64,000 nt of DNA, from contig CP054182.1 in assembly GCA_015709675.1 (NCBI GenBank), positions 4,009,448-4,073,447 of the forward strand. The letters are read 5' to 3'. This DNA is from Ignavibacteriales bacterium. Lineage in GTDB: Bacteria; Bacteroidota; Ignavibacteria; Ignavibacteriales; Ignavibacteriaceae. The position numbers and the translations under genes were made by a program. Under the pieces are notes generated by a model that saw nothing but the letters and a program-made list of their open reading frames with translations, was not told where the DNA came from and made no database searches. Shown here piece after piece: positions 1 through 64,000 of the stretch. Every line of letters starts with the position of its first letter. Within the stretch, counting starts at the first letter, position 1.

Positions 1-1380
1 CTTTGGTGGGGGCACCGCATTCCGGTATGGTACCACAAGGATACCAAAGAAATGTATGTTAACGCGGTTCCTCCGGCTGATATACAAAACTGGCATCAGG
101 ACGATGATGTTCTTGACACCTGGGCTTCATCATGGCTCTGGGCGCATGATGTGTTCCGCACTGATGAAGAACAGAAGTATTATCTGCCGACCGATCTGCT
201 GGTCACCGCGCCTGATATTATCTTTTTCTGGGTTGCGCGTATGATTATGGCAACCATTCATTTCAAAAAAGAGATTCCGTTCAGGGATGTATACTTTACT
301 TCAGTGATACGCGATCTGCAGGGACGCAAGATGAGCAAATCGCTCGGCAATTCCCCCGACCCGATTGAGGTGATTAATGAATACGGCGCTGATGCACTAC
401 GCTTCACCATCATCTATCTTGCTCCGCTCGGGCAGGATGTGCTTTTTTCAGCCGAGAAGAGTGAGTTCGGAAGAAACTTTGCCAACAAATTATGGAATGC
501 AGGACGTTTCCTCCTGATGAACAAAGGGAGTGAAGATATATCATCAGCAGTGCTGCTCGAGGATGATCTGGTTGACAAGTGGATTAACTCCCGCCTGAAC
601 CGGACCCTGCGCGATCTGGAAGAGTCCATGAGCAGGTTCGATATTAACATTGCGTCAAAGACGATATACTCATTTGTCTGGAATGATTTCTGCGACTGGT
701 ATATCGAGCTGATCAAAAACAAGCTGTATTCACAGGATCCGGCAGTGAAAGGATCGGCACTCAAAAAAGCCGCGGGTATTTTTGAATCATTGCTTCAGAT
801 TGTGCATCCGTTCATGCCGTTTATCACCGAAGAACTGTGGCAGGCATTCGGCACGGAGGACTCAAGAAAGAGTATTTCTGTATCAGGATATCCTGTTTCA
901 GATCTGACGAAAATTGATGACACCGTTGAAAAGGAAATGGGACTGCTGCAGGATGTGATCACCGGAGTCCGTAATATCCGCGGTGAGATGAATATACCGC
1001 CTTCAAAGGCGCTCGAAGTTTTTGTCCGCGGCGCTTCCCTTTCGCCGGTGTATGCCGAGTATATAAAGAAGCTTGCTAAAGCTTCTGAAGTAACCATCTC
1101 CGAAAATCTGACAAAGCCGCCCAAGTCAGCATCTTCAGTAGTACGCGACTGCGAAATTTTCGTTCCGCTTGAAGGGCTGATTGATCTTGAGGCAGAGCGT
1201 GCACGTCTTGAGAAGGAGATCACCCGTCTTAAGGGAGCGCTTACCGGTGTTGAAAAGAAACTGGCAAATCAGTCATTCGTCTCAAATGCTCCTGCTGATG
1301 TAGTAGCGAAGGAGAAAGCGAAGCAGAATGACTGGAAACTGCAGATTGAGAAGCTTGAGGAGAGCCTCAAAAATCTGTAA
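1..1380 (+). CDS. valS: Valyl-tRNA synthetase, 3' part
   Basis: Class I aminoacyl-tRNA synthetase that charges tRNA-Val in the cytoplasm. The reading frame is open from base 1, so the gene starts upstream of the window; 459 residues are visible. Seen: the WWGHRIPVWY stretch at the very start, the DVLDTWASSWLW motif of the catalytic core, the KMSKS loop at bases 328-342, the anticodon-binding helical domain, and a C-terminal Arg/Glu/Lys-rich coiled coil (about the last 65 residues) typical of ValRS tRNA-binding arms. The first in-frame ATG (52) is internal and not the start. The gene ends before a repeat-filled intergenic region. Confidence 0.97.
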   Translation, partial: LWWGHRIPVWYHKDTKEMYVNAVPPADIQNWHQDDDVLDTWASSWLWAHDVFRTDEEQKYYLPTDLLVTAPDIIFFWVARMIMATIHFKKEIPFRDVYFTSVIRDLQGRKMSKSLGNSPDPIEVINEYGADALRFTIIYLAPLGQDVLFSAEKSEFGRNFANKLWNAGRFLLMNKGSEDISSAVLLEDDLVDKWINSRLNRTLRDLEESMSRFDINIASKTIYSFVWNDFCDWYIELIKNKLYSQDPAVKGSALKKAAGIFESLLQIVHPFMPFITEELWQAFGTEDSRKSISVSGYPVSDLTKIDDTVEKEMGLLQDVITGVRNIRGEMNIPPSKALEVFVRGASLSPVYAEYIKKLAKASEVTISENLTKPPKSASSVVRDCEIFVPLEGLIDLEAERARLEKEITRLKGALTGVEKKLANQSFVSNAPADVVAKEKAKQNDWKLQIEKLEESLKNL

Positions 1381-1515
1381 TCTGAAGAATGAATGATGAA
1401 GTATGAATTCATCCATGATTTTTCTTAGAACATGCAATTTCAGGAAAGATTGTATATAGCGGCGCGATTTAAATTGTCAGACATTATTAATTGCTAAATA
1501 CTCATTACTAATTCT

Positions 1516-2115
1516 AATGTCATCCCTCTGGGATTTTGTTTGATGGATTCCAATTGATTGCTACAAAAATTTCATCCCTTCGGGATTTTTTTAACTTCGA
1601 AGGCGTGTTATTATTGTAGAAAAAGAATACCAGAGAACACCCGTCCAAACGCCTAGGGCGTGACATTTTATTTGATATATTAACGCACACCGCCCGAAGA
1701 TGCCTTTATAATGTCATCCCTTCGGGATTTTGGATTGCCTTCTCAAATTGAATCCTACAGTAATGTCATCCCTCCGGGATTTTGTTTTATAGATTCCAAT
1801 TCATTGCTACAGAAATTTCATCCCTCCGGGATTTTTTAACGCCGAAGGGGTGACATTATTGTAGAATCGGATCATTGCAAGTGCCGTGAAAAACACCGAA
1901 GGCGTGACATTTTATGTGATATATTAACCCACACCACCCGCAGATGCATTTACAATGTCATCCCTCCGGGATTTTGGTTTGCTTTCTCAAATTGAATCCT
2001 ACAGTAATGTCATCCCTCCGGGATTTTTTTAACGCCGAAGGCGTGATATTATTGTAGAAAACATTTACCAACCCCAAACCCCTAAAACGCCAGAGGCGTG
2101 ATATTATAAATTCCC
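1516..2115. repeat. Tandem intergenic array of TCATCCC and GGCGTGA units
   Basis: The 750-base gap between valS and holA holds about seven copies of a unit like GTCATCCCTCCGGGATTTT (near 1516, 1567, 1710, 1762, 1813, 1954, 2006) and about six copies of a partner like GCCGAAGGCGTGACATT (near 1593, 1648, 1838, 1893, 2031, 2087), often followed by ATTGTAGAA. They are nested in a longer unit of about 245 bases repeated about 2.5 times: the GATATATTAAC block recurs at 1674 and 1918, and ATTCCAATT recurs at 1547 and 1793. Each unit is itself a small palindrome (CCCTCCGGG, GCCGAAGGC). No ORF is supported here. Function unknown. Confidence 0.85.
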
Positions 2116-2130
2116 TGATTACATATATAT

Positions 2131-3162
2131 CTATGAAAGGATTTCAGACATCAGCATGAGGAACAGGGTCTTCTCATCAGTCGCTGAAGTTTTGACGGCA
2201 AGTTCAGTTCTGTGAAGAGCATCAATAATCCGGTAAAGGTCTGCCATGGTATATTTGGCTGCAGCTGCTTTACTGTCCTTCAGAAAAAACGGATGCACTC
2301 CAATACTCCGCGCCATAACATCATCAGTTTTACTAGTCCGCATCATTTCATGCAGCCGCGCCAGTCCAAAGAAATAGCGAAAGAGCATAGTGAGTGACGG
2401 CAGTATGCTGTCTCCTTTACTGACCATACTGTTCGCAATCTTAAAAGCCAGTTCCTTATTGCGCCCGCCCAAAGCATTCTGCAGATCAAATATGGTATAT
2501 TCTTTTGTATTATCAGAGAGGAGCCGCACTGCATCCGCGGTAATCAGTTCTTCCTCGCCAGCATTGGTAATCATCTTTTCAAGCTGATTCTCAAGCAGAC
2601 GGGTATCACTTCCGGTGATATCAATAAGAAGCTGCGCATCCATCCAGGAAATTTTCTTTCCCTTTTCAGCCATATATCCGGTCACCCATGAGGCAAGTTC
2701 ATTGCCTTTGAGTTCCGGCGCTTCATATACAATACCGTAACCCGCCGCCTTCAGCAGAACCCCTTTATCAAAATCCTTTTTAATGCCGTCATAGATGATT
2801 ACCAGCACTGTGTCAGGTGAGGGAGACTCAAGATAACTGAGGAGACGCTCGCGGTCTTTTGCGTCCGTCTTCTCAAACTCCCTGTAGATAATCAGCTTTT
2901 TACCGCCGCCAAACGGATAGGAGAGAGCGGAAGAAAATACATCCGCGCAGGAGTGGGTTGAGCCAAAGTATGTTTCGTTATCAAAGTCTGATAATATATC
3001 CGGCTTCACCTTTTCCGTAATCTGTGTTACAAAAGTATTAAGCAGTGACTGATCAGCACCAAAGAGGAGATAGGTATTTTTTACCGCTCCCTTCTTCAGT
3101 TCATTCTGCGCGGTCTGAATGCGGTGGATTTGCGGTTTTTCCCTGACAGCAGTCTTGCTCAT
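2131..3162 (-). CDS. holA: DNA polymerase III subunit delta
   Basis: Clamp-loader subunit that opens the beta sliding clamp during replication. The 343-residue length and the overall pattern fit the HolA family: an N-terminal AAA+-like region beginning around YLLFGADQSLL, a middle region with the LLENQLEKM segment, and a C-terminal helical domain with DLYRIIDALHRTELAVK near the end. There is no functional Walker site, as usual for delta. The ATG at 3162 overlaps the stop of the small MetS-like gene (ATGA), so the two are probably translationally coupled. Downstream lies the repeat array. Identification rests on recognised family pattern only. Confidence 0.88.
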   Translation of the reverse strand: MSKTAVREKPQIHRIQTAQNELKKGAVKNTYLLFGADQSLLNTFVTQITEKVKPDILSDFDNETYFGSTHSCADVFSSALSYPFGGGKKLIIYREFEKTDAKDRERLLSYLESPSPDTVLVIIYDGIKKDFDKGVLLKAAGYGIVYEAPELKGNELASWVTGYMAEKGKKISWMDAQLLIDITGSDTRLLENQLEKMITNAGEEELITADAVRLLSDNTKEYTIFDLQNALGGRNKELAFKIANSMVSKGDSILPSLTMLFRYFFGLARLHEMMRTSKTDDVMARSIGVHPFFLKDSKAAAAKYTMADLYRIIDALHRTELAVKTSATDEKTLFLMLMSEILS

Positions 3163-3281
3163 TCTCCGGATTCCTTTTTTCTCTTTTCATAGCGGGAAGC
3201 AAGGATGATCATATATATCAGACCTCCCCAGACCAGCCCGAGAACAAAAATCATATTCACCAGGGTCCTGATTTCCATCAT
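3159..3281 (-). CDS. MetS-like small subunit of the NSS transporter (40 aa)
   Basis: A 40-codon ORF with ATG at 3281 overlapping the transporter stop (ATGA) and with TGA at 3161-3159 overlapping the holA start (ATGA). It encodes a short N-terminus (MMEIRTL), one membrane helix (VNMIFVLGLVWGGLIYMIIL) and a charged tail (SRYEKRKKESGE). In other bacteria the NSS transporter MetP is followed by a tiny one-helix subunit, MetS, with a WGGL-type motif; this ORF has the same position, size and motif. The function is inferred from those three points. It would be missed by any caller with a 60-codon cut-off. Confidence 0.8.
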   Translation of the reverse strand: MMEIRTLVNMIFVLGLVWGGLIYMIILASRYEKRKKESGE

Positions 3282-4744
3282 GCACTCTCCTTTCCGCTCC
3301 GGGTAAGCAGTTTATTTATTGATATCAGCACCGTGAGCACCAAACCCCACTGAAAGAGCACAGTACCGGCATTCTCCACATGAAACGGATTCCACCACTC
3401 GGCATCCCAGGTCACTGATGAGATCAGCCACCAGAGAATCAGGGCAATTGCCTGTACCGGTACTATCCAGGTAATAAGTATATCATACCATCTGCCGATT
3501 TTTATATCGCTTCCTTCGTGATTAATCACCCTTTCCCTGAATCGTGACGCGCCATGTTTAATAACCGCGAATGCAATAAACGCACCGCTGAGCATGAGGG
3601 CAACTCCCCAGACCCAGTCCTGATTAATCAGGAAGGATGAACTGAACGCGGAGGGAATTCCCAGCACCGCTCCCAGCACGACAACTATGATGATGGCCCG
3701 CCGTCTGTTTATACCCGCATCAATAAAGGTACGGGTCGCAAGTTCAACCATGGAAATAAGAGAAGTAAGCGCGGCAAAAAAGAGCGCAAGAAAGAACAAA
3801 GATGCAAGGAGAATGTTTACCGATGAGCTTCCGGTGATTTTTTCAAACAGCTGCGGCAGATAGATAAAAGTGAGTCCTGTATTTGCCGGACCGGATTTAG
3901 CAATTTCAACCATTGCATCAGCAGAACTTAAGGAGAAGACGGTTGAAAAAATCATCATACCGGCAAGAAGAGAGATGGAATTGTTTCCAAAGCCGATGAG
4001 CGCCGCGTTAAGTGCAATATCCTCCTTTTTACGCATATATATAGCATAGACCATAATCAGTCCCCAACCGGCGCCGGTATCCCATGCGTTCTGCGTAAGC
4101 GCATTCAGCCAGATGCGGTAATCCGTCAGTTTTTCAAAGTCAGGCGTAAAGAAATACTTCAGGCCGTCAAGAGCACCGGGGAGTGTGACTGCACGGATAA
4201 AAAGAATAACAAGAATGATGAGAAGCGAAGGCACCAGATATCGCGATACCCTCTCGATGCCTTTTGATATACCATGGTAAACGATAGCTCCGCAGAGAAG
4301 AATTACCAGCAGATGAAACAGCGCCGGCTGATAACCATTTGAGAAGGTATTCCAGAATGCAAGATGATCATCAACGGCAAAAAGTTCACCTGTTACCGCC
4401 GTTGAAAAATAACGGAGGCACCAGCCGGTAACAACTGAGTAATAAAACATAATTGCCGTTGCCACAAACACGATGAACGCCCCCATCCATGCATAGTTTT
4501 TTCCGGCAGTTTCCGCTATGGCGTAAATAGGACCCTTACGCGTTGATTTACCGAGAGCAAACTCCGATATAATAAGCGGAAGTGACCAAAGGAAAAGAAA
4601 TATCACCCAGGGAATAAGGAAAGTGCCTCCTTCGTTCTGGGCAACGACACGGGAAAAACGCCAGATATTGCCCGTTCCCACCGCTATGCCAAGCGTTGAA
4701 ATAATGAGCATCCATCTGCTTGAAAAGAAATCTTCCTGCTTCAT
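3278..4744 (-). CDS. Sodium-dependent amino-acid transporter, NSS family
   Basis: Inner-membrane Na+-coupled symporter of the neurotransmitter:sodium symporter family (LeuT fold), 488 residues with about 11-12 membrane helices. The diagnostic TM1 motif AVGTGNIWRFSRVVAQNEGG is near residue 20, followed by FLIPW and EFALGKSTRKGP, equivalent to the unwound TM1 and loop that bind Na+ and substrate in LeuT. A strong ribosome site (AGGAGGAAT) precedes the ATG. The MetS-like ORF directly downstream points to the MetP branch, members of which import methionine and alanine; the substrate here is inference. A terminator for the upstream cyclophilin gene lies just 5', so this gene may have its own promoter or depend on read-through. 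Confidence 0.92.
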   Translation of the reverse strand: MKQEDFFSSRWMLIISTLGIAVGTGNIWRFSRVVAQNEGGTFLIPWVIFLFLWSLPLIISEFALGKSTRKGPIYAIAETAGKNYAWMGAFIVFVATAIMFYYSVVTGWCLRYFSTAVTGELFAVDDHLAFWNTFSNGYQPALFHLLVILLCGAIVYHGISKGIERVSRYLVPSLLIILVILFIRAVTLPGALDGLKYFFTPDFEKLTDYRIWLNALTQNAWDTGAGWGLIMVYAIYMRKKEDIALNAALIGFGNNSISLLAGMMIFSTVFSLSSADAMVEIAKSGPANTGLTFIYLPQLFEKITGSSSVNILLASLFFLALFFAALTSLISMVELATRTFIDAGINRRRAIIIVVVLGAVLGIPSAFSSSFLINQDWVWGVALMLSGAFIAFAVIKHGASRFRERVINHEGSDIKIGRWYDILITWIVPVQAIALILWWLISSVTWDAEWWNPFHVENAGTVLFQWGLVLTVLISINKLLTRSGKESA

Positions 4745-4768
4745 ATTCCTCCTTCTGTCTGAAAGAAA

Positions 4769-4794
4769 AATCCCCGGCCGTAAAGACCGGGGAA
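4769..4794 (-). terminator. Rho-independent terminator after the cyclophilin gene
   Basis: On the minus strand a 7-bp stem TCCCCGG / CCGGGGA with a 9-base loop is followed at once by TTTTTCTTTC. It sits between the cyclophilin stop (4846) and the NSS transporter start (4744), so it ends the ftsK-to-cyclophilin run. Confidence 0.75.
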
Positions 4795-4845
4795 TGAAAT
4801 ATACACTGCGGCTGAGGTATCAGGCATATATATCCTGTCTTCCGG

Positions 4846-5478
4846 TTAATCCCGCTCTTCGATCTTTACTGATTTAATTACCACATCAGTCAGCGGTTTG
4901 TCATACGGCTTTGAAGTAGGAACTTTTCCGATTGCTTCAACCACACTCAGGCCGCCGATAACTTTTCCGAATACGGTATGTTTTCCGTCAAGCCATGGAG
5001 TTGCCACCAGGGTGATAAAGAACTGGCTTCCGTTGGTATTCGGGCCGGCATTTGCCATAGAAAGGATTCCGGCACCGGTATGTTTCAGAGCAGGTCTGAT
5101 TTCATCTTCAAACTTGCCTCCCCATAAGCTTGCGCCGCCTCTTCCGGTTCCGGTCGGGTCGCCGCCCTGAATCATGAATTTATCTATTACTCTGTGGAAG
5201 ATCACTCCGTCATAATAACCTTTTTTGGCAAGGCCGGTAAAGTTTTCAACGGTTTTCGGGGTTTCGCTTGCAAAGAGCTCGATTTCGATGGTGCCCATGC
5301 TGGTTTCCATCACAGCAATCACACGCTTTGCTGTTTTGTTTGTATCGCTCATATCTGGACTTTCATTGGATTGTATAGTTGTTTCCGGAGCCGGATTTCC
5401 GGTATCCGTATTTGTTTTTGAATCACTGCATCCTGTCAGGATAAAAAATACAAGAAGCAAAGCTGAGAGTTGTTTCAT
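4846..5478 (-). CDS. Cyclophilin-type peptidyl-prolyl cis-trans isomerase, lipoprotein
   Basis: Catalyses cis-trans isomerisation of Xaa-Pro bonds, here in the periplasm. The N-terminus has a lipoprotein signal peptide with lipobox LTGC (Cys17), followed by a Ser/Thr/Asn-rich linker to about residue 50. The cyclophilin domain follows: [39 protein letters not shown] and [12 protein letters not shown] contain the conserved catalytic Arg (FHR), the Gln-Gly-Gly and the Phe-Phe-Ile elements, and the Trp of cyclosporin-sensitive types is present in PWLDGKH. It starts 23 bases after uppP, so it is probably co-transcribed, and a terminator follows. 210 residues is normal for a lipid-anchored bacterial member. 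Confidence 0.93.
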
Positions 5479-5501
5479 TCGTATCTCCTTTTTAGTTGTA
5501 T

Positions 5502-6350
5502 TTATGGTGTAATAATTCCGCTGAACAGCAGCGCGAGGATAATCACGCCGACCGCTATCCGGTAGTATATAAACAAAAATGTGCTGTTCTTCCTCAGATA
5601 TTTAAGCAGGAAGTCAATCGCGAACCATCCGCTCACTCCTGAGACCGCTGTCGCAACGGCAAGCTGCAGCATGTCGTAGGAGGGAGGAGACTCAAGTGTC
5701 TGCTTAAGTTCCAGCATCCCGCTTGCAAAGATAGCAGGAATGGAGAGAAGAAAAGAAAAACGGGCGGCAGTTTCGCGGTTAAATCCGCAAAAAAGCCCGC
5801 CGGTAAGTGTGGTGCCGGAACGGGAAGAACCGGGTATCAGTGCAACCGCCTGCGCAAGCCCCACAATGAGTGCATCGCGCAGCGTTACCTTTTCGATACC
5901 GCGGTTGTGTTTTGCAAGTTTTTCCGCGAGAGCAAGAATCAGCGCAAGAACGATGAGACTGGTCGCGATGACATACAGGTTCTTTGTGAGCGCGCCTTCA
6001 ATGATATCCTTAAATCCGAGACCGATGACCACAATTGGGATGGTTCCTACAATTACCGCCCATCCAAGACGTGAGTTCAGCGATTGCTCTTTAAATGCTA
6101 CTCTTTTCAGGAGGTTTTCATTTACAAAGTCTTTTACAATGTTAATTACATCGTTCCAGAAATAGATAAGAATGGAGCCGAGCGTTCCGAGCTGAATAAC
6201 GGCAATAAACGCGGTCCACTCAGCCGGATTGGATTCGTTAATAAGCCCCATAAACTTGCCCGCCAGGGTTAAATGGCCGGTGCTGCTGATGGGAAGAAAT
6301 TCAGATAATCCCTGTACTATGCCAAGGATAATTGCATCAAGTAAACTCAA
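5502..6350 (-). CDS. uppP: Undecaprenyl-diphosphatase
   Basis: Inner-membrane phosphatase that recycles undecaprenyl pyrophosphate to the monophosphate carrier used for peptidoglycan and glycan assembly. Diagnostic motifs are both present: the N-terminal [14 protein letters not shown] with the catalytic Glu, and [13 protein letters not shown] with the conserved Arg in the second half. 282 residues with about eight membrane helices is standard for the BacA/UppP family. It lies 40 bases after the outer-membrane protein gene and 23 bases before the cyclophilin, in an envelope operon. Confidence 0.95.
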
Positions 6351-6390
6351 AAAGACTCCTTATTAATTTGACAGCGGCACTGATCAGGCA

Positions 6391-7041
6391 TCAGAAGATG
6401 TACGAGACGCCCAATTTAATGCCGAACGAAAATATATTCATGGAAAGATTTTCCGGCGTGAGCAGCGAGGTCATTCCCTTGCCATCCTTTTCCGGCTCAC
6501 CATTCATATCATATCTGATATCACCCGCTATATACGCGTAAAGATTTTCTGATAGAGCAGTATTCCCCTCCGCTTTTACCAGAAACCCGACACCCGCCGA
6601 GGTGAATGATTTTTTTACATTTGAGCCGGGGATGGTTTCTTCAACCGTAGTGAAACGGGGTCCCGCTCCGGCGCCAAGACGGAGATTATATCCTTTACCT
6701 GACGTGACTGAAGAAACAATCACCGATGGAGCCAAAATTCCGTAACCGAACTCATACTGGCTCGCTATAAACGGGTAGGTATAGGAGTTCAGGAAATAGG
6801 CGAACTCAGCCGCATAGCTGTAGCCGCCTGATATATATCCTGCCTCACCGGCAAACTCAACCGAGGTTGAGAAGGTATTCACTTGCTGATCAGCGGGTGC
6901 GTAATTAAAATTGAGATAATCCTTCATTGCCGGGGCGGTAAAAAAACTGATACCCATGCTCCCCCGCACATAGAGCTGCCCGAATAACATTTCACCGGCA
7001 AGAAGAAGGAAAAGGAGGATATATCTGTTACTGTTCATCAT
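6391..7041 (-). CDS. Outer-membrane beta-barrel protein, unassigned
   Basis: 216 residues with an N-terminal signal peptide (hydrophobic core to about residue 20, GEMLFGQ cleavage region). The mature part is rich in Tyr, Gly and Ser with alternating hydrophobic residues, and it ends in ...FGIKLGVSYIF, a C-terminal aromatic residue typical of outer-membrane barrels. This suggests an 8-stranded OmpX/OmpA-like barrel. The start overlaps the preceding flippase gene by 14 bases, so they are probably co-expressed. No specific function can be read from it. Confidence 0.7.
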   Translation of the reverse strand: MMNSNRYILLFLLLAGEMLFGQLYVRGSMGISFFTAPAMKDYLNFNYAPADQQVNTFSTSVEFAGEAGYISGGYSYAAEFAYFLNSYTYPFIASQYEFGYGILAPSVIVSSVTSGKGYNLRLGAGAGPRFTTVEETIPGSNVKKSFTSAGVGFLVKAEGNTALSENLYAYIAGDIRYDMNGEPEKDGKGMTSLLTPENLSMNIFSFGIKLGVSYIF

Positions 7042-8083
7042 TGCTGAATCCGCGGAATAATCTGCTGTTAAAGAATGAGTACTTGCGTCTGAGTATCATA
7101 AAGAAAAACACTGCCGTAGATATCTGCAAAAGAAATGCTGTTGCATGAGTCATGGTTGCATAGGCAAGGCTGATTTCAGCGTTAAAGCCGTACAACTCAA
7201 CGAGCGCCGCCTTGGTGATTGCATGATATGAACCGAATCCCCCGGGAGTGGGAATCATTATGCCGATGGAACTGATACTCATGATAACCCAGCCGGTCAG
7301 GTAATCCACCGTAAGTATCAGATCCATATCAAGAACCAGCAGTCCGAGATAGGAAGTCAGCGCGTAAAAAAACATAATGCCCGCGGAGTAGATCAGCGTC
7401 AGAACATAATTCCTGATTCCCTTGAGACTTGAGAATCCCTCAATCAGTTTCAGAAGCACTTCAATGAAGCGGCGTCTGAATCCTCCTCCGGGTCCCAGTT
7501 CCACCTGATATTGTTTTATACTTCCGGTAAAGAATATCGCTGTAATAATTCCGCCGATGATGATGCCGATGGAAACTGATCCGATGATGATGGTCATGTG
7601 AAGCCAGGGAACACTCTGATATATATCACCGGTATATAGTGTGGCCGCGATGATAACCGAAAGACCAAAGAATATGATATCAAGAACCCGTTCAATCACG
7701 ATCGTGCCGAGCACCGAGGTCCGGGATACGTTTTCCAGTTCACCGAGCGAAACTGCACGCGTGACTTCACCGAGGCGGGGCACCACATTATTCACTCCGT
7801 AGCCGATCATCAGCGAAGAGAAAAGATGGAAGGGTTTTGTTCCCTGCTTAATCGTATTAAGAATAACGCCCCATCTGAGCGCTCTGAGATAATGGGAAAT
7901 CAGGGAAGAGGCAATAAATGCAGCAATCCACCCGGGATGGGACATTGCAATGCTTTCCCACATTCTGCCAAGATCTGCCCCTCTGAATGCAAGCCAGATA
8001 AAACCAATGGTCAGCAATACAGAGAATGCAACACCGGCTATTTTCCTGCCGGAATGATGCTGCTTCTTCTCAGCGGAGGTCAA
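7028..8083 (-). CDS. Flippase-like integral membrane protein (YbhN/UPF0104 type)
   Basis: Polytopic inner-membrane protein of the family that includes the membrane half of lysylphosphatidylglycerol synthase; members are linked to lipid flipping or export, but the exact substrate here is unknown. Seen: the SLMIGYGVNNVVPRLGEVTRAVSL motif in the first third (residues NNxxPRxGE) and TPGGFGSYHA near the C-terminal third, both hallmarks of the family. The longest frame begins at 8125, but the TTG at 8083 has a good ribosome site (GGAGGGAG, 9-base spacing) and reduces the overlap with lolA from 56 to 14 bases, so I prefer it. It overlaps the outer-membrane protein start by 14 bases. Confidence 0.85.
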   Translation of the reverse strand: MTSAEKKQHHSGRKIAGVAFSVLLTIGFIWLAFRGADLGRMWESIAMSHPGWIAAFIASSLISHYLRALRWGVILNTIKQGTKPFHLFSSLMIGYGVNNVVPRLGEVTRAVSLGELENVSRTSVLGTIVIERVLDIIFFGLSVIIAATLYTGDIYQSVPWLHMTIIIGSVSIGIIIGGIITAIFFTGSIKQYQVELGPGGGFRRRFIEVLLKLIEGFSSLKGIRNYVLTLIYSAGIMFFYALTSYLGLLVLDMDLILTVDYLTGWVIMSISSIGIMIPTPGGFGSYHAITKAALVELYGFNAEISLAYATMTHATAFLLQISTAVFFFMILRRKYSFFNSRLFRGFSNDEQ

Positions 8084-8654
8084 CCGTTTCAACTCCCTCC
8101 GGCCGCTCCATCGTGAAGAGGGCATCGGATATACTGCTGCTGTTCAGATTATAGGAACTGAAGCTCACTTTCATTACTGACTTATCCCTGTTGGTCACCG
8201 TCATTTCACTGATCAGTCCATCTTCATTCAGAATAATCAGCGCTTCAGAGAGAGAATCACTTTTCTTTTTTGCTTTCAGACGGATGCCTTTTTTTCCGTT
8301 AAGGGTAAGTTCTTCCGCATCCGCGTTCTTCGGAAATTCGTTAACGAATGATGAAAGATCAAACGTCTCAAGCGGAGTTCCTTCAAGATAGGTTACCGTA
8401 ATTTTTTTCAGACTTTTGTTATAGCTCCATACGCTCTCACCGTCAGAGACCACAACCACATTGCGCATCTCAAGGCGGAGGTTTTTTTCCTTTTTATGAT
8501 AGAAGGTACCGCTCAGCCCCTTCTTTCCGTCAACAATCTGGGTGAACTTAACGGAAAATTTGTTCAAAGCATTAAACCGCTTCTGCAGTTCTTCAAGCTG
8601 CTGTGCCCCGAGCCATGAGGAGAGCAGGAGTATATATATAAGGATTCTGTTCAT
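8070..8654 (-). CDS. lolA: Outer-membrane lipoprotein carrier protein LolA
   Basis: Periplasmic chaperone that shuttles lipoproteins from the inner to the outer membrane. 194 residues with a signal peptide (to about residue 17, LLLSSWLGAQ). The mature domain begins LEELQKRFNALNKFSVKFTQ and contains GTFYHKKEKNLRLEM and VSDGESVWSYNKSLKKITV, the typical half-barrel pattern of LolA with conserved Arg and Trp. It lies 19 bases after ftsK, an order also known from other bacteria. The lipoproteins encoded nearby (cyclophilin, CzcB-like, the 13172 protein) are plausible clients. Confidence 0.88.
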   Translation of the reverse strand: MNRILIYILLLSSWLGAQQLEELQKRFNALNKFSVKFTQIVDGKKGLSGTFYHKKEKNLRLEMRNVVVVSDGESVWSYNKSLKKITVTYLEGTPLETFDLSSFVNEFPKNADAEELTLNGKKGIRLKAKKKSDSLSEALIILNEDGLISEMTVTNRDKSVMKVSFSSYNLNSSSISDALFTMERPEGVETVDLR

Positions 8655-8673
8655 TATTCTAAAAGGTTATTTC

Positions 8674-11289
8674 TCAGATAAGAGTACGGATGACCGCTTC
8701 AAGCTGATCCAGACTGTCCACAATCACCTGCCGGGGCTTTGCACCGTCTCCCGGACCCACGATGCCTGTATCTTCCAGCTGATCAACGATGCGCGCTGCG
8801 CGGGCATAGCCGAGTTTTAATCTTCTTTGCAGGAAAGAAACCGAACATTGCTGCGCCTGCACCACAATGCGCGCCGCATCCTCAAACAATGCATCCATAT
8901 CGGCAAGGGTACCGGTTCCGCTTCCGGCTTTTTTCTCAGCCACAGAAGGAAGGTAATATGGTTTTGAGTAGCCCTTCTGCCCGTTTATAAAGTTCGTTAC
9001 ATTCTCAACTTCGTCGGTCGAGATAAAAGCATTCTGGACACGCATCGGTTTCGGGGTTCCGTTCGGCAGGAAAAGCATATCACCGCGGCCAATAAGCTGT
9101 TCAGCTCCGTTCATATCAAGAATGGTGCGGGAGTCAATCTTGGTTGCAACCTGGTATGCAATACGCGCCGGGAAGTTTGCTTTTATAAGACCGGTAATAA
9201 CATTTACTGACGGGCGCTGCGTCGCAAGTATCAGATGGATACCAACCGCACGGGCCAGCTGCGCAAGCCGGGTAATAGGTTCTTCAACTTCTTTGCCGGA
9301 GGTAATCATCAGGTCAGCAAGTTCATCCACCACAACCACGATATACGGCATAAAGTGATGTTTGATATTATCATCACTCTTTGGAGCCCGAACCGGGTCA
9401 GCAATGCGTATATTATAATCCACAATATTTCTAACCCCTGCCTTGGCAAGCATATCAAAACGCTTTTCCATTTCCGCGACAACTGAGTTCAAAACCACAA
9501 TGGCATTCTGAGGAGTGGTGATGATATCTTCATTCAGATCAGGCGACACCGCCAGATAATGATGGCGCAGCATATTATAAAATGACAACTCCACTTTTTT
9601 CGGATCAATGATGACCAGTTTCACCTCAGAGGGATGCTTTGCGTAAAGCAGACTGGTAATCATCATGTTAATGCCCACGCTCTTACCTGAACCGGTAGAT
9701 CCGGCAACAAGAAGGTGCGGCATCTTTGCAAGGTCCGCGATTATAACATTGCCCACGATATCCTTGCCAAGCGCGAGCGGTATCTCCGCTTTTTTATTTC
9801 CCACAACAGCAATGATATCTTTTGCTACCACGATGCTCGGATCAGCATTCGGAATTTCAACACCGATAACGCTGCGTCCCGGTATCGGAGCTATGATACG
9901 GATACCCCGCGCGGCAAGAGCGAGCGCGATATCATTTTCAAGATTAACAATACGGCTGATTTTTACACCGGGTGCCGGTACGATTTCATACATCGTAACA
10001 ACAGGTCCAGGTGTTACACTGATATTTTCAATTTCAATCTGAAAGAGCGCGAGCTTTTCCTTTAACTGCTCAGCATTTTTCTTCAGTTCTTCTTCCGCTA
10101 TTTTGAAATCCTGCTTCGGAGGATCCATCAGCAGATCAAGAGACGGCTTTTTATAATTAATTTTTTCTTCCCACGGCTCAGGCAGGCGCACTTCTTTTTC
10201 GCGGTCAACCTCAACGGCAGGTTCATCAGCCGGAGAATATCCCTTCTCCCCTTCTGCAGTATATACCTGTGACTCCCCGGTGAGCTGTTTGATAAACTCG
10301 CTTACCTCTTCCTCTTCTTTTCCCGCGGTTTTTGGTTTTATTTCTTTCTTTGCGGGCTTATCATTCTTCACCGGCTTTTCTTCTTTTGCCGTATCCGCAT
10401 CAGATTTTGCAGCCGCTTCATTCTGCTTTAGGTTGATATTAATCTTGGTTTCTTTTTTCTTATTTCCCTCATCCGGTATGATGGCAATCACCTCATCATC
10501 CTCAAATGAAAGCTGTTCTTCCTTCTGTGGTTTCTTTGCTTTCGGTTTTGCCTGCTTCTGAAGAATCTCATTCTGGCTTATATACTCTTCCTCCGGTTCC
10601 TCTTCATCATCAGCATTCTTATTCCTTTCACGGAGTTCGGCGGCTTTATCGCGCAGTTCAGAAAGTTTTTCCTTGACCGAGACTGCCGCAGTTTTTACGC
10701 TGACATTAAAGACATATATCGCAAGAATCAGGAGCCCTGTGAGTAAAGCAATAACGGCCCCGGCCCCGCCGATAGCACGGTCGAGGAGTGAGGCAAGCTG
10801 CAGTCCGATATATCCGGAAGATTCCACCGCCTCATAAAATCCTTCAAACTTAAGCCGGAAAACGCCAAAGAGTGATGCTCCCATCACCGCGGCAAGCATG
10901 GATGAAGCCGAGATCTTAAGAACAAAAAAAAGCTCCCGCTTGCTGAAAAACGTAAAGCCGATATATCCAATAAGCAGGGGCAGAAAGAGGGAGAAATAGC
11001 CCAGAGTGTTATGAACAAAAAAGTGAGCGGTATATGCACCGGCGATATTCATCCAGTTGTTAATCTGCCCTTTCGGCGCGGACTCCGCCCCCTCTTCAGG
11101 CAGTTCAATGGATATCGAACCGCTCCGGATGAAACCGATATCGCTTGGACTGTAAGAAACAATGCTCAGGAAAAGCAGCAGCGCGCTCACCATCAGGACA
11201 AGCCCGATAATGGAGTCAGTTTTTTCTTCCGAACTCTGAAATGCCCGCGCTTTTGTCTCCTTGGCGCTTTTCTTTTCGCTTTTAGCCAT
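8674..11289 (-). CDS. ftsK: DNA translocase FtsK/SpoIIIE
   Basis: Membrane-anchored ATP-driven DNA pump that clears and aligns chromosome termini at the septum. 871 residues: four to five membrane helices in the first 190 residues; a charged Glu/Lys-rich linker (about 190-390) with many KPxK and EE runs; an alpha/beta RecA-like motor with Walker A GSTGSGKS at 530-537 and Walker B IVVVVDELADLM; and a C-terminal winged-helix gamma domain (about 800-871, QCSVSFLQRRLKLGYARAAR) that reads KOPS-like sequences. It is the first gene of a minus-strand envelope run with lolA. The 205-base upstream gap holds the terminator of tlpA and no other gene. Confidence 0.97.
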   Translation of the reverse strand: MAKSEKKSAKETKARAFQSSEEKTDSIIGLVLMVSALLLFLSIVSYSPSDIGFIRSGSISIELPEEGAESAPKGQINNWMNIAGAYTAHFFVHNTLGYFSLFLPLLIGYIGFTFFSKRELFFVLKISASSMLAAVMGASLFGVFRLKFEGFYEAVESSGYIGLQLASLLDRAIGGAGAVIALLTGLLILAIYVFNVSVKTAAVSVKEKLSELRDKAAELRERNKNADDEEEPEEEYISQNEILQKQAKPKAKKPQKEEQLSFEDDEVIAIIPDEGNKKKETKININLKQNEAAAKSDADTAKEEKPVKNDKPAKKEIKPKTAGKEEEEVSEFIKQLTGESQVYTAEGEKGYSPADEPAVEVDREKEVRLPEPWEEKINYKKPSLDLLMDPPKQDFKIAEEELKKNAEQLKEKLALFQIEIENISVTPGPVVTMYEIVPAPGVKISRIVNLENDIALALAARGIRIIAPIPGRSVIGVEIPNADPSIVVAKDIIAVVGNKKAEIPLALGKDIVGNVIIADLAKMPHLLVAGSTGSGKSVGINMMITSLLYAKHPSEVKLVIIDPKKVELSFYNMLRHHYLAVSPDLNEDIITTPQNAIVVLNSVVAEMEKRFDMLAKAGVRNIVDYNIRIADPVRAPKSDDNIKHHFMPYIVVVVDELADLMITSGKEVEEPITRLAQLARAVGIHLILATQRPSVNVITGLIKANFPARIAYQVATKIDSRTILDMNGAEQLIGRGDMLFLPNGTPKPMRVQNAFISTDEVENVTNFINGQKGYSKPYYLPSVAEKKAGSGTGTLADMDALFEDAARIVVQAQQCSVSFLQRRLKLGYARAARIVDQLEDTGIVGPGDGAKPRQVIVDSLDQLEAVIRTLI

Positions 11290-11456
11290 GTACTCTGGAT
11301 TTATTCAAATTAAACTTTAAATGTAAGGAAATTGCCTGAAATCTCCTTAAAGCAGAATGTGAGGTGAGGTGGTTTAAGTTCTTGTTTTTAAGGATTTCAC
11401 TGGAGAAAATTTTCCGTCCGGCCATCGCTTAAGGTTTGGAAATATCCCCCTAAAAA

Positions 11457-11482
11457 CACCAAACCCCGCTCTGAGGCGGGGT
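11457..11482 (-). terminator. Terminator after the TlpA-like gene
   Basis: Minus strand: a perfect 7-bp stem ACCCCGC / GCGGGGT (11463-11482) with a 6-base loop, followed by TTGGTGTTTTTA. It is 12 bases past the TlpA-like stop and separates that gene from ftsK. Confidence 0.75.
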
Positions 11483-11494
11483 CCGGGTGGTGAA

Positions 11495-11989
11495 TTACAT
11501 CAATTCTTTAATCTTCTTTTCGTATTCTGATTTTGGTATCAGGCCGACATGCTTGTCGACAATGTTGCCTTTTTTGTCAACAATGAATGAAGTAGGGATT
11601 GCGTCAATTCCGCCGTAATCTTTAATCACTTTTCTGTCTGCGTAGAGCACCGGATAATTGATGCCGTATTTCTGCGCGAACGGAGGAACTTCCGCCAGAT
11701 CGTCATCCACAGTTATGCCAATGATTACCACATCCTTGCCGTAGGTTTTCTGGAGGGAAACCAGATCAGGGATTCCTTTGCGGCAGGGTCCGCACCATGT
11801 AGCCCAGAAGTCTATGATGATAATTTTATTCTTAAAATCCGAAAGCTTTACAACTTTACCGTTCAGGTCTTTAAGACTGAAATCAGGGGCTTTTTTCCCT
11901 TTTAGCTGTACTGCCTGAGTATCCGAAACAGAGAAATACATGGCTGCGCTGATGAACAGAACCAGTACGGTCATGAGTGATTTTTTCAT
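11495..11989 (-). CDS. TlpA/ResA-like periplasmic thioredoxin
   Basis: Thiol-disulfide oxidoreductase exported by an N-terminal signal peptide (about residues 1-24). The AhpC/TSA-Redoxin fold carries the active site FWATWCGPCRK with Cys66 and Cys69, and a cis-Pro in IPTSFIVD. Such proteins reduce periplasmic disulfides, for example in cytochrome c maturation, but no cytochrome c genes are adjacent, so the partner is unknown. 164 residues is normal. The gene is 51 bases downstream of the 85-codon membrane ORF and ends at a clear terminator. Confidence 0.9.
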   Translation of the reverse strand: MKKSLMTVLVLFISAAMYFSVSDTQAVQLKGKKAPDFSLKDLNGKVVKLSDFKNKIIIIDFWATWCGPCRKGIPDLVSLQKTYGKDVVIIGITVDDDLAEVPPFAQKYGINYPVLYADRKVIKDYGGIDAIPTSFIVDKKGNIVDKHVGLIPKSEYEKKIKELM

Positions 11990-12040
11990 TGAGATTCCTT
12001 TAGTTTATAAAAAATTAGATGTATTCCGCGCCTTTAGGTT

Positions 12041-12274
12041 TCACTTCACCAGGCGGCTTTCCACCGATTCCTTGTCATAGTCGGGCGGATAAGGTCCGCG
12101 CTCTGGTTCAGTCCGGGTATTGTTAATAATGAAAAAAATCAGCGCCAGGGCCAGAAAAATGACCAGATTCACAAAACTTTTGTATTTCGGGTCAATCAGG
12201 GGCTTCCGCTCCTTTTTCTGCGTCTGAACTTTTTTTGCGTTAACCCGTTCACGGGCTTTATTATTTGCTGCCAT
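12041..12274 (-). CDS. Small single-pass membrane protein, unknown
   Basis: 77 residues from the ATG at 12274, chosen because AAAGGAA lies just upstream; a longer frame begins at 12298. The N-terminus is strongly basic (KARERVNAKKVQTQKKERK), followed by one membrane helix (FVNLVIFLALALIFFIINN) and a short acidic/proline tail. Basic residues before the helix suggest the N-terminus stays in the cytoplasm. I do not recognise a family. It probably shares a transcript with the TlpA-like gene. Confidence 0.6.
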   Translation of the reverse strand: MAANNKARERVNAKKVQTQKKERKPLIDPKYKSFVNLVIFLALALIFFIINNTRTEPERGPYPPDYDKESVESRLVK

Positions 12275-12494
12275 GTTTTTCCTTTTTTCAGAGAGCAAAT
12301 ATAAAATAAAGCTTTCAGAGTTCTTCTACCGATTCTACCCCCTGAAACACGGATTTGTTCCGGATCAGGCGGGCGGATACTCTCACAGATTCAATATGCA
12401 TGCCAAAGATCTCCACAGAGCACCATTAATGAGTTCAGGCTGTTTTCCCTTGTCACGATTTTCTTACATTAGCGGATTCAATCAGTTAAAAAAT

Positions 12495-13016
12495 ATGAGC
12501 AGCACAACCATCAGAAAAGTCAGTCCCGGGGAGCTTGAAGAACTGCAGAAGATCAGCCGGGAAACATTTATTCAGACATTCGCGGCGGTGAATTCAGAAG
12601 AAAACATGAAGCAGTACCTTGAAGAAAATCTCTCTCAGAAACGGCTTGCATCAGAACTGAAAAACCCAAATTCCGAGTTTTACTTTGCCCTAGACACCGG
12701 TAAAATAACAGGTTATCTGAAAATCAATCTCGGGCCTGCCCAGACCGAACAGCATGACCCCGGTGCCGTGGAGATTGAGAGAATTTACGCTCTGAGTGAG
12801 TATTACGGTAAAGAGACAGGACGGATGCTTTTAGACAAAGCGCTTCAGCGGGCAAAGGAACTCCATGCTCCCTCGGTCTGGCTGGGGGTGTGGGAGAAAA
12901 ATTACCGGGCACTCAGCTTTTACCGGAAAAACGGATTTACGGAGTTTGGCACCCACCCCTTCCGGCTGGGGAATGATGAGCAGACGGATTTGCTGATGAG
13001 GAAGAACCTGACATGA
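12495..13016 (+). CDS. GNAT-family N-acetyltransferase
   Basis: 173 residues from the ATG at 12495; the frame is open 222 bases further upstream, but that extension has no family similarity and overlaps the divergent gene. The protein has the GNAT layout: GELEELQKISRETFIQTFA at the N-terminus, the beta4/alpha3 acetyl-CoA segment IERIYALSEYYGKETGRML with the G-x-x-x-G-R loop, and the terminal AxSFYRKNGFTEFGTHPF element that packs on the cofactor. Small-molecule or protein N-acetylation is expected; the substrate cannot be read. The gap 12275-12494 between the divergent genes should hold both promoters, but I see no convincing motif. Confidence 0.88.
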   Translation: MSSTTIRKVSPGELEELQKISRETFIQTFAAVNSEENMKQYLEENLSQKRLASELKNPNSEFYFALDTGKITGYLKINLGPAQTEQHDPGAVEIERIYALSEYYGKETGRMLLDKALQRAKELHAPSVWLGVWEKNYRALSFYRKNGFTEFGTHPFRLGNDEQTDLLMRKNLT

Positions 13017-13171
13017 ACAAACCCGGCAGTTCAGTAAACTGGACAGCCGGTTACAAAAAAGTAAACAGTTCCGCCCGCAGACCCAAGACAAACCAGTCAA
13101 AATTTACTAATTCGCTGCCTCCCCGCTGGCATATAAATTGCATTTCTCCGGTGCTAAAAAGGAGAAAAGAA

Positions 13172-13576
13172 ATGAAATATATATTCAGTATCACACTGCT
13201 TTCCGCTGTATTTGTTAGCGGATGTTTTTACGGATATACCCCGCTCGTGGAGGTAACAAAAATTAATCCGGCGGTGCAATATCCCCCCAAAGATTCTGTT
13301 GCAGTTTTCTGGGAAGACGGTGCAACTTTTCAGAAGAACTATCAGCAGATTGCATTCATCGAAGTTCAGGGGGATGCTTATGCAGATAAATCGGCTCTGC
13401 TTCCGTTGCTGATAAAAGAGGCCGCAAAAGCCGGAGCGGATGCAGTCATCAATGTAAAGCACTCCTACGTTACCCGTTACAGCGGTGAAGCGCTCACCAG
13501 CATCGTAAGCGGACAGGACAATTCACACGAATATATTGCAACGGCATTGACGGGAGTAGCGGTAAAATTCAATTGA
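13172..13576 (+). CDS. Small lipoprotein with RcsF/DUF4156-like pattern
   Basis: 134 residues from the ATG at 13172, which is preceded by AAGGAGAAAAGA; the frame is open back to 13013, but the signal peptide fixes this start. Lipoprotein signal MKYIFSITLLSAVFVSGC with lipobox Cys18. The C-terminal half has IKEAAKAGADAVINVKHS, a pattern common in small lipoproteins and YbjQ/RcsF-like domains (A-x-x-x-GA-x-AVI). Its role is unknown. It ends directly in a stretch of GATAATGGATA repeats. Confidence 0.72.
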   Translation: MKYIFSITLLSAVFVSGCFYGYTPLVEVTKINPAVQYPPKDSVAVFWEDGATFQKNYQQIAFIEVQGDAYADKSALLPLLIKEAAKAGADAVINVKHSYVTRYSGEALTSIVSGQDNSHEYIATALTGVAVKFN

Positions 13577-13620
13577 TAATGGATAGTGGATAATGGATAA
13601 GGAATAAGGGATAAAGAATA
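13571..13620. repeat. Left arm of GATAATGGATA inverted repeat
   Basis: A degenerate run of ATAATGGATA/GGATAAGG words beginning at the lipoprotein stop. Its reverse complement recurs at 14209-14250 on the other side of the four-helix-bundle gene, so the two form imperfect inverted flanks. Confidence 0.65.
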
Positions 13621-13682
13621 AAGGATGATGGTCAGGGTGGAAATGTAATTCGGGTTTCAGCTAGGATTTTCCTTTTTAGTTA

Positions 13683-13714
13683 TTTTGGAGTTGCAGTAAT
13701 CCTCTGTATTTTTG
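13683..13714 (+). promoter_or_regulatory. Candidate TAnnTTTG promoter for the four-helix-bundle gene
   Basis: TTTTG ending at 13687 and TATTTTTG at 13707-13714, 19 bases apart, match the Bacteroidota housekeeping promoter pattern (-33 TTG, -7 TAnnTTTG). Transcription would begin about 120 bases before the ATG at 13840. Confidence 0.4.
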
Positions 13715-13839
13715 CGACAGACGGATAAAACGGTGGGTAACATTATCATCATGTTGCCTGCGAATTTTAACCGTGAGAAGTAAATTCAGGAATTCTTTAA
13801 ACAGCTTCATTAAAAACACAACTCAAAAAAACAACGCTG

Positions 13840-14202
13840 ATGAAAGAAAATATCATAAAAAATAAAAGTTTTGCATTTGCGATTCGGGTAATCAAACTTT
13901 GTGAATATCTTAGAAATGAACATAAAGAATTTATTTTAGCAAAGCAGCTTTTACGGTCAGGTACAGCAATTGGTGCGCTTGTCCGGGAATCTGAACAGGC
14001 TGAATCAAAACCTGATTTTATCCATAAGATGTCCATAGCGCTTAAAGAAGCCAGCGAAACTGACTATTGGCTTGAACTATTATTCAAATCAGAATACCTT
14101 AAAGAGATCGAATACACATCAATGAAAGAGGATAATGATGAGATTCTCCGGCTTCTGGTTTCCATCATTAAAACTGCCAAATCCAATTCCGGTAAACTGT
14201 AA
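13840..14202 (+). CDS. Four-helix-bundle protein (23S IVS-type)
   Basis: 120 residues, all helical, with the family pattern KSFAFAIRVIKLCEYLRN...LAKQLLRSGTAIGALVRESEQAESKPDFIHKMSIALKEASETDYWLELL (key residues: LRSGTSIGA-like turn, ExxxA, KxxIALKEAxETxYWL). Members are known as ORFs inside 23S rRNA intervening sequences and as free-standing genes; their biochemical function is not established. Here it stands alone and is flanked by inverted GATAATGGATA repeats, as if carried as a cassette. No rRNA is nearby. Confidence 0.88.
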   Translation: MKENIIKNKSFAFAIRVIKLCEYLRNEHKEFILAKQLLRSGTAIGALVRESEQAESKPDFIHKMSIALKEASETDYWLELLFKSEYLKEIEYTSMKEDNDEILRLLVSIIKTAKSNSGKL

Positions 14203-14208
14203 TTACCC

Positions 14209-14250
14209 TTTGCCCATTATCAACTATCCATTATCACTTATCAATTAATT
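14209..14250. repeat. Right arm of GATAATGGATA inverted repeat
   Basis: CCATTATCAACTATCCATTA and following bases are the reverse complement of the words at 13571-13605. It lies between the four-helix-bundle stop and the Nudix start. Confidence 0.65.
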
Positions 14251-14255
14251 TTATT

Positions 14256-14720
14256 ATGAAATTAGCGACCTTATGTTACGTTAAAGACATCCCCAACGGC
14301 AAAACTCTGATGCTGCACCGCATTAAAAAGGAAAATGATGTGCATCAGGGGAAGTGGAACGGACTTGGGGGAAAGTTTGATGCCGGGGAGACTCCGGAGG
14401 AATGTGTCATACGGGAGATCAGGGAGGAGTCGGGGCTTACTATCAAAAAGCCGGTTCTGAAAGGTTTTCTTACTTTTCCTGCATTTAAAGATGATGAGGA
14501 CTGGTTCGTGTTCGTCTTCACAGCGCCCCAATTCTCCGGCCATCTGATTGAGTCCACCGAGGGACATCTGGAATGGATTAATGATAAAGACCTCCTTTCC
14601 CTGAACCTGTGGGAAGGAGATGCAATTTTCCTCCCCTGGCTTGAACAGGAGAAGTTCTTTTCCGGGAAGTTTGTTTACAAAGGGGGGAAGCTGATTGAAT
14701 ACTCAGTGGAGTTTTATTAA
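14256..14720 (+). CDS. Nudix hydrolase, MutT/8-oxo-dGTPase type
   Basis: 154 residues with an exact Nudix box at residues 39-61 (G39-x5-E45-x7-R53-E54-x-x-E57-E58-x-G60-L61), which binds Mg2+ and cleaves nucleoside diphosphate linkages. The N-terminus MKLATLCYVKDIPNGKTLMLHR and the WNGLGGKFD stretch are typical of the MTH1/8-oxo-dGTP diphosphatase subgroup, so removal of oxidised nucleotides is the likely role. Substrate is inference from the subgroup pattern. Confidence 0.9.
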   Translation: MKLATLCYVKDIPNGKTLMLHRIKKENDVHQGKWNGLGGKFDAGETPEECVIREIREESGLTIKKPVLKGFLTFPAFKDDEDWFVFVFTAPQFSGHLIESTEGHLEWINDKDLLSLNLWEGDAIFLPWLEQEKFFSGKFVYKGGKLIEYSVEFY

Positions 14721-14829
14721 GCCGTTTATCTGCGGCTGAAACAAAACCCCTATTGAACGGGTAAAACCCTCAGCAGATGATTAATTTCGATACCTGAACT
14801 TCGCGACTTTGCTCTAGAATTGCAGCCCG

Positions 14830-14851
14830 GAGACAGATTTTCATCTGTCTC
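14830..14851. repeat. Perfect 9-bp hairpin GAGACAGAT/ATCTGTCTC
   Basis: Between the convergent Nudix and Trm112-like genes: GAGACAGAT, loop TTTC, ATCTGTCTC. There is no T-tract on either side, so it is not a classical terminator. At 14881-14908 a run of GTACATTGTTAATT words follows, a second copy of which lies at 31806-31834. Confidence 0.6.
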
Positions 14852-14911
14852 AACGAATTCAGATGGTTCTTCAACTAAACGTACATTGTTAATTGTACAT
14901 TGTACATTTTC

Positions 14912-15124
14912 TTAGGATTTCTTTTGAACCGAGTCCATGATTTTCTGCCATTCCGCCTGAGGCAATTCTTCTGACTCGTCAATGAGCATGACGGGAAAAT
15001 TGTCCTCAATGCGGTACCGGCGACGGGTTTCCGGGTCGGTAGAGACCAGAAATCCCTCATGGAAGACCAGAGGCGCTTTTGAAAGGGGGCAGCGAAGTAT
15101 GTTCAGGAGTTCGTCGGAGATCAT
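14912..15124 (-). CDS. Trm112-like (UPF0434) protein
   Basis: 70 residues from the ATG at 15124 (an upstream in-frame TTG at 15145 is possible). The pattern MISDELLNILRCPLSKAPL, then YRIEDNFPVMLIDESEEL, matches the small Trm112/YcaR family. Eukaryotic and archaeal Trm112 activates methyltransferases; bacterial members are mostly uncharacterised. Here the usual CxxC knuckle is reduced to one Cys (RCPLSK), so zinc binding is doubtful. No methyltransferase is adjacent. Confidence 0.78.
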   Translation of the reverse strand: MISDELLNILRCPLSKAPLVFHEGFLVSTDPETRRRYRIEDNFPVMLIDESEELPQAEWQKIMDSVQKKS

Positions 15125-15200
15125 ATGCGTTGTTTTTGCTATCAAAATTAAATCGAATAAACTATTTTAATCTATCAAAAAATTCTGACAGGATCAAAAC

Positions 15201-16307
15201 ATGAAGGCCGTTTTTTCCGTTATTTTCATCATTCTGCAGGCAGCCATGCTCTTCCCCCAGGCGGTAAGCGGGGCCGACAGTCTGGGAGACAAGAGGCTGT
15301 TTCAGATTAAGCGGTATAACTACATACTTGATTATATCGCCGAAAAGAAGTTTGAGGAGATAACGAAGGATATCATCAAGGCAGACGGAAAATCGGTCAT
15401 CCCGGGTTACAATCCGGAAGAGGATGTATATATACTCTTCAGCGGTGTGATGGATATGAATGAGTTTCAGCTTATCCTGCGTGACGAAAACGGACTGACC
15501 GACAGAATAGTCGAAGCAAAAAATGTGTACCTGATCTGGATTGATGACGAGCTGATGGATGATTATGAAATCAGTTACGAAATCCATGAGCGGGAATCAG
15601 CCCTGCAGAAGGATTTTGCCAGTGTAAAAAGCTGGTTCACCGGCTTAAAAACCGACGCTAACAGCACCCGCGGCGATGATGCTGTATATAATTATTACTA
15701 CAAAATTATCAAACTTCAGGGAGTAATCTGCCCGTCAGATATACGGATTTCTCTTAAAATACTGAATCAGGGGAAGGTTAAAGCAGAGAAGGAAGCAAGC
15801 TATATCAATCATGAAATCAGTTATTACAATGTTGCCATCGGTGTTAGTGCGTCTCCGGGTAAAGAGAAGAATTTTTTGATTAAGGACAAACAGCTTTTTC
15901 TTTCAAACAATGTGCGCAGCGAATGGAACGGACAGTTCATTCTCGGATTTAATTTTCACTTCGGGCGGGAGATGGATTCGTGGAACCCAACGTATGTTCC
16001 CTGGGAGGGAGAATTCTGGTCAGACTTCCATAAGCGGCTCAATCTTTTTGTCGGGCTGGACATAAGCAGCAAGCCGTTCGACAATCTATACGCAGGTCTC
16101 GGTCTTAACATCACCAAGGATATTCAGCTTGTCTCCGGACTGGTCTGGTACCGCTCAACCCAGGTGAGCAACGGCGAGGATGTAGGGGATATCAATTCAC
16201 TGGATGATATCAAAAATTTCTTCCCAAAAAAATATGAACCCAAAATTTATGTTGGTCTTAACTTCAGTACCCTGGCTGTTTCCAAGATGCTGGGGCTGAC
16301 CAAATAA
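15201..16307 (+). CDS. Secreted protein of unknown function
   Basis: 368 residues with an N-terminal signal peptide (about 1-24, QAVSGADS cleavage region). The first half is charged (EKKFEEITKDIIKADGK, DEELMDDYEISYEIHERESALQKDF). The second half has alternating aromatic/hydrophobic strands and Gly (FILGFNFHFGREMD, NLFVGLDISS, YAGLGLNITKDIQLVSGLVWY) that resemble an outer-membrane or beta-sandwich domain. I do not recognise a family. It ends 20 bases before the open frame of alkB reaches its conserved N-terminus, so co-transcription with alkB is likely. Confidence 0.7.
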   Translation: MKAVFSVIFIILQAAMLFPQAVSGADSLGDKRLFQIKRYNYILDYIAEKKFEEITKDIIKADGKSVIPGYNPEEDVYILFSGVMDMNEFQLILRDENGLTDRIVEAKNVYLIWIDDELMDDYEISYEIHERESALQKDFASVKSWFTGLKTDANSTRGDDAVYNYYYKIIKLQGVICPSDIRISLKILNQGKVKAEKEASYINHEISYYNVAIGVSASPGKEKNFLIKDKQLFLSNNVRSEWNGQFILGFNFHFGREMDSWNPTYVPWEGEFWSDFHKRLNLFVGLDISSKPFDNLYAGLGLNITKDIQLVSGLVWYRSTQVSNGEDVGDINSLDDIKNFFPKKYEPKIYVGLNFSTLAVSKMLGLTK

Positions 16308-16395
16308 GAATTATACCGTAAAGCGGCTGCTTCCCTACTCACTTTCGTTTGTTGTTCCGCTTCTTTCTCTTGTAGGGATTATCTACGGCGGCTGG

Positions 16396-17367
16396 ATGAG
16401 CTGGCTGACCGTTATTACGGTGTTTCTGATTGTCCCCATAGCCGAATTGATTTTAAAAGATGACGGAAGCAATGTGCCTGAGTATCTGGAAGACGGACTC
16501 CGCTCAGGCGCCTCATTCACCAGTATGCTTTTGCTGCATCTGCCGCTGCAGTATATCATCGTATGGCGGTTTCTTGAAGCTGTGAGTAAAAATCACTATA
16601 CTGCCCCTGAACTGACCGGACTGATACTCTCTACTGCAATTTCGCTCGGAGGGATCGGCATTACCGTTGCGCATGAGCTGATTCACCGTCCGCAGCGGTG
16701 GCTGAAACTTGCCGGGGAGCTTCTTCTGCTTCCGGTATTATATATACACTTTACCATAGAACATGTGCGGGGACATCACAAACATGTCGGTACGCACCGA
16801 GATCCGGCAACAGCATTATACGGAGAGCATATTTTCGGGTTCTGGTTTAAGTCGGTTATTGGTTCCTACCGCAGCGCCTGGGAACTGGAACTTGTGCGGC
16901 TGAAGAAATCAGGGAAAGGGTTCTTTTCCTTTTCCAATGCAATGCTGCATTACACACTTACTACGGTAATCTTTTTCGGGGGGATATATATTATCTATGG
17001 AGCTGCTGCAGTTTTTCTTTTTCTGCTGACCGCGGTGATATCTTTCACGCTGCTTGAAATTGTTAATTACATTGAGCACTACGGACTTGAGCGTCTTGAG
17101 AGAGAACCGGGGAGATTTGAAAAAGTTGACATACATCATTCATGGAATTCAAACACTTATATCAGCCGGTATTTTCTGTTTGAGCTGACGCGCCACTCTG
17201 ACCATCACATGAATGCCACAAGGGAGTACCAGATACTTCGTGATATTGAAGAAAGTCCGCGCCATCCTACCGGCTACCCGGGAATGATATTGCTTGCGCT
17301 CATCCCCCCGCTCTGGCGCAAAGTGATGGATCCGCTGGTGGAAAAATTTTCGGTGCGGGGTAAGTGA
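16396..17367 (+). CDS. alkB: Alkane 1-monooxygenase-like membrane di-iron hydroxylase
   Basis: Integral-membrane non-haem di-iron enzyme that hydroxylates terminal CH3 groups of alkanes or acyl chains with O2. All histidine clusters are present: HELIHRP, the HVRGHHKHVGTHRDPATA block, NYIEHYGLER, and HHSWNSN followed by RHSDHHMNA. 323 residues from the first ATG, shorter than typical AlkB. The frame is open back to 16300 and encodes LLPYSLSFVVPLLSLVGIIYGGW, which matches the family's first helix, but no ATG, GTG or TTG is present there; CTG at 16327 is the only plausible start. Rubredoxin and rubredoxin reductase genes are not in the window. Confidence 0.9.
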   Translation: MSWLTVITVFLIVPIAELILKDDGSNVPEYLEDGLRSGASFTSMLLLHLPLQYIIVWRFLEAVSKNHYTAPELTGLILSTAISLGGIGITVAHELIHRPQRWLKLAGELLLLPVLYIHFTIEHVRGHHKHVGTHRDPATALYGEHIFGFWFKSVIGSYRSAWELELVRLKKSGKGFFSFSNAMLHYTLTTVIFFGGIYIIYGAAAVFLFLLTAVISFTLLEIVNYIEHYGLERLEREPGRFEKVDIHHSWNSNTYISRYFLFELTRHSDHHMNATREYQILRDIEESPRHPTGYPGMILLALIPPLWRKVMDPLVEKFSVRGK

Positions 17368-17394
17368 CAAATCGCGACCTGTCAGTACGAACCA

Positions 17395-17660
17395 AAACTT
17401 TACACGAATTCACACGAATTTTAGGAGACTAATTTCACGAATTACATCCGTGCAATCAGTTTAATCCACGATCGTGCCTTGTTTTCCTATTTTTGCTGTT
17501 TTCCCGCTTGAGAAAATACCATTTTTAAGAAAAATAAACTGAAAATATGAGCAGATGTTAACACTAATTGACACGAATTTGAGTACACTAATTTTCACGA
17601 ATTAAATTCTCAATCCGCGCAATCTGTGCAATCAGCTTAATCTGCGATCGTAATCAGTTT
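17395..17660. repeat. CACGAATT-family repeats after alkB
   Basis: Degenerate copies of ACACTAATTTCACGAATT / CAATCTGTGCAATCAG / TTAATCCGCGATC, arranged twice in tandem (about 17400-17470 and 17550-17670). The same family recurs at 24093-24182, 26962-27105 and 27672-27873. Just before it, 17367-17385 has ACAAATCGCGACCTGTC, a degenerate form of the palindrome at 24187-24206. Confidence 0.7.
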
Positions 17661-17722
17661 AATCCGTGATCATTTTTCCCCTTTTTATTTCATCCCGATT
17701 TCTCCTATATTGCCCGCCACAA

Positions 17723-18139
17723 ATGAAAAAGAATAGACAAAATACCGCCTTAATAACGCTGATTCTCTCGGCTCTCTTTTTTATTTTCCTTCTTGTTTCC
17801 CCTTTTTATCATCTGCATGAAACGGGGCACGGACATTCACTTTTTCATAGCCACGGATCAGCCCTTGAGGTATCTTCTTCTGCGTCTGAGGGCGGACATC
17901 TGCTCTCCGAGCCGGAAGAAAACCACATTCACTTCACTGAAGCCGAACTGCAAAAATTTGTATCCCCTAACAGAATAGCGGGTGGAAGCAATGTGTATGC
18001 AGTAGTTTCGGTTCTGCAGCCCTACTTCAGTCCGATCTGCCTGACATCCGCTAATTACACACCGCCGGAAACCGGATATTTTACGCTACAGGACAGCTAT
18101 GTCCATTCCTCTTCCAATCTTTCTCCACCTGTTTCCTGA
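17723..18139 (+). CDS. Histidine-rich secreted/membrane protein ahead of metal efflux genes
   Basis: 138 residues from the ATG at 17723. One hydrophobic segment (ALITLILSALFFIFLLVSPFYHL) acts as signal or anchor. It is followed at once by HLHETGHGHSLFHSHGS, with seven His in 16 residues, and later by ENHIHFTEAE. His clusters of this type bind Zn, Cu, Ni or Co. The gene lies 44 bases before the CzcC-like gene and reads the same way, so a periplasmic metal-binding or sensing role for the efflux system is likely. It is not a recognised family member; compare the small CzcI-type proteins. Confidence 0.72.
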   Translation: MKKNRQNTALITLILSALFFIFLLVSPFYHLHETGHGHSLFHSHGSALEVSSSASEGGHLLSEPEENHIHFTEAELQKFVSPNRIAGGSNVYAVVSVLQPYFSPICLTSANYTPPETGYFTLQDSYVHSSSNLSPPVS

Positions 18140-18183
18140 CGCTTCCTAAAATAATCATTTTTTAATCATCATTCGGAGGAATC

Positions 18184-19410
18184 GTGAGATTCACTTTTCT
18201 GATGATTGCGCTTACGTTATTTTCTGTATCCGCAGTCATGGGTCAGAGTATCTTTACCTTGTCAGAAGCTGTTACTCTGGCTTTGAACAATAATATCAGT
18301 CTTAAAAAACAACAGGCGGCAATTAAAAAAGCCGAGAGCCAACTGCTGCAGTCCGGACAGTTTCCTAATCCCCTGATGTCCTATTCAGGTGAGATACTGC
18401 AGGGGCAGGGTCCTGGCTACGAAGAATGGAGCATTTCAGGATCATACCCCCTGAATTATTTCTGGGAACGCGGGACAGGCATCAAAGCTAGCGAAAAAAC
18501 CATTGAAGCACAAAAACTGCTGCTCAATCATTTACTCTCTGAGCTCACCGCAAAGACCGTAACCGTTTACTCATCACACTATATATACCAGAAGCTGACT
18601 CAGCGGCTGGATACGATATATATAAAAGTAAAGGAACTCTCTGAAGCGGTGCGCAACCGCCTGAAAGAAGGGGATATTTCGGAATATGAAATGCAGCGGA
18701 TCCTTATTGAGTTGCAAAAGATCATTGCAGCAAAATCAGATGCAGCATCCCGAAAACGTCAGGCCGGGAATGAACTAAAATTGCTGACCGGAAAAGCCAA
18801 TCCTGATATTATTACAACCGAAAAACCTTTTATGCGGTTACCCGGGTATGAGGGCAGAGATGAAGCTATCCTGACAGGGATTGAAAAACGGAGTGATCTG
18901 GCTGCGGCAGTTATTGCAGCAGAGGGGGCAGAAGCAGACCTCAGCTATAATAAATTGCAATCCATCCCTGATATACTGCTTTCAGCCGGATATAAAAAAC
19001 AAACGGGAGACCTGAGCGGGACGGTCTTTTCGCTCGATGTTGAAATTCCGCTATTCAACAGAAACCAGAGCGGCATACAGCAGTCAGAAACAGAGCTTTC
19101 CCTGTTGCAGAGCGAAATTCAGTATATGAAAGAAAAAATCCGGACTGAAATAGCCGATGCATTCGATGAGTATCTGGCTGCAAACTCCTTGTTTACTTTG
19201 CACAGTCAGCATGATTTCAGATCATTGCTCACCACCATCCTGTTTTCTTATGAATCAGGAGAGCTTTCACTGGTTGAACTGACAGACGGTCTGCGGACGT
19301 GTGTTGAAGGACTAACTGAGGAAGCCCGGCTTGAAGGCGCGCTCTACTCAAGTGTCTATAAACTTCAGCAGCTTTCGGCTGCTGCCATCATATTATCATC
19401 AGAAGAATAA
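18184..19410 (+). CDS. TolC-family outer-membrane factor of metal efflux (CzcC type)
   Basis: Outer-membrane channel of a tripartite RND pump. 408 residues with a signal peptide (to about 21, SAVMGQS). It shows the repeated outer-membrane efflux protein pattern: LSEAVTLALNNNISLKKQQAAIKKAESQL at the N-terminus and DVEIPLFNRNQSGIQQSETELSLLQSEI in the second repeat, with long helices between. The start is GTG at 18184, preceded by GGAGGA at a short spacing. First of three contiguous pump genes (11 bases to the adaptor). Confidence 0.9.
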   Translation: MRFTFLMIALTLFSVSAVMGQSIFTLSEAVTLALNNNISLKKQQAAIKKAESQLLQSGQFPNPLMSYSGEILQGQGPGYEEWSISGSYPLNYFWERGTGIKASEKTIEAQKLLLNHLLSELTAKTVTVYSSHYIYQKLTQRLDTIYIKVKELSEAVRNRLKEGDISEYEMQRILIELQKIIAAKSDAASRKRQAGNELKLLTGKANPDIITTEKPFMRLPGYEGRDEAILTGIEKRSDLAAAVIAAEGAEADLSYNKLQSIPDILLSAGYKKQTGDLSGTVFSLDVEIPLFNRNQSGIQQSETELSLLQSEIQYMKEKIRTEIADAFDEYLAANSLFTLHSQHDFRSLLTTILFSYESGELSLVELTDGLRTCVEGLTEEARLEGALYSSVYKLQQLSAAAIILSSEE

Positions 19411-19421
19411 GAGAAATTACA

Positions 19422-20921
19422 ATGAAAACTGGTTATTATCTTTTTGCCCTTACAGTATTGCTTTTTTATGTACCCGGCTGTTCAGACCATAAACACGACA
19501 CAGCCCCTGAACACGAACACCCGGCGGTTTCAGTAACCCTCTGGACGGATTCAACAGAACTTTTTATGGAATACCCCCGGCTTTCTGCAGGAGCAGATGC
19601 GGAGTTTCTTATTCATCTTTCTGTTATGAAAACTTTCAAAGCAGTTACTGAAGGAACGCTTACGGTTGAATTCACCGGCGATAACGGTAAAACACTTAAA
19701 ATTACTGAATCAGCCCCAAAACGGGCTGGTATATATGTGCCTGTTGTGCGCTTAGATGCAGCCGGCACCTATCAGATGACAATACGGCTGAATGGTGCTC
19801 AGGTATCTGATGAAATCCGTGTTGAGAACATCATTGTGTATCCATCTGAGGGAGAGATTCCGCATGAAGAAGAAGATGGTTCATCTGAGATTGGTTTCCT
19901 GAAAGAACAGCAATGGAAAATTGATTTTGCAACCCAGCCCGCTGCAATACGGGAGATGCAGAGCTCATTCAAAACCTCAGGAGAAATTACCGTCAGACCG
20001 GATCACCAGGTAAAAGTAGTTTCACCGGTAGCAGGCACCATTACGCCAAAACATAACCGGACTTTTCCGCGGCAAGGTATCTACGTAAAATCAGGCGATG
20101 TTCTTATTACACTTTCCCCAACCGCTGATGCAAGTGCGGGGATAGAAAAAGTGAAAAACGATTTTCTGCTTTCAGAAAAAGAGTATGAACGGGTAAAAAA
20201 ATTATATGCCGCAGGTGCCGTTTCCGGGAAACGTCTGGATGAAAGCAAATTTGATTTTGAAGCAAAACAAGCCGGCTACAATGCACTGCTTGATCAGGTG
20301 AGGTTTACTTCCAACGGTTACGCACTGATCGCCCCCGTGAGCGGATATATAGAGAATGTGATGACTTCACCCGGAAGCCAGACTGCAGCCGGACAGGAAC
20401 TATTTACCATCATCAACCCGTCACGGCTTCTGTTAAAGGTTAACGTGCCTGCGAATAAGTTTTTGCTCGCGAACGAAACAACTGATGCCTCGTTTACCGT
20501 TGAAGGTTATAATACTGAACTGACCATAAGCAAGCTGAACGGAAAGAAAGTTTCAGTTTCATCAGTGCTTAATCCCGAAAACCGGACTCTTCCGGTATAT
20601 TTTGAGTTCAGTAATCCTGACAACAAGCTCAAGGGGGGTATCTTCGCTGAAGTTAGCCTCAAAACCTCGGAGAAGGGAAATTATCTGTCAATTCCTGAAA
20701 GTGCAATTGTTGACGAAGACAGGACGAAGACTGTATATATTCAGGCAAGCGGAGAGTCGTTCCAGAAACGCACCATAAAAACCGGCGCATCCGGTGACGG
20801 ATATATACAAATTGTTGAGGGAGTACATGAAGGAGAACGGGTTGTTACACGCGGAGCTTATCAGATCCGCCTTGCAGCGCTTTCTCCTGAATCAGCAATC
20901 GGCAGCGGCCACGTACATTAA
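19422..20921 (+). CDS. RND efflux periplasmic adaptor (CzcB type), lipoprotein
   Basis: Membrane-fusion protein linking pump and channel. Lipoprotein signal with lipobox VPGC (Cys20), then a His/Asp-rich stretch (SDHKHDTAPEHEHP). Residues about 35-150 form an extra beta domain of Ig/FixH-like pattern not found in short adaptors, which explains the 499-residue length. The usual adaptor core follows: barrel-sandwich half motifs (VKVVSPVAGTITPKH; GYALIAPVSGYIENVM), a helical hairpin with YERVKKLYAAGAVSGKRLDE, and a C-terminal membrane-proximal domain. The His-rich N-terminus may pass metal to the pump. Confidence 0.92.
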   Translation: MKTGYYLFALTVLLFYVPGCSDHKHDTAPEHEHPAVSVTLWTDSTELFMEYPRLSAGADAEFLIHLSVMKTFKAVTEGTLTVEFTGDNGKTLKITESAPKRAGIYVPVVRLDAAGTYQMTIRLNGAQVSDEIRVENIIVYPSEGEIPHEEEDGSSEIGFLKEQQWKIDFATQPAAIREMQSSFKTSGEITVRPDHQVKVVSPVAGTITPKHNRTFPRQGIYVKSGDVLITLSPTADASAGIEKVKNDFLLSEKEYERVKKLYAAGAVSGKRLDESKFDFEAKQAGYNALLDQVRFTSNGYALIAPVSGYIENVMTSPGSQTAAGQELFTIINPSRLLLKVNVPANKFLLANETTDASFTVEGYNTELTISKLNGKKVSVSSVLNPENRTLPVYFEFSNPDNKLKGGIFAEVSLKTSEKGNYLSIPESAIVDEDRTKTVYIQASGESFQKRTIKTGASGDGYIQIVEGVHEGERVVTRGAYQIRLAALSPESAIGSGHVH

Positions 20922-20938
20922 CCGGCAAGGAAATCATC

Positions 20939-23900
20939 ATGTTAGATAAACTTATTAAACTGGCGCTGAACAAACGCCTTATTGTTCTTATCACAGCGGT
21001 CATTATGCTTGTGGCAGGCACATATATAACGGTCGGCCTGCCCGTTGATATTTTCCCCGATCTGACCGCGCCAACTGTTACGGTTATGACTGAAGCACAC
21101 GGTATGGCTTCAGAAGAGGTTGAAGCTCTGGTAACCTTTCCGCTGGAAGCTGCGGTTAACGGTGCTACTGATGTAAGACGAGTCCGGTCTTCAAGTTCAG
21201 CCGGATTCTCAATCGTCTGGGTCGAGTTTGACTGGGGAACGGACATTTTTATTGCACGGCAGATTGTTAACGAAAAAATCCAAAATGCAAAACAATCACT
21301 CCCCGAAGGAGCTGACAATCCGGTTCTGGCACCTATTTCTTCCATTATGGGTGAAATAATGCTCATCAGTCTTCAGATTGATGAAAAAAACAATACGCAA
21401 AATCTGAATGAAATGGACTTGCGCAGCATTGCAGATTTTGATGTACGGCGGCGGCTGCTTTCCATCAGCGGTGTATCGCAGGTTATTCCGCTCGGCGGAG
21501 CAGTAAAACAATATCAGATTCTGGTTTCACCTGAAAAACTTGCTTCGTATGGAATCAGTCTTACGCAGGTTTTGCATGCAGCAGAAGAATCAAACAAGAA
21601 TTCCTCCGGCGGGTCATATATGTCTGCCGGAAGTGAATATCTCATCAGAGGAATCGGACGCATTCAGACGATCGAAGATATATCACGCAGTGTTGTAGCC
21701 ATGAAGGGCGGGGTTCCGGTATATATGAGCGATATCGCAGAAATACAAACAGGACCTGCACCTAAAATGGGCGATGGCTCCGCAAACGCTCTTCCGGCTG
21801 TGATACTGACTGTGCAAAAGCAGCCAGAAACAAATACCATAGAACTTACCGCTGAAATTGAAAAAACCCTCGGGCTTATTCAGCAATCACTTCCGCCGGG
21901 TATTACCATTAACTCTTCCATTTTCAGGCAGGCGGATTTCATCCAGACCTCCATTAATAATGTTATCTCAGCACTTCGGGACGGTGCTATCCTTGTGATT
22001 GTAGTGATAGCATTATTTCTCTGGAACTTCAGGACCACATTCATTTCAGTTCTGGCTATTCCTTTTTCCATAATCATCACTATTCTGGTTTTTCAGATTT
22101 TTGATATTATGATCAATACCATGACTCTGGGGGGCATCGCTATAGCAATAGGTGCTCTTGTAGATGATGCTATTATTGATGTGGAAAATGTTTTCAGACG
22201 GCTGAAAGAGAACAAACAAAAACCGGAAGCTGAACGGAAAAACCCCCTTACTATTATATACGAGGCATCAAGAGAAATACGCTCTCCTATGGTGAATGCT
22301 ACCATAATTATTGTTATCGTCTTTCTTCCTCTTTTCTTTCTCAGCGGTGTTGAAGGGCGGTTACTGCGTCCCATGGGTATTGCTTATGTTACTTCAATAC
22401 TTGCATCATTGTTCGTTGCGCTTACCTTAACACCGGTATTAGCTTATTATCTTTTGCCAAATGCCCGTTTTATGTCAAAAGAGGGGGACTCCTGGCTTGT
22501 CACAAAAATGAAGTATCTCTATGAAAAGATTTTGCATTTTACGTTACGCCGCCCCAAAGCACTCATTTCCATAATTGTCGCAGCTCTTGGTATTACTATT
22601 GCCGTAATACCATTTCTGGGCAGATCATTTCTCCCTGAGTTCAATGAGGGGGCACTGACTCTCAGTCTTGTTACGCTTCCGGGCTCATCTCTTGATGAAT
22701 CAAATAAGATCGGCAATCAGGCAGAAGAAATCATTCTGAATTTCCCTGAGGTAAAATCTACTGCACGCAGAACCGGACGCGCTGAACTTGATGAACATGC
22801 ACAAGGAGTAAATGGCGCAGAGTTGGATGTAAGTTTTGAGCTGAAAGATCGTGACAAAGAGGAATTCATTACTGAATTGCGCAAAGCTCTTTTAGTGCTT
22901 CCGGGGACTAATGTTACTATCGGTCAGCCGATCGGACACCGGATTGACCACATGCTCTCCGGCACCAGGGCTAATATTGCAGTCAAGATATTTGGTCCTG
23001 ATCTTCAGCAGTTGCGCTCGCTTGCTAAACAGATACAAGATGAAATCTTTAAAATAGAAGGCGCTGTTGATGTTGCAACCGATCAGGAAGCCGAGGTGCC
23101 CCAGACCAAAATCAAATTCAACCGCGGTGCTATGGCTCTCTATGGCATAACCGTTGGTGAACTTGCTGAGGCAATTGATATTGCTTTTAACGGTGAAAAG
23201 GCAACCCTTATAAGAGAGGGACAAAACACCTATGATCTGATCGTCAGGTTTGATGACAATAACAGAGGCAGCATCGAAAAAATACAGTCTGTCTTGTTTG
23301 ATACTCCGTCAGGTGTTAAAGTGCCTCTTTCTGCTCTTGCAGAAGTTGTTAACGAAACAGGTCCAAACAGAATAAGCCGCGAAAACATTCAGCGTAAAAT
23401 TGTTGTGCAGTCAAATGTATCAGGCCGCGATCTGAAAAGTGTTATTGATGAAATGAAAACCCGGATTAACACTTCGATATCACTTCCGCACGGATACTAT
23501 ATTGAGTTCGGCGGACAGTTTGAAAGTGAACAAAAAGCAACACAGATAATCGCTTTGCTGAGCATTGTATCTGTCGGTGCAATTTTACTGATTCTGTTTT
23601 TGCAGTTTGGTAATTTCAGATCCGCGCTTTTTATTCTTGCAAATCTTCCATTTGCACTCATAGGCGGCGTGTGGTCTGTGTACTTTACCGGAGGAGTAAT
23701 AACTGTTGCCTCGCTTGTTGGTTTTATCACTCTGTTCGGCATCGCAATTAGAAATGGCATTCTGCTGATTTCACATTTTAATCAGCTGTTAAGCGAAGGA
23801 AAAAGTTTACATCAGGCAATAGTTCAGGGCTCTCTTGAAAGGCTTAATCCGATTCTTATGACAGCAATTACCGCTGCTTTTGCCCTCATTCCGCTTGCGT

Positions 23901-24055
23901 TAGGCGGCGGTGAACCCGGCAAAGAAATTGAAGCCCCGATGGCTATTGTTATTTTGGGTGGTCTCTTAACATCAACAGCTCTCAATATGATAGTTTTGCC
24001 GGTATTATTTTTTAAGTTTGGTAATAATTTTATCAGCAGAGAGAATGTATCATAA
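20939..24055 (+). CDS. Heavy-metal RND efflux pump (CusA/CzcA family)
   Basis: Inner-membrane proton-driven antiporter that expels metal cations through the tripartite complex. 1038 residues with 12 helices and two large periplasmic loops. The N-terminus GLPVDIFPDLTAPTVTV and MASEEVEALVTFPLE are diagnostic of the heavy-metal RND class. TM4 carries the acidic proton-relay segment GALVDDAIIDVEN at about residues 404-416. This differs from the best-known Cu/Ag and Zn/Co/Cd variants as I recall them, so the metal cannot be assigned confidently. Ribosome site AAGGAA eight bases before the ATG; 17 bases after the adaptor gene. Confidence 0.94.
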   Translation: MLDKLIKLALNKRLIVLITAVIMLVAGTYITVGLPVDIFPDLTAPTVTVMTEAHGMASEEVEALVTFPLEAAVNGATDVRRVRSSSSAGFSIVWVEFDWGTDIFIARQIVNEKIQNAKQSLPEGADNPVLAPISSIMGEIMLISLQIDEKNNTQNLNEMDLRSIADFDVRRRLLSISGVSQVIPLGGAVKQYQILVSPEKLASYGISLTQVLHAAEESNKNSSGGSYMSAGSEYLIRGIGRIQTIEDISRSVVAMKGGVPVYMSDIAEIQTGPAPKMGDGSANALPAVILTVQKQPETNTIELTAEIEKTLGLIQQSLPPGITINSSIFRQADFIQTSINNVISALRDGAILVIVVIALFLWNFRTTFISVLAIPFSIIITILVFQIFDIMINTMTLGGIAIAIGALVDDAIIDVENVFRRLKENKQKPEAERKNPLTIIYEASREIRSPMVNATIIIVIVFLPLFFLSGVEGRLLRPMGIAYVTSILASLFVALTLTPVLAYYLLPNARFMSKEGDSWLVTKMKYLYEKILHFTLRRPKALISIIVAALGITIAVIPFLGRSFLPEFNEGALTLSLVTLPGSSLDESNKIGNQAEEIILNFPEVKSTARRTGRAELDEHAQGVNGAELDVSFELKDRDKEEFITELRKALLVLPGTNVTIGQPIGHRIDHMLSGTRANIAVKIFGPDLQQLRSLAKQIQDEIFKIEGAVDVATDQEAEVPQTKIKFNRGAMALYGITVGELAEAIDIAFNGEKATLIREGQNTYDLIVRFDDNNRGSIEKIQSVLFDTPSGVKVPLSALAEVVNETGPNRISRENIQRKIVVQSNVSGRDLKSVIDEMKTRINTSISLPHGYYIEFGGQFESEQKATQIIALLSIVSVGAILLILFLQFGNFRSALFILANLPFALIGGVWSVYFTGGVITVASLVGFITLFGIAIRNGILLISHFNQLLSEGKSLHQAIVQGSLERLNPILMTAITAAFALIPLALGGGEPGKEIEAPMAIVILGGLLTSTALNMIVLPVLFFKFGNNFISRENVS

Positions 24056-24092
24056 TAACCCCTTTCATCCGAATCGTGTTAACCAGAAAGGC

Positions 24093-24182
24093 GGAACTTA
24101 ACACAAATTCACACGAATTTGAGGACACTAATTTCACGAATTAAATCCGTGCAATCTGTGTCATCCGTTTAATCCGCGATCA
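24093..24182. repeat. CACGAATT-family repeat between czcA-like gene and clpB
   Basis: One copy: AACACAAATTCACACGAATT, GAGGACACTAATTTCACGAA, then ATCCGTGCAATCTGTG and TTTAATCCGCGATC. Convergent intergenic region. It runs directly into the clpB terminator. Confidence 0.7.
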
Positions 24183-24206
24183 AAAAGGGCAGGTCGCGAC
24201 CTGCCC
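24182..24206 (-). terminator. clpB terminator built on a perfect 20-base palindrome
   Basis: GGGCAGGTCGCGACCTGCCC (24187-24206) is a perfect palindrome; on the minus strand it is followed by TTTTTG. It lies 26 bases past the clpB stop. The inner AGGTCGCGACCT core is also partly present near 17370. Confidence 0.7.
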
Positions 24207-24231
24207 TTGCGAATTACGATTATATATACTA

Positions 24232-26847
24232 TTATTCCTTCCGGAAACTTAACCCTGAGTGCTCTCCGGTTTCAACCAGGATGGTATCTCCTTCATTAAA
24301 ATTCCCTTCAAGCAGATATCTTGAAAGGGGGTTTGCCAGATATTTCTGAACCGAACGTTTTAACGGCCGCGCGCCAAATGAAACATCATACCCAACCTGC
24401 GCAAGCCAGTCCTTTGCTTCATCTGTGACTTTCAGATGCAGGTCTTTTAACGCAAGCATTACTACTACTTTTTCAATCTGTATATCCACAATGCTGCGCA
24501 GTTCTTTTCTGCTGAGAGGTTTAAACATCACCAATTCATCAATGCGGTTCAGAAACTCAGGCCTTATGGTTCTTCTCATCAAATCAATTATCTTTGAACG
24601 AAGACTTCCCATTGCATCTTCCAGATTTTCACCGGCACGTTCAAGTTCATCCTGTATAATCATCGAACCGATATTTGATGTCATAATAAGAATGGTATTC
24701 TTAAAGTTCACGGTTCTCCCCTGATTATCCGTCAGGCGGCCGTCATCAAGCACCTGCAGCAATATATTAAACACATCCGGGTGCGCTTTTTCGATTTCAT
24801 CAAGCAGCACAACCGAGTAAGGTCTTCTTCTCACCGCTTCAGTTAACTGTCCCCCTTCTTCATAGCCAACATATCCCGGAGGTGCTCCAATCAGACGGGA
24901 GACAGAAAACTTCTCCATATATTCAGACATATCAATGCGTATCATTGCGTGCTCATCATCAAACAATGCTTCGGCAAGTGCGCGGGCAAGTTCTGTTTTA
25001 CCCACGCCGGTTGTACCGAGAAAGATAAATGAGCCCACCGGACGGTTAACATCCTGCAGACCGGTACGTGAGCGGCGGATTGCATTTGATACCGCGATTA
25101 CTGCATCTTCCTGACCTACAACTCGTTTATGCAGTTCTTCTTCAAGCCGCAGGAGTTTCTGCTTTTCACTTTCAAGCATTCGCTGAACCGGAATGCCGGT
25201 CCACTTTGCAACAATCTCGGCTATATCTTCTGCTTCAACCTCTTCTTTAAGAAGTTTTTTGTCTTTCTGAATTGAAGCAAGTTCAGTACGCTGGTTTATA
25301 AGTTTTTTTTCAAGATCAACTATTTTGCCGTAGCGGATCTCCGCAACTTTTTCATAATTGTTTTCGCGCTCAAGCCGTTCAGCATCTGCTTTGAGTGATT
25401 CAATCTGTTCTTTGATCGTGCGCATAACGCTGATCTTGTCTTTTTCACTCTGCCAGTGCAGCTTAAGATGTGTTTTTTCCTCATTAAGCGCGCTCAGTTC
25501 TTTTTCAAGTTCAGCAAGCCGCTTTACAGATGCTTCATCTTTTTCACGGCGGAGTGCTTCCCGCTCAATTTCAAGCTGACGGGTTTTCCGCTGCAATGAG
25601 TCAAGTTCCTCAGGCATTGAGTCTATTTCAATACGGAGTTTTGAGGCAGACTCATCAATCAGGTCAATGGCTTTGTCCGGCAGGAAGCGGTCTGATATAT
25701 ACCGCTGAGAAAGCTGCACTGCGGCAACAATCGCACCGTCCGTTATGCGCACGCCGTGATGCACTTCATATTTTTCTTTCAGTCCGCGCAGGATGGAGAT
25801 TGCATCCTCCTCCGAGGGTTCGCTCACCAGCACCGGCTGAAATCTCCGCTCAAGTGCGGCATCTTTTTCTATATATTTTTTATATTCATTCAGTGTGGTA
25901 GCCCCAACGCAGTGGAGATCACCGCGGGCAAGAGCAGGTTTAAGGATATTCGCAGCATCCATTGCCCCTTCTGCCTGTCCGGCTCCGACCAGTGTATGAA
26001 GTTCATCTATAAAAAGAATCACTTCTCCCTCAGAGGCGGTAACTTCTTTCAGCACCGCTTTCATCCGCTCTTCAAACTGTCCGCGGAATTGTGTGCCGGC
26101 AATCATCGCTCCCATATCAAGCGCGACGATCCGTTTGCTTTTCAGATTTTCAGGAACATCTCCTGCGATGATGCGGTGCGCCAGCCCCTCGGCAATGGCG
26201 GTCTTACCCACACCGGGTTCACCGATCAGGACCGGATTATTTTTCGTCCGGCGTGAAAGCACCTGAAGTACCCGGCGGATCTCTTCATCACGCCCGACGA
26301 CCGGATCAAGTTTACCTGCTTTAGCCAGTTCATTCAGATCGCGCCCATATTTATTGAGTGACTGATAGGTATCTTCTGCGTTTTGTGAAGTAACCCGCTG
26401 ATTGCCGCGCACATCAACCAGCGCCTTCAGGATAATGTCATAAGAAACTCCGGAATCACGCAGGAGCTGGCCGACTTTCCCCTGATTTTTTGAAAGTGCA
26501 AGGAGCAGGTGTTCAGTCGAGATATACTCATCCTTCAGATTGCCGGCTTCCTTAAACGCGGTGTCAAAAAGTGAGGCGGTCTGATTGGACATCTGCTGCT
26601 CGGATATGGCCGCCCCGCTGATTTTGGGGAGACGGTCAATCACTTCACTTATCTGTATTTTAATTTTATTTGCATTTCCGCCGGTTTTGCGGATGATATT
26701 TTCGGTAAGCCCATTCCCCTCCTCAATCATTGCCGCAAGGATGTGTTCCGGTTCGAGAACCTGATTACTGTAGTTGCGGGCTATATCCAGTGAGTTTTGA
26801 ACTACTTCCTGGGCTTTAACGGTTAACTTATTAAAATTGAATGCCAT
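24232..26847 (-). CDS. clpB: ATP-dependent chaperone ClpB
   Basis: Hsp100 disaggregase that works with DnaK to rescue aggregated proteins. 871 residues: Clp N-domain (1-145, with two repeats ending in [10 protein letters not shown] and [10 protein letters not shown]); AAA+ domain 1 with Walker A GEPGVGKT at 209-216; a long coiled-coil middle domain (about 405-530) that distinguishes ClpB from ClpA/C; and AAA+ domain 2 with Walker A GTTGVGKT near 610 and the sensor/arginine region NRIDELVMF. No HrcA/CIRCE operator is seen upstream; the upstream gap is mostly CACGAATT repeats. Confidence 0.97.
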
Positions 26848-26961
26848 CTGTTTTCCTTTTCAATAAAACATAATTGCCAGATTTTATGGTATAAAAATAC
26901 CTTTTTCTGCCGTATTAGATGCAGGAGGAAAGGGGAGAGTTTCAGGGGGGAGGTGGAGAAG

Positions 26962-27105
26962 AGTTTACACTAATTTACACGAATTTGAGAACACTAATTT
27001 ACACGAATTAAGAACCGAGCTTTAGTGTAATTCGTGCGCTTACATTAGTGCAATTCGTGTTAACAAATGCACTGCAGCTTTACACTAATTTTCACGAACT
27101 TAAAA
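26962..27105. repeat. CACGAATT-family inverted element upstream of clpB
   Basis: Left half ACACTAATTTACACGAATTT and AACACTAATTTACACGAATT; right half in reverse orientation GTGTAATTCGTG, GTGCAATTCGTGTTAA; then another ACACTAATTTTCACGAA. The halves can fold on each other. The last part overlaps the 3' end of the cupin gene (stop at 27092). Confidence 0.7.
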
Positions 27106-27433
27106 ATTCACCGTCAATAATCAGAAGTTTTACTCCGTTCGCAGAAAAAGAACGATGTGAACTAAGCCCGTCGGATACAACATAGGTTTCCCCTTTGGTG
27201 AGTTTAATTTTTTCACCGGTACTCAGTTCACTGATAAATTCCCCCTCCAAACAATGGACAATGTGTCCTTTCTGGCACCAATGGTCTGCTAAATAACCAT
27301 TTGAATATTCCACAAGCCGTATTCTCAGCCCTTCAAACTGAAGTGTCTGCCAATATGCAGTTCCGGTTTCTCCCTTGTATTCGACTCTTTCTATTGAAGT
27401 CCAGTCAATTGTCTGAAATGGTATAGTGCTCAT
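27092..27433 (-). CDS. DHCW-motif cupin-fold protein
   Basis: 113 residues of the small cupin family named for its DHCW motif; here the residues read DHWC (LADHWCQKGHIVHCLEGEF). The first cupin motif follows (HIVHCLEGEF) and the second is SDGLSSHRSF. The N-terminal IDWTSIERVEYKGETGTAYWQTLQFEGLR-type block is highly typical (key residues: TGTAYW, LRIRLVEYS). Metal-binding small barrel; substrate and role unknown. The 3' end runs into a CACGAATT repeat. Confidence 0.88.
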   Translation of the reverse strand: MSTIPFQTIDWTSIERVEYKGETGTAYWQTLQFEGLRIRLVEYSNGYLADHWCQKGHIVHCLEGEFISELSTGEKIKLTKGETYVVSDGLSSHRSFSANGVKLLIIDGEFLSS

Positions 27434-27671
27434 AATGTGTCTGTTAATATGTATATATCTTTGGTTGATTGCGCTATCAGAAAATGGTTAGCTGCCAGGC
27501 ATTGGGTGAGGCTGCTGAGGGTTGTCATTGTGCATTTAGTCTCTTATGAATTCTAGGCATGATCAGTTCTTTCATGGAAGTAATTAGTTGCCCCGTATTA
27601 CCTTCAGGCGGGGGCAGTTGTAAAGTAATTCTTTGCAACTGAATTTTCTTCTAACTCCCTTTCTTTCAGTC
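27434..27671. other. Intergenic stretch with nothing recognised
   Basis: About 240 bases between the cupin start and the next repeat block. No supported ORF, RNA gene or clear promoter was seen. Confidence 0.5.
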
Positions 27672-27873
27672 TAATGACACTAATTCACACGAATTACGAT
27701 CGCGGCTTTAGTGAAATTCGTGCTCTTATATTTGTGCAATTCGTGTTAATCATCGTCGCCGAAAATTTTACACTAATTTTCACGAATTTGAGGACACTAA
27801 TTTACACGAATTACGATCGCGGCTTTAGTGAAATTCGTTCTCTTTAATTAGTGCCTTTCGTGTTAAAAAATCC
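27672..27873. repeat. Tandem pair of CACGAATT inverted elements
   Basis: Two copies about 117 bases apart: ACACTAATTCACACGAATTA then CGATCGCGGCTTTAGTGAAA and TTCGTG...AATTCGTGTTAA. Each copy has CACGAATT on the left and AATTCGTG on the right, so each can form a long imperfect hairpin. It lies downstream of the LytTR regulator (stop 27916), where it could end transcription. Confidence 0.75.
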
Positions 27874-27915
27874 GGCAGCGTATATTTTCACTGCCGGCCG
27901 GTTACAAACTATATA

Positions 27916-28632
27916 TTACAGACTCAGCATTTCCTTAAAGCGAATGGACTGACGGCGCGAAACTTCAACCTTCTGACCGCCTTTCAGTTTGACCAGGAGT
28001 CCGCCGTTGAGCCAGGGTTCAATATTTTCAACCCATTTCAGATTGATGATATGCTTCCGGTTGGCACGGAAGAAGGTACGCTGATCAAGGCGCTCATCCA
28101 GATAGTTAAGAGTGCGCAGAATGAGGGGTTTATTCTCATGAAAGTATATACGGACATAGTTGCCCTCCGATTCAAAAAGGCGCACATCCTCCAGTTTCAC
28201 GAACCAGCACTTTTCTCCGTCCTTCACAAAAACCTGGTCCTCGGCTTTCAGGGTACCTGCCGGCAGCGGGGTTTCCTCAGCAGCGCTTCTTCTAAGCACA
28301 CGCTTTACCGCATCCTCAAGGCGCTTCGGGTCAATAGGTTTCAGCAGATAGTCAAGTGCATTATATTCAAATGCCTTGAGCGCGTATTCATCGTATGCTG
28401 TGGTAAAGATAACATGGGGAACGTTATCCATCTCTTCAAGCATTTCGAATCCGGTTTTGCCGGGCATCTGTATATCAAGGAATACGATTTCCGGCTGAAG
28501 CTGGTTTATTTTTTCAATCGCGTCATCGGCATTCACTGCCTCTCCCACGATTTCAATATCCTTGTGCTCTGCCAGAAGGCGGGCAAGTTCAGCGCGCGCG
28601 AGGCGTTCATCGTCAACGATCAGTGCTTTCAT
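27916..28632 (-). CDS. LytTR-family response regulator
   Basis: 238 residues. The receiver domain (1-125) has the acidic pocket DDE (residues 7-9), phospho-acceptor Asp53 in VFLDIQMPGKTG, and conserved Thr and Lys (FTTAYDEYALKAF, LLKPID). The C-terminal LytTR DNA-binding domain (about 135-238) has FVKDGEKCWFVKLEDVRLFESEGNYVRIY-type strands and FFRANRKHIINL. It overlaps the kinase gene by four bases (ATGA), so the two form one operon and a cognate pair. Targets are unknown. Confidence 0.94.
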   Translation of the reverse strand: MKALIVDDERLARAELARLLAEHKDIEIVGEAVNADDAIEKINQLQPEIVFLDIQMPGKTGFEMLEEMDNVPHVIFTTAYDEYALKAFEYNALDYLLKPIDPKRLEDAVKRVLRRSAAEETPLPAGTLKAEDQVFVKDGEKCWFVKLEDVRLFESEGNYVRIYFHENKPLILRTLNYLDERLDQRTFFRANRKHIINLKWVENIEPWLNGGLLVKLKGGQKVEVSRRQSIRFKEMLSL

Positions 28633-29687
28633 ATCAGTTCTCCTGTTGGAATTTTAATTTCAGCTTTCACTTTATCCCCTTCCTGCGTCAGTTCAAATTC
28701 TGCCGTACCGGAATAGAGAAGATGCAGCCGCTGCTTGGTATTGGCAATACCAAATCCGCGCGAGGCCATCAGCTCCTCCGTACTCAGCGTTCCTGTGTTA
28801 TATATATCAATGGCCAGAAACGACGGTATCTTCATCGTCCGGATCATAATCTCCCCCCCTTCAGGCCTGCGGGCAATACCGTGTTTAATGGCGTTTTCGA
28901 CCAGAGTCTGCACCATCATCGGCGGTATTTCGATACTTCTGGTCAGGGGATCAATTTCAATCCTGTATTTCAGCCGTTCTTCGTAACGCACCAGTTCAAG
29001 CGCAAGATAATCCTCAACCGTTTTCATCTCATCCTCAAGGGGCACGGTCTCACTCCGCTCGATGCGCAGTGAGTAACGGAAGATATTGGAAAGCTGGGTG
29101 ATCGCTTTCTTGGCCCGCTCAGGATTTTCCTCTATCAGGGAGCGGATGCTGTTCATTGCGTTAAACATAAAATGAGGATTCAGCTGCGACTTCAGCGTCT
29201 TCAGTTCAAAATCCTTAACTGCCGCTTCCCACACCAGCCGTTCAATTTCTGAATTTTTATAGCTGATAAAATAATGAAAAGCAAAGTACGCAACCGACCA
29301 GAGGAGAATAATAATGCTGATATTAAAAAAGTTGCCCATCACCACGGTAAGATTCACCCGTTCAAGATCATAGATGCCCCCGAATTCAATCACCAGAAAG
29401 ATCAGTGCGGTAATGACAGCACCGGTCAGAAGAATTGACGGAAGCAGCCGGAGCAGCAGTGATTTCCAGGTGAGGTCTATCCAGCGGTATTTTTTTATAT
29501 AAAATCTAAGGATGTGTGTTGCGGCAAGTCCGGTAATTGACATATAGAGGAGGAGAATGAAATTCCTTCCCTTAAAACCCTCGTAACTTGCCGTCAGAAG
29601 AAAATTGATCAGAAAATAAAGACCCCAGCCGCCCGCCTGGCAGGCCCAGTATGCTTTATCCCGGTTATTGAGAAGATCAAATTTCAT
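28629..29687 (-). CDS. LytS/YpdA-type sensor histidine kinase
   Basis: 352 residues: four membrane helices in the first 140 residues with little periplasmic sequence, then a His_kinase domain with the phospho-acceptor His172 in LKSQLNPHFMFNAMNSI, and an HATPase domain with N-box MMVQTLVENAIKHGI and G-box SRGFGIANTKQRL. This architecture senses membrane or cell-surface states and pairs with LytTR regulators such as the next gene. No sensory domain beyond the helices is visible. Confidence 0.93.
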   Translation of the reverse strand: MKFDLLNNRDKAYWACQAGGWGLYFLINFLLTASYEGFKGRNFILLLYMSITGLAATHILRFYIKKYRWIDLTWKSLLLRLLPSILLTGAVITALIFLVIEFGGIYDLERVNLTVVMGNFFNISIIILLWSVAYFAFHYFISYKNSEIERLVWEAAVKDFELKTLKSQLNPHFMFNAMNSIRSLIEENPERAKKAITQLSNIFRYSLRIERSETVPLEDEMKTVEDYLALELVRYEERLKYRIEIDPLTRSIEIPPMMVQTLVENAIKHGIARRPEGGEIMIRTMKIPSFLAIDIYNTGTLSTEELMASRGFGIANTKQRLHLLYSGTAEFELTQEGDKVKAEIKIPTGELI

Positions 29688-29990
29688 TCGTATGCTGTTT
29701 CCGGTATGACTTTCGTCTGCTGTGAGTAGTGCTGTATTAATGCTTTTAACTTCTGAAATATACTAAAATAGAAAACCTGAACAAGTACCCCGAAAATTAT
29801 GAGGAGCGGGGTTAAACCGGCTGCCGAAAGGTTTTTGTGGTTTTTTTCTATGATGGACGGTTATTTTTAGAGGAGGAGCATTTTTTAGGGAAGGGTTTGA
29901 GTTATGCATTCTTGAAGTCTGTGGGGACAATTATCTGAAGGAAAAGAAGTTCCAGGTTTTTGAAAATCCAATTTTAACTTCGTTATATTT
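29688..29990. other. Upstream region between the kinase and hipB operators
   Basis: About 300 bases, AT-rich, between divergent genes. A weak hairpin ACCCCG/CGGGGT (29787-29812) is the only structure seen; no ORF is supported. Confidence 0.5.
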
Positions 29991-30128
29991 TACACCCTTA
30001 AAGGTATAATTTACGACTAATTCATCTTTTTATACCTAATCAGGTATATTTTTATAAAACTTTGTTTTTTATACCCTATATGGTATATTTCACCATTAGT
30101 AATTTAGTTTTACACCCATTAAGGTATA
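29991..30128 (+). promoter_or_regulatory. Four HipB-type operators, 18 bp each, ~40 bp apart
   Basis: Four dyads with consensus TAYACC-N6-GGTATA: 29991-30008 (TACACC/GGTATA), 30031-30048 (TATACC/GGTATA), 30070-30087 (TATACC/GGTATA) and 30111-30128 (TACACC/GGTATA). Start-to-start spacings are 40, 39 and 41 bases. The last ends two bases before the hipB ATG and contains the only Shine-Dalgarno-like bases (AAGG). HipB proteins are known to bind TATCC-N8-GGATA-type dyads upstream of their own operon, so autoregulation is the natural reading. Confidence 0.82.
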
Positions 30129-30130
30129 AA

Positions 30131-30340
30131 ATGGAACTTCGTGAATTTGTTAAAGCCAGACGAAAAGCTGTAAAATTAACCCAGCCCGAACTTGCCTGGA
30201 AGGCGGGGGTCGGACTGAGGTTTTTGAGGGAGCTTGAGCAGGGAAAAGAAACCCTGCGGATGGATAAGGTAAATAAGGTCTTAGCCCTGTTCGGACATAA
30301 ACTCGGACCGGTTAAACATACCTTCACACTTAAGGACTGA
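30131..30340 (+). CDS. hipB: HipB-like antitoxin/transcriptional repressor
   Basis: 69 residues from the ATG at 30131, chosen because the longer frame from 30062 would run through two operators. A compact helix-turn-helix of the Xre/HipB type: VKARRKAVKLTQPELAWKAG then VGLRFLRELEQGKETLRMDKVNKVLALFG. It is expected to dimerise, bind the four upstream dyads and repress the operon, alone or with HipS/HipT. First gene of hipB-hipS-hipT. Confidence 0.9.
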   Translation: MELREFVKARRKAVKLTQPELAWKAGVGLRFLRELEQGKETLRMDKVNKVLALFGHKLGPVKHTFTLKD

Positions 30341-30348
30341 GAATTATT

Positions 30349-30681
30349 ATGCGCGGTGCAGTAGTTTATTACAATAACAGAAAAGCAGGAAGGATTTTTC
30401 AGGATGAAGAAGGATATCATTTTTATTACTTCCCGGAATATCTGACAGATAAAAATGCTGAACCAGTCAGTCTTACATTACATCTTCAGGAGGAAACTTT
30501 CCACAGCGACCGTCTCTTTCCGTTTTTTGACGGATTGATACCCGAGGGATGGCTTCTTGAAATCGCAGAAAAAAACTGGAAATTGAATCCAAGGGACAGA
30601 ATGGGGCTGCTGCTCGCCTGCTGCAAAGACTGCATCGGGGCAGTAAGTATCATACCTGAAGAGGAGGGGGCTTTATCATGA
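30349..30681 (+). CDS. hipS: HipS-like small subunit (HipA N-terminal subdomain)
   Basis: 110 residues equivalent to the N-terminal subdomain 1 of full-length HipA: AVVYYNNRKAGRIF, YHFYYFPEYL, PVSLTLHLQEETF and FFDGLIPEGW. In the E. coli HipBST system the separate HipS protein is the antitoxin that blocks the HipT kinase, with a Trp engaging the active site; Trp68 in GLIPEGW here may correspond. ATG 30349; its stop overlaps the hipT start (ATGA). The separation is not a frameshift, because both halves have intact ends and the start signals fit. Confidence 0.87.
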   Translation: MRGAVVYYNNRKAGRIFQDEEGYHFYYFPEYLTDKNAEPVSLTLHLQEETFHSDRLFPFFDGLIPEGWLLEIAEKNWKLNPRDRMGLLLACCKDCIGAVSIIPEEEGALS

Positions 30682-31628
30682 ACAGAATTTGTCTTGCCTG
30701 TTATCAGCCGGTACTTAACGGGGATAGCGAATTTCATGAGGAATGTTCAAAAAAACTCTTTCTGCAAAATGAAGCGCCCGTCCTTGCCTATACAGAAAAG
30801 GAACTTGCCGGACTGGGACTTCAGATAATTCGTTCCAGTATCTCAGTAACGGGAGTTCAGCCAAAGCTTTCGCTGGATATTGAAAAAGAAAGGGGAAATC
30901 AGGCATCAAAAAGATTCACCATTGCCGGGCTTTGGGGGCAGTATATACTTAAACCGCCCTCACTGCACTATCCGCAGCTCCCTGAGACAGAAGACCTGAC
31001 AATGCATCTGGCTGAGATCGCGGGAATACCTGTTGTACCGCATAGTCTCATCCGTCTTGCCTCAGGTTCGTTTGCATATATAACACGAAGAATAGACCGG
31101 ATTAAAGGGTCTAAGATTCACATGGAGGATATGTGCCAGATTACCGGAAAACTCACAGAAGAAAAATATCAGGGCAGTTATGAACAAGTGGCTAAAGCAA
31201 TTCTGCAGTACTCATCATTCCCTGTTCTTGATGCTATCGGTCTCTGTGAGGTTTTGCTTTTTTCTTTTGTAACCGGGAATGCTGACATGCATTTAAAGAA
31301 TTTTTCCATCATAAGAACCGGGCCGAAAGAGTACCGCCTTTCCCCTGCTTACGATCTGGTTTCAACAGCACTGGTAAATCCCGCAGACAAAGAAGAAATG
31401 GCGCTTACCCTAAACGGCAGGAAAAATAAAATAACGAGAGAAGATTTTATCCGGTTTTTTGAACGATTATCTATTGAACCTCAGCAGCAGGAACGGCTTT
31501 TCTCAAGAATTGAAAAATCAGCCGGTGATTGGTACCCCTTTATCCGGAAAAGTTTTCTCACCAGAGAATATCAGGAATCATTTATTACAATAATCAGAGA
31601 GCGGATGAGGCGGCTCAATGTATCATGA
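30678..31628 (+). CDS. hipT: HipT-like serine/threonine kinase toxin
   Basis: 316 residues, the HipA kinase fold without its N-terminal subdomain. The N-terminus has CxxC...HxxxC (Cys5, Cys8, His20, Cys23), a possible zinc knuckle. The Gly-rich loop holds Ser54-Ile55-Ser56 before VTGVQPKLSL, the SIS motif in which HipT autophosphorylates. Catalytic residues are Asp203, Lys207 and Asn208 (GNADMHLKNFS) and Mg-binding Asp226 (SPAYDLVS), all intact. In E. coli O127 the toxin phosphorylates tryptophanyl-tRNA synthetase; the target here is unknown. Confidence 0.9.
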   Translation: MNRICLACYQPVLNGDSEFHEECSKKLFLQNEAPVLAYTEKELAGLGLQIIRSSISVTGVQPKLSLDIEKERGNQASKRFTIAGLWGQYILKPPSLHYPQLPETEDLTMHLAEIAGIPVVPHSLIRLASGSFAYITRRIDRIKGSKIHMEDMCQITGKLTEEKYQGSYEQVAKAILQYSSFPVLDAIGLCEVLLFSFVTGNADMHLKNFSIIRTGPKEYRLSPAYDLVSTALVNPADKEEMALTLNGRKNKITREDFIRFFERLSIEPQQQERLFSRIEKSAGDWYPFIRKSFLTREYQESFITIIRERMRRLNVS

Positions 31629-31859
31629 TTTTCCTCAGCGGGATTGTGGCACTCTATTGATAATTACCCTTGCGTGAACCCTTCAACTGATCCGGTGACA
31701 GTGGGATCACCCGGGACTATGAATTGCAGTACAACCCCGCCTTTCATTTTCCATTATCCCTTGTCAATTCTCTATTCGCTGGATTAAACCCGGGTAAAAC
31801 TGCCCGTACATTGTTAATTGTTCATTGTACATTGAATTCCCCTAACTCCTTAATTTACA
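31629..31859. other. Intergenic region with short dispersed words
   Basis: Between hipT and the glycosyltransferase. It contains CCATTATCCCTTGTCAATT (kin of the 13571 repeats) and GTACATTGTTAATTGTTCAT (31806-31834, kin of 14881-14908). No ORF. Confidence 0.5.
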
Positions 31860-31889
31860 TTGATTTTCCCCCCCTTTTGCCGTAATTTG
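31860..31889 (+). promoter_or_regulatory. Candidate promoter for the glycan cluster
   Basis: TTG at 31860-31862 and TAATTTG at 31883-31889, 20 bases apart, close to the -33/-7 Bacteroidota pattern but one T short. The TTG start codon at 31924 would leave a leader of about 28 bases. Confidence 0.35.
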
Positions 31890-31923
31890 CTACACTATTT
31901 ATATTATTTAGGAATATTGTAAT

Positions 31924-33504
31924 TTGAGCGAAAACAACGACCCCGTCCAGGAAAAGAACCAGGGAAACACCCCGGAAGACGGGAATCAGCAGCGGACCGA
32001 AACGCCGTCCGCTCCCCCTGCCCCGGCTGAATCAGCACCGGCAGAAGTAAGAAGAACTCCCGCAGCACCTGCTCCGGAAGCACAGCGGGCAGCAGAACCC
32101 GCCAGAGATTCACGGTACAGCGAAGAGCCGACCACTCATGTGGAGTACATCCCGATTCCGGTTCAGAAAACCGAGGGAGAACAGAAAGAAATTGTCAATC
32201 CCTTTTCTGAAGATTCAGAAAAAGCTTCTACTGAAACCCCGAAAGATGATCCAAATCTCGGCAGAATTGACCGCCGGGTGCTTAATCAGCGCCGCAAGGG
32301 GAACCAGCAGAGAAATCAGCCTAGACCTGATAACAGGCAGCGTCAGCAGCAGCCACAGCAGAATCAGATTCAGAATCAGAACGCGGAGGTTAAAGAAAAA
32401 ACTGAGCAGCCGCAGGTCCGGCAGGAACGGCCTGACCGCCAGCAGACCCCGCGTCCGGATCGTCAGCCCCGTGCAGAGCGGATCGAACGGGTTGACCGGA
32501 AAGACAGAAACGACAGAAATCAGAAATCTGATCCGGCAGGAAGGGTTGAACAACAGACCCAGCAGAGAATTCCGCAGAATGAAAAAATCTCAATTGTGGT
32601 ACCTCTGTTTAACGAAGAGCAGTCACTGCGTCCCCTCTATACTGAAATCAGAAAAGTCTTTGAAAACACCCGCCGCACCTACGAAATCGTTTTTGTTGAT
32701 GACGGCAGCACTGATAAATCGCTGATGCGCATCAAGGAGATTTCACGCGTTGACAAACGGGTGAAATATATATCATTCCAGAAAAACTACGGCAAATCCG
32801 CAGCCCTGCAGATGGGCTTCAAGATGGCAACCGGCAGCGTGATCATCACCATGGATGCAGATCTTCAGGATGACCCGAAAGAGATACCAAACCTGATAAA
32901 GAAACTTGAAGAAGGATGGGATCTGGTCTCCGGCTGGAAGAAGAAACGTTATGATCCTTTTATTAAAAGATTCTCTTCAAAGTTCTTCAACTTCACCACC
33001 CGCGTTTTCAGCGGAATTAAAATTCATGACTTCAACTGCGGACTGAAGGCATACCGCAAAGCGGCAGCACAGAGTCTTCAGGTCTATGGAGAACTGCACC
33101 GGTATATGCCCGTTCTGGCCCACTGGAACGGATTCAGCGTAACCGAGATTGATGTAAAGCATCATCCGCGCATGTACGGCAAAACCAAGTTCGGCATCTC
33201 CCGGTTCTTTAAGGGATTTGTTGATCTTCTCACGGTTGTCTTTCTGACGCGGTATATAAAGCGCCCGATGCATCTGTTCGGATTTCTTGGCGCCTTTACC
33301 ATGCTGGCAGGTCTCGCAGTGAACGGTTATCTGACCTGGGAGTGGATCAACGGCCAGCCGCTGAGCAACCGCCCCATGCTTTTCCTTGGAATGCTGTTAA
33401 TCATCGTCGGAACGCAGTTCTTTTCAACCGGACTGCTCGGCGAACTGATGGTTCACAACTTTCAGAATGATGCTGAATATAAAATTAAAGACCAGTCAAA
33501 TTAA
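31924..33504 (+). CDS. GT2 glycosyltransferase (GtrB/DPM-like) with long disordered N-terminus
   Basis: 526 residues from TTG 31924 (AGGA about ten bases upstream). Residues 1-218 are low complexity: Pro/Ala/Glu-rich to about 115, then Gln/Arg/Asn/Asp-rich (runs such as RQRQQQPQQNQIQNQN and repeated RPDRQ, RVDRKDRNDRN). The catalytic domain starts near 220 (ISIVVPLFNEEQSLRPL) with FVDDGSTD near 256 and the metal-binding MDADLQDD near 309. Two C-terminal helices (about 455-515) anchor it, as in enzymes that move a sugar from NDP-sugar to polyprenyl phosphate. First gene of a glycan cluster. Confidence 0.9.
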   Translation: MSENNDPVQEKNQGNTPEDGNQQRTETPSAPPAPAESAPAEVRRTPAAPAPEAQRAAEPARDSRYSEEPTTHVEYIPIPVQKTEGEQKEIVNPFSEDSEKASTETPKDDPNLGRIDRRVLNQRRKGNQQRNQPRPDNRQRQQQPQQNQIQNQNAEVKEKTEQPQVRQERPDRQQTPRPDRQPRAERIERVDRKDRNDRNQKSDPAGRVEQQTQQRIPQNEKISIVVPLFNEEQSLRPLYTEIRKVFENTRRTYEIVFVDDGSTDKSLMRIKEISRVDKRVKYISFQKNYGKSAALQMGFKMATGSVIITMDADLQDDPKEIPNLIKKLEEGWDLVSGWKKKRYDPFIKRFSSKFFNFTTRVFSGIKIHDFNCGLKAYRKAAAQSLQVYGELHRYMPVLAHWNGFSVTEIDVKHHPRMYGKTKFGISRFFKGFVDLLTVVFLTRYIKRPMHLFGFLGAFTMLAGLAVNGYLTWEWINGQPLSNRPMLFLGMLLIIVGTQFFSTGLLGELMVHNFQNDAEYKIKDQSN

Positions 33505-33511
33505 CGGCTGA

Positions 33512-34324
33512 ATGCATTACGATCCCGTTAAAGATGTATTCGCCGCGGTAATTAAGAAACTGCCCGTCCTGCGGGCAGTTTTTTATAAACTGCTTGACCT
33601 GATGTTCCTCCGCTCCTGGTTTGTCCGCAGGGAGCTCCGTCATCTCCGCTCCGCGTTTGGTTCAAAAAAAATCGATATATACGATGCCGGTTCCGGATAC
33701 GGGCAGTACAGTTACTTCATGAGCAAAAAACTTTCTCCCTGCAGCATTTATGCTGTTGACGTGAAAGAGAACTGGATTAACGACTGCCGCGGGTTTTTTT
33801 CAGCCGCAAAGATCGGTGATGTCAGTTTCGCGGTTGAAGACCTGACCGCTGTTAATCATGAAAACCGTTTTGACCTGATCGTCTGTGTTGATGTGATGGA
33901 ACACATTGCGGATGATGTTACCGTATTCAACAATTTCTCCCGCGCCCTTAAGCCGGGCGGATATGTACTCATCAACTCCCCATCGGTTTACGGCGGCAGT
34001 GATGTGCATGATGAAGAGGAGGAAAGTTTTATCGGAGAGCATGCACGGGTCGGCTACTCATGGGAAGAACTGCGGGACAAACTGAAACCCTTCGGCTTTG
34101 AAGTGTACCGTTACCGTTACACCTACGGCTTCTGGGGAGACAAAGCATGGCGCCTGGGAATTAAATATCCGATGCTCATGCTGAACGCGTCAAAAATTTT
34201 CTTTCTGGTACTGCCGTTTTATTTCCTGCTCACGCTCCCCTTTACCCTGCTGATGATGTATATTGACTACAGCACCGTGAGTGAAAAGGGTTCAGGCATC
34301 AATCTTATTGCAAAAAAAGTGTAA
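33512..34324 (+). CDS. Class I SAM-dependent methyltransferase
   Basis: 270 residues. SAM-binding motif I is IYDAGSGYGQYSYFM near residue 56; motif II is the acidic VDVKENW; motif IV is FDLIVCVDVMEHI; motif V is ALKPGGYVLINSPS. A hydrophobic segment near the C-terminus (KIFFLVLPFYFLLTLPFTLLMM) could tether it to the membrane. It starts seven bases after the glycosyltransferase, so a role in modifying a lipid-linked or surface glycan is likely. The acceptor is unknown. Confidence 0.85.
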   Translation: MHYDPVKDVFAAVIKKLPVLRAVFYKLLDLMFLRSWFVRRELRHLRSAFGSKKIDIYDAGSGYGQYSYFMSKKLSPCSIYAVDVKENWINDCRGFFSAAKIGDVSFAVEDLTAVNHENRFDLIVCVDVMEHIADDVTVFNNFSRALKPGGYVLINSPSVYGGSDVHDEEEESFIGEHARVGYSWEELRDKLKPFGFEVYRYRYTYGFWGDKAWRLGIKYPMLMLNASKIFFLVLPFYFLLTLPFTLLMMYIDYSTVSEKGSGINLIAKKV

Positions 34325-34423
34325 CTGCATCCGGGCAAGGGCAGCAGTTTTTTCCTGCCGGAAGCAGCAACGGCATAAATTCTATTATTTCCGCTGAACA
34401 AGTTTTAAGAGGAACATAACCAA

Positions 34424-36949
34424 ATGTCAAAACAGAAAAAAAGCAGCAATCTCACCAAGAATAAAACAACAAAGCAGTCTGGTTTTCTGGCTGAGTTTGA
34501 TCTTGAGAAATATTTCCCCACAAAGTTTCATCTTCCGGTTGTCCTGGGCATTGTAACCATCCTGCTCATGATGTTCCTTAATCCCCTCTTTTTTGGCGGT
34601 ATGTCATTTGAGTCGGGGGATATTATCGCGGCTGAAAGTTCACAGCCTTATCTTGCAAAAGAGCGGGAGACCTTCAGTCTGTGGAACCCTCATATATTCT
34701 GCGGCATGCCGGCATATTCACTCAGTATTGATTTTACCTGGTTTAATCTGATTTATGTTATCTTCACCGTAACAAGAGATTTTTATACCGGACTATTCAG
34801 CGTTGAATACGTAAGGTGGACATTCTATCTGATTCTGCTTGCGGTAACCATGTTTATGCTGGTGCGGCATCTGACCGGTAATTTTCTTATCGGGCTCTTC
34901 AGCAGCATTGCAACGGTATTCTCAACCGGCATCATTGTGTTCCTGTTTATCGGCCATGTTACCAAGCTCACTTCACTTGCGTGGTATCCGCTGGTCTTCC
35001 TCATACTGCTCAGGTTTAAAGAAAAGATAACCCTGCGCGATTTCTTTATACTCACGGTCGCGCTGCAACTGCTCATTCAGGGATTCCATCTGCAGATTAT
35101 TTTTTATCTGCTGCTTTCCATTGGTATATACTTCCTCTATTATATTACTCTCGGTTCAAAGGGCAGTGAAGAGCGGGTGCGTCTGGTCAAGTCAGGAGGA
35201 GCGCTTGCCGGAGCCGTTGTTATTGCATTCCTGATTCAGGCGGATAACTTCACCCAGATATACGAATATACCCCCTACTCAACCAGAGGAGGGAAATCCG
35301 TTGTTGAGGAATCAACCGGAAAAGCCGCACAGTCTGAGTCGGAGTATTATGAATATCATACCAACTGGTCATTTTCACCGGGTGAGGTTGCAACATTTGT
35401 GGTTCCTTCATTTTACGGATTTGGCTATTCAACCTATCAGGGGCCGCTGAGCCAGAATCAGGAAGTTGCAGTTAATACCTATTTCGGTCAGATGCCCTTT
35501 GTTGATGTGGCGATGTATATGGGTGTGCTGGTATTCTTCCTCGCGCTTTTTGCGATTATAACCATGTGGAAGGATCCTCTGGTAAAATACCTTACGATTC
35601 TCAATATCTTTGCGCTGCTTCTTTCATTCGGCTCAACTTTTCCCGTGCTGTTTGATCTCTTCTTCTATTATTTCCCCTATTTTGATAAGTTCCGGGTGCC
35701 CTCGATGATCTTAGTAATCCTGCAGATGCATTTCCCGATACTTGCCGCACTGGGGCTGAAAAAAATCATTTCTCTGCGGAGTGAAAAAGATGCCTTCGCG
35801 GAAAACATTATTAAATATGCAGCTTACGGATTTGGCGCTCTGTTTCTGGTTTCGCTTCTGCTTAACTCGGTCATTGCATCATGGTTCATGGAGCGCTTCA
35901 CCGCGACCAAGCAGGGGGCACAGATGCAGGTTCTTAAAGAATATGCCGCGGAGATGTTCACCGGAGATTTATATTTCTCCCTCTTCGCGCTTACGGCTCT
36001 CTTCTTCGGAGCATTTGCTTTTCTGCGAAACAATCTTTCCGGTTCGGTAGTACTGCTGATTGCCATCATCATTACGGCCGCTGATCTGCTGAGAGTTGAT
36101 GCCAGAGGCGCAAGATATACCCCCGCACCTGATAAGAACAGCATGTTCGTGATGCCTGATTACGTCCGCTTTATCAAAGAGCAAAAGAATGAAACTCCGT
36201 TCCGCATAATCAATATCAAGCAGGACGGCTCACCCGGATCGCTGAATCAGAACTCAAACTACCACGCATATTTCCTGCTTGAGGATTTTTACGGTTATTC
36301 AGCAATCAAACCGCGCGCCTACCAGGATCTGATGGATGTTGTTGGCCCTATTAATCCGGTGCTCTGGATGACAGGCAATGTGAAATATGTTATTGCCGAT
36401 CAGAATGTTCCCCTGCCCGGACTTACCCCGGTATATAACCAGAATAAAACGGTAATATACCAGAATGATTATTTCCTCGAGCGCGTATTCTTTGCTGATT
36501 CCGTCGCGGTAAAACCCGCGCTTGACGTACTGAACATGATGAAAGACGCACCCTTTGATCCGCGCACGATTTCTTTTACTGAGGTTCCCGTGGAGGGAAT
36601 TGAGAAAGTTGATTCCACCGCCTCTGCCCGCATCACTTCTTATAAGGATGAGGAAATTGTGGTTGAAGTTACCGCCAGTGGAAAGAATTTCCTGGTGTTC
36701 TCCTCCACCTATATGCCCACGGGTTGGAATGCAACCATTGACGGCAATGAGCTTGAAATTCTGAGAGCCAACCATGCCTTCATGGGTGTGGTTGTGCCCG
36801 AAGGTAAACATACGCTGGTATTCACCTATCTGCCTGAATCATGGACCATCAGCATGTATATATCCCTGATTCTCAGTACATTGGTTGTACTCGGCCTGGT
36901 TATAACCATTGCGCTCCCCTTTGTAAAAAAGGAAAAGAAAGCAGCATAA
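34424..36949 (+). CDS. YfhO-family membrane protein
   Basis: 841 residues with about 12-13 membrane helices and a C-terminal extracytoplasmic domain (about 570-800) ending in one more helix. Typical family elements: ESGDIIAAESSQPYLAKERETFSLWNPHIFCGMPAYS-type N-terminal loop (key residues: DxxQ-like region, WNPxxFCGMP), and the terminal FSSTYMPTGWNATIDGNELEI...ANHAFMGVVVPEGKHTLVFTY-type domain (key residues: YxPGW, VPxGxHxVxF). In Gram-positive bacteria YfhO-like proteins glycosylate lipoteichoic acid from a lipid-linked sugar, which fits the upstream GtrB-like enzyme. The 100-base gap upstream holds no clear element. Confidence 0.85.
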   Translation: MSKQKKSSNLTKNKTTKQSGFLAEFDLEKYFPTKFHLPVVLGIVTILLMMFLNPLFFGGMSFESGDIIAAESSQPYLAKERETFSLWNPHIFCGMPAYSLSIDFTWFNLIYVIFTVTRDFYTGLFSVEYVRWTFYLILLAVTMFMLVRHLTGNFLIGLFSSIATVFSTGIIVFLFIGHVTKLTSLAWYPLVFLILLRFKEKITLRDFFILTVALQLLIQGFHLQIIFYLLLSIGIYFLYYITLGSKGSEERVRLVKSGGALAGAVVIAFLIQADNFTQIYEYTPYSTRGGKSVVEESTGKAAQSESEYYEYHTNWSFSPGEVATFVVPSFYGFGYSTYQGPLSQNQEVAVNTYFGQMPFVDVAMYMGVLVFFLALFAIITMWKDPLVKYLTILNIFALLLSFGSTFPVLFDLFFYYFPYFDKFRVPSMILVILQMHFPILAALGLKKIISLRSEKDAFAENIIKYAAYGFGALFLVSLLLNSVIASWFMERFTATKQGAQMQVLKEYAAEMFTGDLYFSLFALTALFFGAFAFLRNNLSGSVVLLIAIIITAADLLRVDARGARYTPAPDKNSMFVMPDYVRFIKEQKNETPFRIINIKQDGSPGSLNQNSNYHAYFLLEDFYGYSAIKPRAYQDLMDVVGPINPVLWMTGNVKYVIADQNVPLPGLTPVYNQNKTVIYQNDYFLERVFFADSVAVKPALDVLNMMKDAPFDPRTISFTEVPVEGIEKVDSTASARITSYKDEEIVVEVTASGKNFLVFSSTYMPTGWNATIDGNELEILRANHAFMGVVVPEGKHTLVFTYLPESWTISMYISLILSTLVVLGLVITIALPFVKKEKKAA

Positions 36950-36955
36950 GAAATT

Positions 36956-38437
36956 ATGCTCGCCCAGCTTAAAGGATTTTTACGGCACTCCATCGTCTAC
37001 AGCATCAGCAATGCTGCTGCCAAGGCGATGGGGGTTATCCTCCTGCCGCTCTATACAACATACCTTTCTCTGGGTGATTTTGGCCAGCTTGCCATTGTCG
37101 AAGTAACCCTGGTCATCGCAGTTGAACTCTTTGCTCTCGGGCAGGGGCCCTCAATTGTGATGTTTAATGATACCGCTGAGTATAAGGACGGTATCAAATC
37201 TATTTACTTCACTATATATAGCTTCTCTCTTGCGGTTGCGTTAGCAGCGGTACTCTTCGGATGGTCTGTTCTTGATATTATTGCCGGATTCGCCGTTCCG
37301 CTCGGCATGTTTGAAACCCACTACTGGGTGATCGCCGCGATTTTTGTCTCGCGCATCATACACGGACTCTGCCTGGATAAAATCAGAGCTGAGGAAAAAT
37401 CGGTCCTCTATACGGGGCTCAATCTCGGCCGTCTTCTTATAACGCTCCTGGTCACCATTTACTTTGTTGCTTATGAGGGGTACGGAATTGCCGGAGTGCT
37501 TTATGGCTATCTTGCCGGCGACGGTTTCACAGCTATATATACCTCTCTGCATCAGTTCAGAAACATGACTCCGGTTTTCAGGAAGGATATCCTCCCCGCA
37601 TCAGTCCGCTTTGGCATCCCCCTTATTTTTACGTCAGTTGCTTTCATGATTCTGAATGTGAGCGACCGCTATATCATTGGCTACTACCGCGGTTCTGAGG
37701 AGGTTGCACTCTACGACCTGGGGTACCGTGTGGCAGGGGTGCTTAATATGTTTATCATCATGCCATTTACTCTTACGCTTCTCCCGGCCGCGTATAAAAT
37801 GTACGGCAAAGAGGGAGACAAACGGTATTACAGCAAACTGCTGACCTATTTTACTTTTATTCTGGTCTGGGGCGGGCTTGCCCTCTCCCTTTACGCGGAG
37901 GAACTGATTCAGCTTTTTGCTCTGAATAAAGATTACTGGCCGTCGTATAAAGTTGTTCCGCTTGTTATACTGGGATATATCTTCAGCGGAATGCGGCTGG
38001 TCGCGGTGCTGGGGCAATTTCTGACTCGCAACTTAAAGTCACTGATTCCTCTTTCCTTGTCCGCAGCTTTCATGAATGTGACTCTGAACTTTGTCTTTAT
38101 TCCTCTTTACGGCATGATGGCAGCAGCATATACCACGCTGCTTTCTTTTCTTTTTCTTTATCTGCTTTCCCTGCAGATTTCAGACAGATATTACCACATA
38201 CCTTTTGAACATAAAAAGACTTTTCTGCTGATACTGCTTGGCTCTCTGCTGTATCTTCCATTTGCTTTCTGGTCATCGGAATTTTTATTTTTTAATCTTG
38301 GCTTAAAGCTGCTCCTTGTTATAGGATTCCCGCTGCTTCTACTTCCGCTGAAGTTTTATGAAGAAGCTGAACTGCATGTTATTAAAAAAATTCTCCGTTC
38401 GCCCGCGGGAGGATTTAAAGAATTGGTAAAGAAGTAG
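36956..38437 (+). CDS. Wzx-like polysaccharide flippase (MATE/MOP superfamily)
   Basis: 493 residues and about 12-14 membrane helices. It starts LRHSIVYSISNAAAKAMGVILLPLYTTYLSLGDFGQL-type (key residues: G/A-rich TM1, LPLYTxYLSxxDFG), the hallmark of oligosaccharide flippases that move lipid-linked glycan units across the inner membrane. It also contains SDRYIIGYYRGSEEVALYDLGYRVAG in the second half. Six bases after YfhO and two before the next glycosyltransferase, so it is part of the same transcript. Confidence 0.9.
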   Translation: MLAQLKGFLRHSIVYSISNAAAKAMGVILLPLYTTYLSLGDFGQLAIVEVTLVIAVELFALGQGPSIVMFNDTAEYKDGIKSIYFTIYSFSLAVALAAVLFGWSVLDIIAGFAVPLGMFETHYWVIAAIFVSRIIHGLCLDKIRAEEKSVLYTGLNLGRLLITLLVTIYFVAYEGYGIAGVLYGYLAGDGFTAIYTSLHQFRNMTPVFRKDILPASVRFGIPLIFTSVAFMILNVSDRYIIGYYRGSEEVALYDLGYRVAGVLNMFIIMPFTLTLLPAAYKMYGKEGDKRYYSKLLTYFTFILVWGGLALSLYAEELIQLFALNKDYWPSYKVVPLVILGYIFSGMRLVAVLGQFLTRNLKSLIPLSLSAAFMNVTLNFVFIPLYGMMAAAYTTLLSFLFLYLLSLQISDRYYHIPFEHKKTFLLILLGSLLYLPFAFWSSEFLFFNLGLKLLLVIGFPLLLLPLKFYEEAELHVIKKILRSPAGGFKELVKK

Positions 38438-38438
38438 C

Positions 38439-39314
38439 ATGCAATACGCTCCGATAGCTCTCTTTGTGTATAACCGTCCGCGCCATACAAAGAATCTGAT
38501 AGATTCCCTGCTGGCAAATAAAGAAGCTGAAAAAAGCGAACTTATCATCATCTCTGACGCACCAAAGCATGAGGGAGTAACGGGTGTGGATGAAGTACGC
38601 AAGTATATAAAAACCGTTAACGAATTTCAGTCGGTAAAGATTATAGAACGGCAGGAGAACTTCGGCCTCGCGAAAAACATCATAACAGGTGTATCAAAAC
38701 TGCTGGAAGAATATGGCCGGCTGATTGTGCTCGAAGATGACCTTATTGTTTCTCCCTGGTTCCTTGCTTACATGAATGACGGACTGAATCTTTACGCCGA
38801 GGATGAGAAAGCCGGAAGCATACACGGCTATGTTTATCCTGTCAGGGAACAACTGCCTGAAACATTTTTCCTGCGCGGCGGTGACTGCTGGGGATGGGCT
38901 ACCTGGAAACGGGCCTGGAGCTTTTTTGAACCTGATGGTAAAAAACTGCTCTCACAGATTAAACAGCGGGGCCTTGTCAGAGAATTTGATCTTAATAATT
39001 CGTACCCGTATTACCGAATGCTGCAAAAGCAGGTTGAAGGGAAAAACAGTTCCTGGGCTGTACGCTGGCACGCAAGCCTTTTCCTGAGGGATATGCTTAC
39101 GCTGTATCCCGGCACTTCTTTTGTCAACAACCAGGGGGCGGATGATTCCGGAACGCATCTCAAAAGCACCAATGTGTTTGATGTACCTGTTGCACAAAAC
39201 TATGCAGGCATCAGAAAAATTGAGCTGCAGGAATCGGAAGCCGGGAGAAAAAGTTTCAGTAATTTTTTCTTCTCCATTCACAAAAACCCGCTGAAGCGAA
39301 TCTTCAGACTTTAA
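38439..39314 (+). CDS. Glycosyltransferase, GT-A fold
   Basis: 291 residues. N-terminus APIALFVYNRPRHTKNLIDSLLANKEAEKSELIIISD-type (key residues: YNRP, LIIxSD), then LIVLEDDLIVSPWFL with the metal-binding EDD near residues 97-99, and GGDCWGWATWKRAW, a motif common in surface-glycan transferases of the GNT-I-like group. The ending NNQGADDSGTHLK carries an acidic and His-containing loop. Soluble, with no membrane helix. Sugar specificity unknown. Confidence 0.85.
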   Translation: MQYAPIALFVYNRPRHTKNLIDSLLANKEAEKSELIIISDAPKHEGVTGVDEVRKYIKTVNEFQSVKIIERQENFGLAKNIITGVSKLLEEYGRLIVLEDDLIVSPWFLAYMNDGLNLYAEDEKAGSIHGYVYPVREQLPETFFLRGGDCWGWATWKRAWSFFEPDGKKLLSQIKQRGLVREFDLNNSYPYYRMLQKQVEGKNSSWAVRWHASLFLRDMLTLYPGTSFVNNQGADDSGTHLKSTNVFDVPVAQNYAGIRKIELQESEAGRKSFSNFFFSIHKNPLKRIFRL

Positions 39315-39328
39315 CGAGATATATATCA

Positions 39329-39982
39329 ATGGCCTATTCATTATCAGAAAAACTCAGAGCGCTTGTAAAACTTGCCGCAGAACCGCAGGTGCTCAGTGCT
39401 CTCCTCTCACAGAGAATCTTCGGATTGCTTCTGGAAGAAGGGTGGTTTGAGTCATACAAGACAAAAACACCGTTGGACAAAGAAGGAAAACCAATCCCCT
39501 GGACTACTTATTCTTTTATTGATTTCATCCGGACCCGCCTGAAAAGTTCACAGAATGTATTCGAATACGGATCCGGTTATTCCACACTCTTTTTTGCTCC
39601 AAGAGTCTCATCAGTTACATCTTGCGAGCATGATAAATACTGGTATCAGGATATGAAGCGGAGGATTCCAGCAAACTGTACCCTGATCTTTGCGGAAGAT
39701 GAAGCGTATGAAAAGAGCATAGCAGGAACAGGCACTCAATACGATATCATCTTCGTTGACGGCATACGGAGAAATGAATGTATCAGCTCCGCGCTTCCGT
39801 TTCTTACGAAAGAAGGAGTGATTGTTCTTGATGATTCCGAACGGCCTGAGTATGCGGATGGAAGAAAAGTCCTTACTGATGCCGGATTTAAATATATCGA
39901 TTTTTACGGCATCGCACCCGGAATCTTGTTCAAAAAATCAACCACGGTTTTTTACCGGCCGGATAATACACTGCAGATATGA
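39329..39982 (+). CDS. SAM-dependent methyltransferase-like protein
   Basis: 217 residues with a Rossmann-like core: VFEYGSGYSTLFFAPRV (motif I), VTSCEHDKYWYQDMKR (motif II), YDIIFVDGIRRNECI (motif IV) and KEGVIVLDDSERPEY. The pattern fits the class of small methyltransferases near FkbM/MTase_24 found in glycan clusters. It overlaps the next gene by four bases. Substrate unknown. Confidence 0.78.
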   Translation: MAYSLSEKLRALVKLAAEPQVLSALLSQRIFGLLLEEGWFESYKTKTPLDKEGKPIPWTTYSFIDFIRTRLKSSQNVFEYGSGYSTLFFAPRVSSVTSCEHDKYWYQDMKRRIPANCTLIFAEDEAYEKSIAGTGTQYDIIFVDGIRRNECISSALPFLTKEGVIVLDDSERPEYADGRKVLTDAGFKYIDFYGIAPGILFKKSTTVFYRPDNTLQI

Positions 39983-40608
39983 TTAAGAAGTTCAAACAAC
40001 TGGTGTTCAGGGGTCTCATCCCCTTTCTCAAACTGTTTAAAATGGCTGAGTGGCATATATATAAAAACAGCCACGATACCATCAAAATTGTCGTCGGCGC
40101 GGGGGGAACCAGTTTTCCCGGCTGGCTGCAGACGGATATCTGGCATCTGAATCTGACAAAAGAAGAGGATTTCAGGAGAATTTTCGGCAGCCGTAAAATT
40201 GATAACATCCTTGCCGAACATGTGCTTGAGCATCTGACAGAACATGATATCCTTGCCATGCTTCGCAACATTAAGAAATATGCATCGGAGAATTTCAGAA
40301 TGCGTGTTGCGGTTCCGGACGGATTTCACGGAGATGAGAATTATATCGAAGCAGTGCGCCCGGGAGGAAGCGGCGAAGGGTCAGACGATCATAAAAATCT
40401 GTTCACCTATCTGACTCTGCAGGAGTTATTCGCCAGAGAAGGATTTAAGGCGCATCCCGTAGAATACTGGGATGAACAACGGGTGTTTCACAAGGGATAT
40501 AAGGAGGATGCGCACGGATATATCAGCAGGTCTTTCATTAACGATGAACGGAATGCTGACGGTAAGCCCCATTATACATCCCTGATTATGGATTTCACCC
40601 TGCGGTAA
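39979..40608 (+). CDS. Predicted SAM-dependent methyltransferase
   Basis: 209 residues: IKIVVGAGGTSFPGWLQTDIWHLNL, a degenerate SAM loop with the second acidic residue Asp; IDNILAEHVLEHLTEHDILAML; FRMRVAVPDGFHGDENYI; and the C-terminal half ...YLTLQELFAREGFKAHPVEYWDE. This follows the short methyltransferase family in which EHVLEHL and PD(L/G)xH are conserved. Last gene of the plus-strand glycan cluster. Its stop codon lies inside the terminator-like hairpin at 40598-40621. Confidence 0.8.
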   Translation: MIKKFKQLVFRGLIPFLKLFKMAEWHIYKNSHDTIKIVVGAGGTSFPGWLQTDIWHLNLTKEEDFRRIFGSRKIDNILAEHVLEHLTEHDILAMLRNIKKYASENFRMRVAVPDGFHGDENYIEAVRPGGSGEGSDDHKNLFTYLTLQELFAREGFKAHPVEYWDEQRVFHKGYKEDAHGYISRSFINDERNADGKPHYTSLIMDFTLR

Positions 40609-40621
40609 AATAACCGCAGGG
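40598..40621. terminator. Hairpin between convergent genes
   Basis: Perfect 8-bp stem CCCTGCGG / CCGCAGGG with an 8-base AT loop. It overlaps the stop codon of the plus-strand gene and lies just past the ispD stop. T-tracts are poor on both strands, so it is called as a probable bidirectional terminator only. Confidence 0.5.
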
Positions 40622-40627
40622 CAACAA

Positions 40628-41308
40628 TCATTTTACCTGCACCAGACGGGTGAAAAGTTCAAGATCATCAGCGGTGGTAATCTTGAAATTCAGCAGTGAG
40701 CCTTCCACAAGATGAACCGGATAACCGGCACGCTTTACCAGTGATGATTCATCCGTCCCCTTGTAATGATCCCGGTACGCAAGTTCCATGGCATAGAACA
40801 GATCGGTATAACGGAAGATCTGCGGCGTCTGGACATAATATACATCATCGCGGTGGACGTAACTCTCAATCATTTTATCCCCTTTTACCAGTGTATCCTT
40901 TGCTTTAATGGCAATCACACCGCTCCGTTTCTTTTTAGCGGTTTTAATGCCTTCAACAAGAATCTCCATCGGCAGCAGCGGGCGGGCGGCATCGTGCACG
41001 GCAACAAGATCGCTTTTCCCCAGATTAAGGGAGAGCAGCGCTTTATATACGGAATCCTGCCGCTCCTTGCCGCCTTCAACAATGTTGATCAGCTTTTTGA
41101 TTTTATAGTCCTCAGCAATCTGCCTGATCTTTTTGAGATATGATTTTTCCGCAGCCACCACAATTTCATCAATCAGCGGGCACTTCTGAAATACCTCAAG
41201 AGTCCATGCAAGCACCGGCTTCCCTTTATATTTAATATATTGCTTCGGTACCTGCGATTTCAGCCGCTTTCCCTTCCCTGCGGCGGGGATTACTGCTACT
41301 GTCCTCAT
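40628..41308 (-). CDS. ispD: 2-C-methyl-D-erythritol 4-phosphate cytidylyltransferase
   Basis: MEP-pathway enzyme that joins CTP and MEP to CDP-ME on the way to isoprenoids. 226 residues, normal length. Motifs: AVIPAAGKGKRLKSQVPKQYIKYKGKPVLAWTLE-type N-terminus (key residues: AAGxGxR, PKQY, GKPVL), VAAEKSYL, VEGGKERQDSVYKAL (GGxxRxxSV) and VAVHDAARPLL. It starts inside the end of queA (ATGA overlap). The same pathway feeds the undecaprenyl carrier recycled by uppP. Confidence 0.94.
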   Translation of the reverse strand: MRTVAVIPAAGKGKRLKSQVPKQYIKYKGKPVLAWTLEVFQKCPLIDEIVVAAEKSYLKKIRQIAEDYKIKKLINIVEGGKERQDSVYKALLSLNLGKSDLVAVHDAARPLLPMEILVEGIKTAKKKRSGVIAIKAKDTLVKGDKMIESYVHRDDVYYVQTPQIFRYTDLFYAMELAYRDHYKGTDESSLVKRAGYPVHLVEGSLLNFKITTADDLELFTRLVQVK

Positions 41309-42339
41309 AAGAGAAGCATTGCATCACCGTAGCTGAGGAAACGGTAATCGTCCTTAACAGCTTTGCGGTATGCTTTCATAACGAATTCGGTACCGCCGAA
41401 GGCCGCAACCAGCATCAGCAGAGTTGATTCCGATACGTGGAAATTGGTGATGAGAGCTTTGGTTATCTTGAAATCATACGGCGGATGAATGAACTTGTCG
41501 GTCCAGCCTTTGTTCGGGCGGACAAGGTTTTCAGCAGTTACTGATGTTTCAAGTACGCGGACGGTTGAGGTACCGCAGACAAATACTTTTTTCTTTGCGT
41601 GAATCGCTTTATTGATAGTATCTGCTGACTCTTTGGTAATCTCAAAGTATTCTGAATCCATTTTATGCTTGGTCAGATCTTCAACTTCAACGGGACGGAA
41701 GGTGCCGAGTCCGATATGGAGAATGACCGGAGCAACCGCGACTCCTTTTTTCTTTACTTTTTCCAGGAGTTTATCAGTAAAGTGAAGTCCGGCAGTCGGA
41801 GCCGCAACGGAACCGTCAACACGTGCATATACAGTCTGATAATCGGTCTTGTCAGATTCTTCCGCCTCACGTTTCAGATAGGGAGGAAGGGGAGTAAGTC
41901 CGATATTTTCTACCGCACGGAAGATATTGCCGGTCTGATTAAAGCGGACCGTTCTGCCGCGTGATGTAGTGTTATCAATAACTTCGCACCAGAGTGTATC
42001 GGAAAAATAAATCTTATTGCCAATGCGCACTTTTCTTGCGGGATCAACAATCACATCCCAGATTGCATCCTGGGCATTCAGTTCCCTCAGCAGGAAAACC
42101 TCAATTTTTGCGTTGGTTTTTTCCTTCTTGCCGTAAAGACGTGCCTGAAACACGCGTGATTCATTAACCACCAGCACATCACCTTCTGACATATAATCAA
42201 CAATGTCGGTGAATCCTTTATTTTCAACGGTCTGCTCTTCGCGGTGCAGCACCATCAGCTTTGCCTTATCGCGCGGAGATACCGGGTACTTGGCTATGCT
42301 GTTCTTCGGCAGATTATAACTGAAATCTGTTAACTTCAT
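41305..42339 (-). CDS. queA: S-adenosylmethionine:tRNA ribosyltransferase-isomerase
   Basis: Makes epoxyqueuosine at the tRNA wobble base from 7-aminomethyl-7-deazaguanine, using the ribosyl part of SAM. 344 residues. N-terminus MKLTDFSYNLPKNSIAKYPVSPRDKAKLMVL, plus PLPPYLKREAEESDKTDYQTVYA, GSVAAPTAGLHFT and HIGLGTFRPV, all diagnostic. The C-terminal LITNFHVSESTLLMLVAAFGG is also intact. It is four-base coupled to ispD. An upstream 195-base gap separates it from ppdK. Confidence 0.96.
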   Translation of the reverse strand: MKLTDFSYNLPKNSIAKYPVSPRDKAKLMVLHREEQTVENKGFTDIVDYMSEGDVLVVNESRVFQARLYGKKEKTNAKIEVFLLRELNAQDAIWDVIVDPARKVRIGNKIYFSDTLWCEVIDNTTSRGRTVRFNQTGNIFRAVENIGLTPLPPYLKREAEESDKTDYQTVYARVDGSVAAPTAGLHFTDKLLEKVKKKGVAVAPVILHIGLGTFRPVEVEDLTKHKMDSEYFEITKESADTINKAIHAKKKVFVCGTSTVRVLETSVTAENLVRPNKGWTDKFIHPPYDFKITKALITNFHVSESTLLMLVAAFGGTEFVMKAYRKAVKDDYRFLSYGDAMLLL

Positions 42340-42440
42340 TTCTGTTCCTTATGTTTATATATAATTTCTTTTCACGATCATGAACCTCATCAGCAGAATC
42401 CGCATTCTTCTGATGAGCACCATGACCATAAACCCCCTTA

Positions 42441-42474
42441 ACTAATTAGTAACTGGCAGTTAGTAATTAGTCAT
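42441..42474. repeat. Imperfect palindrome of TAATTAGTAA words
   Basis: ACTAATTAGTAACT, GGC, AGTTAGTAATTAGT. Typical low-complexity word cluster seen between genes in this genome, next to the ppdK 3' hairpin. Confidence 0.55.
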
Positions 42475-42480
42475 TATAAA

Positions 42481-42517
42481 GATCCAGCGGAGCTGCCTGG
42501 CAGCTCCGCCATGGATC
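42481..42517 (-). terminator. Strong hairpin after ppdK
   Basis: GATCCA + GCGGAGCTGCC paired with GGCAGCTCCGC + TGGATC (42481-42517), 17 paired bases. On the minus strand it follows the ppdK stop by 16 bases and is followed by TTTATAATG, a weak T-run. Confidence 0.6.
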
Positions 42518-42533
42518 AATTCACTTTACGTGA

Positions 42534-45320
42534 TTATTTTTTCTTTGCCGCTTTTTTAACGGTTTTTTTCGCGCTCTTTACATTGCGCTGTTCTAAAACC
42601 GCAGCGCGGGCTGCAGCAAGACGTGCAATCGGCACTCTGAACGGTGAGCAGCTCACGTAGTCCAGACCGGTATCATGGCAGAACATGACTGATGAAGGTT
42701 CACCGCCGTGTTCACCGCAGATACCAACTTTCAGGTCACTGCGCACACCTCTTCCGAGTGTGGTAGCCATCTGAACCAGTTTGCCAACACCTTTTCTGTC
42801 AAGTGCTTCAAACGGATCTGTCGGGAGGAGTTCCTTTTCAACATAGAGAGGGAGGAACATTCCCGCGTCATCTCTGGATACGCCAAAGGTGGTCTGGGTC
42901 AAATCGTTTGTACCGAAACTGAAGAACTCTGCACCCTGTGCAATTTCATCAGCAAGGAGAGCAGCTCTCGGCAGTTCGATCATGGTTCCGACCAAATACT
43001 GGAATTTGATCTTCTTTTCAGCCATAACCTGGGCTGCAACAGTGCGGACGATATTTTCCTGCATTTTGAATTCTTTCAGGTCGCCAACCAGCGGAATCAT
43101 TACTTCCGGCTTTACTTTGGTGCCTTCTTTAATTACTTCAGCAGCAGCTTCAAAGATCGCACGTGCCTGCATTTCGGTGATTTCCGGATAGCGGATACCA
43201 AGGCGGCATCCTCTGAATCCAAGCATCGGGTTAAATTCATGCAGACTGTTAATCTTTTCAACCAGTTTCTGAGCAGGAACATTCAGTTCAGCAGCAAGAG
43301 CATCAACTTTCTTTTTGTCTTCTGCATGCGGGAGGAATTCATGCAGCGGCGGATCCAGCGTTCTGATGGTAGCAGGATATCCTTTGAGCGCCTTAAAGAT
43401 TCCTTTGAAGTCTTCCTTCTGGAACGGGAGAAGTTCAGCAAGAGCTGCCTTTCTTCCTTCAACGGTATCAGAAAGAATCATCTTGCGGACTGAGGTAATT
43501 CTGTCACCTTCAAAGAACATATGCTCGGTACGGGTAAGACCGATACCTTCAGCGCCGAATGCAATCGCGTTTTCGGTCTGATCGGGCTGATCGGCATTAG
43601 TTCTGATTCTGAGGCGGCGGAATTCATCTGCCCACTTCATTACCGCGCTGAAGGTCTTAAATACATCAGACTTTTCAGCCGGAAGGGTCTTTTCAATAAG
43701 AACCTGAATCACTTCTGATGGCTTGGTTGCAACTTTGCCCATGATCACTTCACCGGTTGAGCCGTCAATTGATATATAATCACCTTCTTTGATGAGAACA
43801 TCATCACGGTTTTCAACGCGGATGGAGCGGCTTGCATAGTCAATCTTCAGGCTTCCGCAGCCGGCCACGCAGACTTTACCCATCTGACGAGCAACAAGTG
43901 CAGCATGAGAAGTCATACCGCCTCTTGCGGTGAGGATACCTTCTGATGCGTTCATACCCTGTATATCTTCAGGAGAGGTTTCAATACGGACAAGGATTAC
44001 CTTATCGCCTTTGGCGGCCATTTCGGTTGCATCCTGAGCGGAGAGAGCTACTTTACCGGAAGCTGAACCAGGACCTGCATTGAGGCCTTTTGCTACAACT
44101 TTTCTTTCAGCAACCGCTTTTTTCTTTTCTTCAGCATCGAAGACCGGACGGAGCAGCTGATTAAGACTGTTCGGATCAATGCGCATCAGTGCATCTGATT
44201 TATCAATCAGTTTTTCCTTAACCATGTCATAAGCGATCTTCACTTCCGCAAAACCGGTTCTTTTACCTACGCGGCACTGCAGCATCCAGAGTTTGCCCTG
44301 CTGAATGGTGAACTCGATATCAAGCATATCTTTATAATGCTTTTCGAGAATTTTTCTGAACTTATCCAGCTGAGCATAGAGGCCGGGATTATCTTTTTTC
44401 AGCTCAGCGATCGGATGTGGCGTTCTGGTACCAGCCACAACATCTTCTCCCTGTGCGTTAAAGAGATATTCACCGTAGAATACATTCTCACCGGAAGCAG
44501 GATCGCGGGTGAATGCAACACCGGTGCCTGAATCTTCGCCCATGTTTCCGAAGACCATTGACTGAATATTAACAGCAGTTCCCCATGAAGCAGGAATGTT
44601 GTTCAGTTTTCTGTAAACAATAGCACGGTCATTCATCCATGAACCGAATACTGCGCCGACAGCGCCCCAGAGCTGATCCATCGGATTGTCGGGGAATTTG
44701 TGTCCGGTTTTCTTTTTGATTTCTGCTTTGAACTCTTCAACCAGTTCTTTCAGATCCTGAGCAGTCAGGTCGGTATCCTTTGTTACGCCGCGCTGCTTCT
44801 TCTTTTCATCCATGATCACTTCAAAGGGATCATGTTCATGTTTGTCAACCGGCTTCAGACCAAGAACCACGTCACCGTACATCTGCACAAAGCGGCGGTA
44901 TGAGTCATACGCGAAACGGTCTTTACCGGTTCTTTCAATCAGTCCTTTAACGGTAACGTCATTAAGACCGAGGTTGAGGATAGTATCCATCATACCCGGC
45001 ATTGATGCACGCGCGCCGCTTCTTACGGAAAGCAGGAGCGGATTTTTCGGATCGCCGAATTTTGCTCCCATTGCACTTTCAATTTTCTTCAGTGCAGCTT
45101 CAACCTGAGATTTTAATTCAACAGGATATTTTTTCTTATTGTCATAGTAATAGGTACATACTTCGGTTGTGATGGTAAAGCCCGCAGGAACCGGAAGACC
45201 GATATTAACCATCTCGGCAAGGTTTGCACCTTTTCCGCCGAGAAGGCCTTTCATATCTGCCTGGCCCTCTGCTTTTTTACCGCCGAAGAAGTAAACATAC
45301 TTTTGCGTTTTTTTAGCCAT
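42534..45320 (-). CDS. ppdK: Pyruvate, phosphate dikinase
   Basis: Interconverts pyruvate + ATP + Pi and phosphoenolpyruvate + AMP + PPi in the cytoplasm; it can run in the glycolytic or gluconeogenic direction. 928 residues: an ATP-grasp N-domain ([10 protein letters not shown] at the start, [14 protein letters not shown]), the swivelling phosphohistidine domain with [21 protein letters not shown], and a C-terminal TIM barrel ending with [12 protein letters not shown] and [13 protein letters not shown]. It continues past the usual end into an 18-residue Lys-rich tail ([16 protein letters not shown]). It has a good ribosome site (AAGGAGAAG). Confidence 0.97.
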
Positions 45321-45371
45321 AGATTGCTTCTCCTTATGTTTATTTACATTATTGTGATAATGTGTTGTTTG

Positions 45372-46421
45372 TTATATTTTCGATTTCACGAACACTTTAA
45401 ATTCTTCCGCCTCTTCCATGACCAGTTCAATGTTCAGGGCGTATATATCAATATCATCCAGTTCACGCGCAAACTGCCGGAGTTTAACCGCGTCTTTTTG
45501 TGTGGTGATAACCGACTGCGCGTTTGTTGAGTAAAACTTTTTCCTGATGAGCTGCACTTCATCATTGGTATAAAACTTATGATCACGGAAGACCATCTGC
45601 TCCGCTGTGTTAATGCCCATTGAGGCCAGCGCCATAATAAAAGAATGGGGGTTCGCTATACCGCATACCACCAGGCTTTTCTGGCCGTTAAAATCATTCC
45701 GGTCATACTCGGTTCCTGATTTCACATCACGGAACGAAGCCGCGCTGTACCGCGCGTTAAACACTTTTTTCCCGGCAGTATATTTTTTTATCTCCTCAGG
45801 AAAAAACATTTTTTCAGAGAACTTATGATTCAGAACCACCGCGTCCGCACGTCTGATCGCCGAGGGAAGTTCCCTCAGGTTTCCAGCCGGAAGCAGCGTT
45901 CTCTGCGCCGGATGAGAGAGCCATGCGCTCACATCAAAAATCACCAGATCAATATCACGGCTTAGCCACCGGTGCTGAAATCCGTCATCAAGGACAATCA
46001 CATCCGTTCCGGTATCAGCAGCCAGTTTTTTCGCTCCCTCAACACGGCTTTCTGAGACCGCAGCCGAAACTCCGCTTTCAAGAACCGTCTGATATATCTC
46101 ATCACCGCATTTTTCCACGCTTGTTAAAAGCCTGCCTTCCTTTGCCGCAAGGAGGTATCCTTTGGTAGTTCTTCCGTATCCCCTGCTCAGAACTGAGGGC
46201 TTCTTCCCAAGTGACAGGAGCAGTTTACTCATATATATCACAAAAGGAGTTTTCCCCGAGCCGCCGGTATTAATATTACCGACTGAAATCACCGGTACGC
46301 TGCTTTTTACGGCACGATTAATCCCCGCCGAAAAAAACATATTCCTGAGAGCTGTTACCGCCAGATAAACCGGTACAAGCGGCCAGAGCAGGAAGCGGAA
46401 CGCAGCTGCCAGGTTTTTCAA
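45372..46421 (-). CDS. lpxK: Tetraacyldisaccharide 4'-kinase
   Basis: Inner-membrane kinase that adds the 4'-phosphate of lipid A. 349 residues with an N-terminal membrane helix, Walker A in VGNINTGGSGKTPF (residues 47-60) and the paired acidic/His elements VIVLDDGFQHRWLSRDIDLV typical of LpxK. Four-base overlap with the DUF374 acyltransferase gene upstream. Together with lpxB it proves a lipid-A-bearing outer membrane. Confidence 0.95.
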   Translation of the reverse strand: MKNLAAAFRFLLWPLVPVYLAVTALRNMFFSAGINRAVKSSVPVISVGNINTGGSGKTPFVIYMSKLLLSLGKKPSVLSRGYGRTTKGYLLAAKEGRLLTSVEKCGDEIYQTVLESGVSAAVSESRVEGAKKLAADTGTDVIVLDDGFQHRWLSRDIDLVIFDVSAWLSHPAQRTLLPAGNLRELPSAIRRADAVVLNHKFSEKMFFPEEIKKYTAGKKVFNARYSAASFRDVKSGTEYDRNDFNGQKSLVVCGIANPHSFIMALASMGINTAEQMVFRDHKFYTNDEVQLIRKKFYSTNAQSVITTQKDAVKLRQFARELDDIDIYALNIELVMEEAEEFKVFVKSKI

Positions 46422-47077
46422 AATACACCGGCTGTTTCTTGCAGACGGGTCAGTTCGTCAGAGCATTTTTTAATTATCTGATCAACGTCCTCCTTGCTCA
46501 TCTCTCTGGTTACAAAAACCGGATCAGAATAAACCAGATTCACTCTGCTGAAAAACGCGGGAACCGAGAATTTGTCCCAGCTCCGCAGATGTTTTTTCTT
46601 TTCGTAACCCACTCCCACAAGAAAAAGAGGCACGGAACTTCTGAGAGCCGCAACTACCGCTCCGGGCTTAAACTCCATCACCGGTCCGCGCGGACCGTCA
46701 GGTGTAATCAGCACTGAACCTTCATACTTTGCAAAATCAGTCATGATGCCGAGTGCAACTTTTCCTCCCTTTGAACTGCTGCCGCGCGTTACGGTATATC
46801 CCCACTTGCGAAGAATTCTCGCAAGGATTTCCCCGTCCTTGCTCTGACTGGTCAGGCCGAGAAATTTTCTTCCGCGGTGATAATACCAGGGATAAAGCAT
46901 AGTACCGTGCCAGAAGGCAAGGATGAATCTTTTATTCTGACGCACATACTCATCAAAAATCTCATTGTTGGTTCTGTTTACCCGCAGCGACCGGCATAAT
47001 GCTCCCGCTACACTGCCGAGTGCATGATACCCCAGAAACCTGAGTATGCTGTGTTTAGCTTCGCGTATCATAGACAA
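46418..47077 (-). CDS. DUF374 lysophospholipid acyltransferase-like protein
   Basis: 219 residues with the DUF374 pattern: ILAFWHGTMLYPWYYHRGRKFLGLTSQSKDGEI (key residues: FWHG, SxSxDGE) and VLITPDGPRGPVMEFKPGAV (PDGPRGP). The HG-x4 motif and PDGPRGP define the acyltransferase fold of the LpxL/PlsC neighbourhood. Its position between lpxB and lpxK, with overlaps at both ends, makes a role in secondary acylation of lipid A likely; that is inference. Confidence 0.85.
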   Translation of the reverse strand: MSMIREAKHSILRFLGYHALGSVAGALCRSLRVNRTNNEIFDEYVRQNKRFILAFWHGTMLYPWYYHRGRKFLGLTSQSKDGEILARILRKWGYTVTRGSSSKGGKVALGIMTDFAKYEGSVLITPDGPRGPVMEFKPGAVVAALRSSVPLFLVGVGYEKKKHLRSWDKFSVPAFFSRVNLVYSDPVFVTREMSKEDVDQIIKKCSDELTRLQETAGVF

Positions 47078-48209
47078 ACTTTATAATCTCATCAGCGGCA
47101 GTTTCTGACGCGGTCTTTTCACCGAGTTTTGCTTTCAGCAGGGCAAATTTTTCCTTAATCGCCGCCCGTTTTTCAGGACTCCGGATGATTTCAGAAGACA
47201 CCTGATATATCCTATCCGGATTGCAGTCATCCTGAATCAGTTCCGGTACAACTGTTTCGCCGGAGATGATATTTGCCATGGCAATATTTTTCACCTGAAC
47301 AAGCATCCGCCCTATTGCGTAAGTCAGGGAACTTGTTTTATACACCACAACCATCGGCAGGAGCGAAAGTCCCGCTTCCATGGTTGATGTTCCCGATTTG
47401 ATAATGCCGAATGAGGCATACCGCATCAGTTCAAGGGATTTCCCGCGGATCAGCGTTACACCGGTGCCCGCCAGATACTGCTGATATATATCATCACTGA
47501 TGGTCGGGGAACCCGCTGCCACAATCTGAAAACCGGATTCTTCAGCAAGCCGTTTTGCCGCGGGGAGAATCACCGGCAGAATTTTGCTTATCTCATGGCT
47601 TCTGCTTCCCGGCAGCAGAAGCAGTATTTCCTTCTGAGCATCAAGTCCGTATTCCGCAAAAAACTCTTCACGGGGCTGATACGGATACGAATTAAACTTT
47701 TCTACCAGCGGGTGCCCCGTATATACAGACGGGATGCTCGCCTTCCTGTAAATGTCTCCCTCAAAGGGGAATACATACAGCATACGGTCAACCAGCCGTT
47801 TAATCTTCCTGATCCGCCAGGGGGCCCATGCCCAGATCTGCGGTGATATATAATAGATCACGCGGATACCCGCTTTTTTCAGACGGCGGGCAAAATTCAG
47901 ATTAAAGCCGGGATAATCAACCAGCACGGCTGTATCAATACCTTCCCGTCTGACAACCTCCATCAGACGGTCCTGCACCTTTCTGATGAAAGGAATATGT
48001 TTTAATACCTCAAAGAATCCGAGAAACGCCATATTGTCAATATGTTCAATCAGCTGAGCGTTCTCATCCATCATTTTGTTTCCCCCGATGCCATAAAATT
48101 TTAAAGCGGGAGCCTTTTCCCGCAGTCTGTGCAGCACGGCAGAAGCATGATTATCACCGGAGACTTCACCGGCGACAATAAGAACACTGCGTTGGGGCTG
48201 CTCAGCCAA
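47055..48209 (-). CDS. lpxB: Lipid-A-disaccharide synthase
   Basis: GT19 glycosyltransferase that condenses UDP-2,3-diacylglucosamine with lipid X at the inner membrane. 384 residues: VLIVAGEVSGDNHASAVL at the N-terminus, FYGIGGNKMMDENAQLIEHIDNMAFLGFFEVL, YYISPQIWAWAPWRIRKIKR, VYTGHPLVEKF, LLLPGSRSHEI and the acceptor loop SGTSTMEAGLSLLPMVVVYKTS are all diagnostic. It overlaps the neighbouring genes by 8 and 23 bases. Confidence 0.96.
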   Translation of the reverse strand: MAEQPQRSVLIVAGEVSGDNHASAVLHRLREKAPALKFYGIGGNKMMDENAQLIEHIDNMAFLGFFEVLKHIPFIRKVQDRLMEVVRREGIDTAVLVDYPGFNLNFARRLKKAGIRVIYYISPQIWAWAPWRIRKIKRLVDRMLYVFPFEGDIYRKASIPSVYTGHPLVEKFNSYPYQPREEFFAEYGLDAQKEILLLLPGSRSHEISKILPVILPAAKRLAEESGFQIVAAGSPTISDDIYQQYLAGTGVTLIRGKSLELMRYASFGIIKSGTSTMEAGLSLLPMVVVYKTSSLTYAIGRMLVQVKNIAMANIISGETVVPELIQDDCNPDRIYQVSSEIIRSPEKRAAIKEKFALLKAKLGEKTASETAADEIIKFVYDTRS

Positions 48210-48792
48210 ACTTCCTCACACTGTATATGATCACCAGGGTAAGAGTTACAAAGAAGATTGCCTGCAACGTGCGGCGCTCTGAGCGGAGACCTGCCTGCAG
48301 ACTCTGCGGCGGCTGCACTACGGTTTCTTTTTTCCACGGAGTGAGTCTGGGAATAAAGCGGGGAACATTCTTGCAATAATCATCATAGTCAGCGCCGAAG
48401 GTTTTCCGGAGATATCCCTCTTCCCCTTCAACAATCAGGTGATACTGAACAGCGAAGAACACCAGAGCCGCTATCTGCAAATAGGGAAACAGGGCATTTG
48501 AAAAAACGCCGAACCCTATATATAACAGGATATTGCCCACATAGAGGGGATTCCGCACATAACCAAACGGCCCGCTGATAATCAGATAGGTGCCTCCTAC
48601 AGTTCCGGTAGTGCGGGTCTCGCTTCCTGCCCAGGTAACACCCCAGAGCCGGATCAGTTCGCCTGCTATAACGATGAGTGCGCCGGCAATCATACTGTAG
48701 AGATTGCTCTCAGCGTAAAAAAACATTACCAGAAGGAATGGTATGGGAGTATAACTCCGGTATTTAAAGACCGTGCTTCTCAGATCGCTCAT
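48202..48792 (-). CDS. Isoprenylcysteine methyltransferase-like membrane protein
   Basis: 196 residues with four to five helices and the ICMT/PEMT C-terminal motif: GPFGYVRNPLYVGNILLYIG, HLIVEGEEGYLRKTFGADYDDYCKNVPRFIP (key residues: RNPxY, H...EE..L...FG..Y..Y....RFIP). Bacterial members methylate small molecules or lipids with SAM; the substrate here is not known. Eight-base overlap with lpxB. Confidence 0.85.
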   Translation of the reverse strand: MSDLRSTVFKYRSYTPIPFLLVMFFYAESNLYSMIAGALIVIAGELIRLWGVTWAGSETRTTGTVGGTYLIISGPFGYVRNPLYVGNILLYIGFGVFSNALFPYLQIAALVFFAVQYHLIVEGEEGYLRKTFGADYDDYCKNVPRFIPRLTPWKKETVVQPPQSLQAGLRSERRTLQAIFFVTLTLVIIYSVRKFG

Positions 48793-48813
48793 GATGCTAC
48801 CGTTTTTCGATTG

Positions 48814-49536
48814 TTAACCAAGTTTATATAATTGCTTTCTCAGAGTCTCTGCTCTGTGGCGCTTTTTCATTTTTTTACCGTCGGCAAGTTCAGTGAACCG
48901 CTTTCTGATATCATTAAAATCCTTATACGGAAAGAACGTAATCCGTTCCTTCTCGCAGTATTTCAGAAGATAATCCTTCGCGAAGACGTAATCAGCATAA
49001 CCGACCGGACAGGTGTCTGATGATCCGTTGCCGATATATACCGTCACATCATCATCCGCACTGTTGCTGATCAGGTGATTCCGTTTGCAGTTCGCGCAGA
49101 CGGGGCACTCCTCATCAGTCCAGGGGAATACCGGTGAGAGCCCTCCGTTTCCGGCATCAGCAAGACGGTTAGCAAAAAGAGGAATACCCGTTATGCCATG
49201 CCTGCCGAGAATCGGTTCTATATATTCCTCGAACCCGTCGCTCAGGATATACACATCAAACTGCTGCTCTGAACAGTAGGTCAGGAATTCTTTCACGCCT
49301 TTTTCCAGGCTGATTGTCCCGGCAATTTCCGCGACTTTATTCCGGGTCAGCCCCTCAGCCGCCTGAAACAGCCGGTTCCATCCCTCCCGTGCGGTGATGG
49401 ATTTTGTTTTGATATCTTCCAGAATCGGAAAAACTTTTCCCTCCGGTATCGTCTCGATAAAGAGTTTCTCCCCGACATCCTCAGTTGAAATCGTACCGTC
49501 AAAATCTACGAATATTTTTATCTGACGGTCTTTCAT
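48814..49536 (-). CDS. MtnX-like HAD phosphatase
   Basis: 240 residues, HAD superfamily subfamily IB. Nucleophile motif DFDGT at residues 11-15, motif II VYILSDGFEEYIEPIL, and CPVCANCKRNHLI in the cap/insertion region, plus the Asp pair IGNGSSDTCPVGYADYVFAK. The pattern fits MtnX/2-hydroxy-3-keto-5-methylthiopentenyl-1-phosphate phosphatase-like proteins of methionine salvage, though no other mtn genes are nearby, so the substrate is uncertain. Overlaps the T9SS cargo gene by four bases. Confidence 0.82.
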   Translation of the reverse strand: MKDRQIKIFVDFDGTISTEDVGEKLFIETIPEGKVFPILEDIKTKSITAREGWNRLFQAAEGLTRNKVAEIAGTISLEKGVKEFLTYCSEQQFDVYILSDGFEEYIEPILGRHGITGIPLFANRLADAGNGGLSPVFPWTDEECPVCANCKRNHLISNSADDDVTVYIGNGSSDTCPVGYADYVFAKDYLLKYCEKERITFFPYKDFNDIRKRFTELADGKKMKKRHRAETLRKQLYKLG

Positions 49537-51479
49537 TCCCTGGACACTACCATTTTTTTCACTTCCTTATACTCCCCTGCCGTAAAGCGGTAGAAATATA
49601 CTCCGGGGGAAAGATCATCCGCGGAGATTTCCAGCTTGTTCAGCCCTTCATCCGCGTCAGGTATTTCATAGAGCCGGACGCGTTCAATGCGTGAGTTATA
49701 TATCTCAATTTTTACTTCCATCGCCTCAGCCAGGAAAAATGGTATCACCGTGACAGAGGAAAACGGATTCGGCGTATTCTGAAATAATTTTATATCGGAT
49801 GTAAGTACCGGCGTCACTTTTGTAGTTACAGCGCCGGAGGTTATCACATCACCGCTCTTTGCCGTGAGCACAACCCGGTAATCCACATTTCCGTATACAT
49901 AAGGCATGTGGGAATAGCTGTAATTCTGTTCCGGGCTGAAGGACTGCGGAGTAAATTCCGCGAGAACCACCCATCCTTCATCTCCTTCGGCTTCATACCT
50001 TTCAAGCTGCATCAGGCTGATCTGCGATTCATTTACCACGCTCCAGCGGAGAGTAACAGAGTCGCCGCTAGCCTGTACTGCTATATCAGTCACCGCCGGT
50101 GAAGCATCGGAGGCACCGCGCAGATATTTAGCCGTGATGGCATTTTCCTTTTCCGATTTTTCCTTATATACCGCGAGCACACCGCTCACCGCATCAGGAA
50201 AAAACCAGATATAACTGACACTTGCCGCGGAAGGGGCCGCAAGCGCGGGACCGCCTGCCAGCAGAGGCACCAGTGATTTTGAAAAACGCTGAACATAGAG
50301 TGCCGTTGCTGATGCTCCTTTTCTTCCTTCAAACCAGGAGAGGATCACCTCACCGCCGTTTCCAGGGTAGAGCACCTGTCCGTAGCGCCAGGTATTTTCC
50401 TTCACGCCAAAAACATTTATATATTCATTCTTAATCAGGTCACCGCTCAGGCGTATTTTGCTCAGCAGCAGACTGACATTCCCCTTGTTATCATTCAGCC
50501 AGGAGATAACCACTTCACCGGAGGAAGCGAACACCTGCGGATTGCTGTTGGTGCCAGGGGTCTTAACCGCTTCTTCAAGCGGTTTATTCATCAGTTTTTT
50601 TCCTGATCCGTTAAGAACTTCATGATAGATATTTCTTCCTTTTCCCATCGTCTGCCAGCAGAGATAAAAAAGATCATCAGCCGCGGCCATGGTATAACTG
50701 AGCACACGCTGTGTTGCGTGAGATATCGTCTGCGGTTTGGTGACCTGTTCTCCTGTTTCAGGATCAAACATCAGCGCCTTTAAAACTTCACCTTTGCCGG
50801 TGTTTTCAAGCCAGGAAACCAGAATGCTGCCTTTGCTGTTCGGCGAAATGCTCAACTGACGAATTGCCGAACCGGTGCGGTAGATCATCTCTCCGTTAAC
50901 GGGAGTCTCCGCGTATCCGGAAGAGGTAATCCTGAAGAAACGGATTCCGCTGAGAATGCCTCCGCTCATGCCCGCAGATTCCGTAAAGAATATATATATC
51001 GTGCCGTTTTCCGCGGATGTGCCCCGGTATTCATCAACATTCAGTTCGCCGTTGCTCAGATGCACTCCCCCTTCTTCCCACATCGGTTTTCCCTTCAGTG
51101 AAAATCTCTGCGCGGCAAGTTCGGTTTTTCCCTCCGCGTCGGTATTTTCCCACAGCAGAACCGAGGAACCGGGGAGATGGGCAAACGCAACAGGGTTCAC
51201 CTGCTCCTCTGCCGGGGGTGATATATATACGCCTCCCGCGCCAAGCAGGTAGCGGTTATTCCGGTCAAAAGTCTGGAAACTTACCCTGCTCTTTCCTGAT
51301 ACCGAATCCTGCCAGAAGATAAACCCTCCCTCACTCCGGTCCCTCACATAGACAATATTAAAGGGATCGGCAGTTTCAGGGACAAGTTTCTCCGCGCTGA
51401 TGCCGGCATCAGCAGAGAAGTATCCCCACAGAACCAGCAGCAGTAGTACGAATCGGCTTATAGTGTTGCTCCGGGTAAT
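49533..51479 (-). CDS. Secreted protein with type IX secretion sorting domain
   Basis: About 649 residues if read from 51479. The frame upstream of the first GTG (51347) encodes a clear signal peptide (RFVLLLLVLWGYFSADA), so the true start lies near 51479-51482, where only ATT or CTG is available. The body has repeated beta-strand blocks with Trp-x-Asp/Glu (FIFWQDSVSGK, VLLWENTDAEGK, ILSWFEGRKGA), which suggests a propeller-like fold. A fibronectin-III-like domain follows, then a C-terminal type IX sorting domain (LFQNTPNPFSSVTVIPF ... GVYFYRFTAGEYKEVKKMVV). It is exported across the outer membrane; cargo role unknown. Confidence 0.85.
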   Translation of the reverse strand: MTRSNTISRFVLLLLVLWGYFSADAGISAEKLVPETADPFNIVYVRDRSEGGFIFWQDSVSGKSRVSFQTFDRNNRYLLGAGGVYISPPAEEQVNPVAFAHLPGSSVLLWENTDAEGKTELAAQRFSLKGKPMWEEGGVHLSNGELNVDEYRGTSAENGTIYIFFTESAGMSGGILSGIRFFRITSSGYAETPVNGEMIYRTGSAIRQLSISPNSKGSILVSWLENTGKGEVLKALMFDPETGEQVTKPQTISHATQRVLSYTMAAADDLFYLCWQTMGKGRNIYHEVLNGSGKKLMNKPLEEAVKTPGTNSNPQVFASSGEVVISWLNDNKGNVSLLLSKIRLSGDLIKNEYINVFGVKENTWRYGQVLYPGNGGEVILSWFEGRKGASATALYVQRFSKSLVPLLAGGPALAAPSAASVSYIWFFPDAVSGVLAVYKEKSEKENAITAKYLRGASDASPAVTDIAVQASGDSVTLRWSVVNESQISLMQLERYEAEGDEGWVVLAEFTPQSFSPEQNYSYSHMPYVYGNVDYRVVLTAKSGDVITSGAVTTKVTPVLTSDIKLFQNTPNPFSSVTVIPFFLAEAMEVKIEIYNSRIERVRLYEIPDADEGLNKLEISADDLSPGVYFYRFTAGEYKEVKKMVVSRE

Positions 51480-54400
51480 CAGGCGCTTATGCCCAATTCC
51501 TCATTAAACTTAACGCTCACCAGTTTTGAAACCCCGATCTCCTGCATAGTGATTCCGTAGAGTGCGTCGGTGGCTTCCATGGTGCGCTTGTTATGGGTGA
51601 TAATAATAAACTGTGTATCCTTGCTGAAGTCCCGGATGATGCGGGTAAAGCGGTCAATATTCGCGTCATCAAGCGGCGCGTCAATTTCATCCAGAATACA
51701 GAAGGGGCTCGGCTTAACCATATATATAGCAAAAAGCAGCGCGATAGCGGTCAGGGTTTTTTCCCCTCCCGAAAGCTGCTCAATGGTCAGAGGCCGTTTG
51801 CCTTTCGGCTTAGCGATAATTTCAATTTTTGCTTCAAGCGGATCTGCATCTTCCTCAAGACGGAGGTCAGCTTCATCCCCCTCATTAAACAGCTTTCTGA
51901 AGATGCTTATATAGTGGGCACGGATTTTATTGAATGTGTCCATAAAGAGGGTCTGTGCTGTTTCGTTGATTTCCTCAATCGTCTTCAGCAAATCAGTTTC
52001 CGCTACCGTCAGGTCATCCCGCTGCCCCTGCAGGAATTCCATTCTGGTTTTTTCCTCTTCATACTCGGTATATGCATCAAAGTTGATTGCGCCGAGATTT
52101 TTTCTTGACTGCTTCAGTTCGTTAATCTGATTCTGAATGCCGTCAAAGTCATAGGTACCAAGGTCGTCATATTCCTTAACCTCAGGTTCAACGCCGTAAC
52201 TTTCTTTTGTGTGGTCAATCAGGTTACCGATATTCAGCGCGAGCTGATTCAGGGAAAGCTCAATCTGGAATATTTCATCTCCCAGGGCTTCTTTCTCTTT
52301 TCTTTTCTTATGGACATCAGATTCAATCTGAACCACGACCACTTTCTTTTCTTTGGAAAGATCGTCAATCTGTTTTTCCTCACCGCGCAGCAGCTCACGT
52401 CCGTTCTGCAGTTCGGTCAGTTCTATTCTGCGTTCTGTATTCAGTTCTTCAAGATAATCATACTCATCCTGAGCGGTTTCAATATCTTTGCGGCGTTTTT
52501 CGATGCGCTGCTGTATATTAATGATATTCTGTTCGCTGTTCTTTATGCTGCTTTCAAGATTCCGGATCTCCCCTCCTTTACGCTCTATGGAAACGATAGC
52601 GTCATTCAGAGTTGTGATTAGTTCTGCATTTTCCTGCTCGCTCTTTTTATATTCAAGCTGCAGGGTATTTGCCTGCTCTTCATCCGCCTTAACAGCATCC
52701 TTGAATGAGGTGTATTCCGACTCATTCTGCGCAATCTGACTGCGGTTTGTTTCGAGTGAAACTGAGATAGTTTTTATTTCACCGGCAAGACGTTCAGATT
52801 CTTCCTCAGCTTTTTTCTTTTCATACTCAAACTGATTGATCTGCCGCTCGATGGAGTTGATTTCATTATTCAGCACCTTTATCCGGTCACTGATGGTTTT
52901 CAGATCAATGAAAGAGAGTTCCTCCTCAGCCTTATGAATTTCCCCCTGCAGAAGCGCAAGGTTTTCCTCATGCCCGGGGACAGCGCCGTTAAGTTCCTCC
53001 AGCAGTTTTTTTCTGCCGAAGATGGTTTCATCAGGACCGGGGATGGAACCGGCTTCAATTACTCCGGAAGGATAAACAATATCCCCCTCAAGCGTGGTGA
53101 AGGTATATTCCCGGTATTTCGCTGAAAGTTTTAAAGCGGATTCAAGAGTGTCGGTAATAACAAAATCATGCACAATTTTGCTGAAGAACGGCTTCCACCG
53201 TGTTTCAGTTTCAATGGCATCATACACCCAGCTGATGAATCCTTCCGACTGTTCCAGCTTCTTCCGGTCTTTTTTGCGTATATATGATCTGAAAAATCCG
53301 GCTAGTCCTTTCGGTTTTTCCTCTTCAGCAGACGCAAAGTAAAATGATGCTTTCCCCGCGTTTCCGCTTTTCAGGAGGGATATACCTTTCAGAACGTCGT
53401 CAATACTGCTGACGATGATATTATTGATATTATTCCGCAGGGCGGATTCAACCGCGAGGCGGAATTTAACCGGAGTATTGCCAAGATTGCCGAGAAGATT
53501 TTTCTGGCCCGAAGTCCACTCATCTTTTTCCATGAGGAGCTTTGAACCTTTTGAAAATCCCTCAAGATTATCAATCAGGTTTTTAATAAAAGTGATCTTA
53601 TCCTTTATGGAGAAGAGGAGATTCTTTTCATCAGCCTCCTGTTTGCGCAGGGAAGAAAGCAGCTGTTCAAGCTGTTCTTTCCGCTTCTGTGCCTCGGCAA
53701 GTTCCGTTTCAGCCGAAGCGATCTGGCTCTCGGTTTCAGCACGGTCTTTCTGCAGATTATCAAGGAACTGTGCAGACTTCACAGCTTTTTCATCCTGTCT
53801 GAGTTTCTGCTCTTCCCGCTGTCTGAGCTGTGCTGCCTCACCATCAATGGTTTTACGGAGCGCAGCTATCTGATTTTCGAGATAAGAAAGGTCGCGGTGT
53901 TTCTTCAGAAGCGCCTGAGAAAAATTATCAAGCCCGGCGCGCTTTTTTTCCAGCTCTTCAGCCCGTATATCTTTAGTAGATTCAATTTCTTCTTTGCGTA
54001 CGCGGAGCGTAGCCAGTTCGGAGGAGAGTTCTTCAATCCGCTCTTTATATTCTTCAATCAGGGAGGAGGTATATTCCTCATCCTGCTTCAGGTCTTCGAT
54101 TTCCTTTTCGTAGGTCAGAAGATTTTTCTGAAGGGATTTTCTTCTTTCATCGGTAACGGAAACCGCTTGGCTTGCATGGTGAATTTTTTCGGTCTCCGCG
54201 GTAATAGCGTTGCGTTTTTCCCGGAGCTGTTCCTCAATGGCATCAAGTTCATGCTTCAGGCCGTTCAGGTTTTCTTCAAGCGAATCAATCTCAGCATCAA
54301 TCAGGGAACGCCTCTGAGCTGTTTCATCCTTCCGTATATACAGCGCCTGTTTTTCCAGTTCAAGCAGCGCGAGTTTGCGGGAAACGAACTCGAGTTCAAT

Positions 54401-55072
54401 CTCCTTCAGCTGCGAGGAAAGTACATTAAACTTATCGGCACGTTTTGCCTGGCGCTCAAGCGTGGCAACGCGCTTTTCCACTTCGGAGATGATATCATTC
54501 ACGCGGTTGAGGTCGAGGCGCACCTCATCAAGTTTCTTAAGAGAGAGGCGGCGGCGCAGTTTATATTTATTCACGCCTGCTGCTTCCTCAAACATCACCC
54601 GGCGTTCATCCGCTTTATTGCTCAGAATGGACTCAACCATTTTCAGCTCGATCACGGAATACGCATTCGCGCCCATGCCGGTATCCATAAAAAGACTGGT
54701 TATATCTTTCAGACGGCAGAGATTCCGGTTCAGGAGATATTCACTTTCGCCGGAACGGAAGATACGGCGGGTTATAACCACTTCATTATATTCGCTGGGG
54801 AGCAGTCCCTTATGATTTTCTATAACGAGAGAAACCTCAGCCATACCCATCGGCTTTTTAGTGGCTGTTCCGTTAAAGATAACGTTCTCCATTTTATCGG
54901 AACGGAGCGTACTGCTTTTCTGTTCGCCCAGAGCCCAGCGGATCGCGTCAACGATATTGGTCTTTCCGCAGCCGTTCGGGCCCACAATACCGGTGAGACC
55001 CGGATTAAATTTCACATCCGTCTTCTGCTGAAAAGACTTAAAACCTAATATTTCTAATCGGGATAAATACAA
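51479..55072 (-). CDS. smc: Chromosome segregation protein SMC
   Basis: Structural maintenance of chromosomes ATPase that compacts and organises DNA with ScpA/ScpB. 1197 residues: N-terminal head with Walker A GPNGCGKT (31-38), coiled coil to about 515, hinge domain (about 520-680, with the GNAGKASFYF and EGDIVYPSGVIEAGS elements), return coiled coil, and C-terminal head with the LSGGEKTLTAIALLFA signature and Walker B FCILDEIDAPLDD. Three bases after the GH2-like gene. scpAB is not in the window. Confidence 0.97.
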   Translation of the reverse strand: MYLSRLEILGFKSFQQKTDVKFNPGLTGIVGPNGCGKTNIVDAIRWALGEQKSSTLRSDKMENVIFNGTATKKPMGMAEVSLVIENHKGLLPSEYNEVVITRRIFRSGESEYLLNRNLCRLKDITSLFMDTGMGANAYSVIELKMVESILSNKADERRVMFEEAAGVNKYKLRRRLSLKKLDEVRLDLNRVNDIISEVEKRVATLERQAKRADKFNVLSSQLKEIELEFVSRKLALLELEKQALYIRKDETAQRRSLIDAEIDSLEENLNGLKHELDAIEEQLREKRNAITAETEKIHHASQAVSVTDERRKSLQKNLLTYEKEIEDLKQDEEYTSSLIEEYKERIEELSSELATLRVRKEEIESTKDIRAEELEKKRAGLDNFSQALLKKHRDLSYLENQIAALRKTIDGEAAQLRQREEQKLRQDEKAVKSAQFLDNLQKDRAETESQIASAETELAEAQKRKEQLEQLLSSLRKQEADEKNLLFSIKDKITFIKNLIDNLEGFSKGSKLLMEKDEWTSGQKNLLGNLGNTPVKFRLAVESALRNNINNIIVSSIDDVLKGISLLKSGNAGKASFYFASAEEEKPKGLAGFFRSYIRKKDRKKLEQSEGFISWVYDAIETETRWKPFFSKIVHDFVITDTLESALKLSAKYREYTFTTLEGDIVYPSGVIEAGSIPGPDETIFGRKKLLEELNGAVPGHEENLALLQGEIHKAEEELSFIDLKTISDRIKVLNNEINSIERQINQFEYEKKKAEEESERLAGEIKTISVSLETNRSQIAQNESEYTSFKDAVKADEEQANTLQLEYKKSEQENAELITTLNDAIVSIERKGGEIRNLESSIKNSEQNIINIQQRIEKRRKDIETAQDEYDYLEELNTERRIELTELQNGRELLRGEEKQIDDLSKEKKVVVVQIESDVHKKRKEKEALGDEIFQIELSLNQLALNIGNLIDHTKESYGVEPEVKEYDDLGTYDFDGIQNQINELKQSRKNLGAINFDAYTEYEEEKTRMEFLQGQRDDLTVAETDLLKTIEEINETAQTLFMDTFNKIRAHYISIFRKLFNEGDEADLRLEEDADPLEAKIEIIAKPKGKRPLTIEQLSGGEKTLTAIALLFAIYMVKPSPFCILDEIDAPLDDANIDRFTRIIRDFSKDTQFIIITHNKRTMEATDALYGITMQEIGVSKLVSVKFNEELGISA

Positions 55073-55075
55073 TTT

Positions 55076-57664
55076 TTAAACAACCCTGCTTTCGGCAAAT
55101 GCCCGCATGATGAAAAAGAATGCTGCATCATTAATCTGATAATAAAAAATCACTGCTGCCACGGCAGAAAGAAGAAGGAGGAATCCGTATCCGTAAACTT
55201 TGACCGGATTGGTATCGTAGATAACATACACCCCCTTCAGAATCCGCAAAAGAATCCAGAGGAAAAAGAGTCCGAGCGCGATGTATATATAAAGCGCGAA
55301 CTCATTCTCATGGATAAACTGATACAGCACAATGGTCACCGGTATCAGGAGCAGAACAGGAATAAAAGACCAGATGGTTATATAATACGCGTGAGAGAGA
55401 TACACCTTGTTCATCACAAAGGAAGAAAAGAGGCGGATACTGATGGTAATGACCAGAAATTTCACCAGCAGGAGCAGCGTCATAACAAGCATTCCCTGCA
55501 GCGGGTGGCGGGTAAGATAGCTCATCATATTGATAATATTCTCACTGCTGAAGGAGAGAAGGAATTTCTCAAACAGAATGCTGTCCTTCAGATTATAGAG
55601 GAGACTCATCAGCACGATTGAAAGAATACCGGCGGAAATCAGCGCGAGTATAAAGGTCTGCATGCCGGAGATCATCCGGTGATCTCGCACATCAGAGAAG
55701 AAATTATAGGGGCGCATCAGAGCACGAAGCGCTTCCTCTCTGAATTTTCTTCCTGAGTTCACCATGAGCCCGGTTAGCAGCGCCATCAGCAGTCCGGCGA
55801 TAATGAATTCCATTGGGGAATCGGTGTGGCTGATGCCGATCGGTATGGTTACCCGCTCCAGATTGAGCATCTTTGCAAGTATCACCTTATAGGCAAGCCG
55901 TGTTTCCTTTTTCCGTGATTCTCCTAGAATTCCGTAATTGATCAGCTTTTCACTGTTATATCCGGAGACGATGGAACTGTAGGAAGCGCGGTAATCAAAC
56001 ATGGTATGAAGAAACCATCCGCTGTGGCTGCCGGTTTCAAAAAAGGTGAGCACATCCTGGAAATATTTTGCCTGGGCTTCAAATGAATTGGGATTGATAT
56101 ATCCGCTTGCGCCTCTGAGATTGGCGAGATAACCCGCTTCGCTGACAAACATCTTCCCTTTTCCCAGCTTTTCCTGAAGCATGGTGTAGGATTCCTTCAT
56201 CTTCTCCAGAGGCATGCCGGTGAATTCAACACCGTAAAAATCAAGTCCTTCCGGATAAACAATATCAGCCGGGATGAAGGATGCATAGGTAAGCCAGTTT
56301 GTCCCCTTTTCCGTTACAGAAGAAAGCTCAGCGAAAAATTCCGATACACCCGCCTGGTCGCCGATATATCCGGTTCCGAATCCGACCGCAGCAATGGCGC
56401 CGTAGCCCGAATAGCCGCGTATATACTGATTGAGATAGTTGCGCGCCCGGTTACGGTAATTCTGTTCTCCGAGGAGGTCTGAAGGAACGGCATTCAGGGG
56501 AAGTTCCGCGAAGACCAGGAGACCGAGCCGTTCACAGGCATCCAGTATATAAGGATGGGGCAGCATCATGGGAATGCGCACCGCGTTGAATCCGGTTTCC
56601 TTAATAATGCGGAGATCGCTTTCGAAATCCGCGTAACCGGGAAGCCCTGAGGCTCCGGATGAAGATGGTATATAAGTTACTCCCTGCAGCACGAATGGCT
56701 GGCCGTTCAGCTGCATACCGTCATCGGTACCCGCAAGGTGAAAGAACGAATAAGGGCGGCTGTATTCATCTACCAGCACCGGACCATTGAACAACTGGTA
56801 ACGGATCTGATAGCGGTCGGGCTGCGCGGGAGTCCAGAGACGCGGATTTACGATATCAGCCGGTATTGTGATATTTGCTTCCTTGCCGCGTCCGACGGTA
56901 ACCGCGCCTGAGGTGACTTCGGTCATCTCACCGGTTACAAGATTCTGAAATCCGACTTTAACGGTGAACTGGTCACCGCTGATCAGCGAATCTTTCTGGA
57001 AGGTAAAGTTTGAAATTTTAACGCCGCTGACCGTTGAAACTTTTTTGCCGTCGGAGGATACCTTGTAACGGAAATAATTGCGGTTGATATATACCTGCGG
57101 GCTTTGCAGGAGGTAGACATCACGAAAAATCCCGAACGCAGGGAGCGGATTCAGAAAACGCTGCCTGAAAGGAAGGGTGTTTCTGGAATCCAGACGGGTA
57201 GAAACCTTAATACTGATGATATTTGGTTTTTCGTAATGAAGCAGATCACGGGCAAGGGAAAGGGAGAAAGGATATTCCCCGCCGCCATGTTTGTAGATGA
57301 CAAATGAATTTACCGAAATTTCAGCGGAGTAATTAAGTCCGAGAAAATGGAGCTGAAAGGTGGATGAATTGATGTCGGATTTGGAAAGCTGAAATTCCTT
57401 CTCAAAAATATATTCTCCGGGGCGGTTAAACGCCGACGGAACCTGAACGGTGGTAAAATCATCACCGCTGCTGGAAAATTTCCAACCGCCGTTGAGAATG
57501 ATTTTGGTCCGGAGTTCTGATTTTTCGAGATAATCCAGAGCAGAAGGCTGTGTTACTAAGGATTCCGGTTCCCGGAAAACTATCTGAGGCTGAATTTCCG
57601 TCAGACCCGGAAGAAGAAGTGCAACAACTAATAAAAAGAATCTTACTGTTCCGGTCATCCTCAC
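55076..57664 (-). CDS. GH2-like glycoside hydrolase fused to a membrane domain
   Basis: 862 residues: signal peptide (1-26), GH2 sugar-binding jelly roll (about 55-190; LNGGWKFSS, FQLHFLGLNYSAEISVN), an immunoglobulin-like domain (200-310), a TIM-barrel-like domain (315-600) and then five or more membrane helices (about 618-855) of Yip1-like look. Glu509 in KMFVSEAGY fits the GH2 nucleophile. The Asn-Glu acid/base pair expected near 428-432 is replaced by VGFGTGY, so classical retaining hydrolysis is doubtful. First gene of the smc-lpxK run. Confidence 0.8.
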   Translation of the reverse strand: MRMTGTVRFFLLVVALLLPGLTEIQPQIVFREPESLVTQPSALDYLEKSELRTKIILNGGWKFSSSGDDFTTVQVPSAFNRPGEYIFEKEFQLSKSDINSSTFQLHFLGLNYSAEISVNSFVIYKHGGGEYPFSLSLARDLLHYEKPNIISIKVSTRLDSRNTLPFRQRFLNPLPAFGIFRDVYLLQSPQVYINRNYFRYKVSSDGKKVSTVSGVKISNFTFQKDSLISGDQFTVKVGFQNLVTGEMTEVTSGAVTVGRGKEANITIPADIVNPRLWTPAQPDRYQIRYQLFNGPVLVDEYSRPYSFFHLAGTDDGMQLNGQPFVLQGVTYIPSSSGASGLPGYADFESDLRIIKETGFNAVRIPMMLPHPYILDACERLGLLVFAELPLNAVPSDLLGEQNYRNRARNYLNQYIRGYSGYGAIAAVGFGTGYIGDQAGVSEFFAELSSVTEKGTNWLTYASFIPADIVYPEGLDFYGVEFTGMPLEKMKESYTMLQEKLGKGKMFVSEAGYLANLRGASGYINPNSFEAQAKYFQDVLTFFETGSHSGWFLHTMFDYRASYSSIVSGYNSEKLINYGILGESRKKETRLAYKVILAKMLNLERVTIPIGISHTDSPMEFIIAGLLMALLTGLMVNSGRKFREEALRALMRPYNFFSDVRDHRMISGMQTFILALISAGILSIVLMSLLYNLKDSILFEKFLLSFSSENIINMMSYLTRHPLQGMLVMTLLLLVKFLVITISIRLFSSFVMNKVYLSHAYYITIWSFIPVLLLIPVTIVLYQFIHENEFALYIYIALGLFFLWILLRILKGVYVIYDTNPVKVYGYGFLLLLSAVAAVIFYYQINDAAFFFIMRAFAESRVV

Positions 57665-57875
57665 CTAATATAAAAAAAGTTATCTTTAAATATACTATGT
57701 TCAGGGAGGGGAAATCAATGACTTTTTATACGGAGAGGAACGGAATCAGGTGATTAAACCCTTAATTTATAAGGAGTTGAGTGGCTTTATCCCATAAAGT
57801 TTCGAGCCGGAAGACTTTATCCCCTTGTTTTTCAATGAGATAGCATTTCATGAGATGATATTCCGGAAAATTTAT
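57665..57875. other. Intergenic region upstream of the rpsT promoter
   Basis: About 210 bases between divergent genes. Two similar words (GCTTTATCCC, near 57786; GACTTTATCCC, near 57813) are the only pattern seen; no ORF is supported. Confidence 0.45.
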
Positions 57876-57906
57876 TTGACAATTAACCGTCTTAGTCCTA
57901 TTTTTG
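57876..57906 (+). promoter_or_regulatory. rpsT promoter
   Basis: TTGACA at 57876-57881 and TATTTTTG at 57899-57906, 17 bases apart (20 from the TTG). The -7 box matches TAnnTTTG exactly. Transcription would begin about 20 bases before the rpsT ATG. Confidence 0.65.
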
Positions 57907-57931
57907 TAGGCTCTAATTTAATGGAATAATA

Positions 57932-58198
57932 ATGGCTAATCACAAATCAGCTAAAAAGAGAATCAGAACCAACTCCAGGAGAAACGAAGTTAACAAAGCT
58001 TCCGTTTCCCAGATGAAGACTTTGATCAAAAAAGTCTATGCCCTTACCGAAAAGGAAGAAGGGGATAAGACCTATAAAGAAGCAGTTGCAGTTCTGGACA
58101 GAATGGCTACCAAAGGCAGAATTCCCAAGAATAATGCTTCACGGAAAAAGTCTGCCCTGACCAAGTACGTTAACGGCTTAGCAGCAAAGACCGCCTAA
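57932..58198 (+). CDS. rpsT: 30S ribosomal protein S20
   Basis: Primary 16S rRNA-binding protein of the small subunit. 88 residues, rich in Lys and Arg, with the diagnostic start MANHKSAKKRIRTNSRRNEVNK and the GRIPKNNASRKKSALTKYV end. Single-gene transcript: strong promoter 26 bases upstream and strong terminator 20 bases downstream. No autoregulatory structure is visible in the short leader. Confidence 0.97.
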   Translation: MANHKSAKKRIRTNSRRNEVNKASVSQMKTLIKKVYALTEKEEGDKTYKEAVAVLDRMATKGRIPKNNASRKKSALTKYVNGLAAKTA

Positions 58199-58217
58199 TT
58201 TTCTAAAGTTTGCAGAT

Positions 58218-58258
58218 GATGATGAGATTCCTCACGGAACCTCATCATCTTTTATTTT
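58218..58258 (+). terminator. rpsT terminator
   Basis: GATGATGAGATTCC paired with GGAACCTCATCATC (one mismatch, 4-base loop), followed by TTTTATTTT. Confidence 0.85.
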
Positions 58259-58299
58259 AAACCATTCCTCATATTCCCCTGTTTCCGCTGCCTCACTCG

Positions 58300-59799
58300 T
58301 CAGAGTGACTCAACCGCGTCAACCCCTGAAGGCATTGGCAGATAGAAACGTACTTTCTGCAGTTCCCCGTTCCGCTTGATCAGACGGTTCACTCTTTTCC
58401 TGATAATAACACTGTGCTCAATATGAACGTCATTTTCTATGACAGATCCGAAAATATAACTGGTTCCCTTAATGAGCACCCCTTTGCCGATGACTATCGG
58501 GAACTCATCACTTCCGGTCATGTTTACGCTTGACTCTATGCGGGAGCCATCCCCGATGGTAATCTGCCCCTTGATGATGTCCCCCCATAGGATTTCAACA
58601 TTATTTCCGATCTGAAACTTCTGATGCGGGAAGGTTGAAAGGAGGGCATTCTCCCACACGGTTACATTCTTCCCGAAAATTACGTTGCCGTTAACGGTAA
58701 CATTTTTCTTCAGATGGACATTGTAATTGAGTTTCACTCCTTTGCCGATGTGCACGCCGCGCCCGATCCGGATATCAAGGGGAATCCCCTCCTTATCCAT
58801 TTCGAGGATATCATTCATTACGCTTTCTTCAATATAAAAATCATCCGGGTCATCTATCTCGATGATGTTCTTGATTTTTGCGTATATATTGCGGCGGTAG
58901 ATTTCTTCCATCTCCTTCAGGACGGACTTGTCATTAAAGCCCATTACCACATACTCATGCTTCGGGCTGACCGCCCCGACCGAATAGCCCTTGCCGTTGA
59001 AGGCGGAAATCAGATCGGTTATATATATTTCGTTCTGGGCATTATCCGACGAGAGGGAAAACACCAGTTCACGCAGTTTTTCATAATCAAATGCATAGAC
59101 GCCGGAGTTGTATTCCTGCGTGGCAAGCAGTTCTGCCTTTGAGTAGCAGTATGTTCTGCCGTTGTAGGATGCATAATAGGGTTCATCCTCTTTCAGGCTG
59201 AGAATATCCTTATACTCCTTAATTTCCAGCACCCTTCCCGCGGCGGATCCGGAGCTTTTCCCTTCACAGTCTTTTTCCTTAATGCGGACAATCCTGCCGT
59301 ACTGGTTTTCTTCAGGATTCCCTTCATACAACCCGGTAAGTACCATCATGTCGTTGCCGGAATCAGAAAAACTTTTTCTGAACATGGACAGGGTTTCAGC
59401 ATCTATAAGACCCATGTCTCCCGGGAGGACGTAGACGGTTCCCTTAAAGCCCTTCTGCGTAATCCGTTCAAGACCGATTTGCACGGCGTGACCGGTTCCC
59501 TTCTGCACTTCCTGATAGGCAAAAAGTGTTTTCTCCCGTTTTCCTATCACATCCATAACGTCGCTGGCTTTAATTCCCACGACGAGGATACTGTTTACAT
59601 CGGGAAAGGCAGCGTGACTGGCATTGTATACCCGTTCAACCGTAGGGACTCCCCATATCTCATGGAGCATCTTTGAGCGATGGGATTTAATGCGTTTGCC
59701 GTGGCCGGCCGCCAGAATAATGGATACTTCACCTGAACTATAGTCAAAGGGTGATGAAAGTTTTTCTACTTTTTCGTAAATATGACTGTTATCCGCCAT
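58300..59799 (-). CDS. GlmU-like sugar nucleotidyltransferase with left-handed beta-helix
   Basis: 499 residues from the ATG at 59799 (the frame runs to 59922, but the extra 41 residues are not family-like). N-terminal nucleotidyltransferase motif SIILAAGHGKRIKSHRSKMLHEIWG, then QEVQKGTGHAVQ and LPGDMGLI, as in the UDP-GlcNAc pyrophosphorylase half of GlmU. The C-terminal hexapeptide helix (about 345-470: VHIGKGVKLNYNVHL, IGNNVEILWGDIIKG) is shorter and lacks the GlmU acetyltransferase signature, so it may not acetylate. A sugar-1-phosphate nucleotidyltransferase is expected; the second function is open. Confidence 0.8.
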   Translation of the reverse strand: MADNSHIYEKVEKLSSPFDYSSGEVSIILAAGHGKRIKSHRSKMLHEIWGVPTVERVYNASHAAFPDVNSILVVGIKASDVMDVIGKREKTLFAYQEVQKGTGHAVQIGLERITQKGFKGTVYVLPGDMGLIDAETLSMFRKSFSDSGNDMMVLTGLYEGNPEENQYGRIVRIKEKDCEGKSSGSAAGRVLEIKEYKDILSLKEDEPYYASYNGRTYCYSKAELLATQEYNSGVYAFDYEKLRELVFSLSSDNAQNEIYITDLISAFNGKGYSVGAVSPKHEYVVMGFNDKSVLKEMEEIYRRNIYAKIKNIIEIDDPDDFYIEESVMNDILEMDKEGIPLDIRIGRGVHIGKGVKLNYNVHLKKNVTVNGNVIFGKNVTVWENALLSTFPHQKFQIGNNVEILWGDIIKGQITIGDGSRIESSVNMTGSDEFPIVIGKGVLIKGTSYIFGSVIENDVHIEHSVIIRKRVNRLIKRNGELQKVRFYLPMPSGVDAVESL

Positions 59800-59997
59800 G
59801 AACCGGGACTCTTCTTTTCTTAAAAAATGTAAATTTAAAGTTAAAGAGATTCTGCTCCCGAAACAATTCCGCTTTGTGACAGAGAAAGCAAAACTGGTCT
59901 TTTCCTCCTGGCGATTCTGCAATGTTTTCTCTCAAAATGCACTGCCTGAACAGGCCGGATTACTTATATTTAAAAAAGAAACTAAATTTTTAACGCA

Positions 59998-62900
59998 ATG
60001 AAGCGAATGCATCTACATACCGCAAAATTATTTCTCACCCTAATCCTGTTTATCCCCCTTCTCCTTATCTGGAGCGGCTGTTCCCCCGGAAAAACAGTCT
60101 CCCTGGATGAAACGGTAAAAGCACCGTCACCTGAGCAGGAGCTAAGGAATTTCCTGAGAACGCTTGGTATGCACAGCAGGGCAAAAGCTGATTCCGTGAT
60201 CATTAAAGATGAGTCAAGAGAAATTGAAATCCGCTTCAGTTACGAAACAAGTTTTTTTCCTTTTCGTGAATCAACAATAGATACGCTCCGAGCTGAACTT
60301 GCACGCCTGTATCACCGGCAGTACCCCGGCTACAGCTTTCTTCTAATCTGCGGCAGATCCCGCCTGGAGGACCTGATTCCGAATTACTTCCGCTCTTCAA
60401 AAAGTGATTATAACCGGGACAGAATTCCTCCGCAGATACCCTCGCTTGAGCAGCCGCTGATTACCAATGTTTCCAAACCGGAGACCGCCGGCAAGGGTCT
60501 TTTTAACAGAAACATTCTTCTCTGGCAGAGCCACGGATGGTACTACAGCAATGATCAGCAGCGATGGGAGTGGCAGAGGCCGCGGCTGTTTGAATCGGTG
60601 GAGGACCTGGGGCCCGCTTCAATAGTGATACCGTATATCATCCCCATGCTGCAGAATGCCGGGGCAAATGTGTGGCTGCCAAGAGAGCGGAGCACGCAGC
60701 TTAATGAGGTTTTGGTTGATAATGATGCGGGACACCATTACGCGAAGGGTAATTCACTTTTTCTCATAGAAGGGAAAGAAAAAGGGCGTCTCTCAGCAGC
60801 GGCACCCGGATTTATGATGGCTGAGGCGGAACTTGACACGTTTGATAATCCTTTCCGCGCGGGGACTCATCTGCGGATGCCTGCTGACCCAAACGGCGGA
60901 ATAACAATTTCTTACATACCCGATATTCCCGAAACCGGATTCTACCCCGTTTATATATCGTACGGCAACGACACTCTTGCTTCGTCTGACGCGGGATATA
61001 CCGTGCACCACACCGGCGGTGAGACCAAATTCCTGATTAATCAGTCAGCGGGGGGAGGAACCTGGGTTTATCTTGGTGATTTTCATTTTGCCAAAGGGGT
61101 GAATCCTGTTAACGGAAATGTAACCCTGAACAATGCTTCAGCGCATAAGGGGAAATATATAACAGCAGATGCTGTGCGGTTTGGTGCAGGCATGGGTGTG
61201 GTTAAACGGAACGGCCAGACCAGCGGTATGCCCAAATATATTGAAGGTTCACGATACTGGCTTCAGTATGCCGGAATGCCTGATACGTTAGTCTGGAGTT
61301 TGAACCGCAACAGACGGGACTATAACGATGATTATCAGAGCCGCGCGGAATACGGCAATTATCTGTACGGTGCTCCGTTCGGTCCCAACCGTGACCGGAG
61401 CGCAAGAGGACTCTCCGTCCCGATGGATCTTTCGCTTGCGTTTCATACCGATGCAGGAGTAACCAAAGATGACAGCATCATCGGCACGCTGCTGATATAT
61501 ACCAGTCTGGGGCTTGATTCATCATATTATTTCCCGGATGGCGTTTCCCGGCTGGCAAACCGCGATTTTTCCGATATTCTTCAAACACAGATTGTGCAAG
61601 ATATACGGGCGGGCTATGATACGCTCTGGACAAGAAGAGAACTGCGTGACGCCAATTACAGCGAGTCGGCCCGGCCAAATTTCCCCTCCGCGCTGCTTGA
61701 ACTGCTTTCGCATCAGAATTTCGCCGATATGATTCTGTTTAAGGACCCGGGATTCCGTTTTACGGTTTCGCGTTCAATATATAAGGCGATGCTGCGGTTT
61801 CTGTCAGCACAGTATGATGTTCCCTATACGGTTCAGCCGCTGCCGGTCTCTCATTTTTCCGCACGGCTGAAAGGAACAACATCAGCAGTGCTCAACTGGA
61901 GGCCGGTTTTGGATCCGCTTGAGGAAACCGCTGCTCCTTCAGGATATATACTCTACACCGCAAAGGATGAAAGCGGCTATGACAACGGCCTGTTTGTAAC
62001 CGCTGCTTCAGCCGAAGTTCCGGTGCAGCCGGGAGTGGTATACCGGTTCAGAGTCGCCGCTTTTAACGAAGGGGGAGAAAGTTTTCCATCCGAAGAACTG
62101 TGTGTATATGCAGCTCCCTCAGCAAAAGGAACAGCCGCGCTGGTTAACAGCTTTGACAGAGTTTCAGGTCCCGCGACCGTGCGCACCCCCTCTTTCGCGG
62201 GATTTCTTTCAACACTGGATGCCGGAATACCTGACCGCTATGATCTGGCTTTTACCGGCTATCAGTATGATTTTAATCCCGAATCCGCATTTATCACCAA
62301 CGACCGGCCCGGACATGGTTCATCCGCAGCGGATTATGAAAAGCGTGTGAAACAGGGAAATACCTTTGATTACACCTATCGCCACGGACTGATATATAAA
62401 GCACTCGGATGGTCGTTTGTCTCAGCTTCAGATGAGGCTGTGGAAACCGGAGACTTTCCTCTGAGTGAATACCGGTATGCTGATTTCATCTTTGAGCGGG
62501 AAAAGACGACAACTCTGCCTGGCAGAAACCGTCTGGAACCAAAGTATCAGGTGATGACCTCATTGCTTAAAGACCGTCTTGCTGCTTATCTTGATGGCGG
62601 CGGCTCACTGTTCATGAGCGGCGCATATATCGGCACGGATATCCATGCAGCGGGGAAAAGCGATACCACTCTGCCGCAGTTCGCCTCAGCATATCTGAAG
62701 TGGCGGTGGAGCGCGGGCTTTTCACAAAGCAGGCTTCTGAAACCGGTACAGCGTGGTATATATCAGGAAAGTCCGCCGGTGCCTCTGGATTATAATGAAC
62801 ATGAACCTTACATGAGGCTGCACTCTGCTGATTCTTTCACCGCTCTTCAGGGAGGAAGAACTTTGCTCCGCTATGCGGATAATGATTTTGCCGCCGGAAT

Positions 62901-63006
62901 CGGCTTTAAAGGGAATTATAAAGTCCTGACTCTCGGATTCCCCCTTCTTTCACTTGAGAGGGAATCAGACAGGATAATGATTATTCAGAAATTTATGGAA
63001 TGGTAA
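59998..63006 (+). CDS. Large lipoprotein: amidase-like domain interrupted by a golvesin-type domain
   Basis: 1002 residues. Lipoprotein signal with lipobox WSGC. A short N-terminal domain, then NRNILLWQSHGWYYS, which looks like the first strand of an amidase_3 fold; then a golvesin/xanthan-lyase-type beta domain (about 270-400: AEAELDTFDNPFRAGTHLRMP...ADAVRFGAGMG); then the rest of the amidase-like core (LSLAFHTDAG, RRELRDANYSESARPNFPSALLELLSHQNFADM) to about 620; a fibronectin-III domain (about 625-705); and a C-terminal domain to 1002. A peptidoglycan or surface-polysaccharide substrate is likely but not proven. Confidence 0.75.
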   Translation: MKRMHLHTAKLFLTLILFIPLLLIWSGCSPGKTVSLDETVKAPSPEQELRNFLRTLGMHSRAKADSVIIKDESREIEIRFSYETSFFPFRESTIDTLRAELARLYHRQYPGYSFLLICGRSRLEDLIPNYFRSSKSDYNRDRIPPQIPSLEQPLITNVSKPETAGKGLFNRNILLWQSHGWYYSNDQQRWEWQRPRLFESVEDLGPASIVIPYIIPMLQNAGANVWLPRERSTQLNEVLVDNDAGHHYAKGNSLFLIEGKEKGRLSAAAPGFMMAEAELDTFDNPFRAGTHLRMPADPNGGITISYIPDIPETGFYPVYISYGNDTLASSDAGYTVHHTGGETKFLINQSAGGGTWVYLGDFHFAKGVNPVNGNVTLNNASAHKGKYITADAVRFGAGMGVVKRNGQTSGMPKYIEGSRYWLQYAGMPDTLVWSLNRNRRDYNDDYQSRAEYGNYLYGAPFGPNRDRSARGLSVPMDLSLAFHTDAGVTKDDSIIGTLLIYTSLGLDSSYYFPDGVSRLANRDFSDILQTQIVQDIRAGYDTLWTRRELRDANYSESARPNFPSALLELLSHQNFADMILFKDPGFRFTVSRSIYKAMLRFLSAQYDVPYTVQPLPVSHFSARLKGTTSAVLNWRPVLDPLEETAAPSGYILYTAKDESGYDNGLFVTAASAEVPVQPGVVYRFRVAAFNEGGESFPSEELCVYAAPSAKGTAALVNSFDRVSGPATVRTPSFAGFLSTLDAGIPDRYDLAFTGYQYDFNPESAFITNDRPGHGSSAADYEKRVKQGNTFDYTYRHGLIYKALGWSFVSASDEAVETGDFPLSEYRYADFIFEREKTTTLPGRNRLEPKYQVMTSLLKDRLAAYLDGGGSLFMSGAYIGTDIHAAGKSDTTLPQFASAYLKWRWSAGFSQSRLLKPVQRGIYQESPPVPLDYNEHEPYMRLHSADSFTALQGGRTLLRYADNDFAAGIGFKGNYKVLTLGFPLLSLERESDRIMIIQKFMEW

Positions 63007-63007
63007 G

Positions 63008-64000
63008 ATGAGGAGACTCACGCTCTTTGCAGTGCTGCTGCTGCTTGCACCGCTTCAGGCACAACAGATTAACTTTTTTGAAATCACGAACCAGTACAGC
63101 CTGCCGGGCAATGTAAAGATATATAAAGGCGTCCGTTCCTCCCCCGCGCTGCAGTGCTGGTATATAGAGGTTGACCTGAAAAAACCGGGAGCCGTTGTAA
63201 AACCCTATTTTAATCCTGCGGGGAGAGAGGGCATTACTGCCTTTTCGAACCGGTTCAGCACCACGGCAGCCATCAACGGAGGATATTTTGACGTCACTAC
63301 CGGAGCATCATACTCGGCGCTGGTAAATCCTGATATGCTTCTGGCCAGGAACATCGCCTCGGTTGTACGTGACAGCCGCACCTACTACCTTACCCGCGGA
63401 TTCTGGAGCATTGAGGAAACCCGCGATATGGCGGTGGACTGGATTTACCATTTTGGAACCCGTGTTATAGATATATACCGCTTTGCGAATCCACTCAATA
63501 ATGCCCAGGGCACTCCCGTTCCGGCCCCGTCGCCTTTAAATGGTTCAGCTATGTATGAGATCAAGGCTGGCATAGGAGGAGGTCCTGTACTAATAAAGAA
63601 CGGACAGATTCGCGTTACTTATACTGAAGAAGTATTCTGGGGTTCAGGAGTCGGGCTCACCAACCGCGATCCGAGAAGCGCAATAGGATATACCGAGGAT
63701 AAGAGGGTAATTCTTTTCGTAGCTGACGGAAGACAGACAATCTCCGAAGGTCTTTCTCTGAATGAACTTGCGGCAGTTATGCAGTCCCTCGGATGCAGAG
63801 AGGCACTTAATCTGGACGGCGGCGGCTCAAGCCAGATGGCTGTGGGCACTTCACTCGTTAACAGACCCGAGGGGGGCACAGCGCAGAGGGCAATACCGAC
63901 AATGGTTGCAGTGGTTCTTCCCGATTCATTGCCTCTGCTCCCGGCTGCCTATTTAAACAACAAGTATGATACTGAAGATACCGCGGTGTGCACGATGACC
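63008..64000 (+). CDS. Phosphodiester-glycosidase (NAGPA) family protein, 5' part
   Basis: Starts at ATG 63008, one base after the previous stop; the frame is open to the window end (331 codons), so the gene is cut. Signal peptide MRRLTLFAVLLLLAPLQAQQ. The family signature is clear: TTAAINGGYFD near residue 92, IGGGPVLIKNG, GVGLTNRDPRSAIGYTEDKRVILFVADG and EALNLDGGGSSQMAV (key residues: NGGYF, R-x-A-x-G, DGGGSS). NAGPA-type domains cleave GlcNAc phosphodiesters; bacterial members act on cell-wall or surface glycans. Likely co-transcribed with the amidase-like gene. Confidence 0.88.
   Translation, partial: MRRLTLFAVLLLLAPLQAQQINFFEITNQYSLPGNVKIYKGVRSSPALQCWYIEVDLKKPGAVVKPYFNPAGREGITAFSNRFSTTAAINGGYFDVTTGASYSALVNPDMLLARNIASVVRDSRTYYLTRGFWSIEETRDMAVDWIYHFGTRVIDIYRFANPLNNAQGTPVPAPSPLNGSAMYEIKAGIGGGPVLIKNGQIRVTYTEEVFWGSGVGLTNRDPRSAIGYTEDKRVILFVADGRQTISEGLSLNELAAVMQSLGCREALNLDGGGSSQMAVGTSLVNRPEGGTAQRAIPTMVAVVLPDSLPLLPAAYLNNKYDTEDTAVCTMT

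Follow-up and report, generated by a model that had tools for sequence, protein, structure and literature searches.

A conserved, evenly stepped array of predicted HipB operators at the promoters of hipBST modules in Bacteroidota and Chlorobi

Introduction

In hipBST modules, HipS neutralizes HipT, and HipT phosphorylates TrpS. Hip promoters with several operators are already known, namely the E. coli hipBA promoter with 4 operators and the Legionella hipBST promoter with 3 evenly spaced ones. The hipBA operon of E. coli K-12 is bicistronic, HipB itself is the antitoxin, and cooperative autorepression has been reported (PMC3376134). In this operon, four 18-bp operators of the type TATCC-N8-GGATA are located upstream of hipB, with steps of 28, 39, and 28 bp (that is to say, paired rather than even), and the ATG follows after a gap of 21 bp. 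In the hipBST system of E. coli O127, HipS is the antitoxin, HipT is the kinase, and the HipB2S2T2 hexamer is bridged by a HipB dimer with a helix-turn-helix (HTH) (PMC6581861, PMC10627512). In Legionella, purified HipB binds 3 evenly spaced operators, which was described as the first such case for hipBST; gel shifts revealed that HipB binds each operator and that HipT, or HipS plus HipT, shifts the complexes further (PMC10653801). In the open-licence papers that we searched, we found no account of the operators of Bacteroidota hipBST modules.

Results

The hipBST locus and its 4 dyads

The window (the whole 64,000-nucleotide stretch of Ignavibacteriales DNA analyzed) includes a tripartite hipBST operon, in which a small HTH protein HipB, a separate HipS that corresponds to the N-subdomain 1 of HipA, and a HipT kinase without this subdomain are encoded in this order (Table 1). 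The order is that of E. coli O127 hipBST. The hipS and hipT genes share a 4-nt overlap, and a divergent histidine kinase gene (start at 29687) lies on the far side of the intergenic region, approximately 300 bp from operator O1.

Table 1. Genes, operator dyads, and candidate promoter elements of the hipBST locus, in window positions.
Feature	Position	Strand	Description
hipB	30131..30340	+	69-aa HTH repressor; NCBIfam TIGR03070 above cut-off; Pfam HTH_3/HTH_31 just under cut-off
hipS	30349..30681	+	110 aa; Pfam Couple_hipA PF13657, E=1e-25
hipT	30678..31628	+	316-aa HipA_C kinase; Pfam HipA_C PF07804, E=3.5e-47
Operator O1 (predicted)	29991..30008	.	TACACC-CTTAAA-GGTATA; exact match
Operator O2 (predicted)	30031..30048	.	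TATACC-TAATCA-GGTATA; exact match, half-sites perfect
Operator O3 (predicted)	30070..30087	.	TATACC-CTATAT-GGTATA; exact match; between the candidate TTTG and TATATTTC promoter elements
Operator O4 (predicted)	30111..30128	.	TACACC-CATTAA-GGTATA; exact match; 2 nt to hipB ATG
Candidate -33 element TTTG (register B)	30061..30064	+	TTTG-N19-TATATTTC; register-B relatives have TTG at index -7
Candidate -7 element TATATTTC	30084..30091	+	differs from TANNTTTG at one position; would place the start near 30096
Alternative -7 element TAGTTTTA (register A)	30105..30112	+	overlaps first two bases of O4; position matches that of TANNTTTR in 48 of 72 abutting loci; G at third base disfavoured

Four dyads of the pattern TAYACC-N6-GGTATA precede hipB at steps of 40, 39, and 41 bp, which leave gaps of 21–23 bp; the original prediction had placed all 4 dyads, and the 2 bases between the last one and the ATG, exactly to the base. 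At least 2 of these near-identical dyads overlap predicted hipB promoter elements. A first-order Markov null model of the 443-bp intergenic region yielded 0.00015 expected exact matches, with a maximum of 1 in 20,000 draws. A scan of the whole 4.21-Mb genome recovered zero-mismatch dyads only at O1–O4. A wider HipB regulon in this genome was rejected, as the scan gave no further exact site and, among the listed sites with one mismatch, no pair near 40 bp. Computed at 10.5 bp per turn, the centers of O1–O4 lie at 0, 291, 189, and 154 degrees, which describes a slow helical winding at this pitch, and a different in-solution twist would alter the angles. The proposal that 4 dimers lie roughly on one face of the DNA holds loosely for neighbors only, with sites 3 and 4 positioned 154–189 degrees from site 1 at 10.5 bp per turn.

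Structural comparison with the described systems revealed that (i) the window resembles E. coli K-12 hipBA in having 4 operators, and the E. coli operator type was not found at the locus, where the motif is TAYACC-N6-GGTATA; (ii) by its published description, the Legionella locus is likewise tripartite, with evenly spaced 18-nt operators of six-base inverted repeats that are located upstream of hipB and overlap the promoter (PMC10653801); and (iii) the Legionella layout of 3 operators with 53-bp gaps (a period of approximately 71 bp) was not found in the window. In Legionella, moreover, the operator named O1 lies 24 nt before the start codon, 2 of the sites are asymmetric, and the motif is another one, whereas the clade of the window has a 40/41-bp period, 3 to 4 near-symmetric sites, and a last site usually 2–6 nt from the ATG.

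Two further observations concern the hip genes of this genome. Residues 1–24 of HipT (window 30678–30750) carry the pattern C-x2-C-x11-H-x2-C, in which C5, C8, H20, and C23 are invariant in 19 of 19 aligned HipT sequences of the clade; this segment, which lies outside the HipA_C match and matched no Pfam family significantly, could possibly be a zinc-binding mini-domain. A second hipBST-like locus (L145, 693700–696200, minus strand) has the dyad AAGTGC-N8-GCACTT at -83 and, with two mismatches, at -22 of its hipB, 61 bp apart. Its own, different dyad points to a separate operator specificity, and thus no shared control with the hipBST operon of the window was inferred.

Conservation of the array across related loci

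Searches with HipT in genomes that share the family, order, class, or phylum of the window, together with one scan of further genome contigs, yielded 138 loci, from which 116 distinct loci with a hipB of the clade of the window were analyzed. These belong mostly to Bacteroidota and Chlorobi, with a few differently labelled metagenome-assembled genomes, and their HipT proteins are mostly 45–60% identical to that of the window. The dyad TRYACC-N6-GGTRYA was present in 3 or 4 copies at 107 of the 116 loci (3 copies at 89, 4 at 18, 2 at 8, and 1 at a single locus). Dyads are not absent from relatives: 115 of the 116 loci have arrays of 2–4 of them, and counting them there was a check that the original prediction had called for. 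The layout of 4 sites, which had been regarded as richer than a simple two-site operator, is indeed present and is not special to this genome: 3 sites are the norm, and 4 occur at 18 of the 116 loci.

The step between dyads was 40 bp in 92 cases, 41 bp in 135, and another value in 13 (40 or 41 bp in 227 of 240), and the upstream pairs keep it as well (17 of 18 third steps). Pairwise distances between sites with at most one mismatch, which were taken free of any step rule, cluster at 40–41, 80–82, and 121–123 bp. The last dyad lies 2–6 nt from the ATG in 72 of the 116 loci and mostly farther in the rest. Control patterns, in which the dyad was reversed or the half-sites were shuffled, gave zero arrays at the related loci. 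By contrast with the dyads, the sequence between them is little conserved and not repeated, except for promoter elements and A+T richness in the logo. The array is, judged by this conservation, under selection and the norm for this hipBST clade rather than a peculiarity of the window, 4 sites being a minority state compared with 3.

At one locus (L092), whose record is titled Methanimicrococcus sp., an archaeon, HipT is 48% identical to that of the window and the dyads stand at irregular steps of 61, 61, and 31 bp; this locus represents either a transfer into an archaeon or contamination of the contig.

Covariation of HipB and the dyad

The HipB recognition helix, GVGLRFxRELEQGK, is almost invariant in the clade of the window, and the few natural exceptions coincide with changed dyads. 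At the 5 loci with HipB Q18R, base 1 of the half-site is A or G in 22 of 23 half-sites, whereas the half-sites of T17-Q18 proteins have T there in 495 of 533 cases. Residue Q18 presumably matches the helix-2 Gln of the 434 repressor, which helps read the outer base. At L019, where the recognition helix reads GISLRL instead of GVGLRF, the dyad is TATATC-N6-GATATA, with C5 changed to T in 5 of the 5 half-sites counted, and at L112 (HipB R30G), base 5 is T in 3 of 5 half-sites. Upstream of hipB at L091 (R30N in the recognition helix), no recognizable TATACC dyad was found, though the -7 box TATATTTG is present, and the 2 outgroup loci with an unrelated recognition helix (L033 and L034) had no such dyad upstream. 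Since Q18R has a single origin on the HipT tree, the covariation amounts to about 3 independent events, which constitutes good support, though not statistical proof. Because natural changes in the HTH go together with changes in the dyad, HipB very probably reads the dyad. The original assignment of the dyads as HipB-type operators thus gains support both from the recurrence of the array and from this covariation.

Two promoter registers

The Bacteroidota -7 consensus is TANNTTTG/TAHHTTTG, in which G is disfavoured at the third base (PMC6847099). One promoter register did not account for all loci; instead, 2 lineage-dependent registers were seen. In register A, 48 of the 72 loci with an abutting dyad have TANNTTTR at index -6 to +1 relative to the last dyad, and 11 of the 72 have it at the penultimate one. 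This register is typical of most Bacteroidota loci outside the class of the window (60 of 76). The last dyad here covers the -7 box and the predicted start site, which is the seventh base of the dyad and leaves a leader of approximately 16 nt. Where the last dyad is 7–35 nt from the ATG, the -7 box is still beside the dyad in 13 of 23 loci; the box moves with the dyad, and thus the dyad appears locked to the promoter and not to the ATG.

In register B, which holds for 33 of 40 loci (relatives in the class of the window and Chlorobi), TTG is located at index -7 of the promoter dyad. The dyad fills the -35/-10 spacer, and its final TA opens a -10/-7 element, TAnnTT, in which TT reaches 94%; at L026, for example, TTGACA-N17-TATAAT surrounds the dyad. 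The predicted leader has a median of 35 nt and often contains one further dyad. The 2 registers lie approximately 19 bp apart on the same array, and the register label requires 3 changes on the HipT tree.

The window itself is ambiguous, with candidate elements of register A at O4, use of which would place the start near 30117, and of register B around O3. Reading its start site from its class relatives was dropped because the HipT tree pairs the window with L006, its nearest relative, which has the other register (A). In either register, the operators cover the predicted core promoter.

Discussion

We propose, with a probability of about 0.85, that O1–O4 are operators of the dimer of the adjoining HipB, which, alone or within HipB2S2T2, would bind them cooperatively and repress the hipBST promoter. 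The basis in sequence comprises the sites, their restriction to the locus in the genome, their conservation, the fixed step, the overlap with promoter elements, and the covariation of HipB and site; from these we infer HipB binding, cooperativity, repression, and any change in affinity caused by HipS or HipT. The 2 downstream sites would cover the spacer, the -7 box, and the start region and thereby block RNA polymerase, and the 1 or 2 upstream sites, which keep to the 40/41-bp step, would add cooperativity and thus a steep response. When HipB drops, the array would empty and the operon would be made again. The cooperative, multi-site layout of the original prediction draws support from the fixed step, which includes the upstream sites beyond the core promoter and is suggestive of cooperative binding between sites. 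As the step is fixed outside the core promoter and kept under 2 registers, neighboring complexes may cooperate by contact or through the DNA; simple face-to-face contact is not assured, since 40/41 bp does not make up a whole number of helical turns at 10.5 bp per turn.

The same operators could instead act independently by steric block, with a step that reflects RNA polymerase geometry or descent and involves no cooperativity. The last 2 sites coincide with promoter elements in either register, and the intermediate complexes of Legionella HipB form a ladder; this intermediate occupancy, unlike the cooperativity of E. coli, counts against a cooperative reading here (PMC10653801). However, the O1–O2 and O2–O3 steps, which are outside the core promoter, stay at 40/41 bp in deeply diverged loci, and the same array serves 2 registers approximately 19 bp apart, so that the step cannot be dictated by the geometry of the polymerase alone. 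We consider independent block possible but unlikely.

That the last dyad works in the mRNA leader, where a hairpin or a bound protein stops ribosome loading, is very unlikely. The whole last dyad, up to its end 2 nt before the ATG in the window, would be transcribed in register B and, provided that the O3 promoter is active, in the window as well. Yet Bacteroidota do not use Shine-Dalgarno sequences (PMC6847099), the leader folds no better than its shuffles (z of 0.53 and -0.81), O4 has the same DNA motif as O1–O3, and the register-A start predicted for most other Bacteroidota loci would yield an RNA without half of the dyad. The AAGG within O4 is not an independent Shine-Dalgarno signal, because RGGT or GGT belongs to every operator copy, and the block of ribosome loading in the original prediction finds no support. 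Regulators can share one dyad, but a binding protein other than HipB is highly improbable here, considering that exact sites in the genome are confined to the hipBST locus, that the dyads travel with hipBST over a phylum, and that dyad changes track those of the HipB HTH. Even spacing might also come from chance or from a 40-bp unit that was recently duplicated in tandem; the chance expectation, inter-dyad sequence that is neither repeated nor conserved, and above all the conservation over 116 loci refute this and leave it a negligible probability.

The cooperative HipB array may be extended, in a speculation that we hold rather doubtful, to a scaffold on which neighboring HipB2S2T2 hexamers touch, so that DNA occupancy would count the dose of repressor and would also keep the HipT kinase inactive within a higher-order assembly; across the group, the array would stay unchanged, with the promoter sliding along it by about 2 turns from lineage to lineage.

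The motif, the 40/41-bp period and its breadth across the group, and the 2 promoter registers are new insofar as this could be checked. The array is very probably the self-control switch of the hipBST operon, conserved group-wide, and would give a simple, checkable code for the operators of more than 100 hipBST modules that are still uncharacterised. The HipB Q18R proteins and L019, with their dyads, are natural specificity-change pairs for recognition tests. The steps of E. coli and Legionella are different ones, which makes the group a clean system in which to ask why a toxin–antitoxin promoter holds a fixed 40/41-bp step.
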